A stretch of 64,000 nt of DNA from Verrucomicrobiota bacterium JB023 (GTDB lineage Bacteria > Verrucomicrobiota > Verrucomicrobiia > Verrucomicrobiales > Akkermansiaceae), in assembly GCA_030673895.1 (NCBI GenBank), contig JAUTCR010000062.1, positions 1 through 64,000 of the forward strand, given 5' to 3'. Position 1 is the first letter of the stretch. Every line of letters begins with the position of its first letter. Positions 1 through 64,000 of the stretch are shown here, piece by piece. The position numbers and the translations under genes are program-made. The notes below the pieces were generated by a model. It saw nothing but the letters and a program-made list of their open reading frames with translations. It did no database searches and was not told the DNA's origin.

Positions 1-131
1 GAGAAATTAGGAAGCCCGCTCCTGAAAACCATTGAGGCTATCAGAAAAACCCACCCCAAACTCTGTGAACAATTTATCTAAAAATCACTTGTCAGTTGGC
101 CTCAGTGGTTTGTTCGGCACCGGTTTTGAGT

Positions 132-449
132 TCAAGTTTCCAGTCGGTCTTGCCTACTCTTCTTAGGACTCACCTTAAGACTCCTCAAAGGTTGACCTGC
201 CAACTGATTTGCAAAAACGGCAGCAAAGACAGAAGTCGACACAATTGCCGACAATATCCCACAAAATAGACTTATCACCTGAATCGCATAAGGGCTAATT
301 TTCGCAAATTGGATGAAGTGGGTTAGAATTGCCCCTGGAACAAGGAATGGAAAAGCAACAAGCGACGCTAGTAGAGTGAATAGATACAACTTGAGTCCTT
401 GCCCAAACCAATGAAAAACCCACCGTATTGTTTTGCGTAATGTTATCAC
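132..449 (-). CDS. Small two-helix membrane protein, cassette-borne
   Basis: This is a 105-residue protein of unknown function. Two hydrophobic stretches (about residues 19-45 and 55-82) suggest a small inner-membrane protein; the C-terminus is basic (SPKKSRQDR). I do not recognise a family. The start is a GTG at 449, only 13 bases past the box GTTCGGC that closes the attC-like palindrome at 462-597. The stop at 132 is followed 13 bases later on the minus strand by GCCGAACAA, which resembles the opening box of the other attC-like sites. This compact packing, with almost no 5' leader, is typical of an integron gene cassette. It could be a spurious reading frame, but the hydrophobic pattern and the context favour a real gene. 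Confidence 0.55.
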   Translation of the reverse strand: MITLRKTIRWVFHWFGQGLKLYLFTLLASLVAFPFLVPGAILTHFIQFAKISPYAIQVISLFCGILSAIVSTSVFAAVFANQLAGQPLRSLKVSPKKSRQDRLET

Positions 450-461
450 TACGAATTTTTA

Positions 462-597
462 GCCGAACGTCCTAGCACACACAATCTGACCTGACAAACC
501 AAAAGGCCTCTAAACCATCAACTCGCTCCATCGAAGAGACACCACTCGCAAGTCACCCAGGGCGCGGGTCAGATTTGTGTGCTGCTGCTTGTTCGCC
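462..597 (-). other. attC-like recombination site 1
   Basis: On the minus strand this imperfect palindrome opens with GGCGAACAA (box at 591-597) and closes with ACGTTCGGC (box at 462-468). Long inner arms at 567-583 and 474-491 (GGTCAGATT.GTGTGCT against its complement) pair almost perfectly and enclose a loop of about 75 bases. Terminal boxes, inverted arms and position just downstream of a minus-strand stop codon match the folded attC sites used by integron integrases. The boxes only approximate the RYYYAAC/GTTRRRY consensus, so assignment rests mainly on repetition of the same layout at 1183, 1649, 2344 and 2810. Confidence 0.6.
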
Positions 598-632
598 AGC
601 GCTAGTTAACCCGAGTGCATCAAACCAATCTT

Positions 633-1178
633 CTACTTTGAATCAACTTTCAGCGAAGAGAAGAATTCTTCCCACTCCTTCTCAGTCACAAAGTTGGGAA
701 GCTTCATGTCCCCGATAAGCTTTCGCAGGGATTTGAAGTTCCAGTTGAGTGATAAACCTGCTGGGTTGAATGTCTTGGTTCCGCACAAGAAACAGATGTC
801 CAACTGAGAAACGGGTTCATCCTTAGCGTTGTAGAACACAAAACCATGGTGAGGCCAATGGCAAAGAGACGCTCCATTCTCAGGATGCTTTCCTGTAACT
901 GCCTTTGTAAGAACTTCATACTGCTCTGCTGATAATCTCTTGGTGAATTTAGGAACAACCCCAGAATGCAGCTTGCCATCCTTCAGTAGTGGTCTAAATC
1001 GCTCATCTTTCCGGTAATCGAATAGAAAGACCTTGGCATAGGTTGCACCTTTCGCCCAGTCGGAAACATCCTTCGCAACAAAGTTCCTGTCCACGGTGGA
1101 TTTTTGTTCACCAGAAGGATCTTCACCAAACAACCACTGAGTAGTCAAAAGTAGGAGAAGCAAAGGAAGGTTTTTCAT
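633..1178 (-). CDS. Exported protein with paired His and CxxC motif, cassette-borne
   Basis: This is a 181-residue exported protein of unknown function. Residues 1-18 form a signal peptide (MKNLPLLLLLLTTQWLFG), so it acts outside the cytoplasm. The mature part carries C106, adjacent histidines 110-111 in PHHGFVFY, and a CFLC pair at 129-132. Together these could bind a metal or form a redox site (inference). Proteins with a similar Cys...His-Gly-Phe-x-Phe-Tyr...CxxC pattern occur in several phyla without an assigned function. The ATG at 1178 lies 5 bases after the closing box of the attC-like site at 1183-1287, and the stop is about 36 bases before the one at 462-597. The gene therefore fills one cassette. 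Confidence 0.75.
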   Translation of the reverse strand: MKNLPLLLLLLTTQWLFGEDPSGEQKSTVDRNFVAKDVSDWAKGATYAKVFLFDYRKDERFRPLLKDGKLHSGVVPKFTKRLSAEQYEVLTKAVTGKHPENGASLCHWPHHGFVFYNAKDEPVSQLDICFLCGTKTFNPAGLSLNWNFKSLRKLIGDMKLPNFVTEKEWEEFFSSLKVDSK

Positions 1179-1182
1179 TTTC

Positions 1183-1287
1183 GGCGAACATAGAGCGCAG
1201 CGGCGGCAAGAGCGAGGGAAAATCTCTGATTTTCGCGAGGGATGCCGGGAAGGCTGGAGGCTGCCGTCCGTCTGCCGCGAGTTGTTC
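1183..1287 (-). other. attC-like site at the end of repeat copy 1
   Basis: On the minus strand the site opens with GAACAAC (1281-1287) and closes with GTTCGCC (1183-1189). The arms GCAGCGGCGGCA (1197-1208) and TGCCGTCCGTCTGC (1262-1275) pair completely apart from two bulged bases on one side; bulged bases on one arm are a known feature of folded attC sites. The closing box lies 5 bases before the ATG at 1178. Confidence 0.55.
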
Positions 1288-1655
1288 TGGTTTAGCCTTT
1301 TAGTGGGCTCAGGGCGCGTTTTCGGATTGTTTTGGCGAGTGGGTCACGGGCTTCGTTCAGGGGATTTCCGCGCCCAAGGCAAAAGATGAAGTCAGTGCCA
1401 TCTAGAGCTTGAGTTCATTGCCTGTCGGGGAGGGGAGAGCTTGGTTTTCAGCGGAATTGGAGGGCAAGGATTCTCGGCAGCTCTTTCACGTTCGAGGAGC
1501 TGCTAGGCTTTGTTTTTATGAGCAGGTCTCGAGCGGGACGAACTCGGGTTTCACGGCGTTTCTGGTTTCGTGAGCAAAGGGCCAGAAGATATGTGTTCAG
1601 CTCAAAGAGAAAGGGCTGCGACACGAATTTCGGCACGAATTTTGGGGAGCAGAAC
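1183..1655 (-). repeat. 473-bp non-coding repeat (cassette-like), copy 1
   Basis: This block is nearly the same as 2344-2816: both span 473 bp between equivalent boxes and are identical at most positions, with scattered substitutions and compensating single-base indels. On the minus strand it begins with GTTCTGCTC at the end of one attC-like site and ends with its own palindrome (1183-1287) directly before an exported-protein gene. Short reading frames inside it differ in length and start between the copies, so I regard it as non-coding. It looks like a gene-less cassette inserted twice. It might carry a promoter for the gene that follows; I cannot point to convincing -35/-10 boxes. Confidence 0.75.
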
Positions 1656-1769
1656 GTTAGAGTGCTGCCACCGGACTGACAATGTCCAAATGGACTAATA
1701 CCCGGACAGCTTGCTGGCCGCGATTGATCAACCGGCGCTATCCCGGTTGGCAGCCACGGCTTGTTAGCC
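1649..1769 (-). other. attC-like recombination site 2
   Basis: On the minus strand it opens with GGCTAACAAGCC (box 1763-1769) and closes with AACGTTCTGC (box 1649-1655). The inner arms GTGGCTGCCAACCGG (1743-1757) and CCGGTGGCAGCAC (1662-1674) are complementary with two unpaired bases. The TAA stop of the upstream gene (1764-1766) lies inside the opening box, as often seen in compact integron cassettes. The closing box is the same as that at 2810. Confidence 0.65.
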
Positions 1770-2336
1770 TTTGTTAAGTAGGTTTTCCGGTTCCGCTATA
1801 AGCTCAGGATCAATCCATTCAAAATCGACCACGACAATCTGCCCATCCGAGCCGTTGGTAATCATGTGCTCAACAAGTTTTGTGTCCTTGTCTACCCAGA
1901 ACGAAATCTGGCTACCAGACTCACCACCAATACGATAAAGATCACAAAGGTTACCCATGCAAAATTCTGTTTTGTCGTATTTTGCATTAGCCAGTGAATC
2001 CTGTATCTTCTGAAGAAGAAACTTAGGCTTTGTGGCTTCGATAATCTTGGCAAGCTTTTCACCTTTGATCACTTCGTTGCCTTTACGGACAAAACCTTTT
2101 TCTCCATCAAAAGTGATTACAGTTTGTTTCTTTGAGCCGCCAATTATCTCAATTCGATACTTCGCATCGAAGCAAGTGTTCCTCTGATGAAGAATATAAT
2201 CATCTAGGTCGCTTTCTTCGGATCCTGGCAAAAAAATACTTGTTGCTTTCTCAATCCATGAAGCATTTTGAGGAAATCGGATATTGGGCTCTGCGTTCGC
2301 TATTGCGATGCTAGCGAGAAAACACATCAATCGCAT
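1764..2336 (-). CDS. Exported protein of unknown function, cassette-borne
   Basis: This is a 190-residue protein with a short signal peptide (about 15 residues ending ANA-E), so it is probably exported. The mature part is mixed alpha/beta with a repeated Lys-rich middle (FDGEKGFVRKGNEVIKGEK) and three cysteines near residues 55, 126 and 131. The phrase WVDKDTKLVEHM late in the chain is reminiscent of LolA-like lipoprotein carriers or outer-membrane lipoprotein-sorting proteins, but I would not assign the family from this. The ATG at 2336 lies 7 bases after the closing box of the palindrome at 2344-2448, and its stop overlaps the next palindrome. Confidence 0.7.
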   Translation of the reverse strand: MRLMCFLASIAIANAEPNIRFPQNASWIEKATSIFLPGSEESDLDDYILHQRNTCFDAKYRIEIIGGSKKQTVITFDGEKGFVRKGNEVIKGEKLAKIIEATKPKFLLQKIQDSLANAKYDKTEFCMGNLCDLYRIGGESGSQISFWVDKDTKLVEHMITNGSDGQIVVVDFEWIDPELIAEPENLLNKG

Positions 2337-2343
2337 AATTTTA

Positions 2344-2448
2344 GGCTAACATAGAGCGCAGCGGCGGCAAGAGCGAGGGAAAATCTTTGATTTTCGCGAG
2401 GGATGCCGGGAAGGCTGAAGGCTGCCGTCCGTCTGCCGCGAGTTGTTC
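2344..2448 (-). other. attC-like site at the end of repeat copy 2
   Basis: This site has the same architecture as 1183-1287: opening GAACAAC (2442-2448), closing GTTAGCC (2344-2350), and arms 2358-2369 and 2423-2436 complementary apart from two bulged bases. The closing box here is GTTAGCC where copy 1 has GTTCGCC. In each case it mirrors the opening box at the far end of the following gene (GGCTAAC and GGCGAAC), as expected if boxes travel with the downstream cassette. Confidence 0.6.
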
Positions 2449-2816
2449 TGATTTTGCCTTCGAGTGGGCTCAGGGCGCGTTTTCGGGTTGTTTTGGAGAG
2501 TGGGTCACGGGCTTCGTTCAGGGGATTTCCGCGCCCAAGGCAGAAGATGAGTCAGTGCCAGCTAGAGCTTGAGTTCATTGCCGGTCTGGGAGAGGAAAGA
2601 GTGGTTTTCAGCGGAACTGGAGAGCAAGCATTCTCGGCAGGTCTTTCACGCTGGAGGAGCGGTTAGGTTATGCATTCAGGAGCAAACTCTCGACCGGGAC
2701 GAACTCGGGTTTTGCGGCGTTTCTGATCTCGTGAGCAAAGGGTCAGAAGATATGTGCTCAGCTCAGAGAGAAAGGGCTGCGACACGAATTTCGGCACGAA
2801 ATTTGACGAGCAGAAC
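2344..2816 (-). repeat. 473-bp non-coding repeat (cassette-like), copy 2
   Basis: This is the second copy of the repeat at 1183-1655, with the same length, orientation and position relative to an exported-protein gene. On the minus strand it begins at GTTCTGCTCG and ends with GTTAGCCTAAAATT, 7 bases before the ATG at 2336. Nucleotide differences from copy 1 are spread evenly and do not favour third codon positions of any shared frame as far as I can judge. This supports a non-coding role as recombination spacer, promoter or RNA. Confidence 0.75.
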
Positions 2817-2906
2817 GTTCGAGCACAGGCGACCCGGCCATGTGCTCTCAATTTGAATTTGGACGCTTTACCGGGTCGCCTGGAAGAGTCCCCTGAGTCG
2901 TTAAAG
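2810..2906 (-). other. attC-like recombination site 3
   Basis: On the minus strand it opens with CTTTAAC (2900-2906) and closes with AACGTTCTGC (box 2810-2816). The arms CCGGGTCGCCT (2871-2881) and AGGCGACCCGG (2827-2837) form a perfect 11-bp inverted repeat. A second small inverted repeat (GAGCACA at 2821-2827, TGTGCTC at 2841-2847) overlaps one arm. This is the last palindrome I can find at this end of the array; 2907-3170 shows no integrase gene. Confidence 0.6.
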
Positions 2907-3170
2907 TAAGTGGTGGTTGGAGGGCAGCTACCGGACAACGGCTCAGCTCCGGTATGGAGTGGGATCGGGGGTTAGTTGGGTGGCTTCGATGCCGGTCAAG
3001 AATGTTGATCTCGAGCGCCGGATGATTCGGGAACCCGGTAGTAGTTGGCGCAGCGCAGGTCCTTCTTCTTCAAGCTCTCCCCTCCCCCTCTCGATCTCTG
3101 CTCTCGATAGGTAAAAGAGGGCTAGAGGAAAGTAGAACTGCAAAGGCATGACGTTGAAAGACAAGCGGAG

Positions 3171-3935
3171 GTGGGGGTGACGCTGAACTCCCGGATGCGA
3201 GGTCGAATCAGGTTGAGGAGGAGGGGCACGATGCTTCTTTCGATCTGCGGGGGAGCTATCGTGGCAGTGGTGATCAGCTCATTTTTTCCTGATGCCTATG
3301 AGGCCTCGGTGAGCTTGCGCATTGACCGGATAGAAGCAGCGCAAGAAGATCAAGCGGCGGCTGATGCCTTTTTCCAAGTCGCCTATGAGCCTTCTCCGCA
3401 AGAGAAGGTTACTAGGGAGGGCTTTCTTGTCGCGCTCATTGAGGAAGCTGACGTGGCGAGGCAGTGGCAACTTACGGACGAAGCCATTCTTCAGAAGCTG
3501 AAGAGCGCTATCTCGGCCGAGGCAAGCGAAGATGGGAGAAGGCTCTCCCTTCGCGTGCGCCTGGAGGATGCGGCACTAGCCAAGAGTTTGGTAGAGCGGG
3601 TCGCCCTCTCTTATCGCGAGGCCGAGAACGCGCGTCGGGAGGACGATCTCCAAGCTCAATTAGACGCTTTGAGGTCTGAGATTGAGACACACGAATCTCG
3701 CTACCAGATGTCTGCCCTAGGGGCCGAGCGGGACATGCTCGCGCAATTGCGAGAGCTCTATCAGCAGAAGGAGGAGAGCTGGGAAGGCAGCCGCGGCCCG
3801 GTGAGTCTGGATAGCGCGGCAGAGGTGCGACGAGTCAATGCCGGGCTACCAGGTCGTGTCCTGCTGGGCTCTTTGATTGGCTTGGGGGCTTGGACCTTGC
3901 TACGCCACGAGTCCCCTATCAGGACGAGGCCTTGA
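3171..3935 (+). CDS. Wzz-like chain-length/polysaccharide co-polymerase domain protein
   Basis: This 254-residue protein has the topology of Wzz/exopolysaccharide chain-length regulators: a basic N-terminus, a first membrane helix (about 21-40), a periplasmic region with a helical, charge-rich coiled-coil segment (about 145-205) and a second helix near the C-terminus (about 228-245). These proteins control polymer length or export of surface polysaccharides at the inner membrane. It has no fused or adjacent tyrosine kinase and no polymerase next to it, so the partner must lie elsewhere. The GTG at 3171 is preceded by GCGGAGG; a GTG at 3177 or an ATG at 3195 are alternatives. The family call is from topology and pattern, not from a decisive motif. 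Confidence 0.55.
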   Translation: MGVTLNSRMRGRIRLRRRGTMLLSICGGAIVAVVISSFFPDAYEASVSLRIDRIEAAQEDQAAADAFFQVAYEPSPQEKVTREGFLVALIEEADVARQWQLTDEAILQKLKSAISAEASEDGRRLSLRVRLEDAALAKSLVERVALSYREAENARREDDLQAQLDALRSEIETHESRYQMSALGAERDMLAQLRELYQQKEESWEGSRGPVSLDSAAEVRRVNAGLPGRVLLGSLIGLGAWTLLRHESPIRTRP

Positions 3936-3966
3936 ACAAACGCGGGGGATGGCCACTAGCGGGCCA

Positions 3967-4875
3967 TCATGCCCAGTGATTGGCCAAGGTAGCGAGGACA
4001 GCCTTCTGCGCGTGGAGGCGATTCTCGGCTTGGGTGAAGATAGTGTCGGCGTGAGCCTCGAGCACATCCTCGGTGATCTCCTTACCACGATAGGCAGGGA
4101 GGCAATGGAGGACGATGGCCTCAGGATCGGCGAGAGCCATGAGGTCGCTATTGACTTGGTAGCCGGAGAAGCGGGCTTCCTTTTCCTCTTGTCCTTCCTG
4201 CCCCATAGAGAGCCAGACATCGGTATTGATGGCGTGGCAGCCCTTGGCGGCTTCCGCGACGTCGGTGGTCACCTTGACATTGGGCGCATCGAGCTTCTCG
4301 AGGAAATCCGCTGGCGGCAAGTGCTCCGCCGGACCAGCGAGGACCAGCTCGAAGTTCGCCAAGTGCTTGGCCGCCCACATCCAGGAGATACTCATGTTGG
4401 AGAATCCGTCGCCGACGAAGGCGACGCGCTTACCCTCAATGCTGCCGAGCTTCTCGCGCACCGTCAGGAGGTCGGCGAGGATCTGGCAGGGGTGCTCGTC
4501 ATCGGTGAGGGCATTGATGGTGGGAATGTTGCCAAACTCCGAGAAATCAACGACGTCCTGCTGGGCAAAGGTGCGAATAACGCAGCCGTGAACCATCCGC
4601 CCAAGGACCCGGGCGGTGTCCTTGATGGGCTCGCCGCGTCCGAGCTGGATATCGTTCTTGGAGAGAAACATGGGCGAGCCTCCCAACTCACGGATCCCGA
4701 CCTCGAAGGAGACGCGGGTGCGGGTAGAGGACTTGGTAAAGATCATGGCCCAGGTCTGCCCCGCCAAGGGTTGCTCGGCGTGGTTCCCGCGTCCGTTTTT
4801 CATCTCGACGGCGAGGTCGACAAGCTGACGCAGCTCTTGAGGAGCCAGTTCTTCAATAGAGAGGAGATGTTTCAT
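3967..4875 (-). CDS. argF: Ornithine carbamoyltransferase
   Basis: This cytosolic enzyme of arginine biosynthesis transfers the carbamoyl group from carbamoyl phosphate to ornithine, giving citrulline. The 302-residue product has the carbamoyl-phosphate motif STRTR (50-54), HPCQ (128-131), DVWLSMG (219-225) and HCLP (257-260), in the usual order and spacing for a full-length enzyme. The SMG motif separates it from aspartate carbamoyltransferase. The frame continues upstream to 4983, but the start at 4875 (MKHLLSIEEL) matches the family N-terminus and the extra 36 residues look non-native. No other arg gene is adjacent. Confidence 0.95.
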   Translation of the reverse strand: MKHLLSIEELAPQELRQLVDLAVEMKNGRGNHAEQPLAGQTWAMIFTKSSTRTRVSFEVGIRELGGSPMFLSKNDIQLGRGEPIKDTARVLGRMVHGCVIRTFAQQDVVDFSEFGNIPTINALTDDEHPCQILADLLTVREKLGSIEGKRVAFVGDGFSNMSISWMWAAKHLANFELVLAGPAEHLPPADFLEKLDAPNVKVTTDVAEAAKGCHAINTDVWLSMGQEGQEEKEARFSGYQVNSDLMALADPEAIVLHCLPAYRGKEITEDVLEAHADTIFTQAENRLHAQKAVLATLANHWA

Positions 4876-4989
4876 TTGGCAGAAATGGGAAAGGGCGGAC
4901 CCTGCCTCAAGCCTGCGCCCGATGCAAGCATAGGAAGAGAAGAGCACTGCGAGCGCGCTTGCCGGTGCTCGGCGCACTCTCAACGGGCC

Positions 4990-5709
4990 TCACTTGGGCA
5001 CAACGCCGAGGAAGTTCGCGACGGGATTGAGCTCTCTGAAGTAGAGAGGGTTGTTCCCGCTACCGGTGCGGATCCAGAGGCCGGACGAGGCGCCTCCATC
5101 GAGATTGAGAGCGGTCTCGATGCGACCGCCAAAGGCTGGGCTTGGGCCCTTGAGCGAGCGCGCCAGCTGCGCGAGGGTGATCGGCGGGGTGTAGGCGATG
5201 AACCACTGACCCTTACCATTGGTGGCGATGAAGGTCCGCCGGGCCAGCCGCCGGTCGGAGAGCCCGCCCACCACTTCCCCATTCTCGATAAGGAAGGGAC
5301 CGGATTGCAGAAGCTGGGAGGCCTCGACCCGGCGGGAGTAGAAGGCGGCCGCCCGCTCGATGGCCAGGGTATTAGCCGTCTGATAGACCACTCCCGAGGC
5401 CAGCGCCGACCGCTTGTTGACGGAGCCACTCGTCTTGCCGGAGGCGATGACTTGCCCTAGAGGACGCCCGTCGGGGTGGTAGAATCCCCCGTTGCACCCC
5501 GCGACGCAGCGGTGCTTGCCCATGGCTTCGGCCAGGCTCTCAAAGCGGCCCCGCTCGATGACCTTGAGGCGGTATTGACTCTTATCGAAGGCGTAGAGGT
5601 GCATCGACCCCTTCCGGCCATCAGGCGAGGTGACAAGGTCAGCTCTACGGTATTCCCCGGCGAGAGGCAGCAGCGACAGGGTCAGAATGGCAAGCAGGAT
5701 GAGCTTCAT
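4990..5709 (-). CDS. Exported phosphodiester glycosidase (NAGPA) domain protein
   Basis: This 239-residue exported protein has a signal peptide (MKLILLAILTLSLLPLAG) followed by a single NAGPA/DUF2233-type domain. Family features are NGGFY near residue 75, a SGPFLI segment around residue 135 and ALNLDGGASSGLW near residue 205. The family is named after the human enzyme that uncovers mannose-6-phosphate; bacterial members are thought to cleave phosphodiester-linked sugars, possibly cell-wall or surface-polymer linkages. Its ATG overlaps the stop of the upstream gene as ATGA, so the two are probably translationally coupled. An upstream in-frame start at 5754 would lie inside that gene and is less likely. 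Confidence 0.85.
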   Translation of the reverse strand: MKLILLAILTLSLLPLAGEYRRADLVTSPDGRKGSMHLYAFDKSQYRLKVIERGRFESLAEAMGKHRCVAGCNGGFYHPDGRPLGQVIASGKTSGSVNKRSALASGVVYQTANTLAIERAAAFYSRRVEASQLLQSGPFLIENGEVVGGLSDRRLARRTFIATNGKGQWFIAYTPPITLAQLARSLKGPSPAFGGRIETALNLDGGASSGLWIRTGSGNNPLYFRELNPVANFLGVVPK

Positions 5710-6569
5710 TGTGGTTTCAAGAGAACGTAGTTGCGGACGGATTTGTTCCACCATCGGCGAAGATGACGGGGCCCGCCTTCGATTTTTTCGGAAATGTAGA
5801 GCTCGGCTGACCGGCCGCCGTCGAGATTGAGAGCGGTGAAGATCTTGAAGCCATCGATCGGTTGGGCAGCCAGGGCCCGAGCCAGATTACGCAGCGTGAT
5901 TGGCTCGCTCTGCGCGAGGGCGAAGTGATAGTCGCCATCCCAGAGAAGGAAAGAGCGAACACGGGCCTCATCATTCTTCAGGCCTTCCACGGCTTTGCCC
6001 TCATCGACGAGGAAGGGCCCGCTCTGGAGGACCTGGTAGGGCTCGAAATGGTCGTCCTGCAGCCATTGCTCGAAGCGTTCGCGCCGCGCGATGACTGGCC
6101 TCGCCAGCTTCCGGTCAACATAAAGCACGCCACTCCCCAAGGACGAGCGATTGAGGAAGCCGAATTTCTTGCCGCTCTCATAGACCAGCCCCAAGGGGGT
6201 GCCCTCCGGGGTGAAGAAACCGCCATTGATGGCCGCGAGTGCGCCGCGAGCTGCAGAGACCGCCGTCTCTGCCTGTGAGCCAGGCCCCTGCTCCTGATCC
6301 CAGACCTCAAGGGTGTGCTTGCGGGTATCGAAGGTGACGAGGGTCAACTCCACCCCTGCCGCCCTGCCCTGCCGCATCTTGAGCGGATGGACATGGGAAG
6401 GAGTGGGCACAGGATTCTCGACCGTCGGCGGAGGCGACGTATTGCCTGGGTAGGGATCCACCTGAACAGTCGGAGTGGCCGGCCTCTTGGGCGCCTCAGG
6501 TGCCTCCCGCGCACAGGACAGCACGAATAGGGAAACGACCAAGGAAAGGGGTGCTTTCTTCACAGTCAT
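5706..6569 (-). CDS. NAGPA-domain lipoprotein
   Basis: This 287-residue lipoprotein is paralogous to the next gene. The N-terminus has a lipobox (VLSC-A, Cys at about residue 19) and a proline-rich linker, so the NAGPA/DUF2233-type domain is probably tethered to a membrane. Domain landmarks repeat those of its neighbour: INGGFF, LQSGPFLVDEG and TALNLDGGRSAELY. The start MTVKKAPLSL at 6569 gives the lipoprotein signal; a frame extension to 6644 would overlap trpA and lacks a signal. The tandem paralogues share an ATGA junction, suggesting duplication of a glycosidase and a division of labour between a tethered and a soluble copy (inference). Confidence 0.85.
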   Translation of the reverse strand: MTVKKAPLSLVVSLFVLSCAREAPEAPKRPATPTVQVDPYPGNTSPPPTVENPVPTPSHVHPLKMRQGRAAGVELTLVTFDTRKHTLEVWDQEQGPGSQAETAVSAARGALAAINGGFFTPEGTPLGLVYESGKKFGFLNRSSLGSGVLYVDRKLARPVIARRERFEQWLQDDHFEPYQVLQSGPFLVDEGKAVEGLKNDEARVRSFLLWDGDYHFALAQSEPITLRNLARALAAQPIDGFKIFTALNLDGGRSAELYISEKIEGGPRHLRRWWNKSVRNYVLLKPQ

Positions 6570-6640
6570 AAGGAAGAACCTTGCGGCTTTCGCCCGAAAA
6601 TCGAGCGCGGATTCTGCCTCCCGCAGGAGGGAGCCCCGGA

Positions 6641-7435
6641 TCACCTGATGGCTTGCACCAGGCTGGAGACGAAGCCTCCGACCTTGGCCGCTACCTCCTT
6701 GTCCTCCGCATTGGTCTCGATGGTCTTCACGATGGCGGAACCCACAATGATCCCGTCGGAGACACTGGCTACCAAGGCCGCTTGCTCGGGAGTGGTGATG
6801 CCGAAGCCAACGCAGACCGGAGTCTCCGTGTATTTTTTGATCCGATCCACGGTCTGCCCGATGCCCTCGGAGGGAGCGCCGTGAGCTCCGGTCACTCCTG
6901 TGCGGGAGAGAGCGTAGATGAAGCCTTGGGAGGACTCGGCAAGTAGCTTGACGCGATCCTCCGGCGTGGTGGGAGCGATGAGCTGAATGTGATGAAGGCC
7001 TGTTCCTTCGGCGAGATCGGCATTGCGGGCCGCCTCATCAGGCGGCAGATCGAGCAAGAGGATGCCATCTGCGCCAGCGGCCGCGGCATCGGCATGGAAA
7101 CGCTGATAGCCGTAGGTGAAGACTGGATTGAGGTAAGTGAACAGAACGAGGGGCGTCTCGTGCGTCTTCCGGAAGTCGCGGATGAGCTGGAGCATTTTCT
7201 CCGTTGTGGCGCCAGCTTTGAGGGCCCGGTCCGCAGCCAGCTGATTGACGATGCCATCCGCCAACGGATCGGAGAAGGGAAGACCGAGTTCGATGATATC
7301 AGCCCCAGCATCCGCCAAGGCACAGAGGATCTCCAGCGAGCGTTCGGAGTCCGGATCTCCCCCACTGACATACGCCACGAAGGCCTTGCGGCCATCCTCC
7401 TTCAACTTCGCAAAAGTCGCGTCAATTCGATTCAC
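6641..7435 (-). CDS. trpA: Tryptophan synthase alpha subunit
   Basis: TrpA cleaves indole-3-glycerol phosphate to indole and glyceraldehyde 3-phosphate, and indole is channelled to TrpB. The 264-residue protein is a full-length TIM barrel with both catalytic acids in canonical positions, E49 and D60, within [15 protein letters not shown]. The phosphate-binding segments near the C-terminus (GFGI, GSAIV) are also present. trpB is not adjacent. The end of the gene lies about 70 bases upstream of the NAGPA lipoprotein start, so co-transcription is possible. It is transcribed divergently from trxB across a 113-bp gap. Confidence 0.97.
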
Positions 7436-7548
7436 TGGCGGGAACTTCCACGAAATCCATCCCGGGAGGAAGTCTGGATTCGCAGATCTTCGCTCTTGGC
7501 TCTTCGGCGGGAGGGCATAAGTTCGCGCCTCAAGACTCTCACCATTAT

Positions 7549-8484
7549 ATGGAAAACGTTGTCATCATCGGAACCGGAAGCGCTGGCTGGACGGCCGCGC
7601 TCTACACCAGTCGCGCCAATCTCAACCCCCGCGTTCTCGCCGGCGAGCAACCGGGCGGCCTCCTCACCACCACCTCGGAAGTGGAGAACTTCCCCGGATT
7701 CCCCGAGGGAATCGACGGCTACGAGCTCATGACCCGCATGCAGCAACAGGCCGAGAAGTTCGGCGCCCGCACGGAATACAAGGTTGCCGAGACCGTCACC
7801 AAGACCGAGGCCGGTCACTTCGAAATCAAGATCAAAGGCAGCGACGAGGTCATCGAAGCGAAGACCGTGATCGCCGCCACCGGTGCCTCTCCTCGCCTGC
7901 TTGGCCTCGAGGGCGAACAAGAGCTCTACGGCAAGGCCGGAGTGACGACCTGCGCCACCTGCGACGGAGCCTTCTACCGCGATATGCCCGTGGTCGTCGT
8001 CGGAGGAGGAGATTCCGCTGCCGAGGAAGCTCACTTCCTGACCCGCTTCGCCTCCAAGGTTTATCTCGTCCACCGCCGCGACGAGCTGCGCGCCTCCAAA
8101 ATCATGGCCGAGCGCGTGCTCGCCCACGAGAAGATCGAGCCCGTCTGGCATAGCGAACTGACCGGGTATCTGCCCGGGGAGAATAACAAGCTGGCCGGCG
8201 TCACGGTGAAGAATAACCAAACCGGTGAGGAGTCCACCCTCGATGTCCGCGGCGCATTCATCGCTATCGGCCACGTGCCCAATAGCTCCTTCCTCGGCGA
8301 CTTGGTCGATCGGAATGAAGCTGGCTACATCCAGACTCAGGGCGAGCGGACCGCGACCAAGACCCCCGGCCTCTTCAGCGCTGGCGACGTCATGGATGAT
8401 TACTACCGCCAAGCCATCACTGCCGCCGGAGAAGGCTGCAAGGCCGCCATCGAAGCCGAACGCTATCTGGCTGAAGAAGACTAA
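7549..8484 (+). CDS. trxB: Thioredoxin reductase
   Basis: This FAD- and NADPH-dependent enzyme reduces thioredoxin. The 311-residue protein has the N-terminal FAD loop GTGSAG (residues 8-13, a variant of the usual GxGPAG), the redox-active CATC (135-138), the NADPH-binding GGGDSA (152-157) with HRRDELRA downstream, and the C-terminal GDVMDD FAD motif. This order and length are those of low-molecular-weight TrxR. It could feed electrons to the many thioredoxin-fold proteins in this window, though those are exported and would need a membrane relay (inference). A strong terminator follows. Confidence 0.97.
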
Positions 8485-8515
8485 CTTCTTCCTCCATTTC
8501 CCTTTTCCATCAAGG

Positions 8516-8546
8516 ACGCCGCCCTGGTCAAAGGGCGGCGTTTTTT
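8516..8546 (+). terminator. Rho-independent terminator after trxB
   Basis: ACGCCGCCCT and AGGGCGGCG form a G+C-rich stem around a short loop, followed at once by six T residues on the plus strand. It is 31 bases past the trxB stop. Confidence 0.9.
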
Positions 8547-8885
8547 CGTTGCCGTGAGCCAGCCAAGGCAAGCTCCCCGGCTGAATCAAACCTCTATCTA
8601 ACGGAAATGGTTTTACAGTGACCTCCCATTCGAAATCCCACGATTCACTTGCAGTTGAGCAGAACACAAAACTTCAACAGCATCAGTAGTTAAACGAGCC
8701 CTATCACATCAACAACAAGACCTCTTAGGGTGACCACGACGCATGAGACCCTCTACCGAGAGAATTCGAGACCTCCCTCTCTCGCCAGTTGGTCCGCGTA
8801 TTGCTTGAAGACTCGCTAAGGGTTTGAGCTTCGAGCTCTCCGCGATTTCCAGCGAACCCATAACAACGCAATCATCTCCCGCATC
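8547..8885. other. Intergenic gap, nothing definite
   Basis: This 339-bp gap lies between the trxB terminator and the next plus-strand gene. I see no convincing reading frame, RNA gene or long palindrome. It presumably holds the promoter of the gene at 8886, but no clear -35/-10 pair stands out. Confidence 0.4.
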
Positions 8886-9971
8886 GTGAAAAGCTCATTT
8901 TTCCGGCTCCTTCCTGACAGGGCTCGCTGTCTATCGCTCAGTTGCTATCTTGCCATTCTATCCAGCCTTCATGGCGAAGTGTTATTTGAGTTTGTCAATC
9001 CTCCCGGCAGCGGGATTTCACTTGCTGGAGGCGGCATTGGCTCGTCCATGGAGGCCGCCGATTCTGAAAGCCAGAAATTGGTACGCCTGACGACGGTGGA
9101 CATTCATGGACTGAGCGCTGGAGAATTCGGCACCACCCTGGCCTCCGAGGGCAGAGCCCACTCCACCTCAATCATCTATGGAAATCCTGATCGAGGAAAC
9201 ATCAATGCCCTGGGCGTGGCTTCGGAATATGATTTCATCTTTGGCAGTAACCAAAGCCGCGACTTCAATCCGCGCGAGGCCTGGGAGTTCGAGTTCGATA
9301 CCGAGGTGGAACTTAAGTGGATTGAGTTCGAAAGTTGGTCAGACAGTGGAGCGGGCTTCACCCTCTCTTCGCCCGCGTTCGAGACAATTGAAATTGCTCA
9401 TGAGGAAGGGAATGATGACTTGGACGAAGATGACATCTACCACCTCGAGCCTGGCACCCGGGTGCCGGCGAATACCCCGGTCAAGCTTCTGATGACGGGA
9501 TCGAGCTCCTCAGGCGAGCGGAGCGTTCGCATTGAGTCGCTCGCCGTAGTGCCGGTGGAGTCCTCAGGTTTTGCCGACTACATAGCCGGCTATCCAGAGT
9601 TGTTCGATGACCTGGCCCTCCCGGAGGCCGACCCGGATGGAGATGGGCTCGTCAATCTTCTGGAGTATATCTTGGACCGTCATCCCGGCCGAAAGGAGTC
9701 TGGCTTCCTTCCCGAGATCACGATCACCGAGGCAGAGGTCAGCCTCCGCTTCGAGCGACGGGCCTCATCGCGCGAGGATACCAATCAAGTGCTGCAATAC
9801 AGCACAGACTTGAGCACTTGGACTGACCTGCCCCTTGGCAGCCCGGTGGACCCGGGCGTAATCATTGGGGCAGAGGCAGAAGGGATGGAGGAGGTCACCG
9901 TGCTCATCGAGCGATCTGCCCCGCCTCATGATCACGTATTCCTCCGGCTCTCGGCTACTGAAGTGGAATAG
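8886..9971 (+). CDS. Exported protein with DPDGDG-type C-terminal region
   Basis: This 361-residue exported protein begins with GTG and a long signal region (about 1-30). The central part is beta-rich and resembles a secreted jelly-roll or carbohydrate-binding module (inference). Around residues 245-260 it has EADPDGDGLVNLLEY, a calcium-binding DxDxDG loop followed by NLLEY. In Verrucomicrobiota this motif typically begins a conserved C-terminal region of about 100 residues on secreted proteins, ending here in a beta segment (LQYSTDLSTWTDLP). The large protein at 24107-28873 carries a related tail. The specific function is unknown. Confidence 0.75.
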   Translation: MKSSFFRLLPDRARCLSLSCYLAILSSLHGEVLFEFVNPPGSGISLAGGGIGSSMEAADSESQKLVRLTTVDIHGLSAGEFGTTLASEGRAHSTSIIYGNPDRGNINALGVASEYDFIFGSNQSRDFNPREAWEFEFDTEVELKWIEFESWSDSGAGFTLSSPAFETIEIAHEEGNDDLDEDDIYHLEPGTRVPANTPVKLLMTGSSSSGERSVRIESLAVVPVESSGFADYIAGYPELFDDLALPEADPDGDGLVNLLEYILDRHPGRKESGFLPEITITEAEVSLRFERRASSREDTNQVLQYSTDLSTWTDLPLGSPVDPGVIIGAEAEGMEEVTVLIERSAPPHDHVFLRLSATEVE

Positions 9972-9990
9972 AGGCCGAGGCCTGACAAGT

Positions 9991-11655
9991 TCATAACTCG
10001 ACCAAGGAACCGTCAAAGCTGCGGAAGGAGACCGAGGCCCCCAGCTCCGTGTAGGTGCCCATGTGATCCTTCAGCACTTGGAGGGCGACCTTCTCACCGA
10101 GAAGCAGACCCTCGCTCCCATCGGTGCGCCAATGCACCCCGGCGAAGTCCCGTCCGAGGGAGATATTGGCAGCCAATTTATCGAGCTCGCCACCAACAGT
10201 GAGGCTGTCCGTTCCCGAAAACGGACGTAGGCTGGTGGCATCGGTATCAGGATCCACTTCCACCGGAGCAGCAAGGATCGCGTCTGGATCGAAGAAGGCC
10301 TTGAGCGCGGTGGTGCACGCCCCCGCGATAACCGCATGACCGGCCGGGTAGGCAGGATGGGTAGGCGACCCCTCGGGATAAGCCATCGGTAGGAGGCCCC
10401 GCTCTACTTGAGAGCCGAACTGATCGAGCACGGCGGAATTCAAGACATCTGAATGCAGGGAGTATTGGGCGCGCCCATTGAGCTCCGCATTGACCAAGCC
10501 CCCAAAAGCCTCCGGCCGAAGCCGACGGTGAACGCACCACTTATGGAACCAAGCGGCCTTCAGCCCGCAAAGGGCCACCTCGGCGACGAGGGAGAGGATA
10601 TCCGGGCCGCCGAAGGTGACGAAAGCTCCTTGATTCGATCGCCCATGATAGGGATTCCCCGCTTGGGTCGGCATCCCCATGCCGAGGAGGATGTTCGCGG
10701 CATTCAAGAAGGCTTGGTAGCTGAAGTCGCGGTGAACGTATTCACCCAAGTCCCTCCCCGTCGCCAGATAGCGGGTAACGGGGTCCAACTGATTCGGGCC
10801 CTCCGGCACGTTGCCATTCTGAACGTCGAGCCAGGTGGTGCGCGTCAGCATGTAGTCATCACCCTGCTGCGGCACGCGGTAGCGTTGCTGGATGGTGGTG
10901 GCTCCATAGGGGATATCCAAAAGAAGGAACTGGGAAAGATAGTTGCCCGCGAGATCACCCGCAGTCTCCCCGCGGAAGAGGGTGCTTGGGGTCACAACAC
11001 CGTTCTGCTTGGGGCCGCGGAAGTCAGTGAGACCATTCATGTCCGACACGGCTGCCGCCACCCGGGAGTCAGTCACATAACTCTCGAAGGGGACATCCCT
11101 GAGGGCTGCCTGCCAATAGACCTCCACCATCTCCCCGGCCTCCCATGCCGAGGTCAGCGTCGGCGCGGCAGGCATCATGAGAGCATGACTATCCGCGCCA
11201 CAGAGAGAATAGGCAAAGGCGGCCTGCGGATTGGCCAACTTGCGCGCGCCACCCATGGGGATGCTTGCGAACTCCGCTTCCAAGCCGGAATTGACGGCAT
11301 CAATGAGCTTGCGATAAGCCGCGCCGTCCACCCTGCCCTCTGCATCATGCGGAAGAGCTTTGGTAAAGCAGGCCACATAGTTCGCGTGTTGGCTTTCATC
11401 ATCATTCGGGCGATGATTCACCGTAGCTGAGCCTTCGAATTGCTTGTTTGCCGTCTCATGGCGGATGGCGAGAGCTTTGGCCATGCGACTCCGAAGAGCA
11501 GTCGTTTGATACGCCGGAGGATAACCCCACACCCAGCGACGTCCGACCCGATACCAAGCTCCATGGGCCGTGGTGGTGCCTGCAACGGAAGCCGCAGCTC
11601 CAGCAAAAAGAATAAAACGACGACGGGAAAATTTGGTCTGTGCTCTGGTTTTCAT
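9991..11655 (-). CDS. Tat-exported vanadium-dependent haloperoxidase-like protein
   Basis: This 554-residue protein of the vanadium haloperoxidase/PAP2 family has a twin-arginine signal (SRRRFILFAGA, residues 10-20), so it is exported folded. The vanadate-site residues are recognisable: K372 and R380 in HKWCVHRRLRPE, HPAYPAGH at 433-440 with H440 as the likely vanadate ligand region, and R502 with H508 in GRDFAGVHWRTD. The order and the GVHWRTD pattern resemble the algal/cyanobacterial haloperoxidase branch, which oxidises halides with H2O2. The serine usually before Gly-His (PSGH) is alanine here (A438), which may change halide preference or give phosphatase-like activity (inference). Length and layout suggest an intact gene. 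Confidence 0.85.
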   Translation of the reverse strand: MKTRAQTKFSRRRFILFAGAAASVAGTTTAHGAWYRVGRRWVWGYPPAYQTTALRSRMAKALAIRHETANKQFEGSATVNHRPNDDESQHANYVACFTKALPHDAEGRVDGAAYRKLIDAVNSGLEAEFASIPMGGARKLANPQAAFAYSLCGADSHALMMPAAPTLTSAWEAGEMVEVYWQAALRDVPFESYVTDSRVAAAVSDMNGLTDFRGPKQNGVVTPSTLFRGETAGDLAGNYLSQFLLLDIPYGATTIQQRYRVPQQGDDYMLTRTTWLDVQNGNVPEGPNQLDPVTRYLATGRDLGEYVHRDFSYQAFLNAANILLGMGMPTQAGNPYHGRSNQGAFVTFGGPDILSLVAEVALCGLKAAWFHKWCVHRRLRPEAFGGLVNAELNGRAQYSLHSDVLNSAVLDQFGSQVERGLLPMAYPEGSPTHPAYPAGHAVIAGACTTALKAFFDPDAILAAPVEVDPDTDATSLRPFSGTDSLTVGGELDKLAANISLGRDFAGVHWRTDGSEGLLLGEKVALQVLKDHMGTYTELGASVSFRSFDGSLVEL

Positions 11656-12026
11656 CGACTTAGCTCTAACTCAGCCTCACTTCAAAAATTCTGTTAGCTG
11701 ACTGAAAATCTCAACCGCACTAAAACCCGAGCTTTCTCAAGTTTTTTTGCGGAGCAAGATTGACAGAATTGAAACCTTGCGAAGAAAAGAAAACCCACCA
11801 CCCACTGAAATACAGTTTATTACAAAAACACAATCTAACAATCCGGACTATTCTGGTATAAAGATTTTGATTTTGTCTTTTTACTCTAGCAAGAAGAGTC
11901 ACTTACTAATCTTTTTCTAGAGGGTGATTTCTATCTAAAATCACCCACCGTTTTAGGGTAATTTTTCTTCATGTTTTAAAAATTTTCCGCTTCTCAAGTT
12001 TTAAGTTTCGTGAAATAATCCCGCCG
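11656..12026. other. AT-rich intergenic region
   Basis: This 371-bp stretch between divergent genes is markedly richer in A+T than its surroundings. It contains the inverted repeat at 11922-11946 and presumably the promoters of both flanking genes. No reading frame in it looks protein-like. Confidence 0.5.
11922..11946. repeat. Perfect 9-bp inverted repeat in the AT-rich gap
   Basis: GGGTGATTT (11922-11930) and AAATCACCC (11938-11946) are perfectly complementary around a 7-base spacer. No T-run follows directly on the plus strand. It lies 80 bases upstream of the ATG at 12027, so it may be an operator or a leader hairpin for the three-gene exported module. Confidence 0.5.
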
Positions 12027-12746
12027 ATGCCAGCGAGATTCCCCCTCTTAGCTTTTGCACTGTCTTCCCCCGCTCTCGCGTGGGATTGGAATAACAATGC
12101 CGACGTCTCCTTCTGGGCTCCAGGGATGGGAAGCACCCCCATCTACATGAGCCAAGTTCAAGGTGGTGGACCGGGCCCTCAGTATGTCGGCAACTATTAT
12201 GCCTACGTTATCAAGGGCATATCTGGAACCCTTACCTTGGGTAATCGGAACCTCTATGATGAATATTGGGAGCCCTCAAAATCTTGGCAGAGAAGTTGGA
12301 ATGGAAAAAACTCCTGGGCCACTGTTGGCTTTCAGATCAATAGCACCTACTTCACCAACCCGGATCTCTTCTTTACAGTTTCCGGTGACCATGCCGGTTA
12401 CTCCACGGGGAGTGTTGCGAAGTTCCTCGATGAGCCAATCGTCATCAAGAGCCGAGGCTCCTGGGACACCTCCATCACTTTTGTCCCCCACGTCAACAGC
12501 TGGTTCATCCCGGCCGGTAACGGAGTCTCCAACAAAACTCCCTCATGCCAGTTCATGGTCATTGCAGACCTTTACCGCACCGCTCCTGAGCTGAAAGGCA
12601 ACCTCACGGTGAGCAAGAATTGGGTCTTCCCCAGCCGCTCGGTTACCTTGAGCTGGGATTATGATCGCGGCAGCGACGCGATCGAAGGATACACCGTGCC
12701 GGAAGGATTCGACGGACTTCTCGAAGTTTCCGGCGGGAGCCTCTAG
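12027..12746 (+). CDS. Exported protein of unknown function (module gene 1)
   Basis: This 239-residue exported protein has a signal peptide of about 19 residues ending ALA-W. The mature chain is rich in Trp, Tyr, Asn, Gly and Ser and predicted beta-rich, like surface or extracellular proteins. I recognise no family. It begins a plus-strand set of three exported proteins of unknown function (12027-14325) with gaps of 32 bp and then an overlap, so they are probably one operon. The A+T-rich upstream region is likely its promoter. Confidence 0.7.
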   Translation: MPARFPLLAFALSSPALAWDWNNNADVSFWAPGMGSTPIYMSQVQGGGPGPQYVGNYYAYVIKGISGTLTLGNRNLYDEYWEPSKSWQRSWNGKNSWATVGFQINSTYFTNPDLFFTVSGDHAGYSTGSVAKFLDEPIVIKSRGSWDTSITFVPHVNSWFIPAGNGVSNKTPSCQFMVIADLYRTAPELKGNLTVSKNWVFPSRSVTLSWDYDRGSDAIEGYTVPEGFDGLLEVSGGSL

Positions 12747-12778
12747 TAGCCTCTTCGCCTCTCACCTTTTTCTCACCG

Positions 12779-13222
12779 ATGAAGATCCTCCCTTCTCTCT
12801 GGGCCGCACTATGCCTGGGCGTCACCCTGGCCCCGGCCAGTGAACAATTGCCGTCTTGGAACACGATGGCCACCGCAGCGAAGCCAACCGGTCGAGGCAT
12901 CGAAGAACGCTTTGCAGACCGTCATCGATTTCTCGTCTCGGACGCTTACTGCACCCGGATCCCGACTGGAGCGATTCTCAATCTTCCAGAACGATTCGAG
13001 GGGCAAGTCTCCCTCACTCCGGTGGGCCAAATTGTCGACTGGAGAACGTTCCTCCAGCGGAATGGCAGCTGGCTGAGAACCCACCCTGTCTCTTGGGAGC
13101 AGGTCACCGCCAAGACCATCTTCGACGAGCAAACCAGCAAGCATCTTGCTGAAAGCCCCTATCTCGTGGTGGCCCTCTTCAAGAATCACCCCATTACCGT
13201 TCTTACCCAAAAACAGTCGTGA
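12779..13222 (+). CDS. Exported protein of unknown function (module gene 2)
   Basis: This 147-residue exported protein has a signal peptide (about 1-20, LAPAS). The mature part contains PTGAILNLPERFEG and a region VDWRTFLQRNGSWL. No family is evident and there is only one cysteine in the mature chain. Its stop overlaps the GTG of the next gene as GTGA, indicating translational coupling, and it lies 32 bp behind module gene 1. Confidence 0.7.
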   Translation: MKILPSLWAALCLGVTLAPASEQLPSWNTMATAAKPTGRGIEERFADRHRFLVSDAYCTRIPTGAILNLPERFEGQVSLTPVGQIVDWRTFLQRNGSWLRTHPVSWEQVTAKTIFDEQTSKHLAESPYLVVALFKNHPITVLTQKQS

Positions 13223-14325
13223 AAACGCGCTCTTCCCTCTTGTCGTTCATTGCAGCAACGACCCTGACCGCATCGGCCAACCCGGAATCCGAAGCCTGGA
13301 TTTCCCAGAATCTCATCAACGACGACGGGCAAATCATCACCACCGAGACCCCGCTCAATCAAGAGACCGGCACAATGGATACTGTGCCTCTAGAAGGGAT
13401 TTTGGCGCGTTTCGAGCTTTGGGTCTACCCCGTCTTCTCGGAAGACGGCTCTCTGGAGCCCCAGCTGGTCGATCAAGAAGTGGTCGGCATCCTTCCCCGC
13501 ATGGAGCTCTCCTTCTCGGGCTTGGATCCTCATGACGACCCGCGCACCCGGGCCGACTGGTCTCACGAGATCACTTATCGCTTCTTGGATGCGCCCAAGT
13601 CCGGCCCCGAAGTGCCCAACTGGTTCGGGGAATACCTTCTCCGCAAGCGATTTCTGGACGAAGCCCATATCGGCCAAGACGATGCCGCACAGAAATGGCG
13701 GGAATTCTCCGCCGCGCCCGTGCAACACACCAAGACCAATCAAGAAGTCACCTTCACCGACGACGCTTATCCTCCCGACATCCCCGAGGAAGATCGGGAC
13801 AAGTGGTCCGGCATCATTGAATACTCGCTCGTCACTGGCGACGTCCCGGGCTCGCCCATCCCCTATCTCACCGTCACGACCCTGCAGGTAAGGGTCTGGC
13901 CAAAATGGCATGCCAGTTTCGAGAATTTTCCAGCCGAGGAGGTGACCGAGATCCCCGACAACCTCTTCGCCAATGTCTATGACATCTACCCGGGCACAGA
14001 GCGAGTCGAGGTGGTCTATTATTACGACGAGGACAGCGAAGGGAAGCTTGAGGAACTTGATGCGGTGACGATTGTCGATGAGCCCTGGACTGCAATCACC
14101 GATCAGGACCGCCGCTACTCGCTCGCGCAACTGGCTGACGAAGAAGAGCCTGGGGATTACCATGTGCGGGTAACCTGCTATCTGCCAGGCGGCTTGATTG
14201 AGCACGCGGATCAATTCAACCCTCTCTTCTCGGAGCCACTGGATCCGGGAGAAGATGTCAATACGGTGATCACCATCGACAAGCCATCGCTCCGTATCCA
14301 GGGAGGCGTCTTCTCGCTTGAGTAA
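13219..14325 (+). CDS. Exported protein of unknown function (module gene 3)
   Basis: This 368-residue exported protein starts at the GTG overlapping the previous stop. After a signal peptide (about 1-20) the chain is strongly acidic, with long beta-type segments such as RFELWVYPVF and VRVWPKWHASF. It may form several repeated beta-sandwich units, but I cannot define them. The three-gene arrangement suggests a secreted or surface complex; no enzymatic motif is visible in any member. The frame reads continuously through a well-formed protein, so it is not a pseudogene. Confidence 0.7.
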   Translation: MKTRSSLLSFIAATTLTASANPESEAWISQNLINDDGQIITTETPLNQETGTMDTVPLEGILARFELWVYPVFSEDGSLEPQLVDQEVVGILPRMELSFSGLDPHDDPRTRADWSHEITYRFLDAPKSGPEVPNWFGEYLLRKRFLDEAHIGQDDAAQKWREFSAAPVQHTKTNQEVTFTDDAYPPDIPEEDRDKWSGIIEYSLVTGDVPGSPIPYLTVTTLQVRVWPKWHASFENFPAEEVTEIPDNLFANVYDIYPGTERVEVVYYYDEDSEGKLEELDAVTIVDEPWTAITDQDRRYSLAQLADEEEPGDYHVRVTCYLPGGLIEHADQFNPLFSEPLDPGEDVNTVITIDKPSLRIQGGVFSLE

Positions 14326-14397
14326 CAAGCTCGCAAGAGTCGCCGAATCTTAGCCTTTATTTGCCAGCCAGTAAGGGGCAGACTACTGGGCCTGATA

Positions 14398-15501
14398 ATG
14401 ACTTTGCAAGACCTCGGATGGAACGAGTTTTTCAATGAGCAATTCGAGCCCTTTCGCAAGAAGGGCTGGGAGCCCGCTCGCTTGGCTGAGGAGACAAAGA
14501 TCAATTTTCGCGCTCTTCTCGATGGAGAGGAAGAGCTGGAGGTCGTCACTGGTGGCAAGGTCTGGCACGAGGCAACCTGTGATGCCGACCTTCCTGCGGT
14601 AGGGGATTGGGTCGCCATCGAGCGGCAAGGTGACGATGACGAGCACATCATCCGTGCCCGCCTGGAGCGCCGCACCACGTTCTCCCGCAAGATGCCGGGC
14701 AAGAGCTCGGAAGAACAAGTGATCGCTGCCAATGTCGACTTGGTGATCGTCGTCACGGATGCGGTAGCGGACTTCAATGTCCGCCGGCTGGAGCGATACC
14801 TGACCCTCATCGCGCGCAGTGGTGCGCGGCCGGTTATCCTGATTAACAAGGCCGACCTGGTGAACGATGACGAGATGGCCGACCTGGTGGCCGCCGTCCA
14901 CGAAATCGAGCCACAAGCCGAGGTGCGTGGCGCCAGCGCCTTGAAGGGCACCGGACTGGAGATCCTGAAGAGCTACCTCTCCCCCGGAGTGACCATGGCG
15001 CTGGTAGGCTCTAGCGGGGTTGGCAAGTCAACTTTGGTCAATCAACTCCTCGGTCGGGATGAGGTCTGGACCGGGGATGTCAATGAAGTCACCGGCAAAG
15101 GCCGCCACACAACAAGTTGGCGGGAACTGGTGATGGTGCCCGGCGGAGGGATGCTCATCGATAATCCCGGCATCCGCGAGGTGCAGATGTGGACGGACGA
15201 GACGACGCTGCGCGAGCAATTCATCGACATCGAGGAACTGACTTCCCAATGCCGCTTCTCTGATTGCAGCCACCAGAAGGACGCCGGATGCGCCATCGTC
15301 GCCGCAGTGGAGAAGGGCGAACTCGACCCCGGACGCTACGAGAGCTTTCTCAATCTCGAGGACGAAATTGCGGAACTCAACCGCCGCCGGAAGAAACGCC
15401 AGATGGCCGTTGAGCGCTGGGCGAAACGCGACCGGAAAATCAAAGCGCGCAATCTCGCCGACCGCATCCAGCTCGAGAAAGACGAGCGGGGCGAGCTCTG
15501 A
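14398..15501 (+). CDS. rsgA: Ribosome small subunit biogenesis GTPase RsgA
   Basis: RsgA is a GTPase that acts late in 30S subunit maturation. The 367-residue protein shows the circularly permuted GTPase order typical of the family: an N-terminal OB fold, then NKADL (G4, about 152-156), then GSSGVGKST (G1, about 207-215), then DNPGIRE (G3). A C-terminal zinc knuckle follows, with Cys-x6-Cys-x-His and a further Cys in CRFSDCSHQKDAGC. It is full length, with a basic tail. fabH follows 121 bp downstream on the same strand. Confidence 0.96.
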   Translation: MTLQDLGWNEFFNEQFEPFRKKGWEPARLAEETKINFRALLDGEEELEVVTGGKVWHEATCDADLPAVGDWVAIERQGDDDEHIIRARLERRTTFSRKMPGKSSEEQVIAANVDLVIVVTDAVADFNVRRLERYLTLIARSGARPVILINKADLVNDDEMADLVAAVHEIEPQAEVRGASALKGTGLEILKSYLSPGVTMALVGSSGVGKSTLVNQLLGRDEVWTGDVNEVTGKGRHTTSWRELVMVPGGGMLIDNPGIREVQMWTDETTLREQFIDIEELTSQCRFSDCSHQKDAGCAIVAAVEKGELDPGRYESFLNLEDEIAELNRRRKKRQMAVERWAKRDRKIKARNLADRIQLEKDERGEL

Positions 15502-15622
15502 ATGGCGCAGACGGATTGGCAGCCAAGCCCTTTCCAACTTGCGAGCACCGCGAAAAAGCGAATTCTTATTGCTTCTCCACCCTTGCAACGACACGCATCT
15601 CGACCAAGTATCTCCCACGCGC

Positions 15623-16624
15623 ATGAGCCAATCGCATTCGCACATTCCAGTCACCATCGCAGGAACCGGCAGCTACGTGCCGGAAAAAGTTCTCACCAAT
15701 GCCGACCTTGAGAAACTGGTCGACACTTCGGATGAATGGATCACCACCCGCACCGGAATTCGCGAGCGCCGCATTGCTGCTGACGACGAATTCACCTCCC
15801 ACATGGCGGTCAAGGCCTCCCTCAAGGCTCTCGAACAAGCAGGAATGGAAGCCTCCGAGCTGGATCTGATTATCGTCGCGACCATCACCCCCGACACCCT
15901 GACCCCGGCGACAGCCTGCTACGTGCAGAAGGAACTGGGCGCGATGACGGCAGTCGCCTTTGATATTTCAGCGGCCTGCTCGGGCTTTCTCTACGGCATG
16001 AAGATTGCCAAGCGCTTGATTTCCGACGGTGCCTTCAAGAACGCTCTCATCATCGGGGCGGAAAAGCTGTCTTCCTTCATCAATTGGGAGGACCGGAACA
16101 CGTGCATCCTCTTCGGCGATGGAGCCGGAGCCGCCGTTCTTCGCCAATCCCGCGAGGGCGAGGGCCACATCATTGCCACTGATATTGGCACTGATGGCAA
16201 TCAGACTCATCTGCTGAACATTCCCGGAGGAGGCTCGGCCTGTCCCATCACGACGGAGAATGCGGATCAACGCCTCGCCTCCCTTGCCATGCTGGGGAAG
16301 GAAGTCTTCAAGCATGCGGTCACCCGGATGAGGGATTCAGCCAAGACCGTGATGGCGCGTGCTGGACTCAAGCCCGAGGACATCAAGCTCGTTGTGCCCC
16401 ATCAGGCCAACCTGCGGATCATCGATGCCATCGCCGACCGCCTCGACGTGCCCTCGGACCGCGTCTTCACCAATTTACAAAAATATGGCAACACCTCGGC
16501 AGCCGCTGTTGCCATCGCTTTGGATGAGGCCCACCGCGAAGGACGCTTCACCCGCGGCGACAAGATCGTTCTCGTCGTTTTCGGCGCCGGCTTCACTTGG
16601 GCTTCCGCCACGATTGAGTGGTAA
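15623..16624 (+). CDS. fabH: 3-oxoacyl-ACP synthase III
   Basis: FabH condenses acetyl-CoA with malonyl-ACP to start type II fatty acid synthesis. The 333-residue enzyme has the catalytic triad C119 (SAACSGF), H260 (VPHQAN) and N290 (GNTSAA) in the thiolase-fold positions expected. The frame extends upstream into rsgA, but the family N-terminus (PVTIAGTGSYVPEK) begins just after the ATG at 15623. No other fab gene is adjacent here, so it may be separate from the usual plsX-fabHDG cluster. Confidence 0.96.
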   Translation: MSQSHSHIPVTIAGTGSYVPEKVLTNADLEKLVDTSDEWITTRTGIRERRIAADDEFTSHMAVKASLKALEQAGMEASELDLIIVATITPDTLTPATACYVQKELGAMTAVAFDISAACSGFLYGMKIAKRLISDGAFKNALIIGAEKLSSFINWEDRNTCILFGDGAGAAVLRQSREGEGHIIATDIGTDGNQTHLLNIPGGGSACPITTENADQRLASLAMLGKEVFKHAVTRMRDSAKTVMARAGLKPEDIKLVVPHQANLRIIDAIADRLDVPSDRVFTNLQKYGNTSAAAVAIALDEAHREGRFTRGDKIVLVVFGAGFTWASATIEW

Positions 16625-16802
16625 CCAGGCGAGCGCCGCGTGGTCCCCTCCCCCAGTCAATTTAGAATCCCGCTTATTCCATCGGCCCTCTAGCCACCGC
16701 CGGAGGCAGCAGGAAGGACACCCCGCAACCGGTAGCCTCCTCCAAAACCGCCTTTTTGACCGATCGCTATCGAGAGCCGGTCTCAGACCGGACGAGGCCA
16801 AG

Positions 16803-18044
16803 CTAGCTGGCCGCCACGGACGGCTTGGTCGCCAGCGACGGGCTCTCGGGTTCGGACGCTGTTCCCGCATAGACCGCAATGGTTGCGGCAACAATGCGGT
16901 CCCAATCAAAGACCTTCTGGGCATAAGCAAAGCCTTGGTTCGCCAGCCGCGAGGCCAGCTCACTGTCATCGAGGACCCGGAGAATCGCGGTAGCCAAAGC
17001 TTCCTCATCCTTCTCCGGCACCAGCAGGCCAGTCTCCTCATCCTTAATCACATCCACAATACCGCCCACTCCGGAGGCGACCACTGGTTTGCGATGGCGG
17101 AGGGCCTCGATCAAGACCACCCCTAACCCCTCGGTATCGCCCCGATCATCGAAGATGGCGGGGTGAACATAGCAGGTGCAGGTGTGATAAAGCTCCGCGA
17201 GCCGCTCACTGCTGACGAAGCCCGCCCACTCCACGACCTCGTCGAGCCCGAGCTCGCTGGTGAGCGCCATCCACTCGTTCTTGCAGTCTCCTTCTCCCGT
17301 AATGACAACTTTGACCTGCTTCTCCTCCAGGATTGAGGGCAAAGCGCGCAAGAGCACATGCAGGCCCTTCCGCTGAATCAAACGTCCACAGTTCAAGAGA
17401 AGCGGAGGCTCGGAGACGGGATACTCCTGCCCCACCTCAGCCGATTCCACCGTCGCCCCGTAGGGAAGAATATGGATGGGGCGATCGCATAGCTTCCGGA
17501 TCTCATTGGCGGTATGGGAGCTATTGGCACAGAGGGCATCGCCTGTCTTCAACAGAGCGGCAAGGGCCTTCCGGATGCCGCCGCTCTTGCGGGCGAGAGC
17601 CAGCTCGGCACCGTGGCAGGTCATCACCACCCGGGTCCCAAAAACCTTGGCAGGGAGCCACGACATGAATCCGTGAGGAAAAGGCCAGTGAACATGCAAC
17701 ACGTCGAACCGGCGTCGCCAAGTCCACCAAAAGACGGCGACCATGCCGCAGAGGATGTAGCTCAGCGCAAAGACCTTGAAGAGTGGTGAGCCCTGCTTGT
17801 TGGGAGCGCCCTCATCATGAGTCAAGGTCTCCCATTGAGCCGGGGCGTAGCGCCAGCGGAGGACGGGCACGCCATCAATTTGATGACTTTTCAACGCTCG
17901 CCACGAGGGAGCCAGAACGGTCACTTCATGGCCTGCCGCCGCCGTTCGATTCACGATTTCGCGCTGCCAAGGCACCCCGGGATCTTCCGGGTTGCGAGGA
18001 TAGGTGGAGCCGAGAACGGCGACTTTCAGCTTCTGTTCAGACAT
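16803..18044 (-). CDS. Family 4 glycosyltransferase
   Basis: This 413-residue GT-B fold glycosyltransferase has an N-terminal acceptor half with an amphipathic/hydrophobic patch (about 90-110) that may bind the membrane. The C-terminal nucleotide-sugar half has NCGRLIQRKG (about 217-226), VVITGEGD and DTEGLGVVLIEA, whose final Glu is the family donor-binding residue. It probably adds a sugar to a surface polysaccharide or lipid carrier in the cytoplasm. It follows the GT2-receiver fusion gene by 24 bp on the same strand, so both may act in one envelope glycan pathway. The substrate cannot be told. Confidence 0.85.
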   Translation of the reverse strand: MSEQKLKVAVLGSTYPRNPEDPGVPWQREIVNRTAAAGHEVTVLAPSWRALKSHQIDGVPVLRWRYAPAQWETLTHDEGAPNKQGSPLFKVFALSYILCGMVAVFWWTWRRRFDVLHVHWPFPHGFMSWLPAKVFGTRVVMTCHGAELALARKSGGIRKALAALLKTGDALCANSSHTANEIRKLCDRPIHILPYGATVESAEVGQEYPVSEPPLLLNCGRLIQRKGLHVLLRALPSILEEKQVKVVITGEGDCKNEWMALTSELGLDEVVEWAGFVSSERLAELYHTCTCYVHPAIFDDRGDTEGLGVVLIEALRHRKPVVASGVGGIVDVIKDEETGLLVPEKDEEALATAILRVLDDSELASRLANQGFAYAQKVFDWDRIVAATIAVYAGTASEPESPSLATKPSVAAS

Positions 18045-18068
18045 GATGCCAGAAGTGGATTATTTCCT

Positions 18069-19502
18069 CTAGGCTGACTGTCGGGCAGGACGTAGCGAGC
18101 GGCTCGCTTGGACAGCACGTTCAAGGGTTTCAGCCAATTCGTCACGCTGGATAGGCTTCGAGAGGAAGTCAAAAGCGCCGGCTTTGATGGCCTCCGCTCC
18201 GTCCTTGGCCCGCTCGGAGCCAGAGAGCACGACCACTTGGGTGTGAGGGGCGAGCTTCTTCAGCTTCGGCAGGACTTCCAAGCCAGACAAGCCGGGCATA
18301 TAAATGTCGAGCAGGACGGCGTCATAGTCTTCACCCATCGCGGACATTGCGGCTTCTCCCGTATCGACGACATCGACTTCATAGTTCTCCTTCTTCAGAA
18401 CCATCGCTCCCAAGCGGCGGACGATGTCCTCGTCGTCAGCCAGGAGAATCTTCGGCTTGCTTTCCTTCGCTGGCTCACCAGCAGCCGCCAGCTCGGAGAT
18501 TGGGGTCACCTTCTCGCGAATTTCGGCATTCATGGGTTCCAGCCGATCCACGATCGGGAGGGCATGCTCCTTGGAGTAGTGCCGATTGGTGATCAATTCG
18601 GAGAGGAACCCGATCATGAGAAGAACTGGCGCCGTGAAGAGAGCGGCGGGAGCAGCGGCAAGCAACGCATTCTGCAAACCTCCCGGAAGGAAGGGAAGAA
18701 GGGAAACGAGCCAGAGGAAGCCAGCGAGCAGAACACAGAGAATCGCCAGTCCACCCATCAGATGCAAGGGACGCTCGCGGTAATTCTTCACAAAATGGAC
18801 GGACCACATGTCCATGAAGCCGCGAAGGAATCGCTTCACTCCATACTTGGAGACGCCGTGCATGCGAGGGTGATGCTCGACCACAATCTCAGTCGTCCGA
18901 TACCCCTCGATGGACGCAAGAGAGGGCACCATGCGGTGCATCTCGCCGTACATGGGGAGATCCTTCACGACGGCTTGGCGATAGCATTTGAACCCACAAT
19001 TGTGGTCATGCAGCTTGACGCCGTTCACCTTGCTAAGCATCAGGTTGAAGACCCGGCTGGGCAGCACCTTGTGCCAGGGATCATGCCTCTTTTGCTTGTA
19101 GCCGGAGACGATATCCCAACCCTCCCCTTCATTCAGCTTCTCAAGAAAGCGGGGAATCTCCTTAGGATCATCCTGCAAGTCGGCATCGAGGGTGAAGACG
19201 ATCTCTCCGGAAACCTCGCGATAGCCTGCCGCCAGCGCAGCGGCCTTGCCTTGATTGCTGCGGAAACGGATCGCGCGCACATGCTCGGTATCCTTGGCCG
19301 CAATCTGCTGGAGGACCTGCCAGGAGGAATCGGTGCTACCGTCATCAATAAAGACGATCTCCCACTGGCGGGAATGAAGTTCGGCCTGCTCGGCGATGCG
19401 TTCGTAGAGTTCGACCAAAGAGGCCTCCTCGTTCATCAAGGGGATGATGAAACTCAAGGTAGGCTTGGAAGGATGCTGGGGTGAGGTTGGGGGCGGGTTC
19501 AT
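18069..19502 (-). CDS. GT2 glycosyltransferase fused to a response-regulator receiver domain
   Basis: This 477-residue protein joins two normally separate modules. Residues 14-235 are a DPM1/GtrB-like family 2 glycosyltransferase with the nucleotide site DDGSTDSS (53-60) and DAD (106-108). Two membrane helices follow (about 248-270 and 285-305). Residues 348-465 are a complete CheY-like receiver with the acidic pair D356-D357, phospho-acceptor D399, S427 and K449. Enzymes of this GT class pass sugars to polyprenyl phosphate. The receiver's intact phosphorylation residues suggest that a histidine kinase may tune glycosyl transfer directly (inference). The junction lies inside one uninterrupted frame. 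Confidence 0.9.
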   Translation of the reverse strand: MNPPPTSPQHPSKPTLSFIIPLMNEEASLVELYERIAEQAELHSRQWEIVFIDDGSTDSSWQVLQQIAAKDTEHVRAIRFRSNQGKAAALAAGYREVSGEIVFTLDADLQDDPKEIPRFLEKLNEGEGWDIVSGYKQKRHDPWHKVLPSRVFNLMLSKVNGVKLHDHNCGFKCYRQAVVKDLPMYGEMHRMVPSLASIEGYRTTEIVVEHHPRMHGVSKYGVKRFLRGFMDMWSVHFVKNYRERPLHLMGGLAILCVLLAGFLWLVSLLPFLPGGLQNALLAAAPAALFTAPVLLMIGFLSELITNRHYSKEHALPIVDRLEPMNAEIREKVTPISELAAAGEPAKESKPKILLADDEDIVRRLGAMVLKKENYEVDVVDTGEAAMSAMGEDYDAVLLDIYMPGLSGLEVLPKLKKLAPHTQVVVLSGSERAKDGAEAIKAGAFDFLSKPIQRDELAETLERAVQASRSLRPARQSA

Positions 19503-19692
19503 CTGAGACTGAAAACTTGGACTCGTCTCATACTCGGTTTCGCCACATCTTTCAATAAAATTAAATTCTCATCCCGATAGACAATCAGCCAGACATTACT
19601 GACAATTCGCCTTCTAACTCATTGATTTCCAGTAGGGAAAAAGGGTTGACCTCCTTCCATCAGCAGCTTTACCCACACGATTCGCTATAAGC

Positions 19693-19733
19693 AAAAAAAT
19701 GCAAAACGGCTGCTGGAGAAAGCTCCGCAGCCG
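19693..19733 (-). terminator. Rho-independent terminator after the LprI-like gene
   Basis: On the minus strand a stem of CGGCTGC plus GGAG paired with CTCC plus GCAGCCG closes a short loop, followed by TTTTGCATTTTTTT. It lies about 43 bases past the stop at 19776. Confidence 0.85.
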
Positions 19734-19775
19734 CGATTCATTGAGGTATGAGGCTTCAATCGAGAGAAATTTCTC

Positions 19776-20837
19776 TCATCTCCCGAAGTCGACCTCTTGC
19801 AGAGCCCCCTCCTCATTGACGAGTCGGCCTGCCCAGCGGGTGCTACTCCCCCGCTTGATTTTTTCGAGCGACCAAAGGCCGACCAAGCGGCCGCCCTCAC
19901 CAGCCTCCCATTCCTCCAGGAAAAGCTTGCCGGAATCGTAATTGTGACCCTTGACCCGATGGCTACCAAATTCTCCCTGAACGTATCGGGAATCGTGCCA
20001 CTCCAAGCCAAGCTCGGCTTCCTCGCCTCCCACCAGCCCCGTGTATCTCGTTAACGCAACCTCATAACTAACTGGCTGGGAGCGGGTGATAGGACGAAGC
20101 ACGATGGGAGACTCACGCCTCCGCTCATCAAAAAAGCGCCCCCGCCAAGTGGCGTCTCCGGCTTCGGATCGCAAGTAGCCCCGGCCGATGCGCGCATTCT
20201 CCTGCCAGGCCTCGAAAACGACTCCTCCGCGCTCCATGCGACCGCCATAAAGGATCATCATATCCCCCCGGTCGGCCAAAAAGACTCCCCGCCAGAGATC
20301 CTCCGCTTCCCCGCGCCACTGCCCTGCCACGATGCCATCCACCCCCTCGATGGTCGCTTGGTAGAGAGTCGTTCCCGCCGCCACTGCCTGGTCACCCACT
20401 TCGGCCTTCCAATCACGAACCTTGGCCTGACCTCCCTGACCGCCGCCAGCTCCCCCTGTCACGTCACTCCGGCTCCCTCCCTGCTCCGCACGCAGCCGGG
20501 AGAGACATCCTTCAAGTGCGCGCGTGCGATAGCGGGTCAGCTCCCGCATGGTCTCAAAGTAGGATTGCGGGTAACGGGCATCGCCGCTCACCCCGTCGGC
20601 ATCTGCCTCCGCCTGAGTCTTAACATAGGCAATCCAATCGTTCTGAGCCTTGAGGAACTTCTTGCCCCGCTCGGTATCTTTGCCGGTAAGCTTCAGGACT
20701 TCGGCGAGCGTCGCCTCCATGATCTTACGCTCGTTCTCAGCAGCAGCGGTTGCATTTTCGTTCGCCGTTGCCACGTCCTGGGCATCGAGAGGCAAGCCCA
20801 GAAGGATTCCGAAGAGAAAGAGGGGGATGATCTTCAC
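19776..20837 (-). CDS. Exported LprI/DUF1311-like protein
   Basis: This protein of about 353 residues probably starts at the GTG at 20837, giving a signal peptide (VKIIPLFLFGILLGLPLDAQ). Residues about 20-120 are helical and resemble the lysozyme-inhibitor LprI N-terminal (DUF1311) domain, with a long run of Glu/Ala/Lys helices and a CLSRL segment at the end. A glycine-rich linker follows, then a beta-rich C-terminal half of unknown fold. It lies 67 bp behind the large PVC cytochrome gene, so it may be co-transcribed. Function in the periplasm is unknown; lysozyme inhibition is known only for some family members. The frame extends further upstream, but without a plausible signal. Confidence 0.65.
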   Translation of the reverse strand: MKIIPLFLFGILLGLPLDAQDVATANENATAAAENERKIMEATLAEVLKLTGKDTERGKKFLKAQNDWIAYVKTQAEADADGVSGDARYPQSYFETMRELTRYRTRALEGCLSRLRAEQGGSRSDVTGGAGGGQGGQAKVRDWKAEVGDQAVAAGTTLYQATIEGVDGIVAGQWRGEAEDLWRGVFLADRGDMMILYGGRMERGGVVFEAWQENARIGRGYLRSEAGDATWRGRFFDERRRESPIVLRPITRSQPVSYEVALTRYTGLVGGEEAELGLEWHDSRYVQGEFGSHRVKGHNYDSGKLFLEEWEAGEGGRLVGLWSLEKIKRGSSTRWAGRLVNEEGALQEVDFGR

Positions 20838-20904
20838 CCCCCCATTGATCACCCGCAGAGCTTGGCCGTCAAGAACGGCCAGACTCGAGGGTGGCAGCAC
20901 CCGC

Positions 20905-23628
20905 CTACTCGTAAGACTGCAGGTAGGCCACCAAGTCGGCGACATCCTGCGCCGAAAGGGCAAGCTGGTCGGCACTCAGCATCAAGGTGCGGTTCAGTTT
21001 GTTAATCCGCTCAATGCGCGAGCGGGGCACCAATTGCTCCACTCCTCCGGTCGAGATAATCATCACCGGGTCGCCCGGGCTGACGACCAGGCCCTCAATA
21101 ACTCCCCCGTCATTCTTGAGCTTCAGCTGACTGCCATGATAGCCATGCGCGATCTCGGCATCAGGCTCCACGATGGCCCGGGCAATCACTTCCGCCGTCC
21201 GGGCGGTGCCCCATCCTTTCAAGCTGGGGCCATAATTAGGCCCCACTCCCTCGACTTGGTGACACATCACACAACGCATCGCGGTCGCCTTCCCCTTGGC
21301 CGCATCACCCTTGAGAGCGAGAACATCAGCGACCTCGAATTGGCGCTCTTTAGGCGGACGGGGCACGGTGATTTCCTTCAATTCAATCTGCGAAGGGTCA
21401 TAGATGCCTCGCTCCTTGAGGTCTGGCATGACGTTGTGCTTGGCCCACTCCCCCACACCGCGGCGGAAGAGCCAATCGAGCGCCTCCTTCCTTACGGGCG
21501 AGCCGCTTTCCGCAAGCTCAAGCATGGCATCGACCGAGGCACGATCATCAATGAAGGCGAGAGTCTCGACGGCAAAAGCCCGTTGCGTCGGCGTCAGGCC
21601 GATAGCGGTGGCCCGAGCCTTGAGACCGGGAATCGCGGCCGGGCTCCAGAGTCTCCAAGTGAGCTTGGCAAAGCGCGCATCCCAAGCCACCGGATCATCT
21701 CCTGCCATCTTCTCATGGAGGTGCTTCCAGACGGCATCTTCCTTGCCCACAGCCCCGAGACCGATGGCTTCGACGGCGTTCTTGTCGTGGATATCGACCC
21801 GCTTGGCGAGCTCGAGAAAGACTGGAAGGGTTTTCTCCGCCGAGAGGTGGCGCAGGGCGAGAGCCACATCGCGCCGCACGCCTTCATCGGCATCCGTCGC
21901 CAGCTTTTTCGCATAAGGCAAGATGGCGACTTCGGCCCGACGCAAGGCCCGCAAGGCCGCAATCCGCATCTGCGGATTACGATGCTCGAGCAATTCTTCC
22001 ACCCGCTTCATCCCTTGGTCGCCCAAATGAGGCAGGAGCCAGACGGCTCTCGCGGCTAGGTAGGGGTCCTTGTCGGCCAGCAAGCCATCAACGGCTTGAA
22101 AGGCATCTTCGCCCATTTTCTTGAGCGCATGGAAGCCGAGATAACGCGGATTGACGGCGGGAGACTTGAGAGCGGTCAACGCGCCCTCGACGGTTTCCAG
22201 ATCGATCTCTGGAACTTGGGGTGAAAACCCTTTCGGAGCGATTCGATAGATGGTGCCCGAGCAGGAATCATCCAAATCGCCATGGCCACCGACCCGGGCA
22301 TCATACCAATCGCAGACGTAGAGCGCCCCATCAGGACCAACGACCACGTCGGATGGGCGGAAAAGAAGATGGGATTCGAATTCGGACTGCTTCTTCCCCT
22401 TCGTTCCTCCTGTGAAATCACTGCCCAGATACTCTCCGGTCGAGTTGGACGTCATCCAATCGGTCCGGTCGAGCGAGAAGGTCGCCCCTTGGGGTTCGGG
22501 CTGATAACCGAAGATGGTGTTCTTGCCTGGTTCGCAAGCGAGCAAGGTCCCTGCGAACTCAGACCCCAGCGCGCCATTCTCATAGTAAGCCACGCCCGTC
22601 GGTGAGCCTCCTCCGTAGATATCCCCGGCATCCATGGTGCCCGGGTCATCCTGCCGCCAATGATTGCGGGCATGGTCCTGTCCCGGCCGCTTCTCGGCCC
22701 GGTAGAAGCGCTTGCCATCCCGGGAAAAGTAGCCGGCGTTACCATACTCGAGAATATACGATGTCCGGCATGCCGGGGGATCGTCATTATCGTTCTGGAA
22801 TAGGTCGCCATATGAGGTGGACGTCTGCTCGTAGGAATTCCGGTAACCGTGACCGACCACCTCCACCCCGGAGCCATCCTCATTCATCCGGAAGGTCGCG
22901 CCCGACATCCAGACATGGCCATCATCGGACGGCTCGCCCGCTCGCTCGCCAGTCGGGAAAAACCACTCTCCGCCACCGCTCTTGAAGTAAGGCCCACCGA
23001 TCACGAACTCTTTGCCGTCACGGTCTTCGAAGATTCCTCCGCAGTTGCCGACATTGAAAATCAACTTTCCTCCCGGTCCGCCTGTCACCGAGTGCAGCGA
23101 GTGATCGTGATTCCGCCCATTGAAGCCGGTCAGGATTTCCTCGCGCTTATCGACTTCGGGGTCGAAGCGAAGATCGCGATCAACATCGGTATAAACAATC
23201 AGACTAGGAGGCTGGGAAACGAAAATTTTGTTATCAAAAACCCCGATCCCAAGCGGAGCAATGAGAGCCTCCTCTTGCACGAAAGTGTGGGAGGAATCAG
23301 CCTTGCCATCACCATCCGTATCTTCCAGCACGACCACCCGGTCTCCCTCGCGGCGATCCTTGTGGCGCCGATAGCGCACCCCTTCGCAGACCCAGATGCG
23401 GCCCTCATGATCCACATCCATGTTGGTGGGATTAAAGAGCTGGGGCGTCGAGGCCCAAACGCTGACCTCCAAGCCTTCCGGAACCAAAAACCGATCAACC
23501 GCAACTTGCTCGGGAGGCAAGGAGGGTGAAAACGAAGCTCCGGCCTCTTCAGAATTCTCTATCGATTGAGCAGAAACGCTACCCACCGTCAAACCAAGCA
23601 TTACTAATCCCCTCTTCGGCACTCTCAT
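20905..23628 (-). CDS. PVC-type beta-propeller/HEAT/cytochrome c protein
   Basis: This exported protein of about 907 residues has three parts typical of Planctomycetes-Verrucomicrobia: an N-terminal beta-propeller related to membrane-bound dehydrogenases (about 45-480, with repeats such as DVDHEGRIWVCEG and DVVVGPDGALYVCDWYD), a HEAT-like helical middle (about 500-740), and a C-terminal c-type cytochrome domain. The single haem motif CVMCH is near residues 786-790. Such proteins are thought to oxidise sugars or alcohols in the periplasm with transfer of electrons to the cytochrome; no substrate is known. The signal peptide (MRVPKRGLVMLGLTVGSVSA) supports the ATG at 23628 over a GTG at 23643. 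Confidence 0.88.
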   Translation of the reverse strand: MRVPKRGLVMLGLTVGSVSAQSIENSEEAGASFSPSLPPEQVAVDRFLVPEGLEVSVWASTPQLFNPTNMDVDHEGRIWVCEGVRYRRHKDRREGDRVVVLEDTDGDGKADSSHTFVQEEALIAPLGIGVFDNKIFVSQPPSLIVYTDVDRDLRFDPEVDKREEILTGFNGRNHDHSLHSVTGGPGGKLIFNVGNCGGIFEDRDGKEFVIGGPYFKSGGGEWFFPTGERAGEPSDDGHVWMSGATFRMNEDGSGVEVVGHGYRNSYEQTSTSYGDLFQNDNDDPPACRTSYILEYGNAGYFSRDGKRFYRAEKRPGQDHARNHWRQDDPGTMDAGDIYGGGSPTGVAYYENGALGSEFAGTLLACEPGKNTIFGYQPEPQGATFSLDRTDWMTSNSTGEYLGSDFTGGTKGKKQSEFESHLLFRPSDVVVGPDGALYVCDWYDARVGGHGDLDDSCSGTIYRIAPKGFSPQVPEIDLETVEGALTALKSPAVNPRYLGFHALKKMGEDAFQAVDGLLADKDPYLAARAVWLLPHLGDQGMKRVEELLEHRNPQMRIAALRALRRAEVAILPYAKKLATDADEGVRRDVALALRHLSAEKTLPVFLELAKRVDIHDKNAVEAIGLGAVGKEDAVWKHLHEKMAGDDPVAWDARFAKLTWRLWSPAAIPGLKARATAIGLTPTQRAFAVETLAFIDDRASVDAMLELAESGSPVRKEALDWLFRRGVGEWAKHNVMPDLKERGIYDPSQIELKEITVPRPPKERQFEVADVLALKGDAAKGKATAMRCVMCHQVEGVGPNYGPSLKGWGTARTAEVIARAIVEPDAEIAHGYHGSQLKLKNDGGVIEGLVVSPGDPVMIISTGGVEQLVPRSRIERINKLNRTLMLSADQLALSAQDVADLVAYLQSYE

Positions 23629-24106
23629 TGTTCTTGTTCGCACTTAGAACGTGCCGTCTCCCTCACTTTTTGCGCCAAATTGACTCAGTGCTCAACTGAG
23701 GAGGTAAAGAGCGGCCCTCCGGCACCACACACCACAGAAATGCCGAAGGACCGCTTCTTGGGAAAGACCCTCCAATTTGGCCCCGTTCTCCCGCTTGTCG
23801 AAGGGAAGATTTTGACTTTTTCCCTGCTCTCCAGATCGCACGCCCTGACCGCGCCGAAGGGCAAACGGGGTAACCCGCTCGAAAATGCCAGGCAAAAGCA
23901 ACCATCCCAAGGCATGGTCAGCCGGTCCGGGTCTCGCCAGAAGTAGCATTCTCCCCTTTGCGACAATTTTCGCCCCCGAAAGGATGATAAAAAACGACAT
24001 TTTTGCTTTCGAAAAACCTAAAGAAAATTGAGCCAAAACGTCTTCATTCCCAATGACACCCCGCCGGACTCTCAGGCGATCAATCTAACCGCCCCCGCGA
24101 CGAAAT
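23629..24106. other. Intergenic region between divergent exported-protein genes
   Basis: This 478-bp gap separates the PVC cytochrome gene (minus) from the GH128 gene (plus). I see no convincing coding sequence; the frames that cross it lack plausible starts or protein-like composition. An A+T-rich stretch at about 23960-24030 just upstream of the GH128 gene is a likely promoter region. Confidence 0.4.
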
Positions 24107-27100
24107 ATGAGTAAACCTACCGACGCCCTGCTCGCCTCACCCTCGCTCCAGCTCCTGCCTCTCCTCGGAAGCCTTCTCCTCGCTCCGCCCTTGGCAGCAC
24201 AGACAACAGTTCTCGAGGCAGATTTTGACTCCTCAACCCCCGTCTCCGCAGAGGTAACGGCCAACGCCACTTCGGCCAATCTCGATGCCGGCACCTCGAC
24301 GGGGAGCTGGACGGTCGGCGGCTCCCCTCCCGGAGCCATCATCTCCGACGGGAACGGAAACCATGCCTTTGTCTTTGACCGGGCAACAGCCGGGGTGCGT
24401 CCCAACGAGGCCGTCGCCAACTTCAGCGAGAGCGTCGACTTGGCCAATAAGGCCCTATCTCTCGAGATGGACCTCTATGCCGTCCGTCAAGCGGGAGGCC
24501 AGATCGTGAATTTCTTCTTGGAAGATGCGGCAGGCAACGTCGCCTACAAATTTGCCTTCCAGATGAATAATACCAAGCGGGTCTTCGCCACTCTGCCATC
24601 CGGTAGTGGCACCGCGAACACCTCGAATACCTTGGGCACAAACAATGGGTTCAAGAATCCCGCAGTCGACGCCTACCTCTCCTGGGGTGGAGCGACCATG
24701 GTCAAGCTCAAGCTTGACGTTGCGGGGACGCCCTCCCCCACGGGCGGCTATGAGGCCAGCCTCAGTGTCGATTGGAACGGTGATGGCGACTATGAGGACT
24801 ACGGAGAATGGGACGAATTAGAAATTGGCCCCGAGGGGTATGACGCCGGCCCCTTGACCGCACTCCGCATTGCCAATGACGAGTCGCTCAATGGAGGAGC
24901 CTGGATCGATCACCTCAAGGCGAGCACCAGCGATTGGCAGCCAGAGGAAGAAGCCCGCCCCATCTTCAATCTCGCCAAATTCCAAACCACGACAGCCGAT
25001 GCCGAGGGCGGCTCTTGGCCGGCACAATTCGCGACCGACGGTTTCGTGACCCAGGATAGTCGTTGGGTCGGCCCGGCCAGTGGGCCCCACTGGCTGGAGA
25101 TTGAACTCGCAGTGCCCATGACCATCGGCAGCATGCACCTCTATAGCGGTGGCACGTGGGATGCCGCGATGGCGAACTCCGTGCTCCAATATGACAACGG
25201 CTCGGGCTGGGTCGATATCGCAGGCACCCAGCTGACCGGGAATACCCTGAAGGTCCAAAACCTCGTCTTCGACGAGCCGGTTACCGCCCGCAACTTCCGC
25301 CTATACACCACGGACAATATCGCCCGGGTGGCCGAACTCGCCCTCTACGCCCCCACCCCGGACGGCTCGCCCGTCCCCTTCGGCACCGACGTCGATCTCA
25401 ACCTCGCCAAGATGCGGCAATACGTCCACTCGTCGCTCAGTGGCGCGAATTACCCCAAGCTCGCCACCGACGGGTTGGCCAACAATGCGTCCGCTTGGGC
25501 TAGCGCCAACGAGGCCGGTCCGCACGACTACGAGATTCACTTCCCGCACATCGAGCATATTGGCGGCGTCCACCTCTACTCCGGCTTCGATGGTGTGAGC
25601 GGCACAGCAATCGAAAACTTCGAGATCGCCTATGAGAGCGAGGGAGAATGGATCGTCTTCGATGGCGGCTCCATCACCGGCAATACCGAAAGCGATCGCG
25701 TGGTCCGCTTCAACGCTTCCGCTCGTGCAACGAAGATCCGCTTCCGTTCGCTTGATGACCGACGGGCCATTGTCCGTGAACTGGTCGTCCTTCCTCCGAT
25801 GCCCGACCCCTGGTTCCCCCTCGGGACCGATGCCTCCAGCGAGCCTCCCCCGACGGCCAGCTTTCTCGATTACGAAGATTCTTACTACACAATCGAGAAT
25901 CGCGCGGAGGGAACCCACCTCGAAACCTCGGAGACCGGAGCCGGCTTGACCACTGCCCAACCGTGGTTCCAGGTGCTCTACAATCTCGGCAGCGATAGCT
26001 ATCGCATCCGCAGCAAGGACAGCGAGAAGTGCTTCGAGGTGGCTCTCGCCTCCACCGAGGATGGAGCCCCCATCATTGAAGGAACTTACTCCAGCATGCC
26101 CCATCAGCGATGGTTGCTGGTGCCTGCCGATGGCGCGTATGTCCGCTTCGTCAACGCTTGGTCCGGTCTCGTGCTAGGCTGGGACGGTGAGAATGTCGTC
26201 CAGCAGCTCCCGGATGACTCGGCTAATCAGGAATGGCTCATCAATTATGAGACCCACTTCCCCAAGCAGGGTCAGGCGTCCCATTTCCACTTCAGTCACA
26301 TGTTCACCCCGAGCTGGGCCTACCGCTGGACTTACGCGGAGGAATACCAGCTCGACCATGGCCAATACATGCCCATGCAATGGGGAAGCATGGGAAGCGC
26401 CTCGCCAGGCATCCTGAAATTCCAACCCGAGTGGTATCGCCGGGCGAATCAGACGACAGTCATGGGCTTCAACGAGCCTGATCTGGAAGATCAGGCCCAC
26501 ATGGAGGTGAGCACCGGGCTCTATCAATGGCCTCGCCTCGAGCGGATGCGCCTCCCGCTCCTCGGGCCTTGCCCCGCCGCCTACAAGGGCAGCTGGCGCC
26601 AGGAGTTCGAGGCTGCTGCCGAGGAGCAGGGGCTACGGACCGATTACATGGCGGTCCACTGGTATTCGCCCAATGGAGCTCCCAGCGGCAGCCCCAGCAC
26701 CCTCATCGCCAACATGCAGTATCTCTACGATACTTATGGAAAGAAGATCTGGCTGACCGAATTCTCCACCCGGGACTTCGCGGGAACCAAGACGACTTGG
26801 AGCCGCGCCGAGAACTACAATTTCCTCGCCGAATTCATGTGGCGGGCGGAGAGCCTTCCATGGCTCGCCAAATGGTCCATCTTCGAGTGGAGCCTCTACG
26901 GAGGGAATCCTGAAACGGATGATAGCAGCAGCAGCGATCCCTACGCGATGAATTCACCGCGTCTCGCCCTCCATATCCGGAACGATTCCTCCGATCCCGG
27001 CTATGAGGACCTCAGCGAGTGCGGCCTCCTCCTGGCAGGCTGGGACGGCGACGCCACCGTGCGCGACAACAAGGCCTACATCATCCACAACAAGGCGACC

Positions 27101-28873
27101 AAGATGCGCCTCATCGACAATCCGGACGCCGGTACCATCGAGATTGCCGACCTGCTGAACCGCGTCGCCACCGAGCAATTCATGCTGGTCTCGGCCCCGG
27201 GCGGAAAGAAATACATTGTGGGATTAAGTGATGGGCGCCGGCTTCATTATGACGGCAGCGCCTTGGGACTTTCCCCTGCGGGGACGACCGGATCGTCAGT
27301 CGAGTGGGCCTTGGCCGAATACCAGCATGGTTGGTTCTACATCAATCACCCGGCCACGGAGACCCGCCTCCGTATCACCAGCGCCGGCGCTCTCGACGTC
27401 GCTCCGAACACGACCACCAACGACAACACCCGCTTCCGCTTCATCACGCCTGCCCAGCCAATTTCTCTGACCGAGGTCCAGCCCCTGCCCTACGCGGAGA
27501 GCTTCGAGAATGGTGTGGGTGCCTGGCGCCAATTCGAGGAAGACGGCTACGACTGGGAGGTCGGAACGGGAACCACCCCCACCGCGGCGGCAGGTCCCGC
27601 AGGAGCATCGGACGGAGACCACTACCTCTTCGCCGAAGGTCATGACTCACCCAGCCAGGGTGACCTCGCACAGGTGCAATGCACCTTCGACCTCAGCTCG
27701 GTGACCAATGCCACGCTGACCTTCGACTATCACATGTATGGCTCTTTCATCGATTACCTAGCCATCGACATCCACGACGGCAGCGATTGGAACACGGATT
27801 ATTGGCTGCGTGATGAACAGCAGCACACTGCCAGCAGCGACGCCTGGACCCAGGCGGTGGTCGATTTGGCTCCCTTTATCGGTCAATCAGAAGTCACCAT
27901 CAGGTTCCGCACGGCCCGCAAGGTCTGGAACGCGGCAGATCCTGCCATCGACAATATCGTGATCCGCGAACAACCGAGAGCCTTGCCGTATATCGAAACT
28001 TTCGAAGACAACTTTGGCTCTTGGTATCAGGTAGCTGACGACGACATCGATTGGACGCGTCACAGCGGAGACACCCCGACGGCCGCAGCCGGTCCGTCGG
28101 CTGCGTCGGAAGGCGATTGGTATGTTTACTTCGAAGGTCACGACAGCGGTGCGCAGAATAGCAATAGCATCGCCGGGCTGGAGTGCGCCTTCGACTTCTC
28201 CGCCGCCACGAACCCCCAGCTGACCTTCGACTATCACATGTATGGGTCCTTCATCGACTACCTGTCCGTCGATGCCTTCGATGGGACGACGTGGACCAAC
28301 CTCTGGCTCGCGGACGGTCAACAGCACGCGAACAACGACGCCGCTTGGTCAACCGCAACAGTCAATCTCTCCGCCTTCGCCGGGCTGGAGGAAGTCGCCA
28401 TCCGCTTCTCTGCGGCGGAAAGGGTCTGGAGTGCGGCTGATACGGCTCTGGACCACATCCGGGTCGAGGAGCAGGCTCTATCGCCCTACGAGATCTGGGC
28501 CGCCAACGCCTTGGCCGGGGCTCCTGAAGGGAGCGACCTCAGCGCGGGAGGGAACGTCGATGGTGACCGCTACACGAACGAAGAAGAATGGGTGCTCCTG
28601 CTCAATCCCCTCTCGCCGGACTCGCCCGAACTCGTGATGACCACAGAGGGAGGAAACCTCGCGGTCGAGTTCAGTCGCCGGACCGGGACCCACTTGGAAG
28701 TGCGGGCCGCTTGGTCCTCGACTCTTCTGGCCGACGACTGGCACTACGTGGGCGACGGCCTGCTCGAGAATGTGCTCGACACCCTCGATGATACCGAGCG
28801 AGTTGAGGCGCTGCTACCCATGGATAGCGACGCTAAATTCCTCAGGCTGGAGGTTTGGGAAACCGGAATCTAA
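24107..28873 (+). CDS. Giant modular secreted GH128-type glycoside hydrolase
   Basis: This 1588-residue secreted protein has these modules in order: signal peptide (about 1-31); LamG-like beta-sandwich (about 35-260); two F5/8-type discoidin domains (about 287-415 and 431-570, each starting NLAK); a ricin-type beta-trefoil (about 593-715); a GH128-like catalytic domain (about 725-960) with acid residues E790 in GFNEPD and E885 in WLTEFS; a second trefoil-like region (about 985-1115); two tandem MAM-like domains (about 1126-1290 and 1293-1450); and a Verrucomicrobiota C-terminal region with DGDRYTNEEEW. GH128 enzymes are mainly beta-1,3-glucanases, so laminarin or fungal/algal glucan is a plausible target (inference). 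No polysaccharide-utilisation partners lie alongside. Confidence 0.85.
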   Translation: MSKPTDALLASPSLQLLPLLGSLLLAPPLAAQTTVLEADFDSSTPVSAEVTANATSANLDAGTSTGSWTVGGSPPGAIISDGNGNHAFVFDRATAGVRPNEAVANFSESVDLANKALSLEMDLYAVRQAGGQIVNFFLEDAAGNVAYKFAFQMNNTKRVFATLPSGSGTANTSNTLGTNNGFKNPAVDAYLSWGGATMVKLKLDVAGTPSPTGGYEASLSVDWNGDGDYEDYGEWDELEIGPEGYDAGPLTALRIANDESLNGGAWIDHLKASTSDWQPEEEARPIFNLAKFQTTTADAEGGSWPAQFATDGFVTQDSRWVGPASGPHWLEIELAVPMTIGSMHLYSGGTWDAAMANSVLQYDNGSGWVDIAGTQLTGNTLKVQNLVFDEPVTARNFRLYTTDNIARVAELALYAPTPDGSPVPFGTDVDLNLAKMRQYVHSSLSGANYPKLATDGLANNASAWASANEAGPHDYEIHFPHIEHIGGVHLYSGFDGVSGTAIENFEIAYESEGEWIVFDGGSITGNTESDRVVRFNASARATKIRFRSLDDRRAIVRELVVLPPMPDPWFPLGTDASSEPPPTASFLDYEDSYYTIENRAEGTHLETSETGAGLTTAQPWFQVLYNLGSDSYRIRSKDSEKCFEVALASTEDGAPIIEGTYSSMPHQRWLLVPADGAYVRFVNAWSGLVLGWDGENVVQQLPDDSANQEWLINYETHFPKQGQASHFHFSHMFTPSWAYRWTYAEEYQLDHGQYMPMQWGSMGSASPGILKFQPEWYRRANQTTVMGFNEPDLEDQAHMEVSTGLYQWPRLERMRLPLLGPCPAAYKGSWRQEFEAAAEEQGLRTDYMAVHWYSPNGAPSGSPSTLIANMQYLYDTYGKKIWLTEFSTRDFAGTKTTWSRAENYNFLAEFMWRAESLPWLAKWSIFEWSLYGGNPETDDSSSSDPYAMNSPRLALHIRNDSSDPGYEDLSECGLLLAGWDGDATVRDNKAYIIHNKATKMRLIDNPDAGTIEIADLLNRVATEQFMLVSAPGGKKYIVGLSDGRRLHYDGSALGLSPAGTTGSSVEWALAEYQHGWFYINHPATETRLRITSAGALDVAPNTTTNDNTRFRFITPAQPISLTEVQPLPYAESFENGVGAWRQFEEDGYDWEVGTGTTPTAAAGPAGASDGDHYLFAEGHDSPSQGDLAQVQCTFDLSSVTNATLTFDYHMYGSFIDYLAIDIHDGSDWNTDYWLRDEQQHTASSDAWTQAVVDLAPFIGQSEVTIRFRTARKVWNAADPAIDNIVIREQPRALPYIETFEDNFGSWYQVADDDIDWTRHSGDTPTAAAGPSAASEGDWYVYFEGHDSGAQNSNSIAGLECAFDFSAATNPQLTFDYHMYGSFIDYLSVDAFDGTTWTNLWLADGQQHANNDAAWSTATVNLSAFAGLEEVAIRFSAAERVWSAADTALDHIRVEEQALSPYEIWAANALAGAPEGSDLSAGGNVDGDRYTNEEEWVLLLNPLSPDSPELVMTTEGGNLAVEFSRRTGTHLEVRAAWSSTLLADDWHYVGDGLLENVLDTLDDTERVEALLPMDSDAKFLRLEVWETGI

Positions 28874-28898
28874 GGCAGTTGACAACGACTTTTGGCAG

Positions 28899-28930
28899 AG
28901 CCTCCTCGAGCAACTCGGGGAGGCTTTTTT
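28899..28930 (+). terminator. Rho-independent terminator after the GH128 gene
   Basis: AGCCTCCTCGAG and CTCGGGGAGGCT pair around CAA (one G.T wobble) and run into a stretch of T residues on the plus strand, 26 bases past the stop. Confidence 0.9.
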
Positions 28931-29078
28931 GCATTCGGAAACCGGGATCTACGAACCTTCCCCGCCTGTGGCCGGGGCATCTGGGACACCTGACCTCCAA
29001 TAGAATGAGACCACTCCCTTTCCAAAATATCCCGCCAACTGCAATGGCCAACCGGCTGATCGGAGCTACTTTTGACCC

Positions 29079-29513
29079 ATGGAAAGAAAAACGCACTCAA
29101 TGGCCATCGGCTATCTGCTTTGGATCTTCGGCTTCACCGGGTCACACCGCTTCTACTACGGAAAGCCCATTAGCGGAGTGATCTGGATGCTCACCCTGGG
29201 TCTCCTTGGTATCGGCTGGCTGATTGACCTCTTCCTGATCCCTGGAATGGACCGTCGCGCCAACCACCGCTACCTCGACGGCCGCTTCGATTACAATGTC
29301 GCTTGGATCCTCCAGACTTTTTTGGGCGTCTTCGGCGTCCACCGATTCTACTTGGGAAAATGGGGCACGGGCCTGCTCTGGCTCTTCACCGGAGGACTTT
29401 TCCTCGTCGGATACGCCTACGATTACTGCACTCTGAACGGTCAAGTCGATGAGGCGAACCGGGAATCCAATTCGCAGCTGCCCGCCAACTTGTCGGGACC
29501 TGTCGCCTCCTGA
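29079..29513 (+). CDS. Membrane protein with two TM2 domains
   Basis: This 144-residue inner-membrane protein is built from two tandem TM2 domains. Each has the pattern FG.hGxHRFYxGK followed by two hydrophobic helices: IFGFTGSHRFYYGK near residue 16 and FLGVFGVHRFYLGK near residue 81. TM2 proteins are widespread and have no settled bacterial function. The duplication gives four predicted helices. The gene stands alone between two terminators, 85 bp ahead of the DUF1080 gene, so it may share its transcript. Confidence 0.85.
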   Translation: MERKTHSMAIGYLLWIFGFTGSHRFYYGKPISGVIWMLTLGLLGIGWLIDLFLIPGMDRRANHRYLDGRFDYNVAWILQTFLGVFGVHRFYLGKWGTGLLWLFTGGLFLVGYAYDYCTLNGQVDEANRESNSQLPANLSGPVAS

Positions 29514-29597
29514 TCGGCGACTGACGGGGAAGCCTCCACCTCCATTTCCATTATTTCCCGTTGCCAGTCCGGTTGGTTTACAGCTCAATTCCTCAGC

Positions 29598-30365
29598 ATG
29601 AAATTCATTGCCTGCTCACTCCTGCTAGCAACGCCTCTGATGGCTCAAGAGAAAAAGAAACTTTACCCGGACGCCCCGCAAATCCCCGGATGGCCCTACT
29701 CGGTCCATGACACCACCCGCCCCCAGCCTCGCAAGGTTGAAAGTGGCGGAGCGGTGAGCGTCTCCGCGCCCTCCGACGCCAAGGTCCTCTTCGACGGCTC
29801 CAACCTCGACGCATGGAAAGGCCCCTGGCTCATCAAGGAAGGAATCCTGGTCGCGCACAAGGGAAAGCTGTCCACCAAAGAAGAGTTTGGAGATTGCCAA
29901 CTGCACATCGAATGGCGGATCCCGGCGGAACGGGAAGTGAGCGGACAAAAGGGAGGCAACTCCGGCGTTTTCTTCATGGGCCGCTACGAAGTGCAGGTTC
30001 TGGAGAGCCACTCGAATGAGACCTATCCCGATGGCCAGGCCGGAGCCATTTATGGGCAATACCCACCTCTCTGCAATGCCTCGGCTCCGCAAGGAGATTG
30101 GCAAAGCTACGACATCATCTTCAAGGCTCCCCGCTACAAGGATGGCAAGTGCATCCAGCCCGCCCAGGTGACTGTGATCCACAATGGCGTCGTCGTGCAA
30201 GCCGCGCAGAACTACATGGGCCCCTCTGCCCACCAGAAGCTCGCTTCTTACCCGAAAGAGCATCCTGAGAAAGCGCCGCTCTCACTACAATTTCACGGTG
30301 ATCCGATCGAATTCCGGAACATCTGGATTCGCGACTTGGGTAAATACGACCAACAGTCTTCCTAA
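29598..30365 (+). CDS. Exported DUF1080 (3-keto-disaccharide hydrolase-like) protein
   Basis: This 255-residue exported protein has a signal peptide (about 1-16, LLLATPLMAQ) and one DUF1080 domain. Family landmarks are VLFDGSNLDAWKG (about 63-75), WRIPAE, GNSGVFFMGRYEVQVLES (about 121-138), a DWQSYDI segment and the final PLSLQFHGDPIEFRNIWIR. This concanavalin-like domain is greatly expanded in Planctomycetes and Verrucomicrobia; some members hydrolyse 3-keto-sugars. Substrate is unknown here. Two hairpins, the second a terminator, follow the gene. Confidence 0.9.
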   Translation: MKFIACSLLLATPLMAQEKKKLYPDAPQIPGWPYSVHDTTRPQPRKVESGGAVSVSAPSDAKVLFDGSNLDAWKGPWLIKEGILVAHKGKLSTKEEFGDCQLHIEWRIPAEREVSGQKGGNSGVFFMGRYEVQVLESHSNETYPDGQAGAIYGQYPPLCNASAPQGDWQSYDIIFKAPRYKDGKCIQPAQVTVIHNGVVVQAAQNYMGPSAHQKLASYPKEHPEKAPLSLQFHGDPIEFRNIWIRDLGKYDQQSS

Positions 30366-30434
30366 GGCATCAAAAAGGCCTCGCCATGCAGCGAGGCCAA
30401 TATCGGCAGCCGGAATCAACTTCCGGCAATTGAC

Positions 30435-30460
30435 AGGGCCCTCTGCCTGGGCCCTTTTTT
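30435..30460 (+). terminator. Terminator after the DUF1080 gene
   Basis: AGGGCCC and GGGCCCT pair around a short loop (TCTGCCT) and run into six T residues on the plus strand. A second hairpin without a T-run (GGCCTCGC at 30377-30384, GCGAGGCC at 30391-30398) lies just before it. Confidence 0.85.
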
Positions 30461-30465
30461 GTGGG

Positions 30466-31479
30466 CTATTTCACTTCGACGACCGCACCGGGACGAATCA
30501 AACCCGGCAGGCGGGCAACATCCCAGTTGGCCAAGCGATAGCAGCCGGAGCTTTGCGCCCGCCCGATGGTGCGCGGACTGTCCGTTCCATGAATCCCGAT
30601 CCCCGACTTCGTCAGGCCAAACCACATCACGCCAATCGGGTTATTCGGCCCCCCAGGGATGTTAAGATATTCCTTGGAGCGTTTCCCCTCCTTGAGCATC
30701 TGCTTATCGTAGCGCCACGTCGGACACTCCACCGCATTCCGCACCTTCCAGGTGCCCCGGTGGATATACCGCTCCTGCCCAGGGGTGGTAGGGAAGGTTG
30801 CGATCAAGCGGTAACTGGTGTAGTCCGGCTTGACCGAGATGGCCTCGCCGGCACTGGCTACCGAGACATCCATGGGCGCGAAGACTCGGATTTGCTTTTC
30901 CTTTGTATCAATGACGACACGACGTTCATCCAAGCCGTTTTCACCCGCCTGATAGGCGCGCCCGGAGCGGATTTCCTCAATCAGAAAGGGTTCCACATTG
31001 GGGACAAATAATGTCTTTCCCGGTCTCACCGCCCAAGCGGTTTTGCGGCCATTGAGCTCGATCAGCACATCCTCCGACGTGTGGTAGCGCTCAGCCATGT
31101 ATTCCAAATAGCTGCGGTAATAAAGCGCCTCCTCCTTGGCCTGCTCGGCCCGCTTGTACGGGAGACTTGTGTTAACGAACTTCCTCGCATTCTGCGGGCA
31201 AGAAGCCACCACGTAAGTCTCCTTGACCGCTTGGTCAGCCTCCTGCTGAAGCGCGTCCAAGTCATCCGGACTCCTCCCCACTGTCTCATTATAAGCGGCG
31301 ATGGCCTTCTTGGTGAAGGTGCCGGGCTTACCATCGATGAATCCCGGTCCGAATAACTTCTGGTCGAGATGGATTTGCAACCTCACGGCAGCATCCCGCT
31401 CATCACCAAGGGTGACACCCTCAAGCATTGAGCCGAGAGCTGCGGTTAGGAAAATTGAAAAAAAGTGCGCTGTTTTCAT
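30466..31479 (-). CDS. Exported L,D-transpeptidase (YkuD domain)
   Basis: This 337-residue exported protein has a signal peptide (MKTAHFFSIFLTAALG), an N-terminal peptidoglycan-binding-like and LysM-like region (a peptide typical of LysM, YHTSEDVLIELNG, lies near residue 135) and a C-terminal YkuD catalytic domain. These enzymes make 3-3 peptidoglycan crosslinks or attach proteins to the wall. The active site is H297 in IHGTDS and C313 in SSGCYRL; the residue usually His directly before Gly-Cys (SHGC) is Ser here. That substitution occurs in some family members, so activity is likely but not certain. The start at 31479 restores the signal; an upstream in-frame start is unlikely. Confidence 0.85.
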   Translation of the reverse strand: MKTAHFFSIFLTAALGSMLEGVTLGDERDAAVRLQIHLDQKLFGPGFIDGKPGTFTKKAIAAYNETVGRSPDDLDALQQEADQAVKETYVVASCPQNARKFVNTSLPYKRAEQAKEEALYYRSYLEYMAERYHTSEDVLIELNGRKTAWAVRPGKTLFVPNVEPFLIEEIRSGRAYQAGENGLDERRVVIDTKEKQIRVFAPMDVSVASAGEAISVKPDYTSYRLIATFPTTPGQERYIHRGTWKVRNAVECPTWRYDKQMLKEGKRSKEYLNIPGGPNNPIGVMWFGLTKSGIGIHGTDSPRTIGRAQSSGCYRLANWDVARLPGLIRPGAVVEVK

Positions 31480-31610
31480 TTGGGGATGATGGGGTGCTCC
31501 AACCGTAGCAAAGCCATTAGGTTTTTCAAACAAACTCAAATGACCACCCTGCATTTCTGCGAAATCCGCCGATTCATCGCAGGGCTGCCGGATCTCTTTG
31601 TCTGACGAAC

Positions 31611-32906
31611 TCAGGCGGAAGTTTCTTCCAGAAAATCTTCCAATTTTCCACCCAACACCGATGAAACGACGGCTGTGATAATCACATCATTTTGTTCGTA
31701 ATTGGTGTTCAACACTTTCCCGTCGTTATGAAGAAGATTGAGCAAATCGCCCCGGCTTTGCGGAATCCGGTAGGTCCTCCTTCTCACCCGGTGAGCCAAT
31801 TGCTTCTCGCACGCCTGTACCAAGTCCTCGATCCCGATGCCTGAACGGGCGGAAATAAGGACCGCTCCAGGGAACTTTTCCAGAACCTCTTCTTTCTCGT
31901 CTCCCAAGCGGTCGACTTTGTTCAAGACGGTCACCATCGGCTTATCCTTGGCTCCCAGTTCCTCCAAAACCTCCAAGGTAGTCGCATGGAAAGCCTCGAC
32001 GCCCGGATCACTGGCATCCAGGACATGAATTAGAAAGTCAGCCAGAACAGCTTCTTCCAAAGTCGACTTGAAGGCCTCAACCAGACGGTGAGGCAAATTT
32101 CGAACAAATCCCACCGTATCGGTAAGGAGAAGCGGTTGGCCACCTGGCAATTCAATGCGGCGGGTCGTTGGATCCAAGGTCGCGAATAGCTGATCGGCTT
32201 CGTAAACCTCAGAGCCTGATAGCTTATTGAGCAGAGTGGACTTGCCCGCGTTGGTGTAGCCAACGATGGCAGCGTGTGGCACCGCTTGCTTCTCTCTCTC
32301 CTTGCGCCGGGTTTGGCGCTGCTTCTGCACCTCCTCCAGCTCCCTCTTGACCCGGGAGATGCGAGTCCGGGCCAGACGGCGATCAACCTCAATCTGCTGC
32401 TCCCCCATCCCCCTGGCTGCCGCCCCTGTGCCGCCACTCCCTCCGCCACCCTCACGGTCAAGGTGACCCCACATCCGGGCCATTCTCGGCAGCGCATACT
32501 CCATTCTCGCAAGATCGACCTGCAGCTGAGCCTCTCTCGTGGTGGCTCGCTGCGCAAAGATATCAAGAATAACCTCTTCGCGGTCAATCACCGTGACCTC
32601 AGCGATACCTTCCCAGTTTTTCTGCTGCGAGGGGCTCAGGCCATTGTCAACGATTAGGCAATCACTCTCTCTTTCCTTCGCGCGGGCCACAATTTCATCA
32701 GCCTTGCCCGTCCCACAAATGAAGGCGCGATTTTTGTTACGGACATGGACAAGCTCCATGCCCACCACCCCGATTCCCAAAGTATCGACCAATTCCTCAA
32801 GCTCCAGCAAGAGTTCGCGAGCCTCCTCTTCCTCTGCTTTATCGAAATAGAATCCAACCAATACCGCCCGTTCGACCAAATCGGGCTTTTCACGAACCTC
32901 AAACAT
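31611..32906 (-). CDS. hflX: Ribosome-associated GTPase HflX
   Basis: HflX is a GTPase that binds the ribosome and can split or rescue stalled 70S particles. The 431-residue protein has the HflX N-terminal domain (about 10-130), the Gly-rich linker GGGGSGGTGAA (about 151-161) common to the family, a coiled coil, then the GTPase domain with GYTNAGKST (about 215-223), DTVGFVRNLP and NKVD. Length is normal. It lies alone between the L,D-transpeptidase and the thioredoxin lipoprotein genes, all on the minus strand. Confidence 0.95.
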   Translation of the reverse strand: MFEVREKPDLVERAVLVGFYFDKAEEEEARELLLELEELVDTLGIGVVGMELVHVRNKNRAFICGTGKADEIVARAKERESDCLIVDNGLSPSQQKNWEGIAEVTVIDREEVILDIFAQRATTREAQLQVDLARMEYALPRMARMWGHLDREGGGGSGGTGAAARGMGEQQIEVDRRLARTRISRVKRELEEVQKQRQTRRKEREKQAVPHAAIVGYTNAGKSTLLNKLSGSEVYEADQLFATLDPTTRRIELPGGQPLLLTDTVGFVRNLPHRLVEAFKSTLEEAVLADFLIHVLDASDPGVEAFHATTLEVLEELGAKDKPMVTVLNKVDRLGDEKEEVLEKFPGAVLISARSGIGIEDLVQACEKQLAHRVRRRTYRIPQSRGDLLNLLHNDGKVLNTNYEQNDVIITAVVSSVLGGKLEDFLEETSA

Positions 32907-32957
32907 GAGCGCGCACCCTAGCAGGGCGAAAGCTTCCTTTTCAAGGCCCCTCGCCGC

Positions 32958-33509
32958 TTAGAGTCGCTGAATTCCCGGCGGAAGGTCATTTTCCTGCTTT
33001 CTGAGAGACTCCGAGGGTTCGCTTGAACCCTGAGGATGGGAAGGCTGCGAAGGTTTCGGGCGAGCCTCACGCACTGCCGCCGTGATTCTCTTTTCCACTT
33101 CCGCTTTTCCCAGCGCTCCAACAAATCGTCCGATTTCCCGTCCCTTAAAGAAAATCCGTGTATCCGGAATGGACCGCACCTCGTAGCGACGAGCCAATCC
33201 AGACTCCTTCTCGACATTCACTTTCGCAATCTGCACCCCCGGTGTTCCCTCTGCCGCATAGTCTTCCAGAACTGAAGCCAACTTGCGGCAGGGCCCACAC
33301 CAGTCTGCATAGAACTCGACGACAACAATACGATCCTCCTTCGCAAGGAGAGCGCGAAATTGCCGGCTCGATAAGGTGCGGAAGCTCGTGACGACGGGCA
33401 ACCCATCAGCCGAGACACTCTCGAAGTCTTCGGGAGCCTCCTTTTCTCCCACCTGATCGCAGGCAAGGAGCAAAACAGTGGTCAAGAACAGGAACAGCAA
33501 CCTCAGCAT
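32958..33509 (-). CDS. Thioredoxin-domain lipoprotein
   Basis: This 183-residue lipoprotein has a lipobox LLAC with C17. A thioredoxin fold at about 45-150 carries the standard WCGPC active site (C71, C74) and the cis-Pro region RSIPDTRIFF. A Pro/Ser-rich tail follows. Membrane anchoring implies a periplasmic disulphide role, such as reducing other envelope thiols or helping cytochrome maturation (inference). It follows the ATP synthase operon terminator, so it has its own promoter. Confidence 0.9.
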   Translation of the reverse strand: MLRLLFLFLTTVLLLACDQVGEKEAPEDFESVSADGLPVVTSFRTLSSRQFRALLAKEDRIVVVEFYADWCGPCRKLASVLEDYAAEGTPGVQIAKVNVEKESGLARRYEVRSIPDTRIFFKGREIGRFVGALGKAEVEKRITAAVREARPKPSQPSHPQGSSEPSESLRKQENDLPPGIQRL

Positions 33510-33522
33510 CGGGCTAAACTAC

Positions 33523-33558
33523 CAAAGAAAAAGGGATCCTCAAATTAATGGGACCCCT
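33523..33558 (-). terminator. Terminator of the ATP synthase operon
   Basis: On the minus strand AGGGGTCC pairs with GGATCCCT (one G.T pair) around an 11-base loop and is followed by TTTTTCTTTGG. It is 38 bases past the atpC stop. Confidence 0.8.
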
Positions 33559-33595
33559 GGAAACGAATGATGGAAGGCGAACAGCCAATTAGCAA

Positions 33596-34012
33596 TTAGG
33601 AGGAGCTAGCCCGCTTCCTCTTCAGACGAAGCTGGGCCATCGCGCTTGCAATCACCGCCTGCTGGGCGGCAATCTCTTCGGCCTCTTTCGGGTCGATTTC
33701 TTCCAAGGCCTTCTCGGCCCGGGCGAGAGCTTTCTCGACCTTTTCTTCGTCAATCTCGTCCTGTTGGAAGGCCACGTCGGTGAGGACGGTGACCTTCTCC
33801 TGAGTCACCTCAGCAAAACCGTTACCAATGGCCAGTTCGTTGACCTGACCATCCTTGGCATACCGAAGTTCACCTGCAACGACTGCGGTGACCAGAGCGG
33901 CGTGCATTTCCAGAATGCCAACCTCTCCATCCGCCCCAGGCAGATAGACGTTTTCAACCTGATCGGAGAAGACCTTCCGCTCGGGAGTGACGATATCGAG
34001 ATGGAGAGACAT
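33596..34012 (-). CDS. atpC: ATP synthase F1 epsilon subunit
   Basis: The epsilon subunit forms part of the rotor stalk and can inhibit ATP hydrolysis. The 138-residue protein has the N-terminal beta-sandwich (MSLHLDIVTPERKVFS, with LPGADGEVGILEMHAAL near 25-41) and the C-terminal helical hairpin with alternating Glu/Lys/Ala. It is the last gene of the operon, 39 bp after atpD. Confidence 0.97.
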   Translation of the reverse strand: MSLHLDIVTPERKVFSDQVENVYLPGADGEVGILEMHAALVTAVVAGELRYAKDGQVNELAIGNGFAEVTQEKVTVLTDVAFQQDEIDEEKVEKALARAEKALEEIDPKEAEEIAAQQAVIASAMAQLRLKRKRASSS

Positions 34013-34051
34013 GGTTAATTCAGAAAAATCAGATGCGATAGAGCTTCAGCC

Positions 34052-35566
<1,515 letters not shown>

Positions 35567-35600
35567 TTAATGAAAGTGCTGTCGATGAAAGGTCCCGTGA

Positions 35601-36503
35601 TCATTCCATCGCCTTCATCGCCGTCGTGATCTCGAGGAGTTCCGCGGTGATGGCAGCCTGTCGGGCCTTATTGTATTCGAGGGTCAATTCCTTGGTCATC
35701 TTCTTGGCGTTGTCGGTGGCGCCCTTCATGGCCACCATCCGTGCCGAGTGCTCGGATGCCCGTGATTCGACAATCATCTGATAAACTTGGAAATTGACGA
35801 AAAGAGGAAGAAGCGAATCCAAAACGCCTTCGGCACTCGGCTCGAAAAGATACTCTTTACCAAGAGCGGTCTCCTTGCTGGCTTCCGTGACCTCCTCTTC
35901 CTTACCCACTCCCTCGTAGGCTTGCTTCTCACCGACCGTTTCCGCATCGATTGGAAGAAGCTGAACCACGGTCGGCTCTTGATTCAAAGTGGTCACGAAA
36001 TTGGTGAACGCGACCGAGATCTTATCGTATTCTCCGGAAAGGAACTTCTTGGTCAAGAGAGTGGCAATCGGACGAGCCTCGATGAAAGGCACCGGGTCCT
36101 TCACCTCAAAGTCGGCTTCGATCTTTTTGCCTGCTTTCCCAAGTTGCTCACGCAGCTTGCGTCCAACCGTGATGTAGTCCGCATCGCTGGAAACGGTTGT
36201 CCGAATCTTCTTCAGCAAATTGGTATTCAGGGGGCCGCAGAGCCCCTTGTCGGTCGAGACGACCAGGACAAGCTCCTTGCCGCCATCCGGACGCTTCTCG
36301 AGGAGAGGATGCGATTCCTCGCTGACGTTCTCCTTGAGATTGACCAGAACCTGGTTCAGCAAATCGGCATAGTCCCGGCCAGCGAGCGCCTGGTCCTGCG
36401 CCTTCTTCATCTTCGCCGCTGCCACCAGCTGCATGGCGCGGGTGATTTGAGCGGTGTTTTTGACCGACTTGATGCGTCGGCGGATGTCACGAAGATTGGC
36501 CAT
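35601..36503 (-). CDS. atpG: ATP synthase F1 gamma subunit
   Basis: The central rotating shaft of F1. The 300-residue protein has the conserved N-terminal helix (MANLRDIRRRIKSVKNTAQIT) and C-terminal helix (MKGATDNAKKMTKELTLEYN) that form the coiled coil inside the alpha3beta3 ring. The middle GLCGPLN motif is present. Length is normal. It is 38 bp behind atpA. Confidence 0.97.
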   Translation of the reverse strand: MANLRDIRRRIKSVKNTAQITRAMQLVAAAKMKKAQDQALAGRDYADLLNQVLVNLKENVSEESHPLLEKRPDGGKELVLVVSTDKGLCGPLNTNLLKKIRTTVSSDADYITVGRKLREQLGKAGKKIEADFEVKDPVPFIEARPIATLLTKKFLSGEYDKISVAFTNFVTTLNQEPTVVQLLPIDAETVGEKQAYEGVGKEEEVTEASKETALGKEYLFEPSAEGVLDSLLPLFVNFQVYQMIVESRASEHSARMVAMKGATDNAKKMTKELTLEYNKARQAAITAELLEITTAMKAME

Positions 36504-36541
36504 CGGGTTGTGTTACTGTTTTGCCTGAGTGAGAAATGAAA

Positions 36542-38083
<1,542 letters not shown>

Positions 38084-38107
38084 CGGTTTGTCTTTTTAGA
38101 GAGTTTT

Positions 38108-38503
38108 TCAGTTAAGGGCGTTTTCAAGACGCTGGATTCGGGCTTTCACCGAGCCATCGACGACATCGTCGCCCACGCGCACTTTCAATCCGCCCAACAA
38201 ATCAGGGTTGGTGCGGAATTCAAAATTCAAGCCTTCGCCATATTGGCTGCTAATGCTGTCGCGAACCCGCTGTTCGGTAGCAGGATCGAGGAAGCGAGCA
38301 CTTTCGACGAGGACATTTTTGCGGGCTTCCTCCTGCCGGACCAAGCGGGCCAAGGCAGCAAGAACCCCCCGATAATCCCGGGGCTTGTCGGCGACAAGCT
38401 TCGAAACCGCAGTCCGCATATGGTTCTCATCAAGATAACCATTGGGGCTGCACATCCGGAAGATGCGGCGAGCGGTCTTGAGTGCGGACTTCGAGATTTT
38501 CAT
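38108..38503 (-). CDS. atpH: ATP synthase F1 delta subunit, short form
   Basis: Delta joins the F1 head to the peripheral b stalk. This protein has 131 residues against about 175-180 for the usual bacterial delta. The C-terminal half is clearly recognisable (GGLKVRVGDDVVDGSVKARI, about 103-122), but the N-terminal helical bundle is shortened by about 45 residues (first residues MKISKSALKTARRIF). The gene lies in the normal place between atpF and atpA, with 20 and 24 bp spacing, so it is likely functional rather than broken. Confidence 0.9.
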   Translation of the reverse strand: MKISKSALKTARRIFRMCSPNGYLDENHMRTAVSKLVADKPRDYRGVLAALARLVRQEEARKNVLVESARFLDPATEQRVRDSISSQYGEGLNFEFRTNPDLLGGLKVRVGDDVVDGSVKARIQRLENALN

Positions 38504-38523
38504 TCGGAAATAGTGAGAAAAAT

Positions 38524-39066
38524 TTAGTTAGGAAGCGTGTTCAGAGCTTCTTCATTAATCCGGCGCTGGTCATCATCGTTCAGTGTGCGACCGGTGACTT
38601 GTGTGGTAGCCGTAGTGAGCAGCTTGCCGAATTCAGCCTTAAGCTCGGCTTTCATCTGCTCGCGCTCAGCCTTCGCGGCCTCCTCAGCCTTGGTAATGAT
38701 GTTTTGTGCAGCCGCAACTGCCTTTTGCGTTTCGCTTTCGCCAATTTTTGCCGCGTTGTCGCGGGCTTCGTCGATGAGACGCTGGGCGTCGGCGTTCGCT
38801 TTTTCCAAAGCATCGGCCGTGCGCTTCTCGCTCTCAGCAAGTTGCGTTTCAATCTTCTTTAGATTGGCTTCCCCCGCCGCGATGCGCTGGCGACGCTCTT
38901 CAAGCATTTGCTGGATAGGACCGAAGGCAAACTTCTTGAGGATAAAGAGCACCACACCAAACGAAATCAACTGGGCAATGAAAAACGGCCAGATGATCTT
39001 GAACTCCTTGGCGATGGGAGCGGCGACATCCTCGACGAGATTTGCGATGATAATGGTGTGGTACAT
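38524..39066 (-). CDS. atpF: ATP synthase F0 b subunit
   Basis: The b subunit forms the peripheral stalk. The 180-residue protein has one N-terminal membrane helix (about 21-43, IIWPFFIAQLISFGVVLFIL) and a long Glu/Ala/Lys coiled coil typical of the dimerisation and delta-binding parts. The start MYHTIIIANL at 39066 is better placed than an in-frame start 30 bp upstream. A hairpin sits between it and atpE. Confidence 0.95.
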   Translation of the reverse strand: MYHTIIIANLVEDVAAPIAKEFKIIWPFFIAQLISFGVVLFILKKFAFGPIQQMLEERRQRIAAGEANLKKIETQLAESEKRTADALEKANADAQRLIDEARDNAAKIGESETQKAVAAAQNIITKAEEAAKAEREQMKAELKAEFGKLLTTATTQVTGRTLNDDDQRRINEEALNTLPN

Positions 39067-39084
39067 AAGAAATCTGAGAAAGTG

Positions 39085-39108
39085 AGGCTCCCCCACGAGA
39101 GGGAGCCT
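39085..39108 (-). other. Hairpin between atpE and atpF
   Basis: AGGCTCCC (39085-39092) and GGGAGCCT (39101-39108) form a perfect 8-bp stem with an 8-base loop in the 56-bp gap between atpE and atpF. On the minus strand it is not followed by a T-run, so it is more likely an mRNA-processing or stability element than a full terminator. It could help produce extra atpE transcript, matching the need for many c subunits per complex (inference). Confidence 0.7.
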
Positions 39109-39122
39109 GTTGAAAAAACTGA

Positions 39123-39347
39123 TTAAGCCAAGAAGATGGCGAAGAAGACGATACCCTCAATCAGAGCGGCAAGAATAATCGCGAGGTTACGGATGTCGCC
39201 AGCAGCACCTGGATTACGACCGGTTGCTTCAGCAGCCTTCGCGCCGAGGATTCCGATACCCAGACCAGAAGCAAGAGCTGCAACTGCGACGTGGAGATTA
39301 CCCTCGATTGCGCCGAGGACCATTGTTGTCAACATCATGGTGTCCAT
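39123..39347 (-). CDS. atpE: ATP synthase F0 c subunit
   Basis: The c subunit forms the ion-carrying rotor ring. This 74-residue hairpin of two membrane helices has the GLGIGILGAKAAEATGRNP loop region and the ion-binding glutamate in AALIEGIVFF (about residue 64). The residue after Glu is Gly rather than the Ser/Thr of sodium-type rings, so proton coupling is expected (inference from the known Na+ signature). Confidence 0.97.
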   Translation of the reverse strand: MDTMMLTTMVLGAIEGNLHVAVAALASGLGIGILGAKAAEATGRNPGAAGDIRNLAIILAALIEGIVFFAIFLA

Positions 39348-39419
39348 AGTTTTATTGTGTTTTGTGTTTCGTTCGCTGCCCCCACGATTCCCTATTCATG
39401 GTCAGACAGCGAAAAAGTG

Positions 39420-40349
39420 TTAGTGGTGAGCTTCGTCGTGGTCGTGGTCGTGCTCGCAAATCAAGCGCAGGAAGACCGCGGTCAAGAGAGTGAAAACAAG
39501 CGCCTGAATCAAGCCAACAAGCAATTCAAGGAAGTAGAAAGGAAGAGGAACCAGCCAAGAAACCGACCAGTGAGGCATGGCAATCATGGACTCCAGCATG
39601 GTCTCACCAGCGTAAACGTTACCATACAGACGGAAACTCAGAGCAACGGGGCGCAGGAGAATCGAAGCCACTTCAATCAGTCCAACCATTCCGAAAATCA
39701 CGACCATCGCGATGAACATTGCTCCACCGAACTTACCCTTGGGCGCGAAGATGTGAGCGAAAAAGCCCTTCACCCCATTTTCTTTGATGGCCCAGTAGAA
39801 CCAGAGAACCGCAAAGGTGAGCGACATGGCCAACGTCATGTTCAAGTCAGCATTACCACCACGAAGGAAGGGACGGAAACGGTCATGAGGGTCCACATTC
39901 TCCCCGGTGAGCGCCAGCCCAATGGTTCCGACTCCGGGGAAGAGACCAGCCCAGTTGGTGATTAGAATAATCAGGAAAATTCCGCCAAAGAACCAGAAGG
40001 TCTTTTTGACCAAGTCGGACCCGAGAATCTCCTCGAGGAAATTGTAGAGAGACTCAACAACCCACTCGACGCCATTTTGGAATCCTTGCGGAATCATCTC
40101 CATCTTCTTCGTCGCAGCGCGAGCGATGAAAACAACAATACCCACCACTATCCACAGCATGAGCATGGAGTTGGTGATTGGGAGCCCGAAGATACGCACA
40201 ATTTCCTCAGCGTGCGCAGGAAGGTGGTCATGCGCGGCGTGAGCAACATGCTCACCTTCACCACCACCTGCCGCGAGGACAGTCGCCGAGGAAGCCAAGA
40301 GGCTCAGGCTTACGAAAGGTTTTAGATTTTTGGCCGGAGAAAAATTCAC
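39420..40349 (-). CDS. atpB: ATP synthase F0 a subunit
   Basis: The a subunit provides the ion half-channels. The 309-residue protein has several membrane helices and the essential arginine in PVALSFRLYGN (about residue 231), with further conserved polar residues in the last helix region. The N-terminus (LSLLASSATVLAAGG) looks like a cleaved signal, as in some bacterial a subunits, followed by a His-rich segment; a second His/Asp cluster ends the protein. The start is a GTG at 40349, without a clear ribosome-binding site. It opens the operon. Confidence 0.95.
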   Translation of the reverse strand: MNFSPAKNLKPFVSLSLLASSATVLAAGGGEGEHVAHAAHDHLPAHAEEIVRIFGLPITNSMLMLWIVVGIVVFIARAATKKMEMIPQGFQNGVEWVVESLYNFLEEILGSDLVKKTFWFFGGIFLIILITNWAGLFPGVGTIGLALTGENVDPHDRFRPFLRGGNADLNMTLAMSLTFAVLWFYWAIKENGVKGFFAHIFAPKGKFGGAMFIAMVVIFGMVGLIEVASILLRPVALSFRLYGNVYAGETMLESMIAMPHWSVSWLVPLPFYFLELLVGLIQALVFTLLTAVFLRLICEHDHDHDEAHH

Positions 40350-40369
40350 AACGAATGCTTGCGGGCATT

Positions 40370-40398
40370 CGAATACGAGGCGGCCTAAGGAGGGTCAA
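40370..40398 (-). promoter_or_regulatory. Putative promoter of the ATP synthase operon
   Basis: On the minus strand TTGACC (40393-40398) and TATTCG (40370-40375) are separated by exactly 17 bases, a reasonable -35/-10 pair upstream of atpB. The -10 match is moderate. Confidence 0.45.
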
Positions 40399-40402
40399 GA
40401 GT

Positions 40403-40426
40403 ACTTTGTGAAAAATTTCACAAAGT
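40403..40426. promoter_or_regulatory. 24-bp near-perfect palindrome upstream of atpB
   Basis: ACTTTGTGAAA (40403-40413) and TTTCACAAAGT (40416-40426) are perfectly complementary around a central AA. The palindrome lies 4 bp upstream of the putative -35 box of the ATP synthase promoter. Its size and perfect symmetry suit the binding site of a dimeric transcription factor; it is not followed by a T-run in either direction. Confidence 0.6.
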
Positions 40427-40533
40427 CCCCGAGGTGGCTTTGGCCCAAGCTCCTTAGCCGGCCCTCTCATCGACGAGCCAGCATAAAACCTTTCGCCAAA
40501 AAGAGCTAATAGCCAAAGCCTTACAGTGAGAAA

Positions 40534-41136
40534 TCAGTCTTTGTCCGACTTTTCTTCTGATTCTGAGTCGGCAGGGATGAACTTGAGCACTGTTCCATTG
40601 ATGCAGTACCTTTGATCAGTAGGAGTGTTAAACCCCTCACCCTCGAAAACATGCCCAAGGTGCCCATCGCATTTGGCGCAGCGGACCTCGATTCTCACCA
40701 TACCACCCGAGACATCAGGCAGGGTTTTGAGATTCTCTTCCTTGGAGGGATCGAAGAATGACGGCCAGCCGCAGCGGGCATCAAATTTCTGATCCGAGGT
40801 GAACAGTTCCGCCCCACAACCAGCGCAAACGTAGGTCCCTGCACCCTGCCCCTTGAACTCATCGTAAACCTTTCCAAAGGCACGCTCAGTTCCAGCCTCG
40901 CGGAGAATGCGATATTGCTCCGGCGTTAGCTCCTCTTTCCATTCGTCTTCAGTTTTCACAACTTTTTTCACCGGCTCTTCCGGTTTCTTTTCGAGAATTT
41001 CCATGACCTCTTTCCCCGAGGCCTCCGTTTGTCCACTCATCGCCAAACCAGCGATTCCAAGAACCAGGCATCCAATCAGCCCCCAGGTCAGCAGTTTTCC
41101 GTTCATTGCCATACCTATACGACCAATGAGGAGCAT
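40534..41136 (-). CDS. msrB: Exported/membrane-anchored methionine-R-sulfoxide reductase
   Basis: MsrB reduces the R form of methionine sulfoxide. The 200-residue protein has a full MsrB domain at about 66-190: two zinc-binding pairs, CAGC near 103 and CAKC near 153, and the catalytic Cys in [11 protein letters not shown]. An N-terminal hydrophobic segment (about 13-35) suggests export or membrane anchoring, so it would repair envelope proteins. Starts at 41136, 41112 and 41106 are all possible; each keeps the hydrophobic segment. It ends about 185 bp before atpB on the same strand. Confidence 0.93.
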
Positions 41137-41167
41137 TTTCTATTCCCTGCCGACGATTTCTCCCAGT

Positions 41168-41968
41168 TTATCCTGTCTTGACGAAACCGGCGGGGAAAAT
41201 CCATTGCATCAGCATGGAGAGAAAGAAGTTGGAAATCAAAATAGCCAGCGAAGAAAAGACCATCGCACTCGTCGTCCCCCTGCCAACTCCCACCGCACCA
41301 TTCGAGGCTTTCAATCCTTGGTGACAGGAGATTAGGACAATCAGGAGCCCGAAGACCATGCCCTTGATGAGCGCAATCGCGACATCATCAGGCCCGGAGT
41401 ATTCCTGCACATTCTCAATCCAGATCGCGGCATCAACCTTGAAGAGAGGCACGCCGACCAAAAAAGAGGCTCCGATACCGAAGGAAACCGATTGCGCAAT
41501 AAGAAGCGGAACGGAAAGCATCATCGCGAGCACTCTCGGCACCACAAGGTAATCGATGGGATGCACCGCCATCGACCTCAGAGCATCAATCTGCTCCGTC
41601 ACCTTCATCGTCCCAATCTCGGCAGCCATGGATGAGCCGACCCGCCCGGCAAGCATCAACCCAGTGATGGTGGCTCCCAGCTCACGCAACATCGCCGCAC
41701 TGACCAATCCCCCAGCCAAAGTCTCCATCCCAACCAGACGGAACTGGTAGAGAGCCTGCACGGCAAGGACCGCCCCGGTGAAGGCGCCCGTCAATATCAC
41801 CACCGGCTGGGAGCGAAAACCAATCTCGGCAACCTGCTTCCAGAATTGGCGCCACCGCTTGGGCCCCTTGAGCAAGGATTCTCCGATCTCGCGAGCGAGC
41901 AACCCCAGCTCTCCAAGGTACTCGATAAAAGCCAGCACGATGCGGCCAATTTTGCGAATTTGCTCCAC
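41168..41968 (-). CDS. mlaE: MlaE-family lipid-transport ABC permease
   Basis: MlaE is the permease of the Mla system, which moves phospholipids between the outer and inner membranes. The 266-residue protein has five or so membrane helices and family landmarks LTGAFTGAVLAVQ (about 59-71), RELGATITGLMLAGRVGSSMAAEIGTM and EQIDALRSMAVHP. It starts at the GTG at 41968; a longer frame to 42031 would begin inside the terminator of the HU gene, so I reject it. mlaF and mlaD are not adjacent here. Confidence 0.9.
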   Translation of the reverse strand: MEQIRKIGRIVLAFIEYLGELGLLAREIGESLLKGPKRWRQFWKQVAEIGFRSQPVVILTGAFTGAVLAVQALYQFRLVGMETLAGGLVSAAMLRELGATITGLMLAGRVGSSMAAEIGTMKVTEQIDALRSMAVHPIDYLVVPRVLAMMLSVPLLIAQSVSFGIGASFLVGVPLFKVDAAIWIENVQEYSGPDDVAIALIKGMVFGLLIVLISCHQGLKASNGAVGVGRGTTSAMVFSSLAILISNFFLSMLMQWIFPAGFVKTG

Positions 41969-42004
41969 AACGCCATTTCTTCCCGATGAGCCGCCACCGC
42001 AAAC

Positions 42005-42034
42005 AAAAAAACCGATGGATGACGAACCCATCGG
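42005..42034 (-). terminator. Terminator of the HU gene
   Basis: On the minus strand CCGATGG and CCATCGG pair around a short loop and are followed by seven T residues. It lies 35 bases past the HU stop and 37 bases before the mlaE start. Confidence 0.85.
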
Positions 42035-42068
42035 CTATTTTGGGGAAATTGATTGTTCTTAAAAAAGA

Positions 42069-42344
42069 TTAGAGAGAGTTCTTCAAAGTCGAAGAAGGCT
42101 TGAAGCCAACCGACTTGGAAGCAGCAATCTTCATGGACTCTCCTGTCTTGGGGTTACGGCCCATCCGCGCCGCACGCTTCTTCACCTCGAAGGTGCCAAA
42201 GCCGATAATCTGCACCTTCTTGTCTTTCTTCACACCTTTGGCGATGGAATCCAAAACAGCGGCGACTGCTTCCTCAGCGGAACGTTTGGTCGCTTCATTA
42301 CCGAGGGCCTTTTGTACTGATTCAATGAGCTCTGCTTTATTCAT
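42069..42344 (-). CDS. HU/IHF-family DNA-binding protein
   Basis: This 91-residue nucleoid protein bends and packs DNA as a dimer. It starts MNKAELIESV and has the conserved core GFGTFEVKKRAARMGRNPKTGE (about 49-70, shown here only as its ends GFGTF and NPKTGE) with the DNA-intercalating proline, and ends KPSSTLKNSL. HU and IHF cannot be told apart with confidence; the gene is single and closer to HU. A terminator follows. Confidence 0.95.
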   Translation of the reverse strand: MNKAELIESVQKALGNEATKRSAEEAVAAVLDSIAKGVKKDKKVQIIGFGTFEVKKRAARMGRNPKTGESMKIAASKSVGFKPSSTLKNSL

Positions 42345-42552
42345 AGCGCGTTTCTTTTCATCGATTTGAAAATCTTTTGCAAAGCCAAATTAGTACCGCA
42401 CGAACCCTTGTGTCATAAGGAATTCCGGCCCTTCATCGATTTTGGGCAGGTTTACTCTTGATTTAAATTTCCCGACAGCTAAGCGATTGACGCTGTTAGA
42501 TTCTGTTAGAATCTCTCAAAACCCCAGAAAAAGGTGATTCGCTAGCAGCCAA

Positions 42553-43311
42553 TCAAGATTCAGTCACCTCGGCGACGACCTCCGCTGGAGCATAGCGGAA
42601 GTGGCCAAGAACCTGATAGGCAAAGAGTTCGTCCTCCCAGCGAGGACCGGAGCCATTGTTGTGGACGATCCACTTATCCTCGGACAACTCACCTGGACCA
42701 GGCACCACAATGCCAACATGGGTGGTGCCTTCCGGAAGATTCCAGAAGACCAAGTCACCGAAGTTGTAGTCACTTGCGAGATTGGAGATCGGAAGAGTTT
42801 CTCCGTTTCTGCCGAAAAATCTTTGCAAATTGGCAGCGCGACGATGGTCAATATTCGGGTCAGGCCGCTCCAAACCCCAAAGATGGTAGGGGTAGCGAGT
42901 GAAATTCGCCTTCATATCATCATTGACCAAGAGCTGCAGATCGACTCCCAGGCTGCGGTAGGCGCGGATGATGACATCTTCAGCCTTTCCCTTGTCAGCA
43001 GGAATATCCCCGCCAGGGAAGTCGATGTTCCAATACTCAACGCTATAGTTGATGGGATTTTTCGTCCGCTGCAGTGCGGCGGCCGCTAAGCGGGAGGAGA
43101 AGCCTCCCTGTTGATTCAGATCGGAGATTGCCCGCTCCAGATTAGTCGCATTAGGCTGACTTTGCTGAGCCTGCAAAAAAGGCAACATGGGCCGAGCCAG
43201 GAAGAAACCCAAGGCCACGGCGAACAGCAAGAGAAGCCAGCCTCCCGCAGGATGCAGCTGTTTCTTGACCTTGGGTGCCGGACCGATGTATTCGATGGGT
43301 TGAAGTCTCAC
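42553..43311 (-). CDS. Membrane-anchored DUF1287 protein
   Basis: This 252-residue protein has one N-terminal membrane helix (about 24-40), then a DUF1287 domain (about 80-245). Family landmarks are NYSVEYWNIDFPGGDIPADKG (ends NYSVEYW and PADKG), EDVIIRAYRSLGVDLQ, NIDHRRAANL, GDLVFWNLP and HVGIVV. The DUF1287 fold is related to NlpC/P60-like peptidases; the role is unknown but probably cell-wall related (inference). Upstream is a divergent gene at 43421. Confidence 0.85.
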   Translation of the reverse strand: MRLQPIEYIGPAPKVKKQLHPAGGWLLLLFAVALGFFLARPMLPFLQAQQSQPNATNLERAISDLNQQGGFSSRLAAAALQRTKNPINYSVEYWNIDFPGGDIPADKGKAEDVIIRAYRSLGVDLQLLVNDDMKANFTRYPYHLWGLERPDPNIDHRRAANLQRFFGRNGETLPISNLASDYNFGDLVFWNLPEGTTHVGIVVPGPGELSEDKWIVHNNGSGPRWEDELFAYQVLGHFRYAPAEVVAEVTES

Positions 43312-43420
43312 AATCGTTTGAAACCTGAACGTTTACTAACCTTTCTTCTTTCAATGCTCCAAACAAAAACAGCTGTGGAATGAAAAAACTCTGTCACCAT
43401 CAAATTCTCCACTTTTCGCC

Positions 43421-43957
43421 ATGGTCCTAACAGCCGAACGCCTCGCCCGCGACTGGCATCGTCAAGCTGTCGTTCCCCCGCCTGAATTTTCCCTCAAACT
43501 GGTGGATGACCACCTGTGGTTTGAAGCATCACGGGAAGCTCCAGCACGTTCCGCACCATTCTCGCAGCCGGGCCACTTTCAAGCCGAGCTGTGGAAGCAT
43601 GATGTTGCCGAGCTCTTTCTCGCTGATCGGACGAGTGGCCGCTATCTGGAGCTGAACCTCGCGCCCAATGGCGCTTGGTGGGCCTGCTGGTTTGCCGATG
43701 TGAGAACTCCTGAGTCGAACCAGCCTGATTTTTCTTCCCTCTCAGGTCGAGGTGCCAGTCAACCCTCGGGGTGGCACGCCAGCCTGCGTGTCCCTGTCGC
43801 GGACCTTCCGCCTTTGCAGGACCTCACTTGGAACGTCACCTTCATCCTTGAGTCTCCCGAGCAAGTGTTCGTTTCCGCCGCAGAACTCGGGGACGGAGAG
43901 CCTGATTTCCACCGCCCGACAGGCTTTCGTCCATTGATTGCCGACGTTCCCGCTTGA
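43421..43957 (+). CDS. CBM9/DOMON-like carbohydrate-binding protein
   Basis: This 178-residue protein has no signal peptide and resembles family 9 carbohydrate-binding-like domains: DHLWFEASREAPA, LWKHDVAELFL, RYLELNLAPNGAWWACWF, WHASLRVPVADLP and WNVTFILESPEQVFVSAA. Such domains bind sugars or haem. Being apparently cytosolic is unusual for the family. It lies 42 bp ahead of the GT9 gene on the same strand and may be co-transcribed. Confidence 0.7.
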   Translation: MVLTAERLARDWHRQAVVPPPEFSLKLVDDHLWFEASREAPARSAPFSQPGHFQAELWKHDVAELFLADRTSGRYLELNLAPNGAWWACWFADVRTPESNQPDFSSLSGRGASQPSGWHASLRVPVADLPPLQDLTWNVTFILESPEQVFVSAAELGDGEPDFHRPTGFRPLIADVPA

Positions 43958-43999
43958 TTCAGCCTCTCCATCGCCCGACTCTCGCCACGTAGCCATTCC

Positions 44000-44983
44000 G
44001 TGTCTCCAAGTTTTTCCATCTCCGGGTCGCATGCCGCCCTCGTCACTCCGCTCGAACTCACCGAGGCCTGCCTGGCAACGCCCGCCTTTCGAGCCATTCA
44101 CCATCATCAGGCACCGCGCCAGACCACCATCGTTTGCCCGGAGTCGCAAACGCCGCTCTGGCAAATCCACTTTAGCTCAATTCTGAGTTACCCGGACAAG
44201 GCGTCGACCAAAGAACTTGCCAATCTCTTTCGCTCCCACTCATTCACCTCAGCGCTTCTCCTCGATCCCTCACCCGCAGCCAAGGCCATGGCCAAGCTGC
44301 CTGTCGCGCAGCGCCTCGGACCAGCGAGCGAGGAACTGAAGAAGCTCCTCACCGAGTCCATTCCCCCCCAGGAGGTTACGGGCCCGCCCCAGCACCGGGT
44401 GACCAAATTTCTCGATCTGGCTGAGCGCCTCAATTGCGATCCGCACAGCAAGATGTTCTTTCTTGCCCCGTCACTGCCACCCCGCCCCTTGACTCCGCTG
44501 GCGCTTCTCGCGCCGGGCAGCGACTTTGGCCCAGCGGCCCGCTGGCCGATTGATCGCTTCGTCGCCTTGGCCCGGATGCTCAAGGAGAATGATTTCGAGA
44601 TTGCTCTCTCTGCCCTGCCGGGACATCGAGAAGCCGCAGAGGAGCTAGCCAGTCAGCTCAAAATCGAGAAGATCGACTTCTTCCACCATGTCGGTCTCAC
44701 GCTCGCGGAGCTTCTAGCCATCTTGCCCACTGCGACGTGTCTGATCGCCTCCCACAGCAGCTTGAGCCATCTCGCAGCCCATACCGGCTTGCCCGTCGTC
44801 AACCTGATGGGACCGCATGCCCCCGGCACCGAACGTCCGCTGGGCAGAATCCACGCCAGTCTGACCACCCATGCGGAGTGCTCGCCTTGCCGCCTGCGGG
44901 AGTGCCCGCTGGATCATCGCTGCCTAGAGGAAATTACCGCTGAGATGGCCATGAGTGCGGTCAAATCGGTCACGAAAAACTAG
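44000..44983 (+). CDS. Family 9 glycosyltransferase (heptosyltransferase-like)
   Basis: This 327-residue protein resembles lipopolysaccharide ADP-heptose transferases: an N-terminal TPLELTEACLATPAF region, LLAPGSDFGPAARWP (about 169-183), a DNA-independent donor loop and the typical C-terminal ASHSSLSHLAAHTGLPVVNLMGP (about 249-271, ends ASHSS and NLMGP). The tail has Cys clusters CSPCRLRECPLDHRC, as in other GT9 proteins. It probably works on the LPS core or a similar envelope glycan at the inner membrane. The start is a GTG at 44000. Its stop overlaps the stop of the convergent DUF2017 gene. Confidence 0.85.
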   Translation: MSPSFSISGSHAALVTPLELTEACLATPAFRAIHHHQAPRQTTIVCPESQTPLWQIHFSSILSYPDKASTKELANLFRSHSFTSALLLDPSPAAKAMAKLPVAQRLGPASEELKKLLTESIPPQEVTGPPQHRVTKFLDLAERLNCDPHSKMFFLAPSLPPRPLTPLALLAPGSDFGPAARWPIDRFVALARMLKENDFEIALSALPGHREAAEELASQLKIEKIDFFHHVGLTLAELLAILPTATCLIASHSSLSHLAAHTGLPVVNLMGPHAPGTERPLGRIHASLTTHAECSPCRLRECPLDHRCLEEITAEMAMSAVKSVTKN

Positions 44984-45447
44984 TCCATGACGTGATCGAG
45001 GAGCTTCGACTGGAGAAGGAGGTAGAAGCGAGCGCGGAAGTAGGCACCCAAGCGCTTTTCCTCGACCTCTTCCAAGTTCTCAACCTCTTCGAGATCGCCG
45101 AGCTTCCATTCTGATTCAAGCGACAAGCGAGCTTGATTGAGCACGCCATACCAGGCTCCTCCCTCCTCCGGGAGGATGAAAAAGTGGGCCTCTCCGTTCT
45201 CCTCATTTTCCTTGGCAGTCTTTAGCCCAGCCAGCACCGTTTCAATCTGGGAGGCAAATATCCCTTCGAGTTCAGGCATCACGAATTCAGCCCAGTCCTC
45301 ATCCTCCATCCGAGAACCCAACTTCTTGGAGAGCCATCCCTCCTGCTTGCCCCGGGCATCCCAGACGAGTTGTTCGAAAATGACCCAATCCCGGCCAGCC
45401 TCAAGATCGACGCGGAGACCTCCCTCCAATGTTGGCAATACCTTCAT
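44980..45447 (-). CDS. DUF2017 protein linked to clpS
   Basis: This 155-residue acidic, mostly helical protein matches the DUF2017 family, which sits next to clpS in other bacteria. Visible features are MPELEGIFASQIETVLAG (about 57-74), an EENGE linker, a FILPEEGGAWYGVLNQARL segment and a long Glu-rich helix. Its ATG overlaps the clpS stop as ATGA, so the two are coupled. Function is unknown; a role in the ClpS/N-degron route is inferred from linkage. It ends convergently with the GT9 gene with overlapping stops. Confidence 0.8.
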   Translation of the reverse strand: MKVLPTLEGGLRVDLEAGRDWVIFEQLVWDARGKQEGWLSKKLGSRMEDEDWAEFVMPELEGIFASQIETVLAGLKTAKENEENGEAHFFILPEEGGAWYGVLNQARLSLESEWKLGDLEEVENLEEVEEKRLGAYFRARFYLLLQSKLLDHVMD

Positions 45448-45731
45448 TCTTCCCTCTCCAATCCTGCCTGTAGCTGATGCTCATGAAGCTGCTGCACATA
45501 GAGCTCGGCCCGCTCACGGGCTCCGCTCCAGACGATGGCCTTCTTGGCATGATGCACCTCCATCATGAGGTGCTCAGCCTTCTCCCGCGAGTAGCCGAAT
45601 ACCTTCTGAAAGACCCGCGCGACATACTCCATGAGATTGACCGGATCATCATAGACAACGACCTTCCAGGGAAGGTCTTGTGATTCGACCGGTTTGACCT
45701 TGCCCTTCTTTTCTGGTGCCTGGACTGCCAT
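45444..45731 (-). CDS. clpS: ClpS adaptor protein
   Basis: ClpS delivers N-degron proteins with bulky N-terminal residues to the ClpA(P) protease. The 95-residue protein has the core WKVVVYDDPVNLMEYVARVF (about 22-41), the KAEHLMMEVHHAKKAIVWSG substrate-pocket region (about 51-70) and the C-terminal helix ERAELYVQQLHEHQL. It starts at the ATG at 45731; a TTG 9 bases further up is possible. clpA is not in the window. Confidence 0.93.
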   Translation of the reverse strand: MAVQAPEKKGKVKPVESQDLPWKVVVYDDPVNLMEYVARVFQKVFGYSREKAEHLMMEVHHAKKAIVWSGARERAELYVQQLHEHQLQAGLEREE

Positions 45732-45756
45732 TGATTTCAACCCTCCACCTTCTCAC

Positions 45757-47574
45757 TCACACGTCAACTGCAACCTGCTCCGGAGCATCGACCCAGCGCC
45801 CGTGCTCTTTGATGAGATCAACGAGCCGGGCCACAGCCTCACCTTCCGGGATATTGAACTTCACCGCCTGTTTGCCGACGTAGAGATTGATCTTAGCCGG
45901 AGCGCCCCCGACATAGCCGAAGTCAGCGTCGGCCATTTCCCCCGGACCATTGACGATGCAGCCCATCACCGCGATGCGCACCCCCTTGAGATGACCCGTC
46001 GCCTCCCGGATCCGTTGCGTGGTCTCCTGCAGGTCGAAGAGGGTCCGTCCACAGCTTGGGCAAGCAACGTAATCGGTCTTGAAGATTCTGGCTCCCGCAG
46101 CCTGGAGGATATTGTAACTCAGACGCAGTGATTGGCCTGGTGCGACTTCGCCCTGCACCAGGATGGCATCACCAATGCCATCGCAAATGAGAGAACCCAA
46201 GTTCCGCGAGGCAACCAAGAGTGTCTCGAGAAAGTCCTTCCCCGCATCCCCGGAGGGCGTGAGCACATCCTTCAAAAGAATCGGATGCGCGACTTTGGAT
46301 TCAGCCAAACGAGCTGCCAACAACCGAAAGGAGGCGATCGGATCCAGCTCTTCACCATCCCGGACTGTCACTAGGACAGCCTCATCCAGGCTCTTCACTT
46401 CCGCCATCTCCTCTTCATTCCGAGGGTCCACCGCGACGATCTCCGCCTCTTCCGACACGATCTCGGGCTGGAAATCGCCGAGCCCCGATAGCTTGTGCTT
46501 CACCGCCTCGAATTTGTCCCGCGAGGTCAGCACCTTCATCAGCTCCGTCCCACCTACGGCGACAGGGTCATCCAGAGCAGCAGAAGGCAGCTCGACAATC
46601 TCGCTCTTTCGCCGCTCATAGGCGAAGGGATTCCAGCTTGCACAGACCCCGGACGCGGCTGGGAAGTCCTGCCCGGCTTTTTCCTGCTGGAGGGAGACCA
46701 GTTTGCGCGCCACGGGGATTTCATGAATAGCATCCTCGGTGAGGCTCACCCGAATGGTATCCCCTATCCCATCAGCCAAGAGGCTGCCAATGCCGATCGC
46801 CGACTTAATCCGCCCGTCTTCCCCGTCTCCGGCCTCGGTCACGCCCAAGTGGAGAGGATAATTCCAATCACTTCCTTCCTCCCGCAAGCGAGCAACCAAA
46901 AGGCGGTAAGCCTCGATCATCACCTTCGGGTTCGAGGCCTTCATCGAGAAGATGAACTCGTGATAGCCTTCGCCTCGCGCGATGCGGGCGAATTCGAGAG
47001 CACTTTCGACCATCCCGAGAGGGGTGTCTCCGTAGCGGTTCATGATCCGGTCCGAGAGCGAGCCGTGATTGGTGCCAATCCGCATGGCTCGTCCCTTTTC
47101 CTGACAAAGGTGGACAAGCGGCACAAACTGCTCCCGAATACGCTCCAATTCCTCGGCATATTGCTCATCGGTGTATTCACGCACCTCGAATTTCTTCTTG
47201 TCCGCGTAGTTCCCGGGATTGACCCGCACCTTCTCCACCCATTTGGCGGCCTCCAGGGCCGCGTCCGGCTTGAAGTGGATGTCCGCGACCAAGGGAACAT
47301 TGCAACCAGCCGCTCTCACCTGCTCGGAGATGGGCTTGAGAAATTCCGCATACTTTCGCGTCTGCGCCGTGATTCTGACAATCTCGCAACCAGCCTCCGC
47401 CAGCCCAAGCACTTGCCCGACCGACGCCTCGACGTCACGTGTATCCGAGGTGATCATGGATTGCACCCGCACCGGATTATTCCCTCCGATTCCCACGTGA
47501 CCGACCTTCACCTCTCGCGACTCCCGTCGTTGGTAGCCGAACAAATCCTCACAGTATCGCAGCTCGCCGCTCAT
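45757..47574 (-). CDS. ispG: 4-hydroxy-3-methylbut-2-en-1-yl diphosphate synthase, long form
   Basis: IspG makes HMBPP in the MEP isoprenoid pathway using a 4Fe-4S cluster. The 605-residue protein is the long form with an inserted middle domain (about 290-480), as in chlamydiae, Bacteroidetes and plants, rather than the short form of about 370-400 residues. The N-terminal TIM barrel has VRVQSMITSDTRD and VRVNPGNY. The cluster ligands are C505 and C508 in CPSCG and C539 in MGCIVNGPGE, with catalytic E546. It is unlinked to other isoprenoid genes. A hairpin sits directly before its start. Confidence 0.96.
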   Translation of the reverse strand: MSGELRYCEDLFGYQRRESREVKVGHVGIGGNNPVRVQSMITSDTRDVEASVGQVLGLAEAGCEIVRITAQTRKYAEFLKPISEQVRAAGCNVPLVADIHFKPDAALEAAKWVEKVRVNPGNYADKKKFEVREYTDEQYAEELERIREQFVPLVHLCQEKGRAMRIGTNHGSLSDRIMNRYGDTPLGMVESALEFARIARGEGYHEFIFSMKASNPKVMIEAYRLLVARLREEGSDWNYPLHLGVTEAGDGEDGRIKSAIGIGSLLADGIGDTIRVSLTEDAIHEIPVARKLVSLQQEKAGQDFPAASGVCASWNPFAYERRKSEIVELPSAALDDPVAVGGTELMKVLTSRDKFEAVKHKLSGLGDFQPEIVSEEAEIVAVDPRNEEEMAEVKSLDEAVLVTVRDGEELDPIASFRLLAARLAESKVAHPILLKDVLTPSGDAGKDFLETLLVASRNLGSLICDGIGDAILVQGEVAPGQSLRLSYNILQAAGARIFKTDYVACPSCGRTLFDLQETTQRIREATGHLKGVRIAVMGCIVNGPGEMADADFGYVGGAPAKINLYVGKQAVKFNIPEGEAVARLVDLIKEHGRWVDAPEQVAVDV

Positions 47575-47575
47575 C

Positions 47576-47594
47576 TGGCCCTACGCTAGGGCCA
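47576..47594 (-). promoter_or_regulatory. Hairpin covering the ispG ribosome-binding region
   Basis: TGGCCCTA (47576-47583) and TAGGGCCA (47587-47594) form a perfect 8-bp stem with a 3-base loop, ending 2 bases before the ispG ATG. It would hide the place where a ribosome-binding site should be. It could act as a translational control hairpin or an operator. Confidence 0.6.
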
Positions 47595-47721
47595 TCACCC
47601 CTGCCCCTCAATTCCAAATCCTCGTAGCCGACTTCATCGGGGAAGACCGACTCTCTTTCCCGAGGGGGACCTCGCCTCTTTTTCGGTTCTCCCACGCCGC
47701 CTTTTCGTCCATACACAGGGC

Positions 47722-48396
47722 ATGTCTTTCTGGCCCCTCGAGGATCCGATCAATACCCTGCCCCTTGCTGGCCATCCCCTCTCGCATTGGCTCGCCACCG
47801 GCCTCATCGAGCAGGCCGGGCTCACAGAGCTCAAATACCCTTGGCAATTCCTCGACCTGCACGGCCCGCTTCTCGAGAAGCTTCTACACGAACAGCAGGA
47901 AGCCTCTGCCGCGACACCCGCCCAATTGGCCGAGGGAGCTCTCCTCATCGCGGGGGAAGGCACCAAGATTCTCCCTGGCGTCTATGTCGAAGGCCTCGTC
48001 ATCATCGGCCAAAATTGCAAAATCGGGCCGAATTGCTACCTGCGTGGGCCGATTTCCATCGGGGATCACTGCCACGTCGGGCAAGCGGTCGAGCTCAAAA
48101 ACACCATCCTGGGAGATGGAACCAATGTCGGGCACCTCAGCTACGTCGGCGACTCCATCCTAGCGAACAAGGTGAACTTCGGCGCCGGAACGATCACCTC
48201 GAATCTCCGCCACGATGGCACAAATCACCGTTCTGCCGTCAATGGAGAAATCATCGATACCGGCCGCCGCAAGTTCGGGTCTATCGTCGGCGCGGGCGTT
48301 CATACCGGCATCCACACCTCCCTCTACCCGGGAAGGAAGCTCGGCCCCGGCACCACCACCCTACCCGGCGAGGTCATCTCCGAGGATCGGAGGTAA
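47722..48396 (+). CDS. Left-handed beta-helix (GlmU-like) acyl/nucleotidyl-transferase family protein
   Basis: This 224-residue protein is built largely of hexapeptide repeats of the left-handed beta-helix (about 70-205; for example ILPGVYVEGLVIIGQNCKIGPN, ends ILPGV and KIGPN), and resembles the C-terminal acetyltransferase half of GlmU and related NDP-sugar enzymes. The GlmU-like NFGAGTITSN (about 153-162) is present. A helical N-terminal part (about 1-65) replaces the nucleotidyltransferase domain. It probably acylates a sugar nucleotide or acts as a scaffold. Confidence 0.8.
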   Translation: MSFWPLEDPINTLPLAGHPLSHWLATGLIEQAGLTELKYPWQFLDLHGPLLEKLLHEQQEASAATPAQLAEGALLIAGEGTKILPGVYVEGLVIIGQNCKIGPNCYLRGPISIGDHCHVGQAVELKNTILGDGTNVGHLSYVGDSILANKVNFGAGTITSNLRHDGTNHRSAVNGEIIDTGRRKFGSIVGAGVHTGIHTSLYPGRKLGPGTTTLPGEVISEDRR

Positions 48397-48427
48397 TTCC
48401 TCTCCCACTGCCCTCAGCGTGGAGCGC

Positions 48428-48464
48428 AAAAAAAACGGAAGGCCCCCTTCTGGAGACCTCCCGG
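48428..48464 (-). terminator. Possible terminator after the HMA selenoprotein candidate
   Basis: On the minus strand a G+C-rich imperfect hairpin (GGGAGG.. with ..CCTTCC) is followed by eight T residues. It lies about 25 bases past the stop at 48489, between convergent genes. Confidence 0.55.
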
Positions 48465-48488
48465 TAATCGAGTTCAGTTCCTGCGTTG

Positions 48489-49061
48489 CTAGAAGGGAAG
48501 CTTCTCCGCCTTCTTCACGCTCTTCACTTTCATTCCGAATTCTTTAATCGCTTCGGTCACCGCGTCCTTATCCAGCGTCGTGTCTTCGCTGAGATGGATC
48601 GCAATGTCATTGTTCACGTAGGCAGCAGCGACGCCGTCAAGTTTCTCCAAGGCCACCCGGGCCTTCTCATTCTTGATCGCTCATGTCGCTCCACTCACAG
48701 CCAACTCGTAGGCAGCCTGCGGTCGAGGCATCGTTGTTTTTTCAAACGACTCGAATTTGAGCCCGCCGCTTTTGAGCGCTTTTTCGACTTCCGCTTGGTC
48801 GAGCTTTTCCCCTTCGTTCATCAGGATGGTCGCCCGTAGGCCGGACAACATCACTGAGTTCACGCCAGGCTGTCTGGTCATGGCCTCACGGACCACTTTC
48901 GCAGCACTTCACCCGCCACCGGAAGCGGTGACCACATAAGCAGCCACCATATCGTCTGCCTGGGCCGCGCTATCGACCTTCTCATCCCGCACGTCGGCGA
49001 GGAGAGGAGCGATCAGCAAGCCACTGGCAGCCATCACAATTGATACGAATTTCAATTTCAT
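48489..49061 (-). CDS. Exported double-HMA protein with two in-frame TGA codons (candidate selenoprotein)
   Basis: Read through two TGA codons, this is one uninterrupted 190-residue protein. A signal peptide (MKLKFVSIVMAASGLLIAPLLA) is followed by two heavy-metal-associated (HMA, ferredoxin-like) domains (about 41-108 and 116-184). TGA-1 (codon 51, 48909-48911) follows VTASGGG and TGA-2 (codon 127, 48681-48683) follows AVSGAT. Both occupy the first Cys of the GMxCxxC metal site of their domain; the second Cys is Ala-type (UxxA) in domain 1 and Lys (UxxK) in domain 2. A hairpin with a G in the loop follows each TGA at the distance expected of a bacterial SECIS. The terminal stop is TAG. Alternatively it is a pseudogene, but both lesions would have to be TGA at the same site. 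Ordinary prediction would split this gene. Confidence 0.75.
48649..48683 (-). promoter_or_regulatory. SECIS-like hairpin after TGA-2
   Basis: On the minus strand 15 bases separate the TGA (48681-48683) from the perfect stem AAGGCC/GGCCTT (48660-48665 with 48649-48654), with loop CGGGT. A 6-bp upper stem, small loop and G at the second loop position agree with the published bacterial SECIS pattern. Confidence 0.6.
48875..48911 (-). promoter_or_regulatory. SECIS-like hairpin after TGA-1
   Basis: On the minus strand 13 bases separate the TGA (48909-48911) from the stem TGGTC/GACCA (48891-48895 with 48875-48879), with an 11-base loop CGTGAGGCCAT that has G at position 2. The stem is shorter than at TGA-2, so support is weaker. 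Confidence 0.45.
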
Positions 49062-49140
49062 GGTTTACGTTAGTTCATCCCATTATGGGATGTGACAAGT
49101 TACCTAAACCAGCCGTCTTGACAAGGTTTCCTCGCCGCGC

Positions 49141-50673
49141 TCAGGAGGCGCCTTGGCTCCATCGTGCCCAGAATTCCGCTGTTTGCACCGCATCGGGGAC
49201 GATCTCGACAACCGTGGTCCCCGGGGTGAGCTTCTCTAGCTCGTCGAAGTCTTCCCGCGCGGTCAGGCGCAAATAGCCGAGCCCCCACATGCCAGCCCAG
49301 TCCCCGAAGTCGCGACCATGGCGCGTCGTCATCCATTCCCTCGCCCGTTCCGGCATGGTCTTCAGACGGGGTAGCCTCTCAAAGATTCGCCCCCCGTCGT
49401 TATTCATCACCGCGATCACTCTCTCTTCTTGCTCGACCTCCTCCAGCAAGTGAGGAGCAGCCAGATCATAGAGCACGGTAAGGTCACCGAAGATTCCCCA
49501 AGCCTTCCCTTCCTCCAAGGTGGCTCCCAGCCAAGTCGAGAGCTGACCGTCGATGCCATTGGCCCCACGGCTGGCGCGGACCAAGGTCACCGGCAGCTCC
49601 CGCTGTGCAAAGTCATTCCACTCCCGGATGGGCAAGCTATTGCCAAGAAAGACAGAATCTCCAGCCGCCGCAAACATGGACAGCTCCCTTATCATGGCCG
49701 GCTCGCTCTCTGGATAAGCTTCCAGCAATTCCGCCAACTCGTTGGCCCGCCGCCTTCCCAGCGGTAAGAGGTCGAGCGAATCCCCGAATTCGTCCATCTC
49801 CCCAAGACCTCTCAGCACCCGGGCGACATCGCCATGAATGACGGTCGAATCACGCGCCAACCCACTGAATCCCGTCCGGGTAATGGAAAATACTTCTACC
49901 TGCGGAAGCTCCTCCAAGTCCCGCCAAAAACGCCCCACCGGCACCTCGCCAATCCGAAGAACCTTCCCCGGAGGCTCCTGCCGGAGAAGGGCATCCGCAT
50001 CAACCAAGGCCAAATCGTCCACGGCTTCCCGGAGTCCACTCGTGGCATCGGCCACCACTGGTGCACCCAGCGCACGGCAGAAGTAATAACACTCCTCACG
50101 GTCATGAACCTCCAAGCCGCCGACCATCACCACCAGCCCGTCAATGGGGCTTCCTCGCAACCAGCGAGCCAGCCCACTCAAATCAACCTTCGGCCGTCCT
50201 CCTGACTCCCATGTCCCCGGGGTGACGTGACACTCCGGCGGCGACATAGACTCCTCAAGCTCCAGATTCACATGCAGAGGCCCCGCGCCCTCCCATTCCC
50301 CGATCTCGACAGCAGCATACTGGCCGAAGATCCCGACCTGCTCGATGGCTTGAGGGGCGCCACTCCCTCGGAATCTGGCCGGACGGTCTGCTGAGACGAT
50401 AATCAAGGGACGAGCCTGATAATAAGCCTCAATGACGGCTGGAAAGAGCTCGGCCACCGCCGTGCCACTCGTCACCACCACCGCGCAGGGCTCACCGGTA
50501 GCCATCGTGCGCCCTAGGGCAAAAAAGCCCGCGCCACGCTCCTCGAAGTGGGAGTGCACGGCAATGTCCTCCTGGCGGGAGAGACAATCCAGAATCGGCG
50601 CATTTCTCGCTCCCCCACAGACCACGAAATCCCTCACCCCGCGCTCAAGTAGCGCCTCAATTTCCTTACTCAT
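49141..50673 (-). CDS. menD: SEPHCHC synthase of menaquinone synthesis
   Basis: MenD is a thiamine-diphosphate enzyme that adds 2-oxoglutarate to isochorismate in classical menaquinone biosynthesis. The 510-residue protein has the thiamine-binding fold with E44-like FEERGAGFFALG (about 43-54), TSGTAVAEL, GNSLPIREWN (about 346-355) and SRGANGIDGQLST (about 371-383), the last two being MenD signatures, and a C-terminal VMNNDGGRIFERLP. It indicates menaquinone respiration. Its start overlaps the end of the upstream exported-protein gene, so they form an operon. Confidence 0.93.
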   Translation of the reverse strand: MSKEIEALLERGVRDFVVCGGARNAPILDCLSRQEDIAVHSHFEERGAGFFALGRTMATGEPCAVVVTSGTAVAELFPAVIEAYYQARPLIIVSADRPARFRGSGAPQAIEQVGIFGQYAAVEIGEWEGAGPLHVNLELEESMSPPECHVTPGTWESGGRPKVDLSGLARWLRGSPIDGLVVMVGGLEVHDREECYYFCRALGAPVVADATSGLREAVDDLALVDADALLRQEPPGKVLRIGEVPVGRFWRDLEELPQVEVFSITRTGFSGLARDSTVIHGDVARVLRGLGEMDEFGDSLDLLPLGRRRANELAELLEAYPESEPAMIRELSMFAAAGDSVFLGNSLPIREWNDFAQRELPVTLVRASRGANGIDGQLSTWLGATLEEGKAWGIFGDLTVLYDLAAPHLLEEVEQEERVIAVMNNDGGRIFERLPRLKTMPERAREWMTTRHGRDFGDWAGMWGLGYLRLTAREDFDELEKLTPGTTVVEIVPDAVQTAEFWARWSQGAS

Positions 50674-52009
50674 TGTAAAGCTGCTGCATCACATCGAGAT
50701 AAGCCTCTATCGGGCTCTGACTCTCGGGACGACTGGATTCCAGCTGAGCCTTCAACCTAAGGTAATCCTCGAAGTCCCCCGAGATCTCGCTGGCGGTATT
50801 GATCGTGAACCAATCCAGATAATCTTCCGTCTGACTGCCCACCTCGATGAATATCTCCCGCTCCTCCCGCAAGATGGTCAAGCGGGCGACCATCTTTTCC
50901 TCCCGCCCTTCAAGAAGATCACCGAGGACCTTGCGGTACTCCTCGATCATGGGTCGGTAACTTGGAAAACACCGGAAGGCCAGCAAGCCCAGTTTCTCGT
51001 TAATTGGCCGGAGGAGAAGCGCCCGCTGCTCCTTCTCGAGGGCAATGATCCGGTGGAATTCCTCCACTCGATAACTGACGGGTTTGCCGTTCTCATCATC
51101 CAGCGTCCCCCGCAAGACCTTGCGGAGGGCATCCTCCGTTTCCAAGATGCCCAAAGTGTCCGAAACAAAATCTTGCGTCAGGTTGGCCAGCTGAAGAGCC
51201 CACCATTTGGCCAGGCTTTCGTCTGACAAGCCGGTTTCTGGAAAATGCCTCCGAACCAAGGCGAGCGCTTCACCCTCGAAGGTCGCGGCATCGCGCAGCA
51301 ATCGCCCGAACGAAGCCTCACCCTGAGGCTGATTGAGCATCGCCCGCACCAAAGCCCCGGAGGAGACCCGAAAAGCCGTCCGTGCCGCGGCGTCCATCTC
51401 AGCCTCATCCGTGGCCTCAAGAAGTTCCTCAAGGTCAAGCACATGCCCGCTCTCATAGAGCGCCCGGTAGAGCCCCCGATCGGCCTCCCCATTCCGCCAG
51501 GCTAAACGCTCGCTGACTCCTGCCACCAGCCAAGCAGGGACTTTCAAAGTCTGCCCTTCATCCAGCTGCTCCCGCAGCCCAATCTCCAGCAGCAATCTCT
51601 CAAGGACCTCCTTGCGCACCTCACGCCGATCCAGTCCCCGTGACAAGTGGATGAACATCTCGATGCGATAGCCCTCCAGGCCTTCGACCTCACGCACGCG
51701 GTGCGTGTAGCGGGTTTGCGGAGCTTGGTCACCCGGCCTCCCGACGAGGGAGACGAGCAAATTGTGCCTCATCTCATATCTGGCCGGCTCACCAGTCTCG
51801 GTGACGTCCATTTCCCCGAGGACGGTCCTTAATTCACTTCGCAGATCGGTCAGAGTCGAGAGAACGGCCCCCCGCACTCTCGGATCACTCCCAGTGACGA
51901 TCACCCGCCCATCAGCGGAAACGACTTGGTCCGGCACAGCGAGAGCACCCTGCCAGAACGAGAAAATCAACAGCGCTGATAGCGCCCTGACCACAAGCGA
52001 GTTCTTCAT
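50666..52009 (-). CDS. Exported protein of unknown function upstream of menD
   Basis: This 447-residue exported protein has a signal peptide (about 1-24, ending ALA-V). The mature part is mostly helical with many Arg/Glu/Leu residues and a hydrophobic stretch KVPAWLVAGVSERL (about 155-168), which is reminiscent of the active-site region of gluzincin-type proteins, but there is no HExxH, so I do not claim peptidase activity. It overlaps menD by 8 bp and shares an ATGA junction with the upstream gene, so the three are co-translated. Confidence 0.7.
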   Translation of the reverse strand: MKNSLVVRALSALLIFSFWQGALAVPDQVVSADGRVIVTGSDPRVRGAVLSTLTDLRSELRTVLGEMDVTETGEPARYEMRHNLLVSLVGRPGDQAPQTRYTHRVREVEGLEGYRIEMFIHLSRGLDRREVRKEVLERLLLEIGLREQLDEGQTLKVPAWLVAGVSERLAWRNGEADRGLYRALYESGHVLDLEELLEATDEAEMDAAARTAFRVSSGALVRAMLNQPQGEASFGRLLRDAATFEGEALALVRRHFPETGLSDESLAKWWALQLANLTQDFVSDTLGILETEDALRKVLRGTLDDENGKPVSYRVEEFHRIIALEKEQRALLLRPINEKLGLLAFRCFPSYRPMIEEYRKVLGDLLEGREEKMVARLTILREEREIFIEVGSQTEDYLDWFTINTASEISGDFEDYLRLKAQLESSRPESQSPIEAYLDVMQQLYNE

Positions 52010-52662
52010 TGAAAGCCTTGCATGAGACGTTGGTCCTCACTCCGGTCGCGAGGCTCAATTTTAAGCTTTTCTTCCTCGATCGTCACGACCCCGCGCCCTT
52101 CCAAAAGGCTCTGCAGCGCACTCACCTCAGGCTCCATCGCTTCGGCCAATGCCTTGAAGGAGTTCATAACCAAGAGCAGGTAACCTTGTGGTACAGGCAT
52201 CTGCCCCAAGCGTCCTCCCCGCCAATGAATCTGGGAATTCATGCGCCCGCTGCTTTCCTCCAGCTGCTCGATCTCAACCTTCATCGCCACCGTATGAGGG
52301 CGATTGAACGCCTCCCGCTCAATGATCACGTCGAGATAACCTTCCTCGAGTCGTATCCACGTCCCCTTGTAGCTCACTTGCCCCTTGAGCAAGCCTTCCT
52401 GTTGACCGGCTAGCTTGGTCCCCAGCCATTGGTTGATCTCCTCTTCGCTGAGAGTCACCGTAATGCCTTGCTCCTCGGCATTGGAGAGCACCCGCTCAAG
52501 ATTCCGTCCGCCAGCCTCGACGCTTCCATCCTCCTTGCGGCCTTGTAGGTCGCTTAGATCTTGAGGGAGGAACGATAACAAAATCGTGGTCACCAAGAAG
52601 ATGAGAAGCACCAAGGCGAAGAGTAAGACCGCTGATTGCAAGCGTTTCGACCGTTCCGACAT
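52006..52662 (-). CDS. Single-pass membrane protein of unknown function
   Basis: This 218-residue protein has one membrane helix (about 9-31, SAVLLFALVLLIFLVTTILL) and an extracytoplasmic part with TVTLSEEEINQWLGTKL (about 69-85), a motif seen in DUF-type envelope proteins that resemble lipid- or periplasmic-binding folds. Further on, VSYKGTWIRLEEGYLDVIIERE is beta-type (ends VSYKG and IIERE). Function is unknown. It starts at the ATG at 52662; its stop overlaps the next gene as ATGA. It is the first gene of the menD operon. Confidence 0.75.
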   Translation of the reverse strand: MSERSKRLQSAVLLFALVLLIFLVTTILLSFLPQDLSDLQGRKEDGSVEAGGRNLERVLSNAEEQGITVTLSEEEINQWLGTKLAGQQEGLLKGQVSYKGTWIRLEEGYLDVIIEREAFNRPHTVAMKVEIEQLEESSGRMNSQIHWRGGRLGQMPVPQGYLLLVMNSFKALAEAMEPEVSALQSLLEGRGVVTIEEEKLKIEPRDRSEDQRLMQGFQ

Positions 52663-52775
52663 CTCCAGAGCCTTACCACATCCGGCAGCCGCTTCAACGT
52701 AATATGGAGGGTCGCACAGATTGAGCACTCCCGGTTCTCTCGCCCACAGCCACCACTCGGGTAGGCCAACACGGC

Positions 52776-53621
52776 TTAGACCCCAACCGGATGCCAAGTG
52801 GTCTTGGTCTCATTGAGGTCGAGAATCGAATAAGGATTACCCGGCACCAATCCGTCGTCGAGAAGACTGACTCTCTTCAAATTGTCCGCGGCTTCGATCT
52901 CCACGGTCTTACGAAGTTCTGCCGAACCGCCGCACATAAGCAGAGCATTGATGTCGCGATGCTTGGCAAACTCGACCGCCAACTCGTCAACCGATCCCGT
53001 CAACAGATTCACCACGCCACCGGGGACGTCAGAGGTCGCCAGCACTTCGGCCAAAGAAATTGCGGTCAGCGGATAGTCACCAGAGGCTAAAACCACACAA
53101 GCGTTTCCTCCCACGATTGCCGGCGCCAGAACGGAAACAAGCCCCGCCAGCCCCGAATGCCGGGGTGCGATGATGCCAACCACCCCCATCGGCTCAGGAC
53201 GAGAAAAATTAAAATGAGGGCTGGCCACTGGATTCACCGTTGAGAAGAGAGCCTGATACTTATCGCTCCACCCCGCGTAGTGGACGAGTAGGTCGATCGC
53301 CGCTTCGACCTCTCCGCGCGCATCGTCGCCGGACACTCCCTGAGCGACCAGCTCCTCGATGAACTGGCTGGCCCGGCCATCCAGAACCTCCGCGATGCGA
53401 TAGAGAATCTGCCCTTTCAGATAGGCGGAAGATCCCGCCCAGCCATCAAAAGCTCCCCGTGCTGCCGTGACGGCGTTCCGGAGATCCTTCCGGCTAGCCT
53501 GGCAAACATTCGCAACGAACTGCCCCTCGACGGTCAACTCGGTGACCCGTCCCGACTCCGTGCGGGGAAATTTGCCACCGATAAACAGCTTGTATGTTTT
53601 GGGGATCGAGAGCCGACTCAT
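52776..53621 (-). CDS. Half-length aldehyde dehydrogenase-family protein
   Basis: This 281-residue protein matches only the N-terminal, NAD-binding part of the aldehyde dehydrogenase family (usual length about 480-500). Recognisable parts are KLFIGGKFPRTESGR at the start, PMGVVGIIAPRHSGLAGLVSVLAPAIVGGNACVV (ends PMGVVG and NACVV) and VPGGVVNLLTG. The catalytic Cys region (after LELGGK) is absent. Short ALDH relatives that pair with a full-length partner are known in other bacteria, so it may be a natural half-subunit rather than a fragment. No partner is adjacent. The start at 53621 fits the family; the upstream frame looks non-native. Confidence 0.75.
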   Translation of the reverse strand: MSRLSIPKTYKLFIGGKFPRTESGRVTELTVEGQFVANVCQASRKDLRNAVTAARGAFDGWAGSSAYLKGQILYRIAEVLDGRASQFIEELVAQGVSGDDARGEVEAAIDLLVHYAGWSDKYQALFSTVNPVASPHFNFSRPEPMGVVGIIAPRHSGLAGLVSVLAPAIVGGNACVVLASGDYPLTAISLAEVLATSDVPGGVVNLLTGSVDELAVEFAKHRDINALLMCGGSAELRKTVEIEAADNLKRVSLLDDGLVPGNPYSILDLNETKTTWHPVGV

Positions 53622-53926
53622 GATGCTGATATCACAAGATTTCCCGAGTAGTTTTTCCACCCAAAACCACGCCACCCTCAGGAATCGAAGAAACAAGAAT
53701 CGTTTCAGACTGCTGGAGCGACGCCTTGGCTCCATTTTCCATCATGCTCCTCCACTCCCATATCGATCTCTTTGGACAGCCTCATGTCATCTAGTTGCCG
53801 AAGCGGACTCGACGACGGCACCCTCACCCACGATACTTCCTCACTCCTGATGCCCTCTTTCTCCGATTGCTTCGCCGGAACCAAGCCGAAGACCACGAAC
53901 GGACGGCTCTCACTCTCATCACTCAC
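53622..53926. other. Intergenic gap between divergent genes
   Basis: This gap of about 305 bp separates the half-ALDH (minus) and the flavoprotein (plus). Reading frames cross it, but none has a family resemblance or good start. It presumably holds both promoters. I see no strong palindrome. Confidence 0.4.
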
Positions 53927-55159
53927 ATGCCAGATCAAAGTTTAATCGTTATCGGTGGAGGTGCCGCCGGCTTTTTCGGTGCTATCGCGGCAGCCGAACA
54001 AGGAGTGAAGGATATTCTGATACTCGAGAAGACGCGGGACGTCCTGACGAAAGTCCGCATCTCCGGAGGCGGACGATGCAATGTCACCCACGATTGCCCC
54101 GCTCCCCGAGATCTGGTCAAAAACTATCCTCGTGGCCATCGGAGCCTTCACGGTCCCTTCTCCCGCTTCAACGCCACCGACACCATCGCTTGGTTCGACG
54201 AGCATGGCGTTTCCTTGAAAACCGAGCCCGACGGCAGGATGTTTCCCGCCACGAATACCTCGGAAACCATCGTGCAATGTCTCTGTCACACGGCCCGTGA
54301 ACTCGGAATCCAGTGGCAGACTCGAACCGGGGTCACCGGCTTGGAGAAATTCGAGAAACACTTCGCCGTCCATTTAGCGGACGGGCAAATCATCACGGCG
54401 AGACGGGTTCTGGTTGCCACCGGCGGCTTGCGAAGCCGCGAAGCCCAACTTGCCGTCCAAGAAGCTGAGCACGAGTTCACCAAGCCAGTTCCTTCGCTCT
54501 TCACCTTCCATATTGATGATGCGAGGCTTGCCGGGCTCTCTGGAACCTCCTCTCCCCTAGCCACCGCCAAGGCCGGCGGTCACACCACCTCCGGACCGAT
54601 CCTCATCACCCATTGGGGCCTTAGCGGACCCGCTATCCTCAAATTATCCGCCTGGGCGGCCCGGGAACTCGCCGAAAAAGATTATCAATTTACAGTGACC
54701 GTGAATTGGACGGGGCAAATGAATCCGGAAGAGGCGCGTCAAATTCTCTTGAAGGAAAGAGAAAATCACCCAACCCGGCAGATCTTGAAACGTTCATTGT
54801 TCAATGACCTGCCCCAGCGACTTTGGGCCCGCCTCTGCCTTGCGGCCGGAATCGCGGAGCAGGAAACGTGGGCCAACCTCAAGAAGAACCACTTGCACGG
54901 CCTCACCTCCCAGCTGACTGCCTGTCAATTTCAAGTCACGGGTAAGTCGACGAATAAAGACGAATTTGTCACCTGTGGCGGAGTCCAGCTGAAGGATTTG
55001 AATCTTAAAACAATGGAGTCCAAATCGAATCCCGGCCTTCACTTCGCCGGAGAGGTCCTTGATGTCGATGGCATCACGGGTGGTTTTAACTTTCAAGCAG
55101 CCTGGACCACCGGTTATCTGGCCGGCTCCAGCATTGCCACCTCCTTGAGTCCCGCCTGA
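53927..55159 (+). CDS. FAD-dependent oxidoreductase of the BaiN/HI0933 family
   Basis: This 410-residue flavoprotein has the N-terminal FAD loop VIGGGAAGFFGA (about 7-18), RISGGGRCNVTH (about 44-55) and the C-terminal GGVQLKDLN (about 345-353) and FAGEVLDVDGITGGFNFQAAW region typical of the HI0933/YhiN/BaiN family (ends FAGEV and FQAAW). Its reaction is unknown; relatives act on steroids or other substrates. The start at 53927 matches the family; the 44 residues that precede it in frame look non-native. Confidence 0.9.
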   Translation: MPDQSLIVIGGGAAGFFGAIAAAEQGVKDILILEKTRDVLTKVRISGGGRCNVTHDCPAPRDLVKNYPRGHRSLHGPFSRFNATDTIAWFDEHGVSLKTEPDGRMFPATNTSETIVQCLCHTARELGIQWQTRTGVTGLEKFEKHFAVHLADGQIITARRVLVATGGLRSREAQLAVQEAEHEFTKPVPSLFTFHIDDARLAGLSGTSSPLATAKAGGHTTSGPILITHWGLSGPAILKLSAWAARELAEKDYQFTVTVNWTGQMNPEEARQILLKERENHPTRQILKRSLFNDLPQRLWARLCLAAGIAEQETWANLKKNHLHGLTSQLTACQFQVTGKSTNKDEFVTCGGVQLKDLNLKTMESKSNPGLHFAGEVLDVDGITGGFNFQAAWTTGYLAGSSIATSLSPA

Positions 55160-55257
55160 TCGCAATTGCTCGTTGGATTTGCCCCCTGAAACGACTCGGA
55201 TTTCACCTCAATCCGGTGATGACGAGCTCTTCCGCTCATATAGGGGCAGCGCAGAAC

Positions 55258-55752
55258 TCAATCTACTCTTCGATGGGGTGAGGCGCTCGTCTGCCCCCTG
55301 CCAGTTTTGCCTGAATGAGCCGGTAAGCTCCCGAAAAACGAACGGAAGTCGGCGGTCGTTTCTGGAGGAAGTTCCTCGTAGGTAATGATGATTTCGTCGG
55401 TATTGAGGAAGTTTCCAAGCTCCTCGGCAATCGCATCGACCCTCCGCGGTTCATTAGCAGGGGAGGAAATTCCGACAATCAATCCTCCATCGGCGAGAAA
55501 GAATGCCATTGCATGCTCGGCTCGATCCTCAGCTCGCCAATAAACCGCATAAGCTTCGGTGGTTTCGTTGCAGCAATGCCGGATCAGATCCGAGACCTGA
55601 TCATAAACGACACGCGGTGAGTCAGCGTATTGCGGGATCTCATACTCGTCGGCCGATTCGCTGCGCTTGGGGAAGAATCGGTCAAGGAAGTCGATGATGG
55701 CCTGTTCGGAGCGTGTGCTTGCCAGGGCGTAGATATCGGCGAATTCAGGCAC
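55258..55752 (-). CDS. Protein of unknown function
   Basis: This protein of about 164 residues is read on the minus strand from a GTG at 55752 (or a TTG at 55788). It contains AVYWRAEDRAEHAMAFFLADGGLIVGISSP (ends AVYWR and GISSP), an alpha/beta pattern with an acidic middle, and a helical DFLDRFFPKRSESADEYEIP segment. I recognise no family. The composition is that of a real cytosolic protein. It lies between the flavoprotein gene (convergent) and recA. Confidence 0.55.
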   Translation of the reverse strand: MPEFADIYALASTRSEQAIIDFLDRFFPKRSESADEYEIPQYADSPRVVYDQVSDLIRHCCNETTEAYAVYWRAEDRAEHAMAFFLADGGLIVGISSPANEPRRVDAIAEELGNFLNTDEIIITYEELPPETTADFRSFFGSLPAHSGKTGRGQTSASPHRRVD

Positions 55753-55907
55753 AGGCCAATTCCTCCTTCCGCGACCAAACGAGAGCAAGGACTCTTCAAT
55801 AGAGCAAAAGCGAGAGTCGGCGTGTCTCGGGCTTGGACTCCAAACCCAAGATCATCCAACTGGTCTCGCTTCAAAAGCGAATCGCCAACTTGCGGGAAAG
55901 TCTGCCG

Positions 55908-56987
55908 TCAGCTTGCTGCAAGGGCTTCTTTCACCTTCCCCTCGATGTCGAGATAAAGCTCTTCGTTCTCCTTAAGAGCGTTTTTCGTGCCGTCCCGACC
56001 CTGTCCAAGCTGGTTGCCATCGTAGCTGAACCAGCTTCCCCGCTTCTGCACGATCCCAAACTCCAAGGCCAAATCGAGGAGGGAACCCACTGAAGAGATG
56101 CCCTCGTTATACATGATATCGAATTCAGCTTCCGTAAATGGAGGAGCCACCTTGTTCTTGACCAGCTTGATCTTCGTCCGGCTTCCCTGAACCGTACCGT
56201 CACTGGCCTTAATCTGGCCGATACGACGAATATCAACCCGAACGGAGGCAAAGAACTTGAGGGCACGACCACCGGGGGTGGTCTCCGGGCTCCCGAACAT
56301 CACCCCGATTTTTTCGCGAATCTGGTTGGTAAAGAGACAGACGGTCCGAGCCTTGGAAATTGCCCCGGTCAGCTTCCTCATTGCCGAGCTCATCAAACGG
56401 GCTTGGGCACCTACCGTGGCATCGCCAATCTCGCCATCGAGCTCTTGGCGCGTCACCAACGCAGCCACGGAATCCAACACGATCACATCAATCGCATTTG
56501 AGCGAACCAACGTCTCACAAATCTGCAAGGCTTCCTCACCAGAAGAAGGCTGGGACACCAGCAGGTTGTCCACATCGACACCCAAACGTCTCGCGTAGGC
56601 GGGATCCAAGGCGTGCTCTACGTCAATGAATGCCGCCAAGCCACCCGCCTTTTGCGCCTGCGCGATGGCGGTCAAAGTCAGAGTCGTCTTACCCGAGCTC
56701 TCCGGTCCAAAAACCTCGACAATTCGCCCGCGAGGAAAGCCGCCCACTCCCAGTGCGCGGTCGATTAACAAATTACCAGTGGGAATGGCGTCGACGTCCA
56801 TGCTGGTCTCGTCACCGAGGCGCATGATGGCCGCCTCACCAAAGTCCTTTTGGATCTGGGTAATCGCCAGATCGAGATTCTTGCGGCGCGCGGCAACGAC
56901 CTTGTCGTCTCCGGAGGAGGGTTTGCGTGATTTGCTCTTTTCGGACATTGCGGGCTTTTTTTCAGCTTCTTCGGAGGCGGAGACCAT
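55908..56987 (-). CDS. recA: RecA recombinase
   Basis: RecA forms filaments on single-stranded DNA, drives strand exchange and triggers LexA self-cleavage. The 359-residue protein has Walker A GPESSGKT (94-101), Walker [11 protein letters not shown] (about 168-177), the DNA-binding loops [11 protein letters not shown] and [11 protein letters not shown], and a shortened C-terminal tail. The N-terminal extension of about 30 residues is charged and serine-rich. A LexA-like box and a hairpin lie upstream. Confidence 0.98.
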
Positions 56988-57004
56988 GACTTTCTGAATT
57001 GATT

Positions 57005-57035
57005 CGGGTCATTCCTACCGTCGAGGAATGACCCG
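57005..57035 (-). other. 12-bp perfect hairpin in the recA leader
   Basis: CGGGTCATTCCT (57005-57016) and AGGAATGACCCG (57024-57035) are perfectly complementary around a 7-base loop. It lies 18 bases before the recA ATG and after the stop of the upstream thioredoxin-fold gene. There is no T-run, so it is not a plain terminator; it may regulate recA translation or stabilise the mRNA. Confidence 0.7.
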
Positions 57036-57049
57036 GTCAACCAAAAAGG

Positions 57050-57063
57050 TGTTCATGAGAACC
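57050..57063. promoter_or_regulatory. LexA-like (SOS) operator upstream of recA
   Basis: TGTTC-ATGA-GAACC (57050-57063) differs in one base from TGTTC-N4-GAACA, which I recall as the LexA motif of Verrucomicrobia. It lies 63 bp upstream of the recA start. Damage control by LexA is therefore likely (inference). Confidence 0.55.
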
Positions 57064-57107
57064 TTTGTTCAAACGATTCTCACGAATAAATTAGATGAGA
57101 AGAGAAA

Positions 57108-58028
57108 TTATTCGGTTTCTTCCTCACCCGCAGCCGCGGCTTTTTCTTCGAGGGCGGCGGTGATGTTCTCCTTGAACATCGGCACCATTTGCGCGAGCTC
57201 GGAATCCGGCTTCACTGCGGCCATCTCATCCAGTGCGGTGAAGGACTTCTCCTTTTCACCTTTTTCAACGAGAGCCATGATGCGCCCCATCATAACGTGC
57301 TGACGATTCTCGCCTTCCGGGTTGTGCTCAGCGAGGAAGCTGTCGGCAGTTTCAATAGCCGCGTCGTATTCTCCGGAACCCAATTGCTCTCCAATCTTGG
57401 TTTCGAACTCCATGACGGCTGCGGAGTAAGCAAGTTCCTTCTGAAGACCGGTTTTGTCTTCCGGGTCGAGCTTCTTCAGCTCGGCAAGTTCTTCGGAGTA
57501 GTGCTCTGTGATGTCGATGCCTTCAAGGCTCTTGAGGAAACTGGCAAGCGCTTCCGCCCTCTCTTCGCCTTCGGCCTCGTTAAGCGCCTCGAGAGGATCA
57601 TCCAGGTTGTCGATGTGGCTGAGATAAGCCTCCGCGCCGCCTTCTTGATAACCGGTCACGGCGAAGGGCCGCGCCTCGCTATCGAAAAGAATCACGGTAG
57701 GAAAGCCTTGGATGCCATACTCTTGCGCAACCTGCTCGTTCTTCGCCTTCTGCTCGGGGGTGATCAGGCTCTCATCCTGGGGGAAATCGAGCTCAACGAG
57801 CACATAATCCTCGGCGATTTTCTCGAATTCCGGCTGGTCAAAAACTTCATCCTTCAACCGGATACACCAGACGCACCAGTCCGAGCCGGTGAAGTCGACC
57901 AGCATCTTCTTATCTTGCTCTGCTGCAGCCTTTTTGCCTGCTTCGAAATCTTCCAGCCAGGTCAGTTCCGCATATCCCGTCGAGGCCAAACCTCCGAGAA
58001 CCGCCATGGTCACAATCGTGTTTTTCAT
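57108..58028 (-). CDS. Exported thioredoxin-fold protein with CVWC site
   Basis: This 306-residue exported protein has a signal peptide (about 1-20), a thioredoxin-fold domain (about 22-135) with the unusual active site WCVWC (C52, C55) and a cis-Pro motif IQGFPTVILF, then a helical, Glu/Ala-rich C-terminal part, perhaps tetratricopeptide-like (about 140-290). It is a paralogue of the next gene upstream, 65 bp away, and the two share FTGSDWC. Such thioredoxin-fold proteins act on periplasmic disulphides (inference). Confidence 0.85.
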   Translation of the reverse strand: MKNTIVTMAVLGGLASTGYAELTWLEDFEAGKKAAAEQDKKMLVDFTGSDWCVWCIRLKDEVFDQPEFEKIAEDYVLVELDFPQDESLITPEQKAKNEQVAQEYGIQGFPTVILFDSEARPFAVTGYQEGGAEAYLSHIDNLDDPLEALNEAEGEERAEALASFLKSLEGIDITEHYSEELAELKKLDPEDKTGLQKELAYSAAVMEFETKIGEQLGSGEYDAAIETADSFLAEHNPEGENRQHVMMGRIMALVEKGEKEKSFTALDEMAAVKPDSELAQMVPMFKENITAALEEKAAAAGEEETE

Positions 58029-58093
58029 GTCGCCGTTAAGACGGACTCGGAAGGACGATTAGTCAAATTGATTCCCTCCAATCGTGCGGAAAG

Positions 58094-59470
58094 TCAGTTT
58101 CTCTCCTGCAGAGCACGGGCTTTCTCCCGAAGAGCCTCCGCCTTCTCCTTCAGTTCATTGGCCTCTTGCTCAAGGGTTTCCACCTCGGGAGCCTGCTGCT
58201 CGCCCTCGGGGGCTTGCTCTTCGTCAGCAGGAGTCTCCTCGTCCTGCTCGTCGGTAAGGGGAATCTCTTCGCCCTCAAGCTTGCTTTGGTCGCCGCGCGT
58301 TTTTTCCTCATCCGCATGGGCTTTGAGATGCTTCTTGTCCAGCTCGGCCCGCTTCGCTTCCAGGCGCGCCACCTCGTCGCGAGCTTTTTGCAGCGCTTTC
58401 TCTGCTTCAGCGAGTTCCGTATGCACCGTCTCGAGCTCGGCGACCGCTTTCTCACGGACTGGGTCCGGGCCACCAGCAGCCTTCGCCTCTGTCCGAGAGA
58501 CCGGGCCTTCGCCACTCCGCTCGGTGGCCGTGGGGGCCATCTCGGCTGGTTCCGCCGGGCGGGACGGCTTGGTTTTAGGCTCCTTGCCCATCTGGGCCTT
58601 GGCCCGGGCCCTCATCGTCAGGGCCTGCTTGGCCATGGGCGTGCCTCGAGCGATGCGAGCCAGATCGGTCGCCGTCTCGTAGGCTCCTTCATAATTTGCA
58701 ATATTGATTTGGCAGTAGTAGCGGAAGGCCAGAGCCGCCCGCTTCTCGCTCACCGAGGCTTTCTCATTCTCGTAACTTTCATTCGCACGGGCGATCGCTT
58801 CCTCGAATTTCCCCACGGTCATGAGGGCTTGGACATCGGTCTTCAACTCCTCGAGCCTCTCCGCTTCATAGATCCTTCTGACGAGAGGAGATTCATCATT
58901 GGATAACTTCCGCAACTCCTCCACCAACTCTCGATAGACGGTCGTAATGGTGCCGCTCGGCACGACGCCCAAGGCTTCTTCCAAGGCCGCAATCTGCTCC
59001 TCAGGCTGTTGAGCGACTTCATACTTTTCCAGAGCCGCGTCTCGTTTCTCTTTCTTGCGCTCTTGGAGCTTGATGTTCTCGAGGTAATCGTCGGTGCCCC
59101 AATCGCGCTCATAACTGACGAGACCGTAGGGCTTTGCCTCGCTATCGGCGAGGACTAGCGCGGGATAGCCGGGCACGCCATAGTGAATTCGCAGAGGCTC
59201 ATTGCTTCGGCTCAGCTCTGGATTCCCCATCGGGAAGTCGACGGTCACGAGAACGTAGTCATCTTCCAGCGTATTTTGGAAGACGTCCTTGGAGAGAACT
59301 CCTTCGGCCAGCTTTTGACACTTATCACACCAGTCAGAACCGGTGAACGAGATCACCATGTCCTTCTCGCTCGATGCGGCTGCCTCCCGGGCAGCGGCAA
59401 AATCCGTCATCCACTCGGCGGCGACCAGTCCCGCCGAGCCCACGAAACAAAGCAAAATCGTTCTTAACAT
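58094..59470 (-). CDS. Exported thioredoxin-fold protein with coiled-coil tail
   Basis: This 458-residue exported protein has a signal peptide (about 1-18), a thioredoxin fold (about 20-130) with WCDKC (C48, C51) and cis-Pro VPGYPALVLA, a helical middle (about 150-275) and a long, highly charged coiled-coil tail (about 330-458, rich in Glu/Ala/Lys/Arg). The domain order matches the neighbour at 57108 with an added tail. The tail could hold a partner or tether the redox domain at the envelope (inference). Confidence 0.85.
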   Translation of the reverse strand: MLRTILLCFVGSAGLVAAEWMTDFAAAREAAASSEKDMVISFTGSDWCDKCQKLAEGVLSKDVFQNTLEDDYVLVTVDFPMGNPELSRSNEPLRIHYGVPGYPALVLADSEAKPYGLVSYERDWGTDDYLENIKLQERKKEKRDAALEKYEVAQQPEEQIAALEEALGVVPSGTITTVYRELVEELRKLSNDESPLVRRIYEAERLEELKTDVQALMTVGKFEEAIARANESYENEKASVSEKRAALAFRYYCQINIANYEGAYETATDLARIARGTPMAKQALTMRARAKAQMGKEPKTKPSRPAEPAEMAPTATERSGEGPVSRTEAKAAGGPDPVREKAVAELETVHTELAEAEKALQKARDEVARLEAKRAELDKKHLKAHADEEKTRGDQSKLEGEEIPLTDEQDEETPADEEQAPEGEQQAPEVETLEQEANELKEKAEALREKARALQERN

Positions 59471-59527
59471 GGCAAAGCCTTACCGAAGCGATTGTCCCGC
59501 CGCAAGCGATCTCGCCAGATTTGCACA

Positions 59528-60127
59528 CTACTCGACTAGCAGGGCCTGCAGCTCGTGGGTCCGTTGCTTCTTGGGAACGGACGGTCCATTGTAGCCCAGC
59601 AGGCGAAAACCCGAACTCTTGAGTTCAAGACGAGTCAGCTCCGTTTTCAAGGCCTCCTTGGCCTTCTCCAGAGCCTCATCCGAGCGGGCCCCCTGCCAAG
59701 CATAAGAGAGCACCCGGGCCGCGGGGACATCCTTCACCTCCACCGTTTCGCCATCCGCACCGGCCTCACCCACCGTCGGATTTTGGTAGAGGAAGGCCAT
59801 TGAGGTCATTTCCATCCCCTCCTCCTCTTCTTCCATGGTCATCTCGACAGGAGCAGTCATGGGGATATCCCGCGACTTGATGTGGCGGAAGAGCTTCCAG
59901 AAGGAAGAGCCCGAACGTCCGCCCTCGGTGAAGGCAGCGCGGTAGGCGGGATAAGTCTTCTCCACCACTTCACCGAAAGGTCCCGGCGCGGGCCAACCCT
60001 GCGGCAACTTGGCCTCATTGACATAGCCAGTAGGCGCTCCCTCCAATGGAGTCGACGGCGTGGGTTCGGCACAACCAGTGGCAACCAAGAGCGCAAGTGA
60101 GCAGAGCGAGATGAGCGGGGTTTTCAT
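59528..60127 (-). CDS. SOUL haem-binding-family lipoprotein
   Basis: This 199-residue lipoprotein has a lipobox ATGC with C19. The mature part is a SOUL-type domain (about 50-195): VVEKTYPAYRAAFTEGG, FRHIKSRDIPMTAPVEMT (about 81-98), AFLYQNP and ARVLSYAWQGA. SOUL proteins bind haem or porphyrin; in bacteria their role is unclear. A run of Glu/Met (MEEEEEGMEM) lies in the middle. It is separate from its neighbours. Confidence 0.88.
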   Translation of the reverse strand: MKTPLISLCSLALLVATGCAEPTPSTPLEGAPTGYVNEAKLPQGWPAPGPFGEVVEKTYPAYRAAFTEGGRSGSSFWKLFRHIKSRDIPMTAPVEMTMEEEEEGMEMTSMAFLYQNPTVGEAGADGETVEVKDVPAARVLSYAWQGARSDEALEKAKEALKTELTRLELKSSGFRLLGYNGPSVPKKQRTHELQALLVE

Positions 60128-60184
60128 GGATTGCCCCTAAAATCGCGCCACTTTCAGATGCCGCAAGTTCTTTGCGACGCTCGG

Positions 60185-61639
60185 TCAGGAGAGCTGGGCC
60201 GTCCCGTAGAGGGTGTAACCCGTTGAGTCTTCAATGTGGACGGGAAAGATCTCTCCAGTCATGCGCTCGGCATCGCCATCGAAGATCACAATCTTGTTCT
60301 GGCTTGTCCGGCCGCTAAGGCGCTCCTTGTTCGTCTTGCTGGGCCCTTCGCACAGCACCTCCTGTTGGGTGCCAATGAGTGCGGCATTCTTCGCCGTGGT
60401 CAGCTCTCCCTGCACTCGGAGGAGTTCCTGATTCCTCTCCTCCTTCACCCGCTCGGCCAATTGCCCGTCCATCTCGGCGGCGGGCGTATCCTTCCGCTTC
60501 GAGTAGCGGAAGATGAAGCTGTTGTCGAACTCGAGGCGCTTGACGCAATCGACTGTCTGCTGGAAGTCCTCTTCAGTCTCGCCCGGGAAGCCGACGATGA
60601 TATCGGTAGTGATGGCGAGATCGGGGCGGGCCGCCTTCATTTTCTCGCAGATGGTGATGAACTTCTCGTTTTTATAAGGGCGGCGCATCAGCTTGAGGAT
60701 GCGGTCGCTCCCGCTCTGCATGGGGAAGTGAATGTGCGAGCACAGCTTGGGCAGATAGGTGAAGGCTTCTACAAGGTCATCACGATAACCAATCGGATGA
60801 GGACTGGTGAAGCGGATGCGCTCAATGCCCTCGACCTCATGGACAGCTTCCAGCAATTGCACGAAAGGAGACTTGCCATCGACTTTGTCGAACTCCGTCC
60901 GGCCATAGAGATTCACAATCTGGCCGAGCAAGGTGACCTCCTTCACGCCCTCGTCACGGAGGTGGCGAACCTCGTCGACAATCTCATTAATTGGCCGTCC
61001 GCGCTCCTTCCCCCGGGTGTCGGGGACGATGCAAAAGCTGCAGCGCATGTTGCACCCTTGCATGATACTGACGAATGAGGTCGCCCGCCGCTGCGCCGAA
61101 GGAATGTGATCGCGGATCGTGTTCTGGCTCCCCGCCTCTTCCTCGATATCGACCAAACCCGCCGAGAGGGGGCGAATTTTGCCTTTGCCATCAAACTTCG
61201 AGCGGCGCTCGATTAAGGCCTCATCCTCGACGCGTGCGGTAACCATCTCCGCCCCGACCTCGTCCATGCGCTCGACCATGCGGCGCTTCAGGATCTGATC
61301 CACGTAGTGAAAGACCCGGTGATACTTCTGTGTCCCCACCACCACGTCGAGGTGAGGGATTCGTTCAAAGAGTTCCTCGCCGCGACTCTGGGCCATGCAG
61401 CCCATGAAGCCATAGACTACGTGGGGACGGGCTTCACGCCACTTGCCCATCATCCCCATCTTGCCCAATGCCTTTTGCTCGGCCTGATCGCGGACCGAGC
61501 AGGTGTTGATCAAGATGGCGTCGGCATCCGACTCGTCCAGCGTCACGGTATAGCCACCGTCGACGAACTCCCGGGCGACCTGTTCGGAGTCGCGGGCGTT
61601 CATCTGGCATCCGTAGGTTTTGATGAATACTTTGGGCAT
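60185..61639 (-). CDS. miaB: tRNA-2-methylthio-N6-dimethylallyladenosine synthase
   Basis: MiaB is a radical-SAM enzyme with two 4Fe-4S clusters that adds the methylthio group to i6A37 of tRNA. The 484-residue protein has the first cluster cysteines in TYGCQMN (C11), NTCSVRDQAEQ (near 47) and FMGCMAQ (near 81), the radical-SAM motif CNMRCSFC (about 197-204), and a C-terminal TRAM domain. The usual N in LLGQNVNSYG is I here (LLGQIVNLYG), a minor change. Length is normal. Confidence 0.96.
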   Translation of the reverse strand: MPKVFIKTYGCQMNARDSEQVAREFVDGGYTVTLDESDADAILINTCSVRDQAEQKALGKMGMMGKWREARPHVVYGFMGCMAQSRGEELFERIPHLDVVVGTQKYHRVFHYVDQILKRRMVERMDEVGAEMVTARVEDEALIERRSKFDGKGKIRPLSAGLVDIEEEAGSQNTIRDHIPSAQRRATSFVSIMQGCNMRCSFCIVPDTRGKERGRPINEIVDEVRHLRDEGVKEVTLLGQIVNLYGRTEFDKVDGKSPFVQLLEAVHEVEGIERIRFTSPHPIGYRDDLVEAFTYLPKLCSHIHFPMQSGSDRILKLMRRPYKNEKFITICEKMKAARPDLAITTDIIVGFPGETEEDFQQTVDCVKRLEFDNSFIFRYSKRKDTPAAEMDGQLAERVKEERNQELLRVQGELTTAKNAALIGTQQEVLCEGPSKTNKERLSGRTSQNKIVIFDGDAERMTGEIFPVHIEDSTGYTLYGTAQLS

Positions 61640-61720
61640 CGCACAAGCCCGCCGAAGTCGGCGGGGCGGGAGGCTATATCCGAATTCAGGAAAAATTCAA
61701 TGGCAGGATTCAGAGCCTCC

Positions 61721-62596
61721 TCATGAGGTCTCCGCTGCTTCCTGACTCGATTCGCTCTCCGCGCCGGAAGAGAGAAGCTCTTGGATCTTGAAGGCCGGGA
61801 TGCAGTTCTTGATCACCATCTGCAGAACGTCCTCTCCCCGCTGGCCCTTTTTCCCATACTTGATTCCCGAGGTATTGCTGACGATGCCAACCACCTCGTT
61901 GTGACTGTTGAGGATCGGCCCCCCGGAGGAACCGCGGGCATAATCTGCCGTAATCGCCATGAAGGGCACCTTGGGAGCCTTGCGCTTGTTCGTTCGCTTG
62001 AAGTAGTAGCGGCTAATCTCCCCGTAAGTGTGCGTGTAGAAGCGGCGGTCGGGATGGCTCACGCAATAGACCGGTGCGCCCACGGGCTCGGGCTCTTTCA
62101 CGATTGGCAGGGTCGAAATACCTTCTGCCCGGGCGCGGAAGATGGCGATATCATTAAGCTTATCCGCGAGAAGCACTTCGGTAATGGGATAAACCTCACC
62201 CGTCACCGAGACCACCGCAGCCATCTCGCCCTTCATCCCGGCAAAGACGTGGTAGTTCGTGCAAAAGACCCCGTCCTGGCCGATGGCCCAAGCGGTGGCG
62301 AAACCGGCCGCGTGCCATTTGTCGCACTTTCCGCAATCATACACCGCACTGATGCTATAGATCGCGTCCTCCACCCTCTCCGGAGCCTGCCCCACCTGCA
62401 GAGCGTCCAGGCCCACCGGCTTTTTCAGCGTTGCCAAAACCTCCTCCAGCCGGGGCACTTCCTCGTCTTCCGCCCAGACCGCGGCCTCGTCCTCGAAACT
62501 AGCGATGATCGCCAAATCATCGACGATAAGAGGCATTTCCGCAGCCAGCGGGGCAGCCATCAGGCCGGCCAAGATGAGTGAGCGAGTGCTTTTCAT
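61721..62596 (-). CDS. Exported trypsin-like serine protease
   Basis: This 291-residue exported protein has a signal peptide (about 1-19) and a trypsin-like fold. The catalytic triad is H116 in TNYHVF, D149 in LNDIAIF and S224 in ARGSSGGPI. A CGKC pair (88-91) lies just before the domain, perhaps a zinc or disulphide site. There is no PDZ domain, so it is not a DegP. It starts at the ATG at 62596; a start 21 bases upstream is less likely. Confidence 0.88.
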   Translation of the reverse strand: MKSTRSLILAGLMAAPLAAEMPLIVDDLAIIASFEDEAAVWAEDEEVPRLEEVLATLKKPVGLDALQVGQAPERVEDAIYSISAVYDCGKCDKWHAAGFATAWAIGQDGVFCTNYHVFAGMKGEMAAVVSVTGEVYPITEVLLADKLNDIAIFRARAEGISTLPIVKEPEPVGAPVYCVSHPDRRFYTHTYGEISRYYFKRTNKRKAPKVPFMAITADYARGSSGGPILNSHNEVVGIVSNTSGIKYGKKGQRGEDVLQMVIKNCIPAFKIQELLSSGAESESSQEAAETS

Positions 62597-62745
62597 GTCG
62601 GCAAAATTATCCCCCACCGGTCAAGTCACAAGAGTGAGCGGACAAAAAGAGCGGTAACGGCTGGCATCAGGGGATTTTCGAAGTGGATTGCAACTTTCTC
62701 TCCGCTCCTTACGTTTCGCTGGAGAACGCCTGAATCAATCAACGT

Positions 62746-63888
62746 ATGAAACTGCTTCTACCCGCCTTCTTCGCCTTCGCTTCAGTCTCCCTCTTTGCCC
62801 AAGAAGAGGTGAAAACCCTCAGCATCGGAGCGGAAGCGCCGTCCTTCACCTTGCCCGGCACCGATGGGCAGGATCATTCCCTTTCTGACTTCTCCGAGGC
62901 GAAGGCCTTGGTGGTTGTCTTCACCTGCAATCACTGCCCCGATGCCCGGGCGGCACGGGATAAAGTGAAAACCATCCATGCGGACTATCAGGATGACGGA
63001 GTCGCGCTCATTGCCATCTCGGGGAATGACGAGAAGGCTCTCCGCCTCGATGAAATCGGCTACTCTGTCTATGGCGACTCCTTTGAGGACATGAAGAAGG
63101 TCGCCGAGGAGGAGAATTACCAATTCCCCTACCTCTATGATGGCGAAAAGCAGGACGTCAGCCGGGCCTACGGAGCCGTCTCCACACCCCATGTTTTCGT
63201 CTTCGATGCCGATCGCAAGCTGACCTACACCGGCCGGATTGACGACGCCCGCCGCAAGACCGAAGAGACCGGCCGCCTCTACCTCCGCGAAGCCATCGAG
63301 GCCACCTTGAAGGGCGAGAAGCCCGCCACCGAGACAACACGTCCCTTCGGCTGCTCCACCAAGTGGTCCTACAAGCGGGATAGCGTGACCAAAGCCAACG
63401 AGCGGTGGGCCGCCCTGCCCGTCACCCTCTCCGAACTCACCGAAGAAGGAGCCAAAGAGCTGGCAAAGAACGAGACCGACAAGCTGCGCGTGATCAACTT
63501 CTGGGCCACCACCTGTGGCCCCTGTGTGGCAGAATTCCCGGACTTGATTGAAACCTACCGCCGCTTCCAGACCCGCGACTTCGAGCTCATCACCATCAGC
63601 ACGGATCCTGTGGACGAAAAGGCGAAGGTGGAATCCTTCCTCAAGAAGCAGCAGGCCGCGCTTTCCCCTCGCACCGTGGACTCGGTGAAGGAAGAGGGAC
63701 GGGAGTCCAACAACTACCTCTACACGGGGGACAATCTCGACAAGCTTGCCGAAGCCATTGATGCCGACTGGAATGGGGCACTACCTCACACAGTGATCAT
63801 CGCGCCCGGCGGCGAAATTGTCTGGAGCCACACAGGAAAATTCGATCCCGTCGAGCTCCGCCGTGCCATCGTCAAGGGACTTGAATAA
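62746..63888 (+). CDS. Exported protein with two redoxin domains
   Basis: This 380-residue exported protein has a signal peptide (about 1-18) and two thioredoxin-fold domains. The first (about 25-190) is of AhpC/TSA or Redoxin type with TCNHCPDAR (C61, C64); the second (about 215-375) is thioredoxin-like with TTCGPCVAEF (C257, C260). Two-step thiol relay within one chain is plausible (inference). Similar proteins are common in Planctomycetes and Verrucomicrobia. The probable ZIP transporter gene follows 46 bp downstream. Confidence 0.9.
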   Translation: MKLLLPAFFAFASVSLFAQEEVKTLSIGAEAPSFTLPGTDGQDHSLSDFSEAKALVVVFTCNHCPDARAARDKVKTIHADYQDDGVALIAISGNDEKALRLDEIGYSVYGDSFEDMKKVAEEENYQFPYLYDGEKQDVSRAYGAVSTPHVFVFDADRKLTYTGRIDDARRKTEETGRLYLREAIEATLKGEKPATETTRPFGCSTKWSYKRDSVTKANERWAALPVTLSELTEEGAKELAKNETDKLRVINFWATTCGPCVAEFPDLIETYRRFQTRDFELITISTDPVDEKAKVESFLKKQQAALSPRTVDSVKEEGRESNNYLYTGDNLDKLAEAIDADWNGALPHTVIIAPGGEIVWSHTGKFDPVELRRAIVKGLE

Positions 63889-63934
63889 AGGAGGTTGACA
63901 GCAAAAGCATCAATCCGAGCTTGGCGCATCAATC

Positions 63935-64000
63935 ATGAGTGCGCTCCCGGAATGGCTGGTCATCCTCATCATGACCCTTGGGGCGGGCCTCTCGATCCCT
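63935..64000 (+). CDS. Start of a probable ZIP-family metal transporter (cut by the window end)
   Basis: Only the first 22 codons are in the window. They read MSALPEWLVILIMTLGAG and continue LSIP, a first membrane helix with the GAGLSIP pattern often seen at the start of ZIP-family zinc/iron transporters. The call rests on this short segment and on the absence of a stop. Confidence 0.4.
   Translation, partial: MSALPEWLVILIMTLGAGLSIP

Follow-up and report, generated by a model that had tools for sequence, protein, structure and literature searches.

A gene for a putative selenoprotein with two selenocysteines (Sec, U) lies on the minus strand of the window, which here means the whole stretch of 64,000 nucleotides that was analyzed (Table 1). 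An earlier note on this DNA had proposed a frame of 190 codons that is interrupted by two TGAs alone, 76 codons apart, and ends at a TAG. This was borne out on the minus strand, and the plus strand is not open in its first frame over 48489-49061. The residues three positions behind the two Secs are alanine and lysine in the translated frame, in agreement with the motifs UxxA (first site) and UxxK (second site) that had been read there, and the contexts in the window's gene are SGGGU-SAAK (codon 51) and SGATU-AIKN (codon 127). From the look of its N-terminus, the protein is probably exported. Two of the 30 aligned members of the family (L038 and L039) contain an N-terminal cysteine resembling a lipobox.

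Table 1. The predicted two-Sec gene, its features and two further genes in the window.
Feature	Position	Strand	Remarks
Predicted two-Sec selenoprotein gene	49061..48489	minus	ATG at 49061; 190 codons / 190 aa
TAG stop of the two-Sec gene	48491..48489	minus	
Probable signal peptide region, MKLKFVSIVMAASGLLIAPLLA-DV	48990..49061	minus	by eye
First predicted Sec codon, TGA (codon 51)	48909..48911	minus	TGA in 30/30 aligned members
First putative SECIS hairpin	48879..48897	minus	7-bp stem, 6/7 paired in the window's gene, loop CGTGA
Second predicted Sec codon, TGA (codon 127)	48681..48683	minus	TGA in 30/30 aligned members
Second putative SECIS hairpin	48648..48666	minus	7-bp stem, 6/7 paired in the window's gene, loop CGGGT
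First predicted HMA-like domain, ~residues 38-112	48726..48950	minus	AlphaFold + VIA-align; no Pfam match of its own
Second predicted HMA-like domain, ~residues 116-185	48507..48716	minus	AlphaFold + VIA-align; Pfam HMA E 1e-3, below cut-off
Thiamine-pyrophosphate enzyme	49141-50673	minus	Pfam TPP_enzyme_N E 7e-19; 79 bases upstream of the two-Sec gene
Thioredoxin-like protein (Thioredoxin_7)	57108-58028	minus	CVWC motif; signal-like N-terminus by eye

The neighbouring ORFs were clustered over 20 neighbourhoods, i.e., 18 loci of 5-10.5 kb, the locus L048 and the window. In the largest cluster, with 5 of 20, all ORFs but one overlap the gene in other frames, and it is followed by a cluster that is sulfatase-like by eye (4 of 20). 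The thiamine-pyrophosphate enzyme at 49141-50673, which we take to be MenD-like, belongs to no cluster of at least three loci. As no neighbour gene is widely shared across the 20 neighbourhoods, an operon partner was rejected.

Conservation of the two TGA codons and of the hairpins behind them

Within the family to which the source genome belongs, a match was found in 51 of 195 genomes. Fifty of the matches cover both sites, and in each of these 50 the only stops are two TGAs, a result that supports the earlier argument that two TGAs at these places are unlikely to be due to chance. The match in G153 is a 64-residue piece with one TGA close to a contig end, and G102 shows an extra weak, stop-free match besides its main one. 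The profile A1 matched 58 of the 386 genomes of the order and gave 50 rows with two TGAs, four of which lie in two further families (G198; G199, G202, and G206), so that the two-TGA homologue is present in 54 distinct genomes from three families of the order. Every two-TGA row of this search scored at least 89.8 bits and every other row at most 35.4 bits, and the matches listed contain no close relative that lacks the two TGAs. At the level of the class 20 of 384 genomes matched, 10 of them with two TGAs and all of these in families seen before; at the level of the phylum there were 8 matching genomes out of 387, two with two TGAs and both from the window's genus. Among the genomes sampled, the two-Sec family is thus seen only in this order. 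A search of genome contigs with a short peptide pattern gave one relative, a Roseibacillus MAG (Verrucomicrobiales, Verrucomicrobiota), the locus of which contains the sequence of G034, a genome of the window's genus.

Thirty members were aligned, namely those of the 50 same-family matches for which loci were returned, with L048 dropped as a duplicate. Both TGAs stand in the same columns in all 30 and form the sole invariant Cys/Sec columns, the full set of invariant residues being M1, G48, G50, U51, G66, S73, G74, G124, U127, R135, and A147. The two Secs are 76 codons apart in 24 members and 77 in six, and 75 to 77 codons apart in ten further genes. The loss of the second cysteine of each CxxC, which had been noted for the window's gene, extends to the whole alignment, as none of the 30 members encodes a cysteine near either Sec. 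Behind the first Sec one cysteine each occurs in L041 and L044 and none in the other 28 members; all other encoded cysteines are located at least 35 residues before the first Sec. According to this survey, the selenols are the sole strong nucleophiles in most members.

A version with Cys in place of Sec was not seen among the members of the family proper. Homologues with Cys at both sites, which the earlier note had named along with TGA-containing ones as a check, are two more distant proteins, L101 from the same-family search and L100 from the profile search of the order. Both look exported, comprise two HMA domains with a CxxC in each, and match the family weakly, and the first cysteine of each CxxC aligns with the corresponding TGA.

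A hairpin of seven pairs with a five-base loop (CGTGC, AGTTC, CGTGT etc.) is located behind each TGA, starting 14 nt (site 1) and 17 nt (site 2) from the first base of the UGA. Over the 30 sequences, 87.7% of the cells are paired at site 1, with double changes in five of seven pairs, and 92.1% at site 2, with double changes in six of seven. At both sites the paired cells, the double-change cells and the covariation score exceed all 500 shuffles, the number of pairs with double changes is equalled by 9 (site 1) and 26 (site 2) of 500, and there is no increase in further pair types, whose number is attained by 471 (site 1) and 103 (site 2) of 500. Because the members are related, these shuffles overstate significance. 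When the partner strand is slid by one to three bases, all measures drop, the exception being the pair-type count of site 1, with 11 at +1. RNAalifold alone recovers the inner four (site 1) and six (site 2) pairs.

Since the hairpins lie within coding sequence, a control was used in which codons were swapped for synonymous ones (2000 shuffles). The observed pairs amount to 182/210 at site 1 and 193/210 at site 2, whereas synonymous recoding gives 122 and 124 on average (z 12.1 and 12.7), and none of the 2000 shuffles reaches the observed values. For a subset of 25 less similar sequences the corresponding values are z 11.3 and 11.1. In a scan of 181 offsets per site (300 shuffles), the hairpins at +14 and +17 rank first with z 12.2 and 12.9, followed by runners-up with z 6.2 (site 1) and 6.5 (site 2). 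Ten genes outside the set from which the hairpins were defined, though related to it, keep 135 of 140 pairs.

The loop contains a G in 30/30 members at both sites and GT in 29/30 (site 1) and 27/30 (site 2). At the second site the loop is CGTGT or CGTGC in 27/30 members; the CGGGT of the window's gene deviates from this and, like the 6/7 pairs in each of its stems, counts against the selenoprotein reading. This loop is also the reason why a filtered scan of the window for TGA plus hairpin missed site 2. The scan gave four matches, site 1, +36537, -16404, and +32228. As Sec sites, +36537 and -16404 were rejected, being antisense to longer frames, which we take to be look-alikes of ATP synthase alpha and FabH, respectively.

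Both hairpins usually encode K/R-x-R/S-x-A-L, although they are shifted by one codon relative to the UGA. The invariant Arg135 (codon 48659..48657, minus strand) is encoded by the loop of the site 2 hairpin as CGT or CGG, and the matching codon at site 1 alternates between Arg (CGT) and Ser (AGT), both of which keep the loop G. The codon offset, the position of Arg135 in the loop and the Arg/Ser alternation suggest that protein conservation near the loops may be partly RNA-driven.

Selenocysteine machinery and decoding of the UGAs

The source genome has a size of 4.03 Mb in 77 contigs and is 97.5% complete. The genes selA, selB, selC, and selD, for which the earlier note had proposed to look, are all present. 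SelB scored 329.5 bits (cut-off 242), SelA 441 bits (cut-off 268) and SelD 374 bits (cut-off 125). The tRNA-Sec reached 62.3 bits against a gathering score of 47 and is called tRNA-SeC with the anticodon TCA by ARAGORN. The tRNA-Sec model has another match above the cut-off (48.4 bits), which is a tRNA-Ser according to ARAGORN, and the call of tRNA-Sec therefore rests on score and ARAGORN jointly. In 14 control genomes the tRNA-Sec model gave matches in all 14, five of them above the cut-off, and the cut-offs for SelB, SelA, and SelD were exceeded in two, one, and two genomes, respectively. The SelD of the source genome (L049, C17:129582-130511) has an in-frame TGA in SSCAGUASK and is a selenoprotein candidate itself.

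Across the 195 genomes of the same family, SelA was matched in 70 (69 above the cut-off). It is present in 48 of the 51 genomes with a homologue of the two-Sec gene vs. 22 of the 144 without one (Fisher p 9e-25, with the kinship of the genomes ignored). Three genomes with a homologue but no SelA match, G059 (96% complete), G109 (83%), and G150 (72%), were counted against the association; in these the genes were likely missed or unassembled. In G024, a genome of the window's genus, SelA is present and the two-Sec protein was not matched, which was likewise counted against it.

Judged from these sequence comparisons, the gene of the window is almost certainly a genuine and functional two-Sec selenoprotein gene. 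The conserved SECIS hairpins at both TGAs are the strongest evidence and strengthen the earlier selenoprotein reading. That suppression or an altered genetic code instead turns the UGAs into Cys or Trp codons is very improbable. The cysteines at both sites of the two more distant double-HMA proteins would fit such a reading, but the genome contains the complete Sec machinery including a SelD with an in-frame TGA, the hairpins and the strong co-occurrence with SelA point to Sec, and neighbouring frames of 605, 510, and 359 codons, presumably IspG-, MenD-, and RecA-like, terminate normally when translated with the standard code. A decaying double-HMA gene, or a sequencing error, with the TGAs as nonsense mutations would account for two stops in frame and for a Pfam score below the cut-off, but is hardly conceivable given two TGAs in an otherwise open frame in 54 distinct genomes and covarying hairpins behind both of them.

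Predicted HMA-like domains and related selenoproteins

The claim of two HMA domains was supported by an AlphaFold2 model of A1 with Cys in place of Sec (mean pLDDT 84.2, pTM 0.74, most of residues 1-34 at low confidence), which contains the beta-alpha-beta-beta-alpha-beta fold in two copies. VIA-align compared domain 1 with the HMA domain of Pikp-1 (6g10_B; Z 10.1, rmsd 2.7, 73 residues) and domain 2 with CopZ (6ff2_A; Z 9.8, rmsd 2.0, 64 residues). Since permutants of ribosomal protein S6, a non-metal ferredoxin-like protein, score nearly as high (Z up to 9.4), the fold by itself does not identify an HMA domain, and Foldseek matches to the ACT domains of SerB2 were taken as the common ferredoxin-like fold. 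A sequence profile searched against the PDB (E 0.01) does point to HMA specifically, as it gave eight matches, all of them named copper ATPases, CopZ or mercuric reductase, with CopA (1p6t) as the best (E 1.2e-7). The Pfam model HMA (PF00403) scored 19.9 bits in the window's protein against a gathering cut-off of 24.8, in the second domain alone, and was matched at E 0.01 by 11 of 30 members. Both domains are predicted to be HMA-like. The CxxC metal motif of the HMA domain is absent from both, and each contains one Sec. A search of the source genome with PF00403 (E 0.1) returned one 937-codon frame (L120) alone, and it is insensitive to divergent HMA domains, as the two-Sec gene itself was not listed.

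Tandem HMA domains are known from CopA and ATP7B, which have CxxC in each HMA domain. With their two consecutive domains they rank among the top Foldseek matches (2rml, 2ew9, 2rop), but they carry a P-type ATPase part and the packing differs (rmsd 11.5-16.2 over both domains in Foldseek). MerP, a protein of one domain with CxxC, is also small and of the HMA fold, and the window's protein reached 21.8 bits with its model TIGR02052 (cut-off 92.55).

Under NCBIfam release 20.0 the protein of the window stays below every cut-off. At E 0.01, 14 families were matched by any of the 30 members, and the best E-values let us infer that all 30 lie under the cut-offs. Most members (22/30, best E 4.7e-9) match NF041115 (UxxU_metal_bind), which likewise stands for a metal-binding domain of the HMA type whose metal site contains Sec. 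This model, however, spans 74 positions and one domain with both Secs in a single UxxU, whereas the window's protein has two domains with a lone Sec each (UxxA, UxxK) and reaches 26.5 bits (cut-off 95). MbdU (NF045648, metal-binding double selenoprotein) differs by its motif CU and was matched at E 0.01 by none of the 30 members. The same holds for NF045683, a MerT/CopZ fusion-like heavy metal transport selenoprotein, which resembles the family in its CopZ/MerP-type region but is named as a MerT-like transporter fusion of 235 positions.

NF045683 was matched by 12 of 17 members of a second set of proteins. The profile search of the order had yielded 25 shorter rows with a single TGA each; for 21 of these rows the genome also contains the two-TGA gene, and 17 of the 25 were examined (L082-L088 and L090-L099, from G071, G059, G064, G093, and others). 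These 17 loci encode exported-looking single-domain HMA selenoprotein candidates and form a second family. Like the two-Sec proteins they have a signal-like N-terminus, an HMA domain and a TGA at the same site, but they possess one domain and keep the second cysteine in 17/17 cases, as UxxxC (e.g., GMTUGVGC) or, in L091 and L095, as UxxC. In single-sequence folds inspected by eye, most of these TGAs are followed by a predicted hairpin. The profile A5, built from the 17 paralogues, matched 234 of the 386 genomes of the order, TGA-free HMA frames included, and gave no match in the window's own genome. Four pairs of adjacent or overlapping A5 matches on one strand with in-frame TGAs (G057:C47:5484-6041, G212:C31:102749-103216, G065:C32:910-1548, and G086:C188:207-860) are candidates for tandem genes or further two-domain proteins. 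The two-Sec family thus has a broader group of HMA selenoproteins at its side within the order, from which it is distinguished by the loss of the second Cys in both domains.

The comparison with described selenoproteins drew on passages of two reviews and a survey. Table 1 of a 2026 review lists 119 prokaryotic selenoprotein families and subfamilies (PMC13188914), and the others are a review of 2022 (PMC9312934) and the GOS survey of 2008, in which the MerP row counts two Sec-containing sequences (PMC2398784). The HMA-related or metal-binding entries in the table of the 2026 review include NF041115 (metal-binding protein, UxxU, two Secs), a MerT-like protein, a UxxC cation ATPase and MbdU (metal-binding, two Secs), and a two-domain protein with a lone Sec in each domain is not named there among the 119 families (PMC13188914). 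A literature search for selenoproteins combined with HMA, UxxU, MerP, MbdU or Verrucomicrobia, with mostly open-access coverage, did not find a description of the two-Sec family in titles or the beginnings of abstracts. We regard it as a new HMA-type selenoprotein family whose design, with two lone Secs, is unusual, set apart from the reviewed families by their descriptions.

Possible roles of the two selenols

The ribosomes would read both UGAs as Sec, with one SECIS hairpin per UGA, each recruiting SelB with tRNA-Sec. The product, which is probably exported, would fold into two tandem HMA-like domains, each of which has lost the second Cys of CxxC and retains a single chalcogen ligand, Sec. 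Since both Secs are kept jointly and almost no other Cys is encoded, the selenols most likely work together. The first choice for their function, offered tentatively, is that the paired selenols bind a soft metal ion such as Hg(II), Cu(I), Ag(I) or a similar one, which might be held between the domains or with a thiol of a partner, and which could serve buffering or detoxification outside the cytoplasm. Several observations count against a metal role, namely the loss of CxxC in both domains, the lack of neighbour genes widely shared across the 20 neighbourhoods, and the scores of non-metal ferredoxin-like folds close to those of HMA (Z up to 9.4). MerT (PF02411) had no match in the genome, which also counts against it, but the control is silent as well, with no match in any of the 14 control genomes, and absence from the genome does not follow.

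The sequence data are compatible with the earlier suggestion of redox chemistry, or of mercury or selenium binding, rather than copper transfer. A redox function is a possibility of some weight. The selenols would then form an intra- or intermolecular diselenide in an extracytoplasmic oxidoreductase or peroxide scavenger, with the HMA fold as a scaffold. Two Secs that occur together with almost no resolving Cys would suit such an enzyme, classic metal transfer is made less likely by the missing CxxC motifs, and most uncharacterized selenoproteins are considered likely to be redox proteins in section 7 of the 2026 review (PMC13188914). On the other hand, the sequence profile and the fold are those of soft-metal binding domains, and NF041115, which among the named selenoprotein models is matched by most members, is a metal-binding one.

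Improbable is a role in selenium supply, in which the two Secs would serve to store or carry selenium, or would let the protein sense its supply by being truncated when selenium is short. The presence of two Secs, the small size of the probably exported protein and its lack of an enzymatic domain would agree with this, but there are only two Secs, each at the same structural metal site within a conserved glycine-rich motif, and a store would need no such conservation of the site.

Under the preferred reading of a metal-binding pair as well as under that of a diselenide, the two lone selenols on tandem HMA-like domains might be an obligate pair that makes up a single common selenium site, Se-metal-Se or diselenide, in an exported protein of Verrucomicrobia. 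No Cys version having been seen in this family, Sec would then be essential and not exchangeable for Cys; this, too, is put forward tentatively.

The family occurs in dozens of genomes of Verrucomicrobia and, as far as the scores show, above no NCBIfam cut-off, and gene callers that treat TGA as a stop cut the protein short. A single Sec per domain in a pair of metal-binding folds, with hardly any other Cys, is an unusual arrangement, and as a small soluble protein the selenoprotein makes the question of what a pair of selenols does in comparison with thiols testable. At the Sec sites the RNA signal and the protein would evolve together, as the loop codon CGT/CGG is at the same time that of the invariant Arg135.
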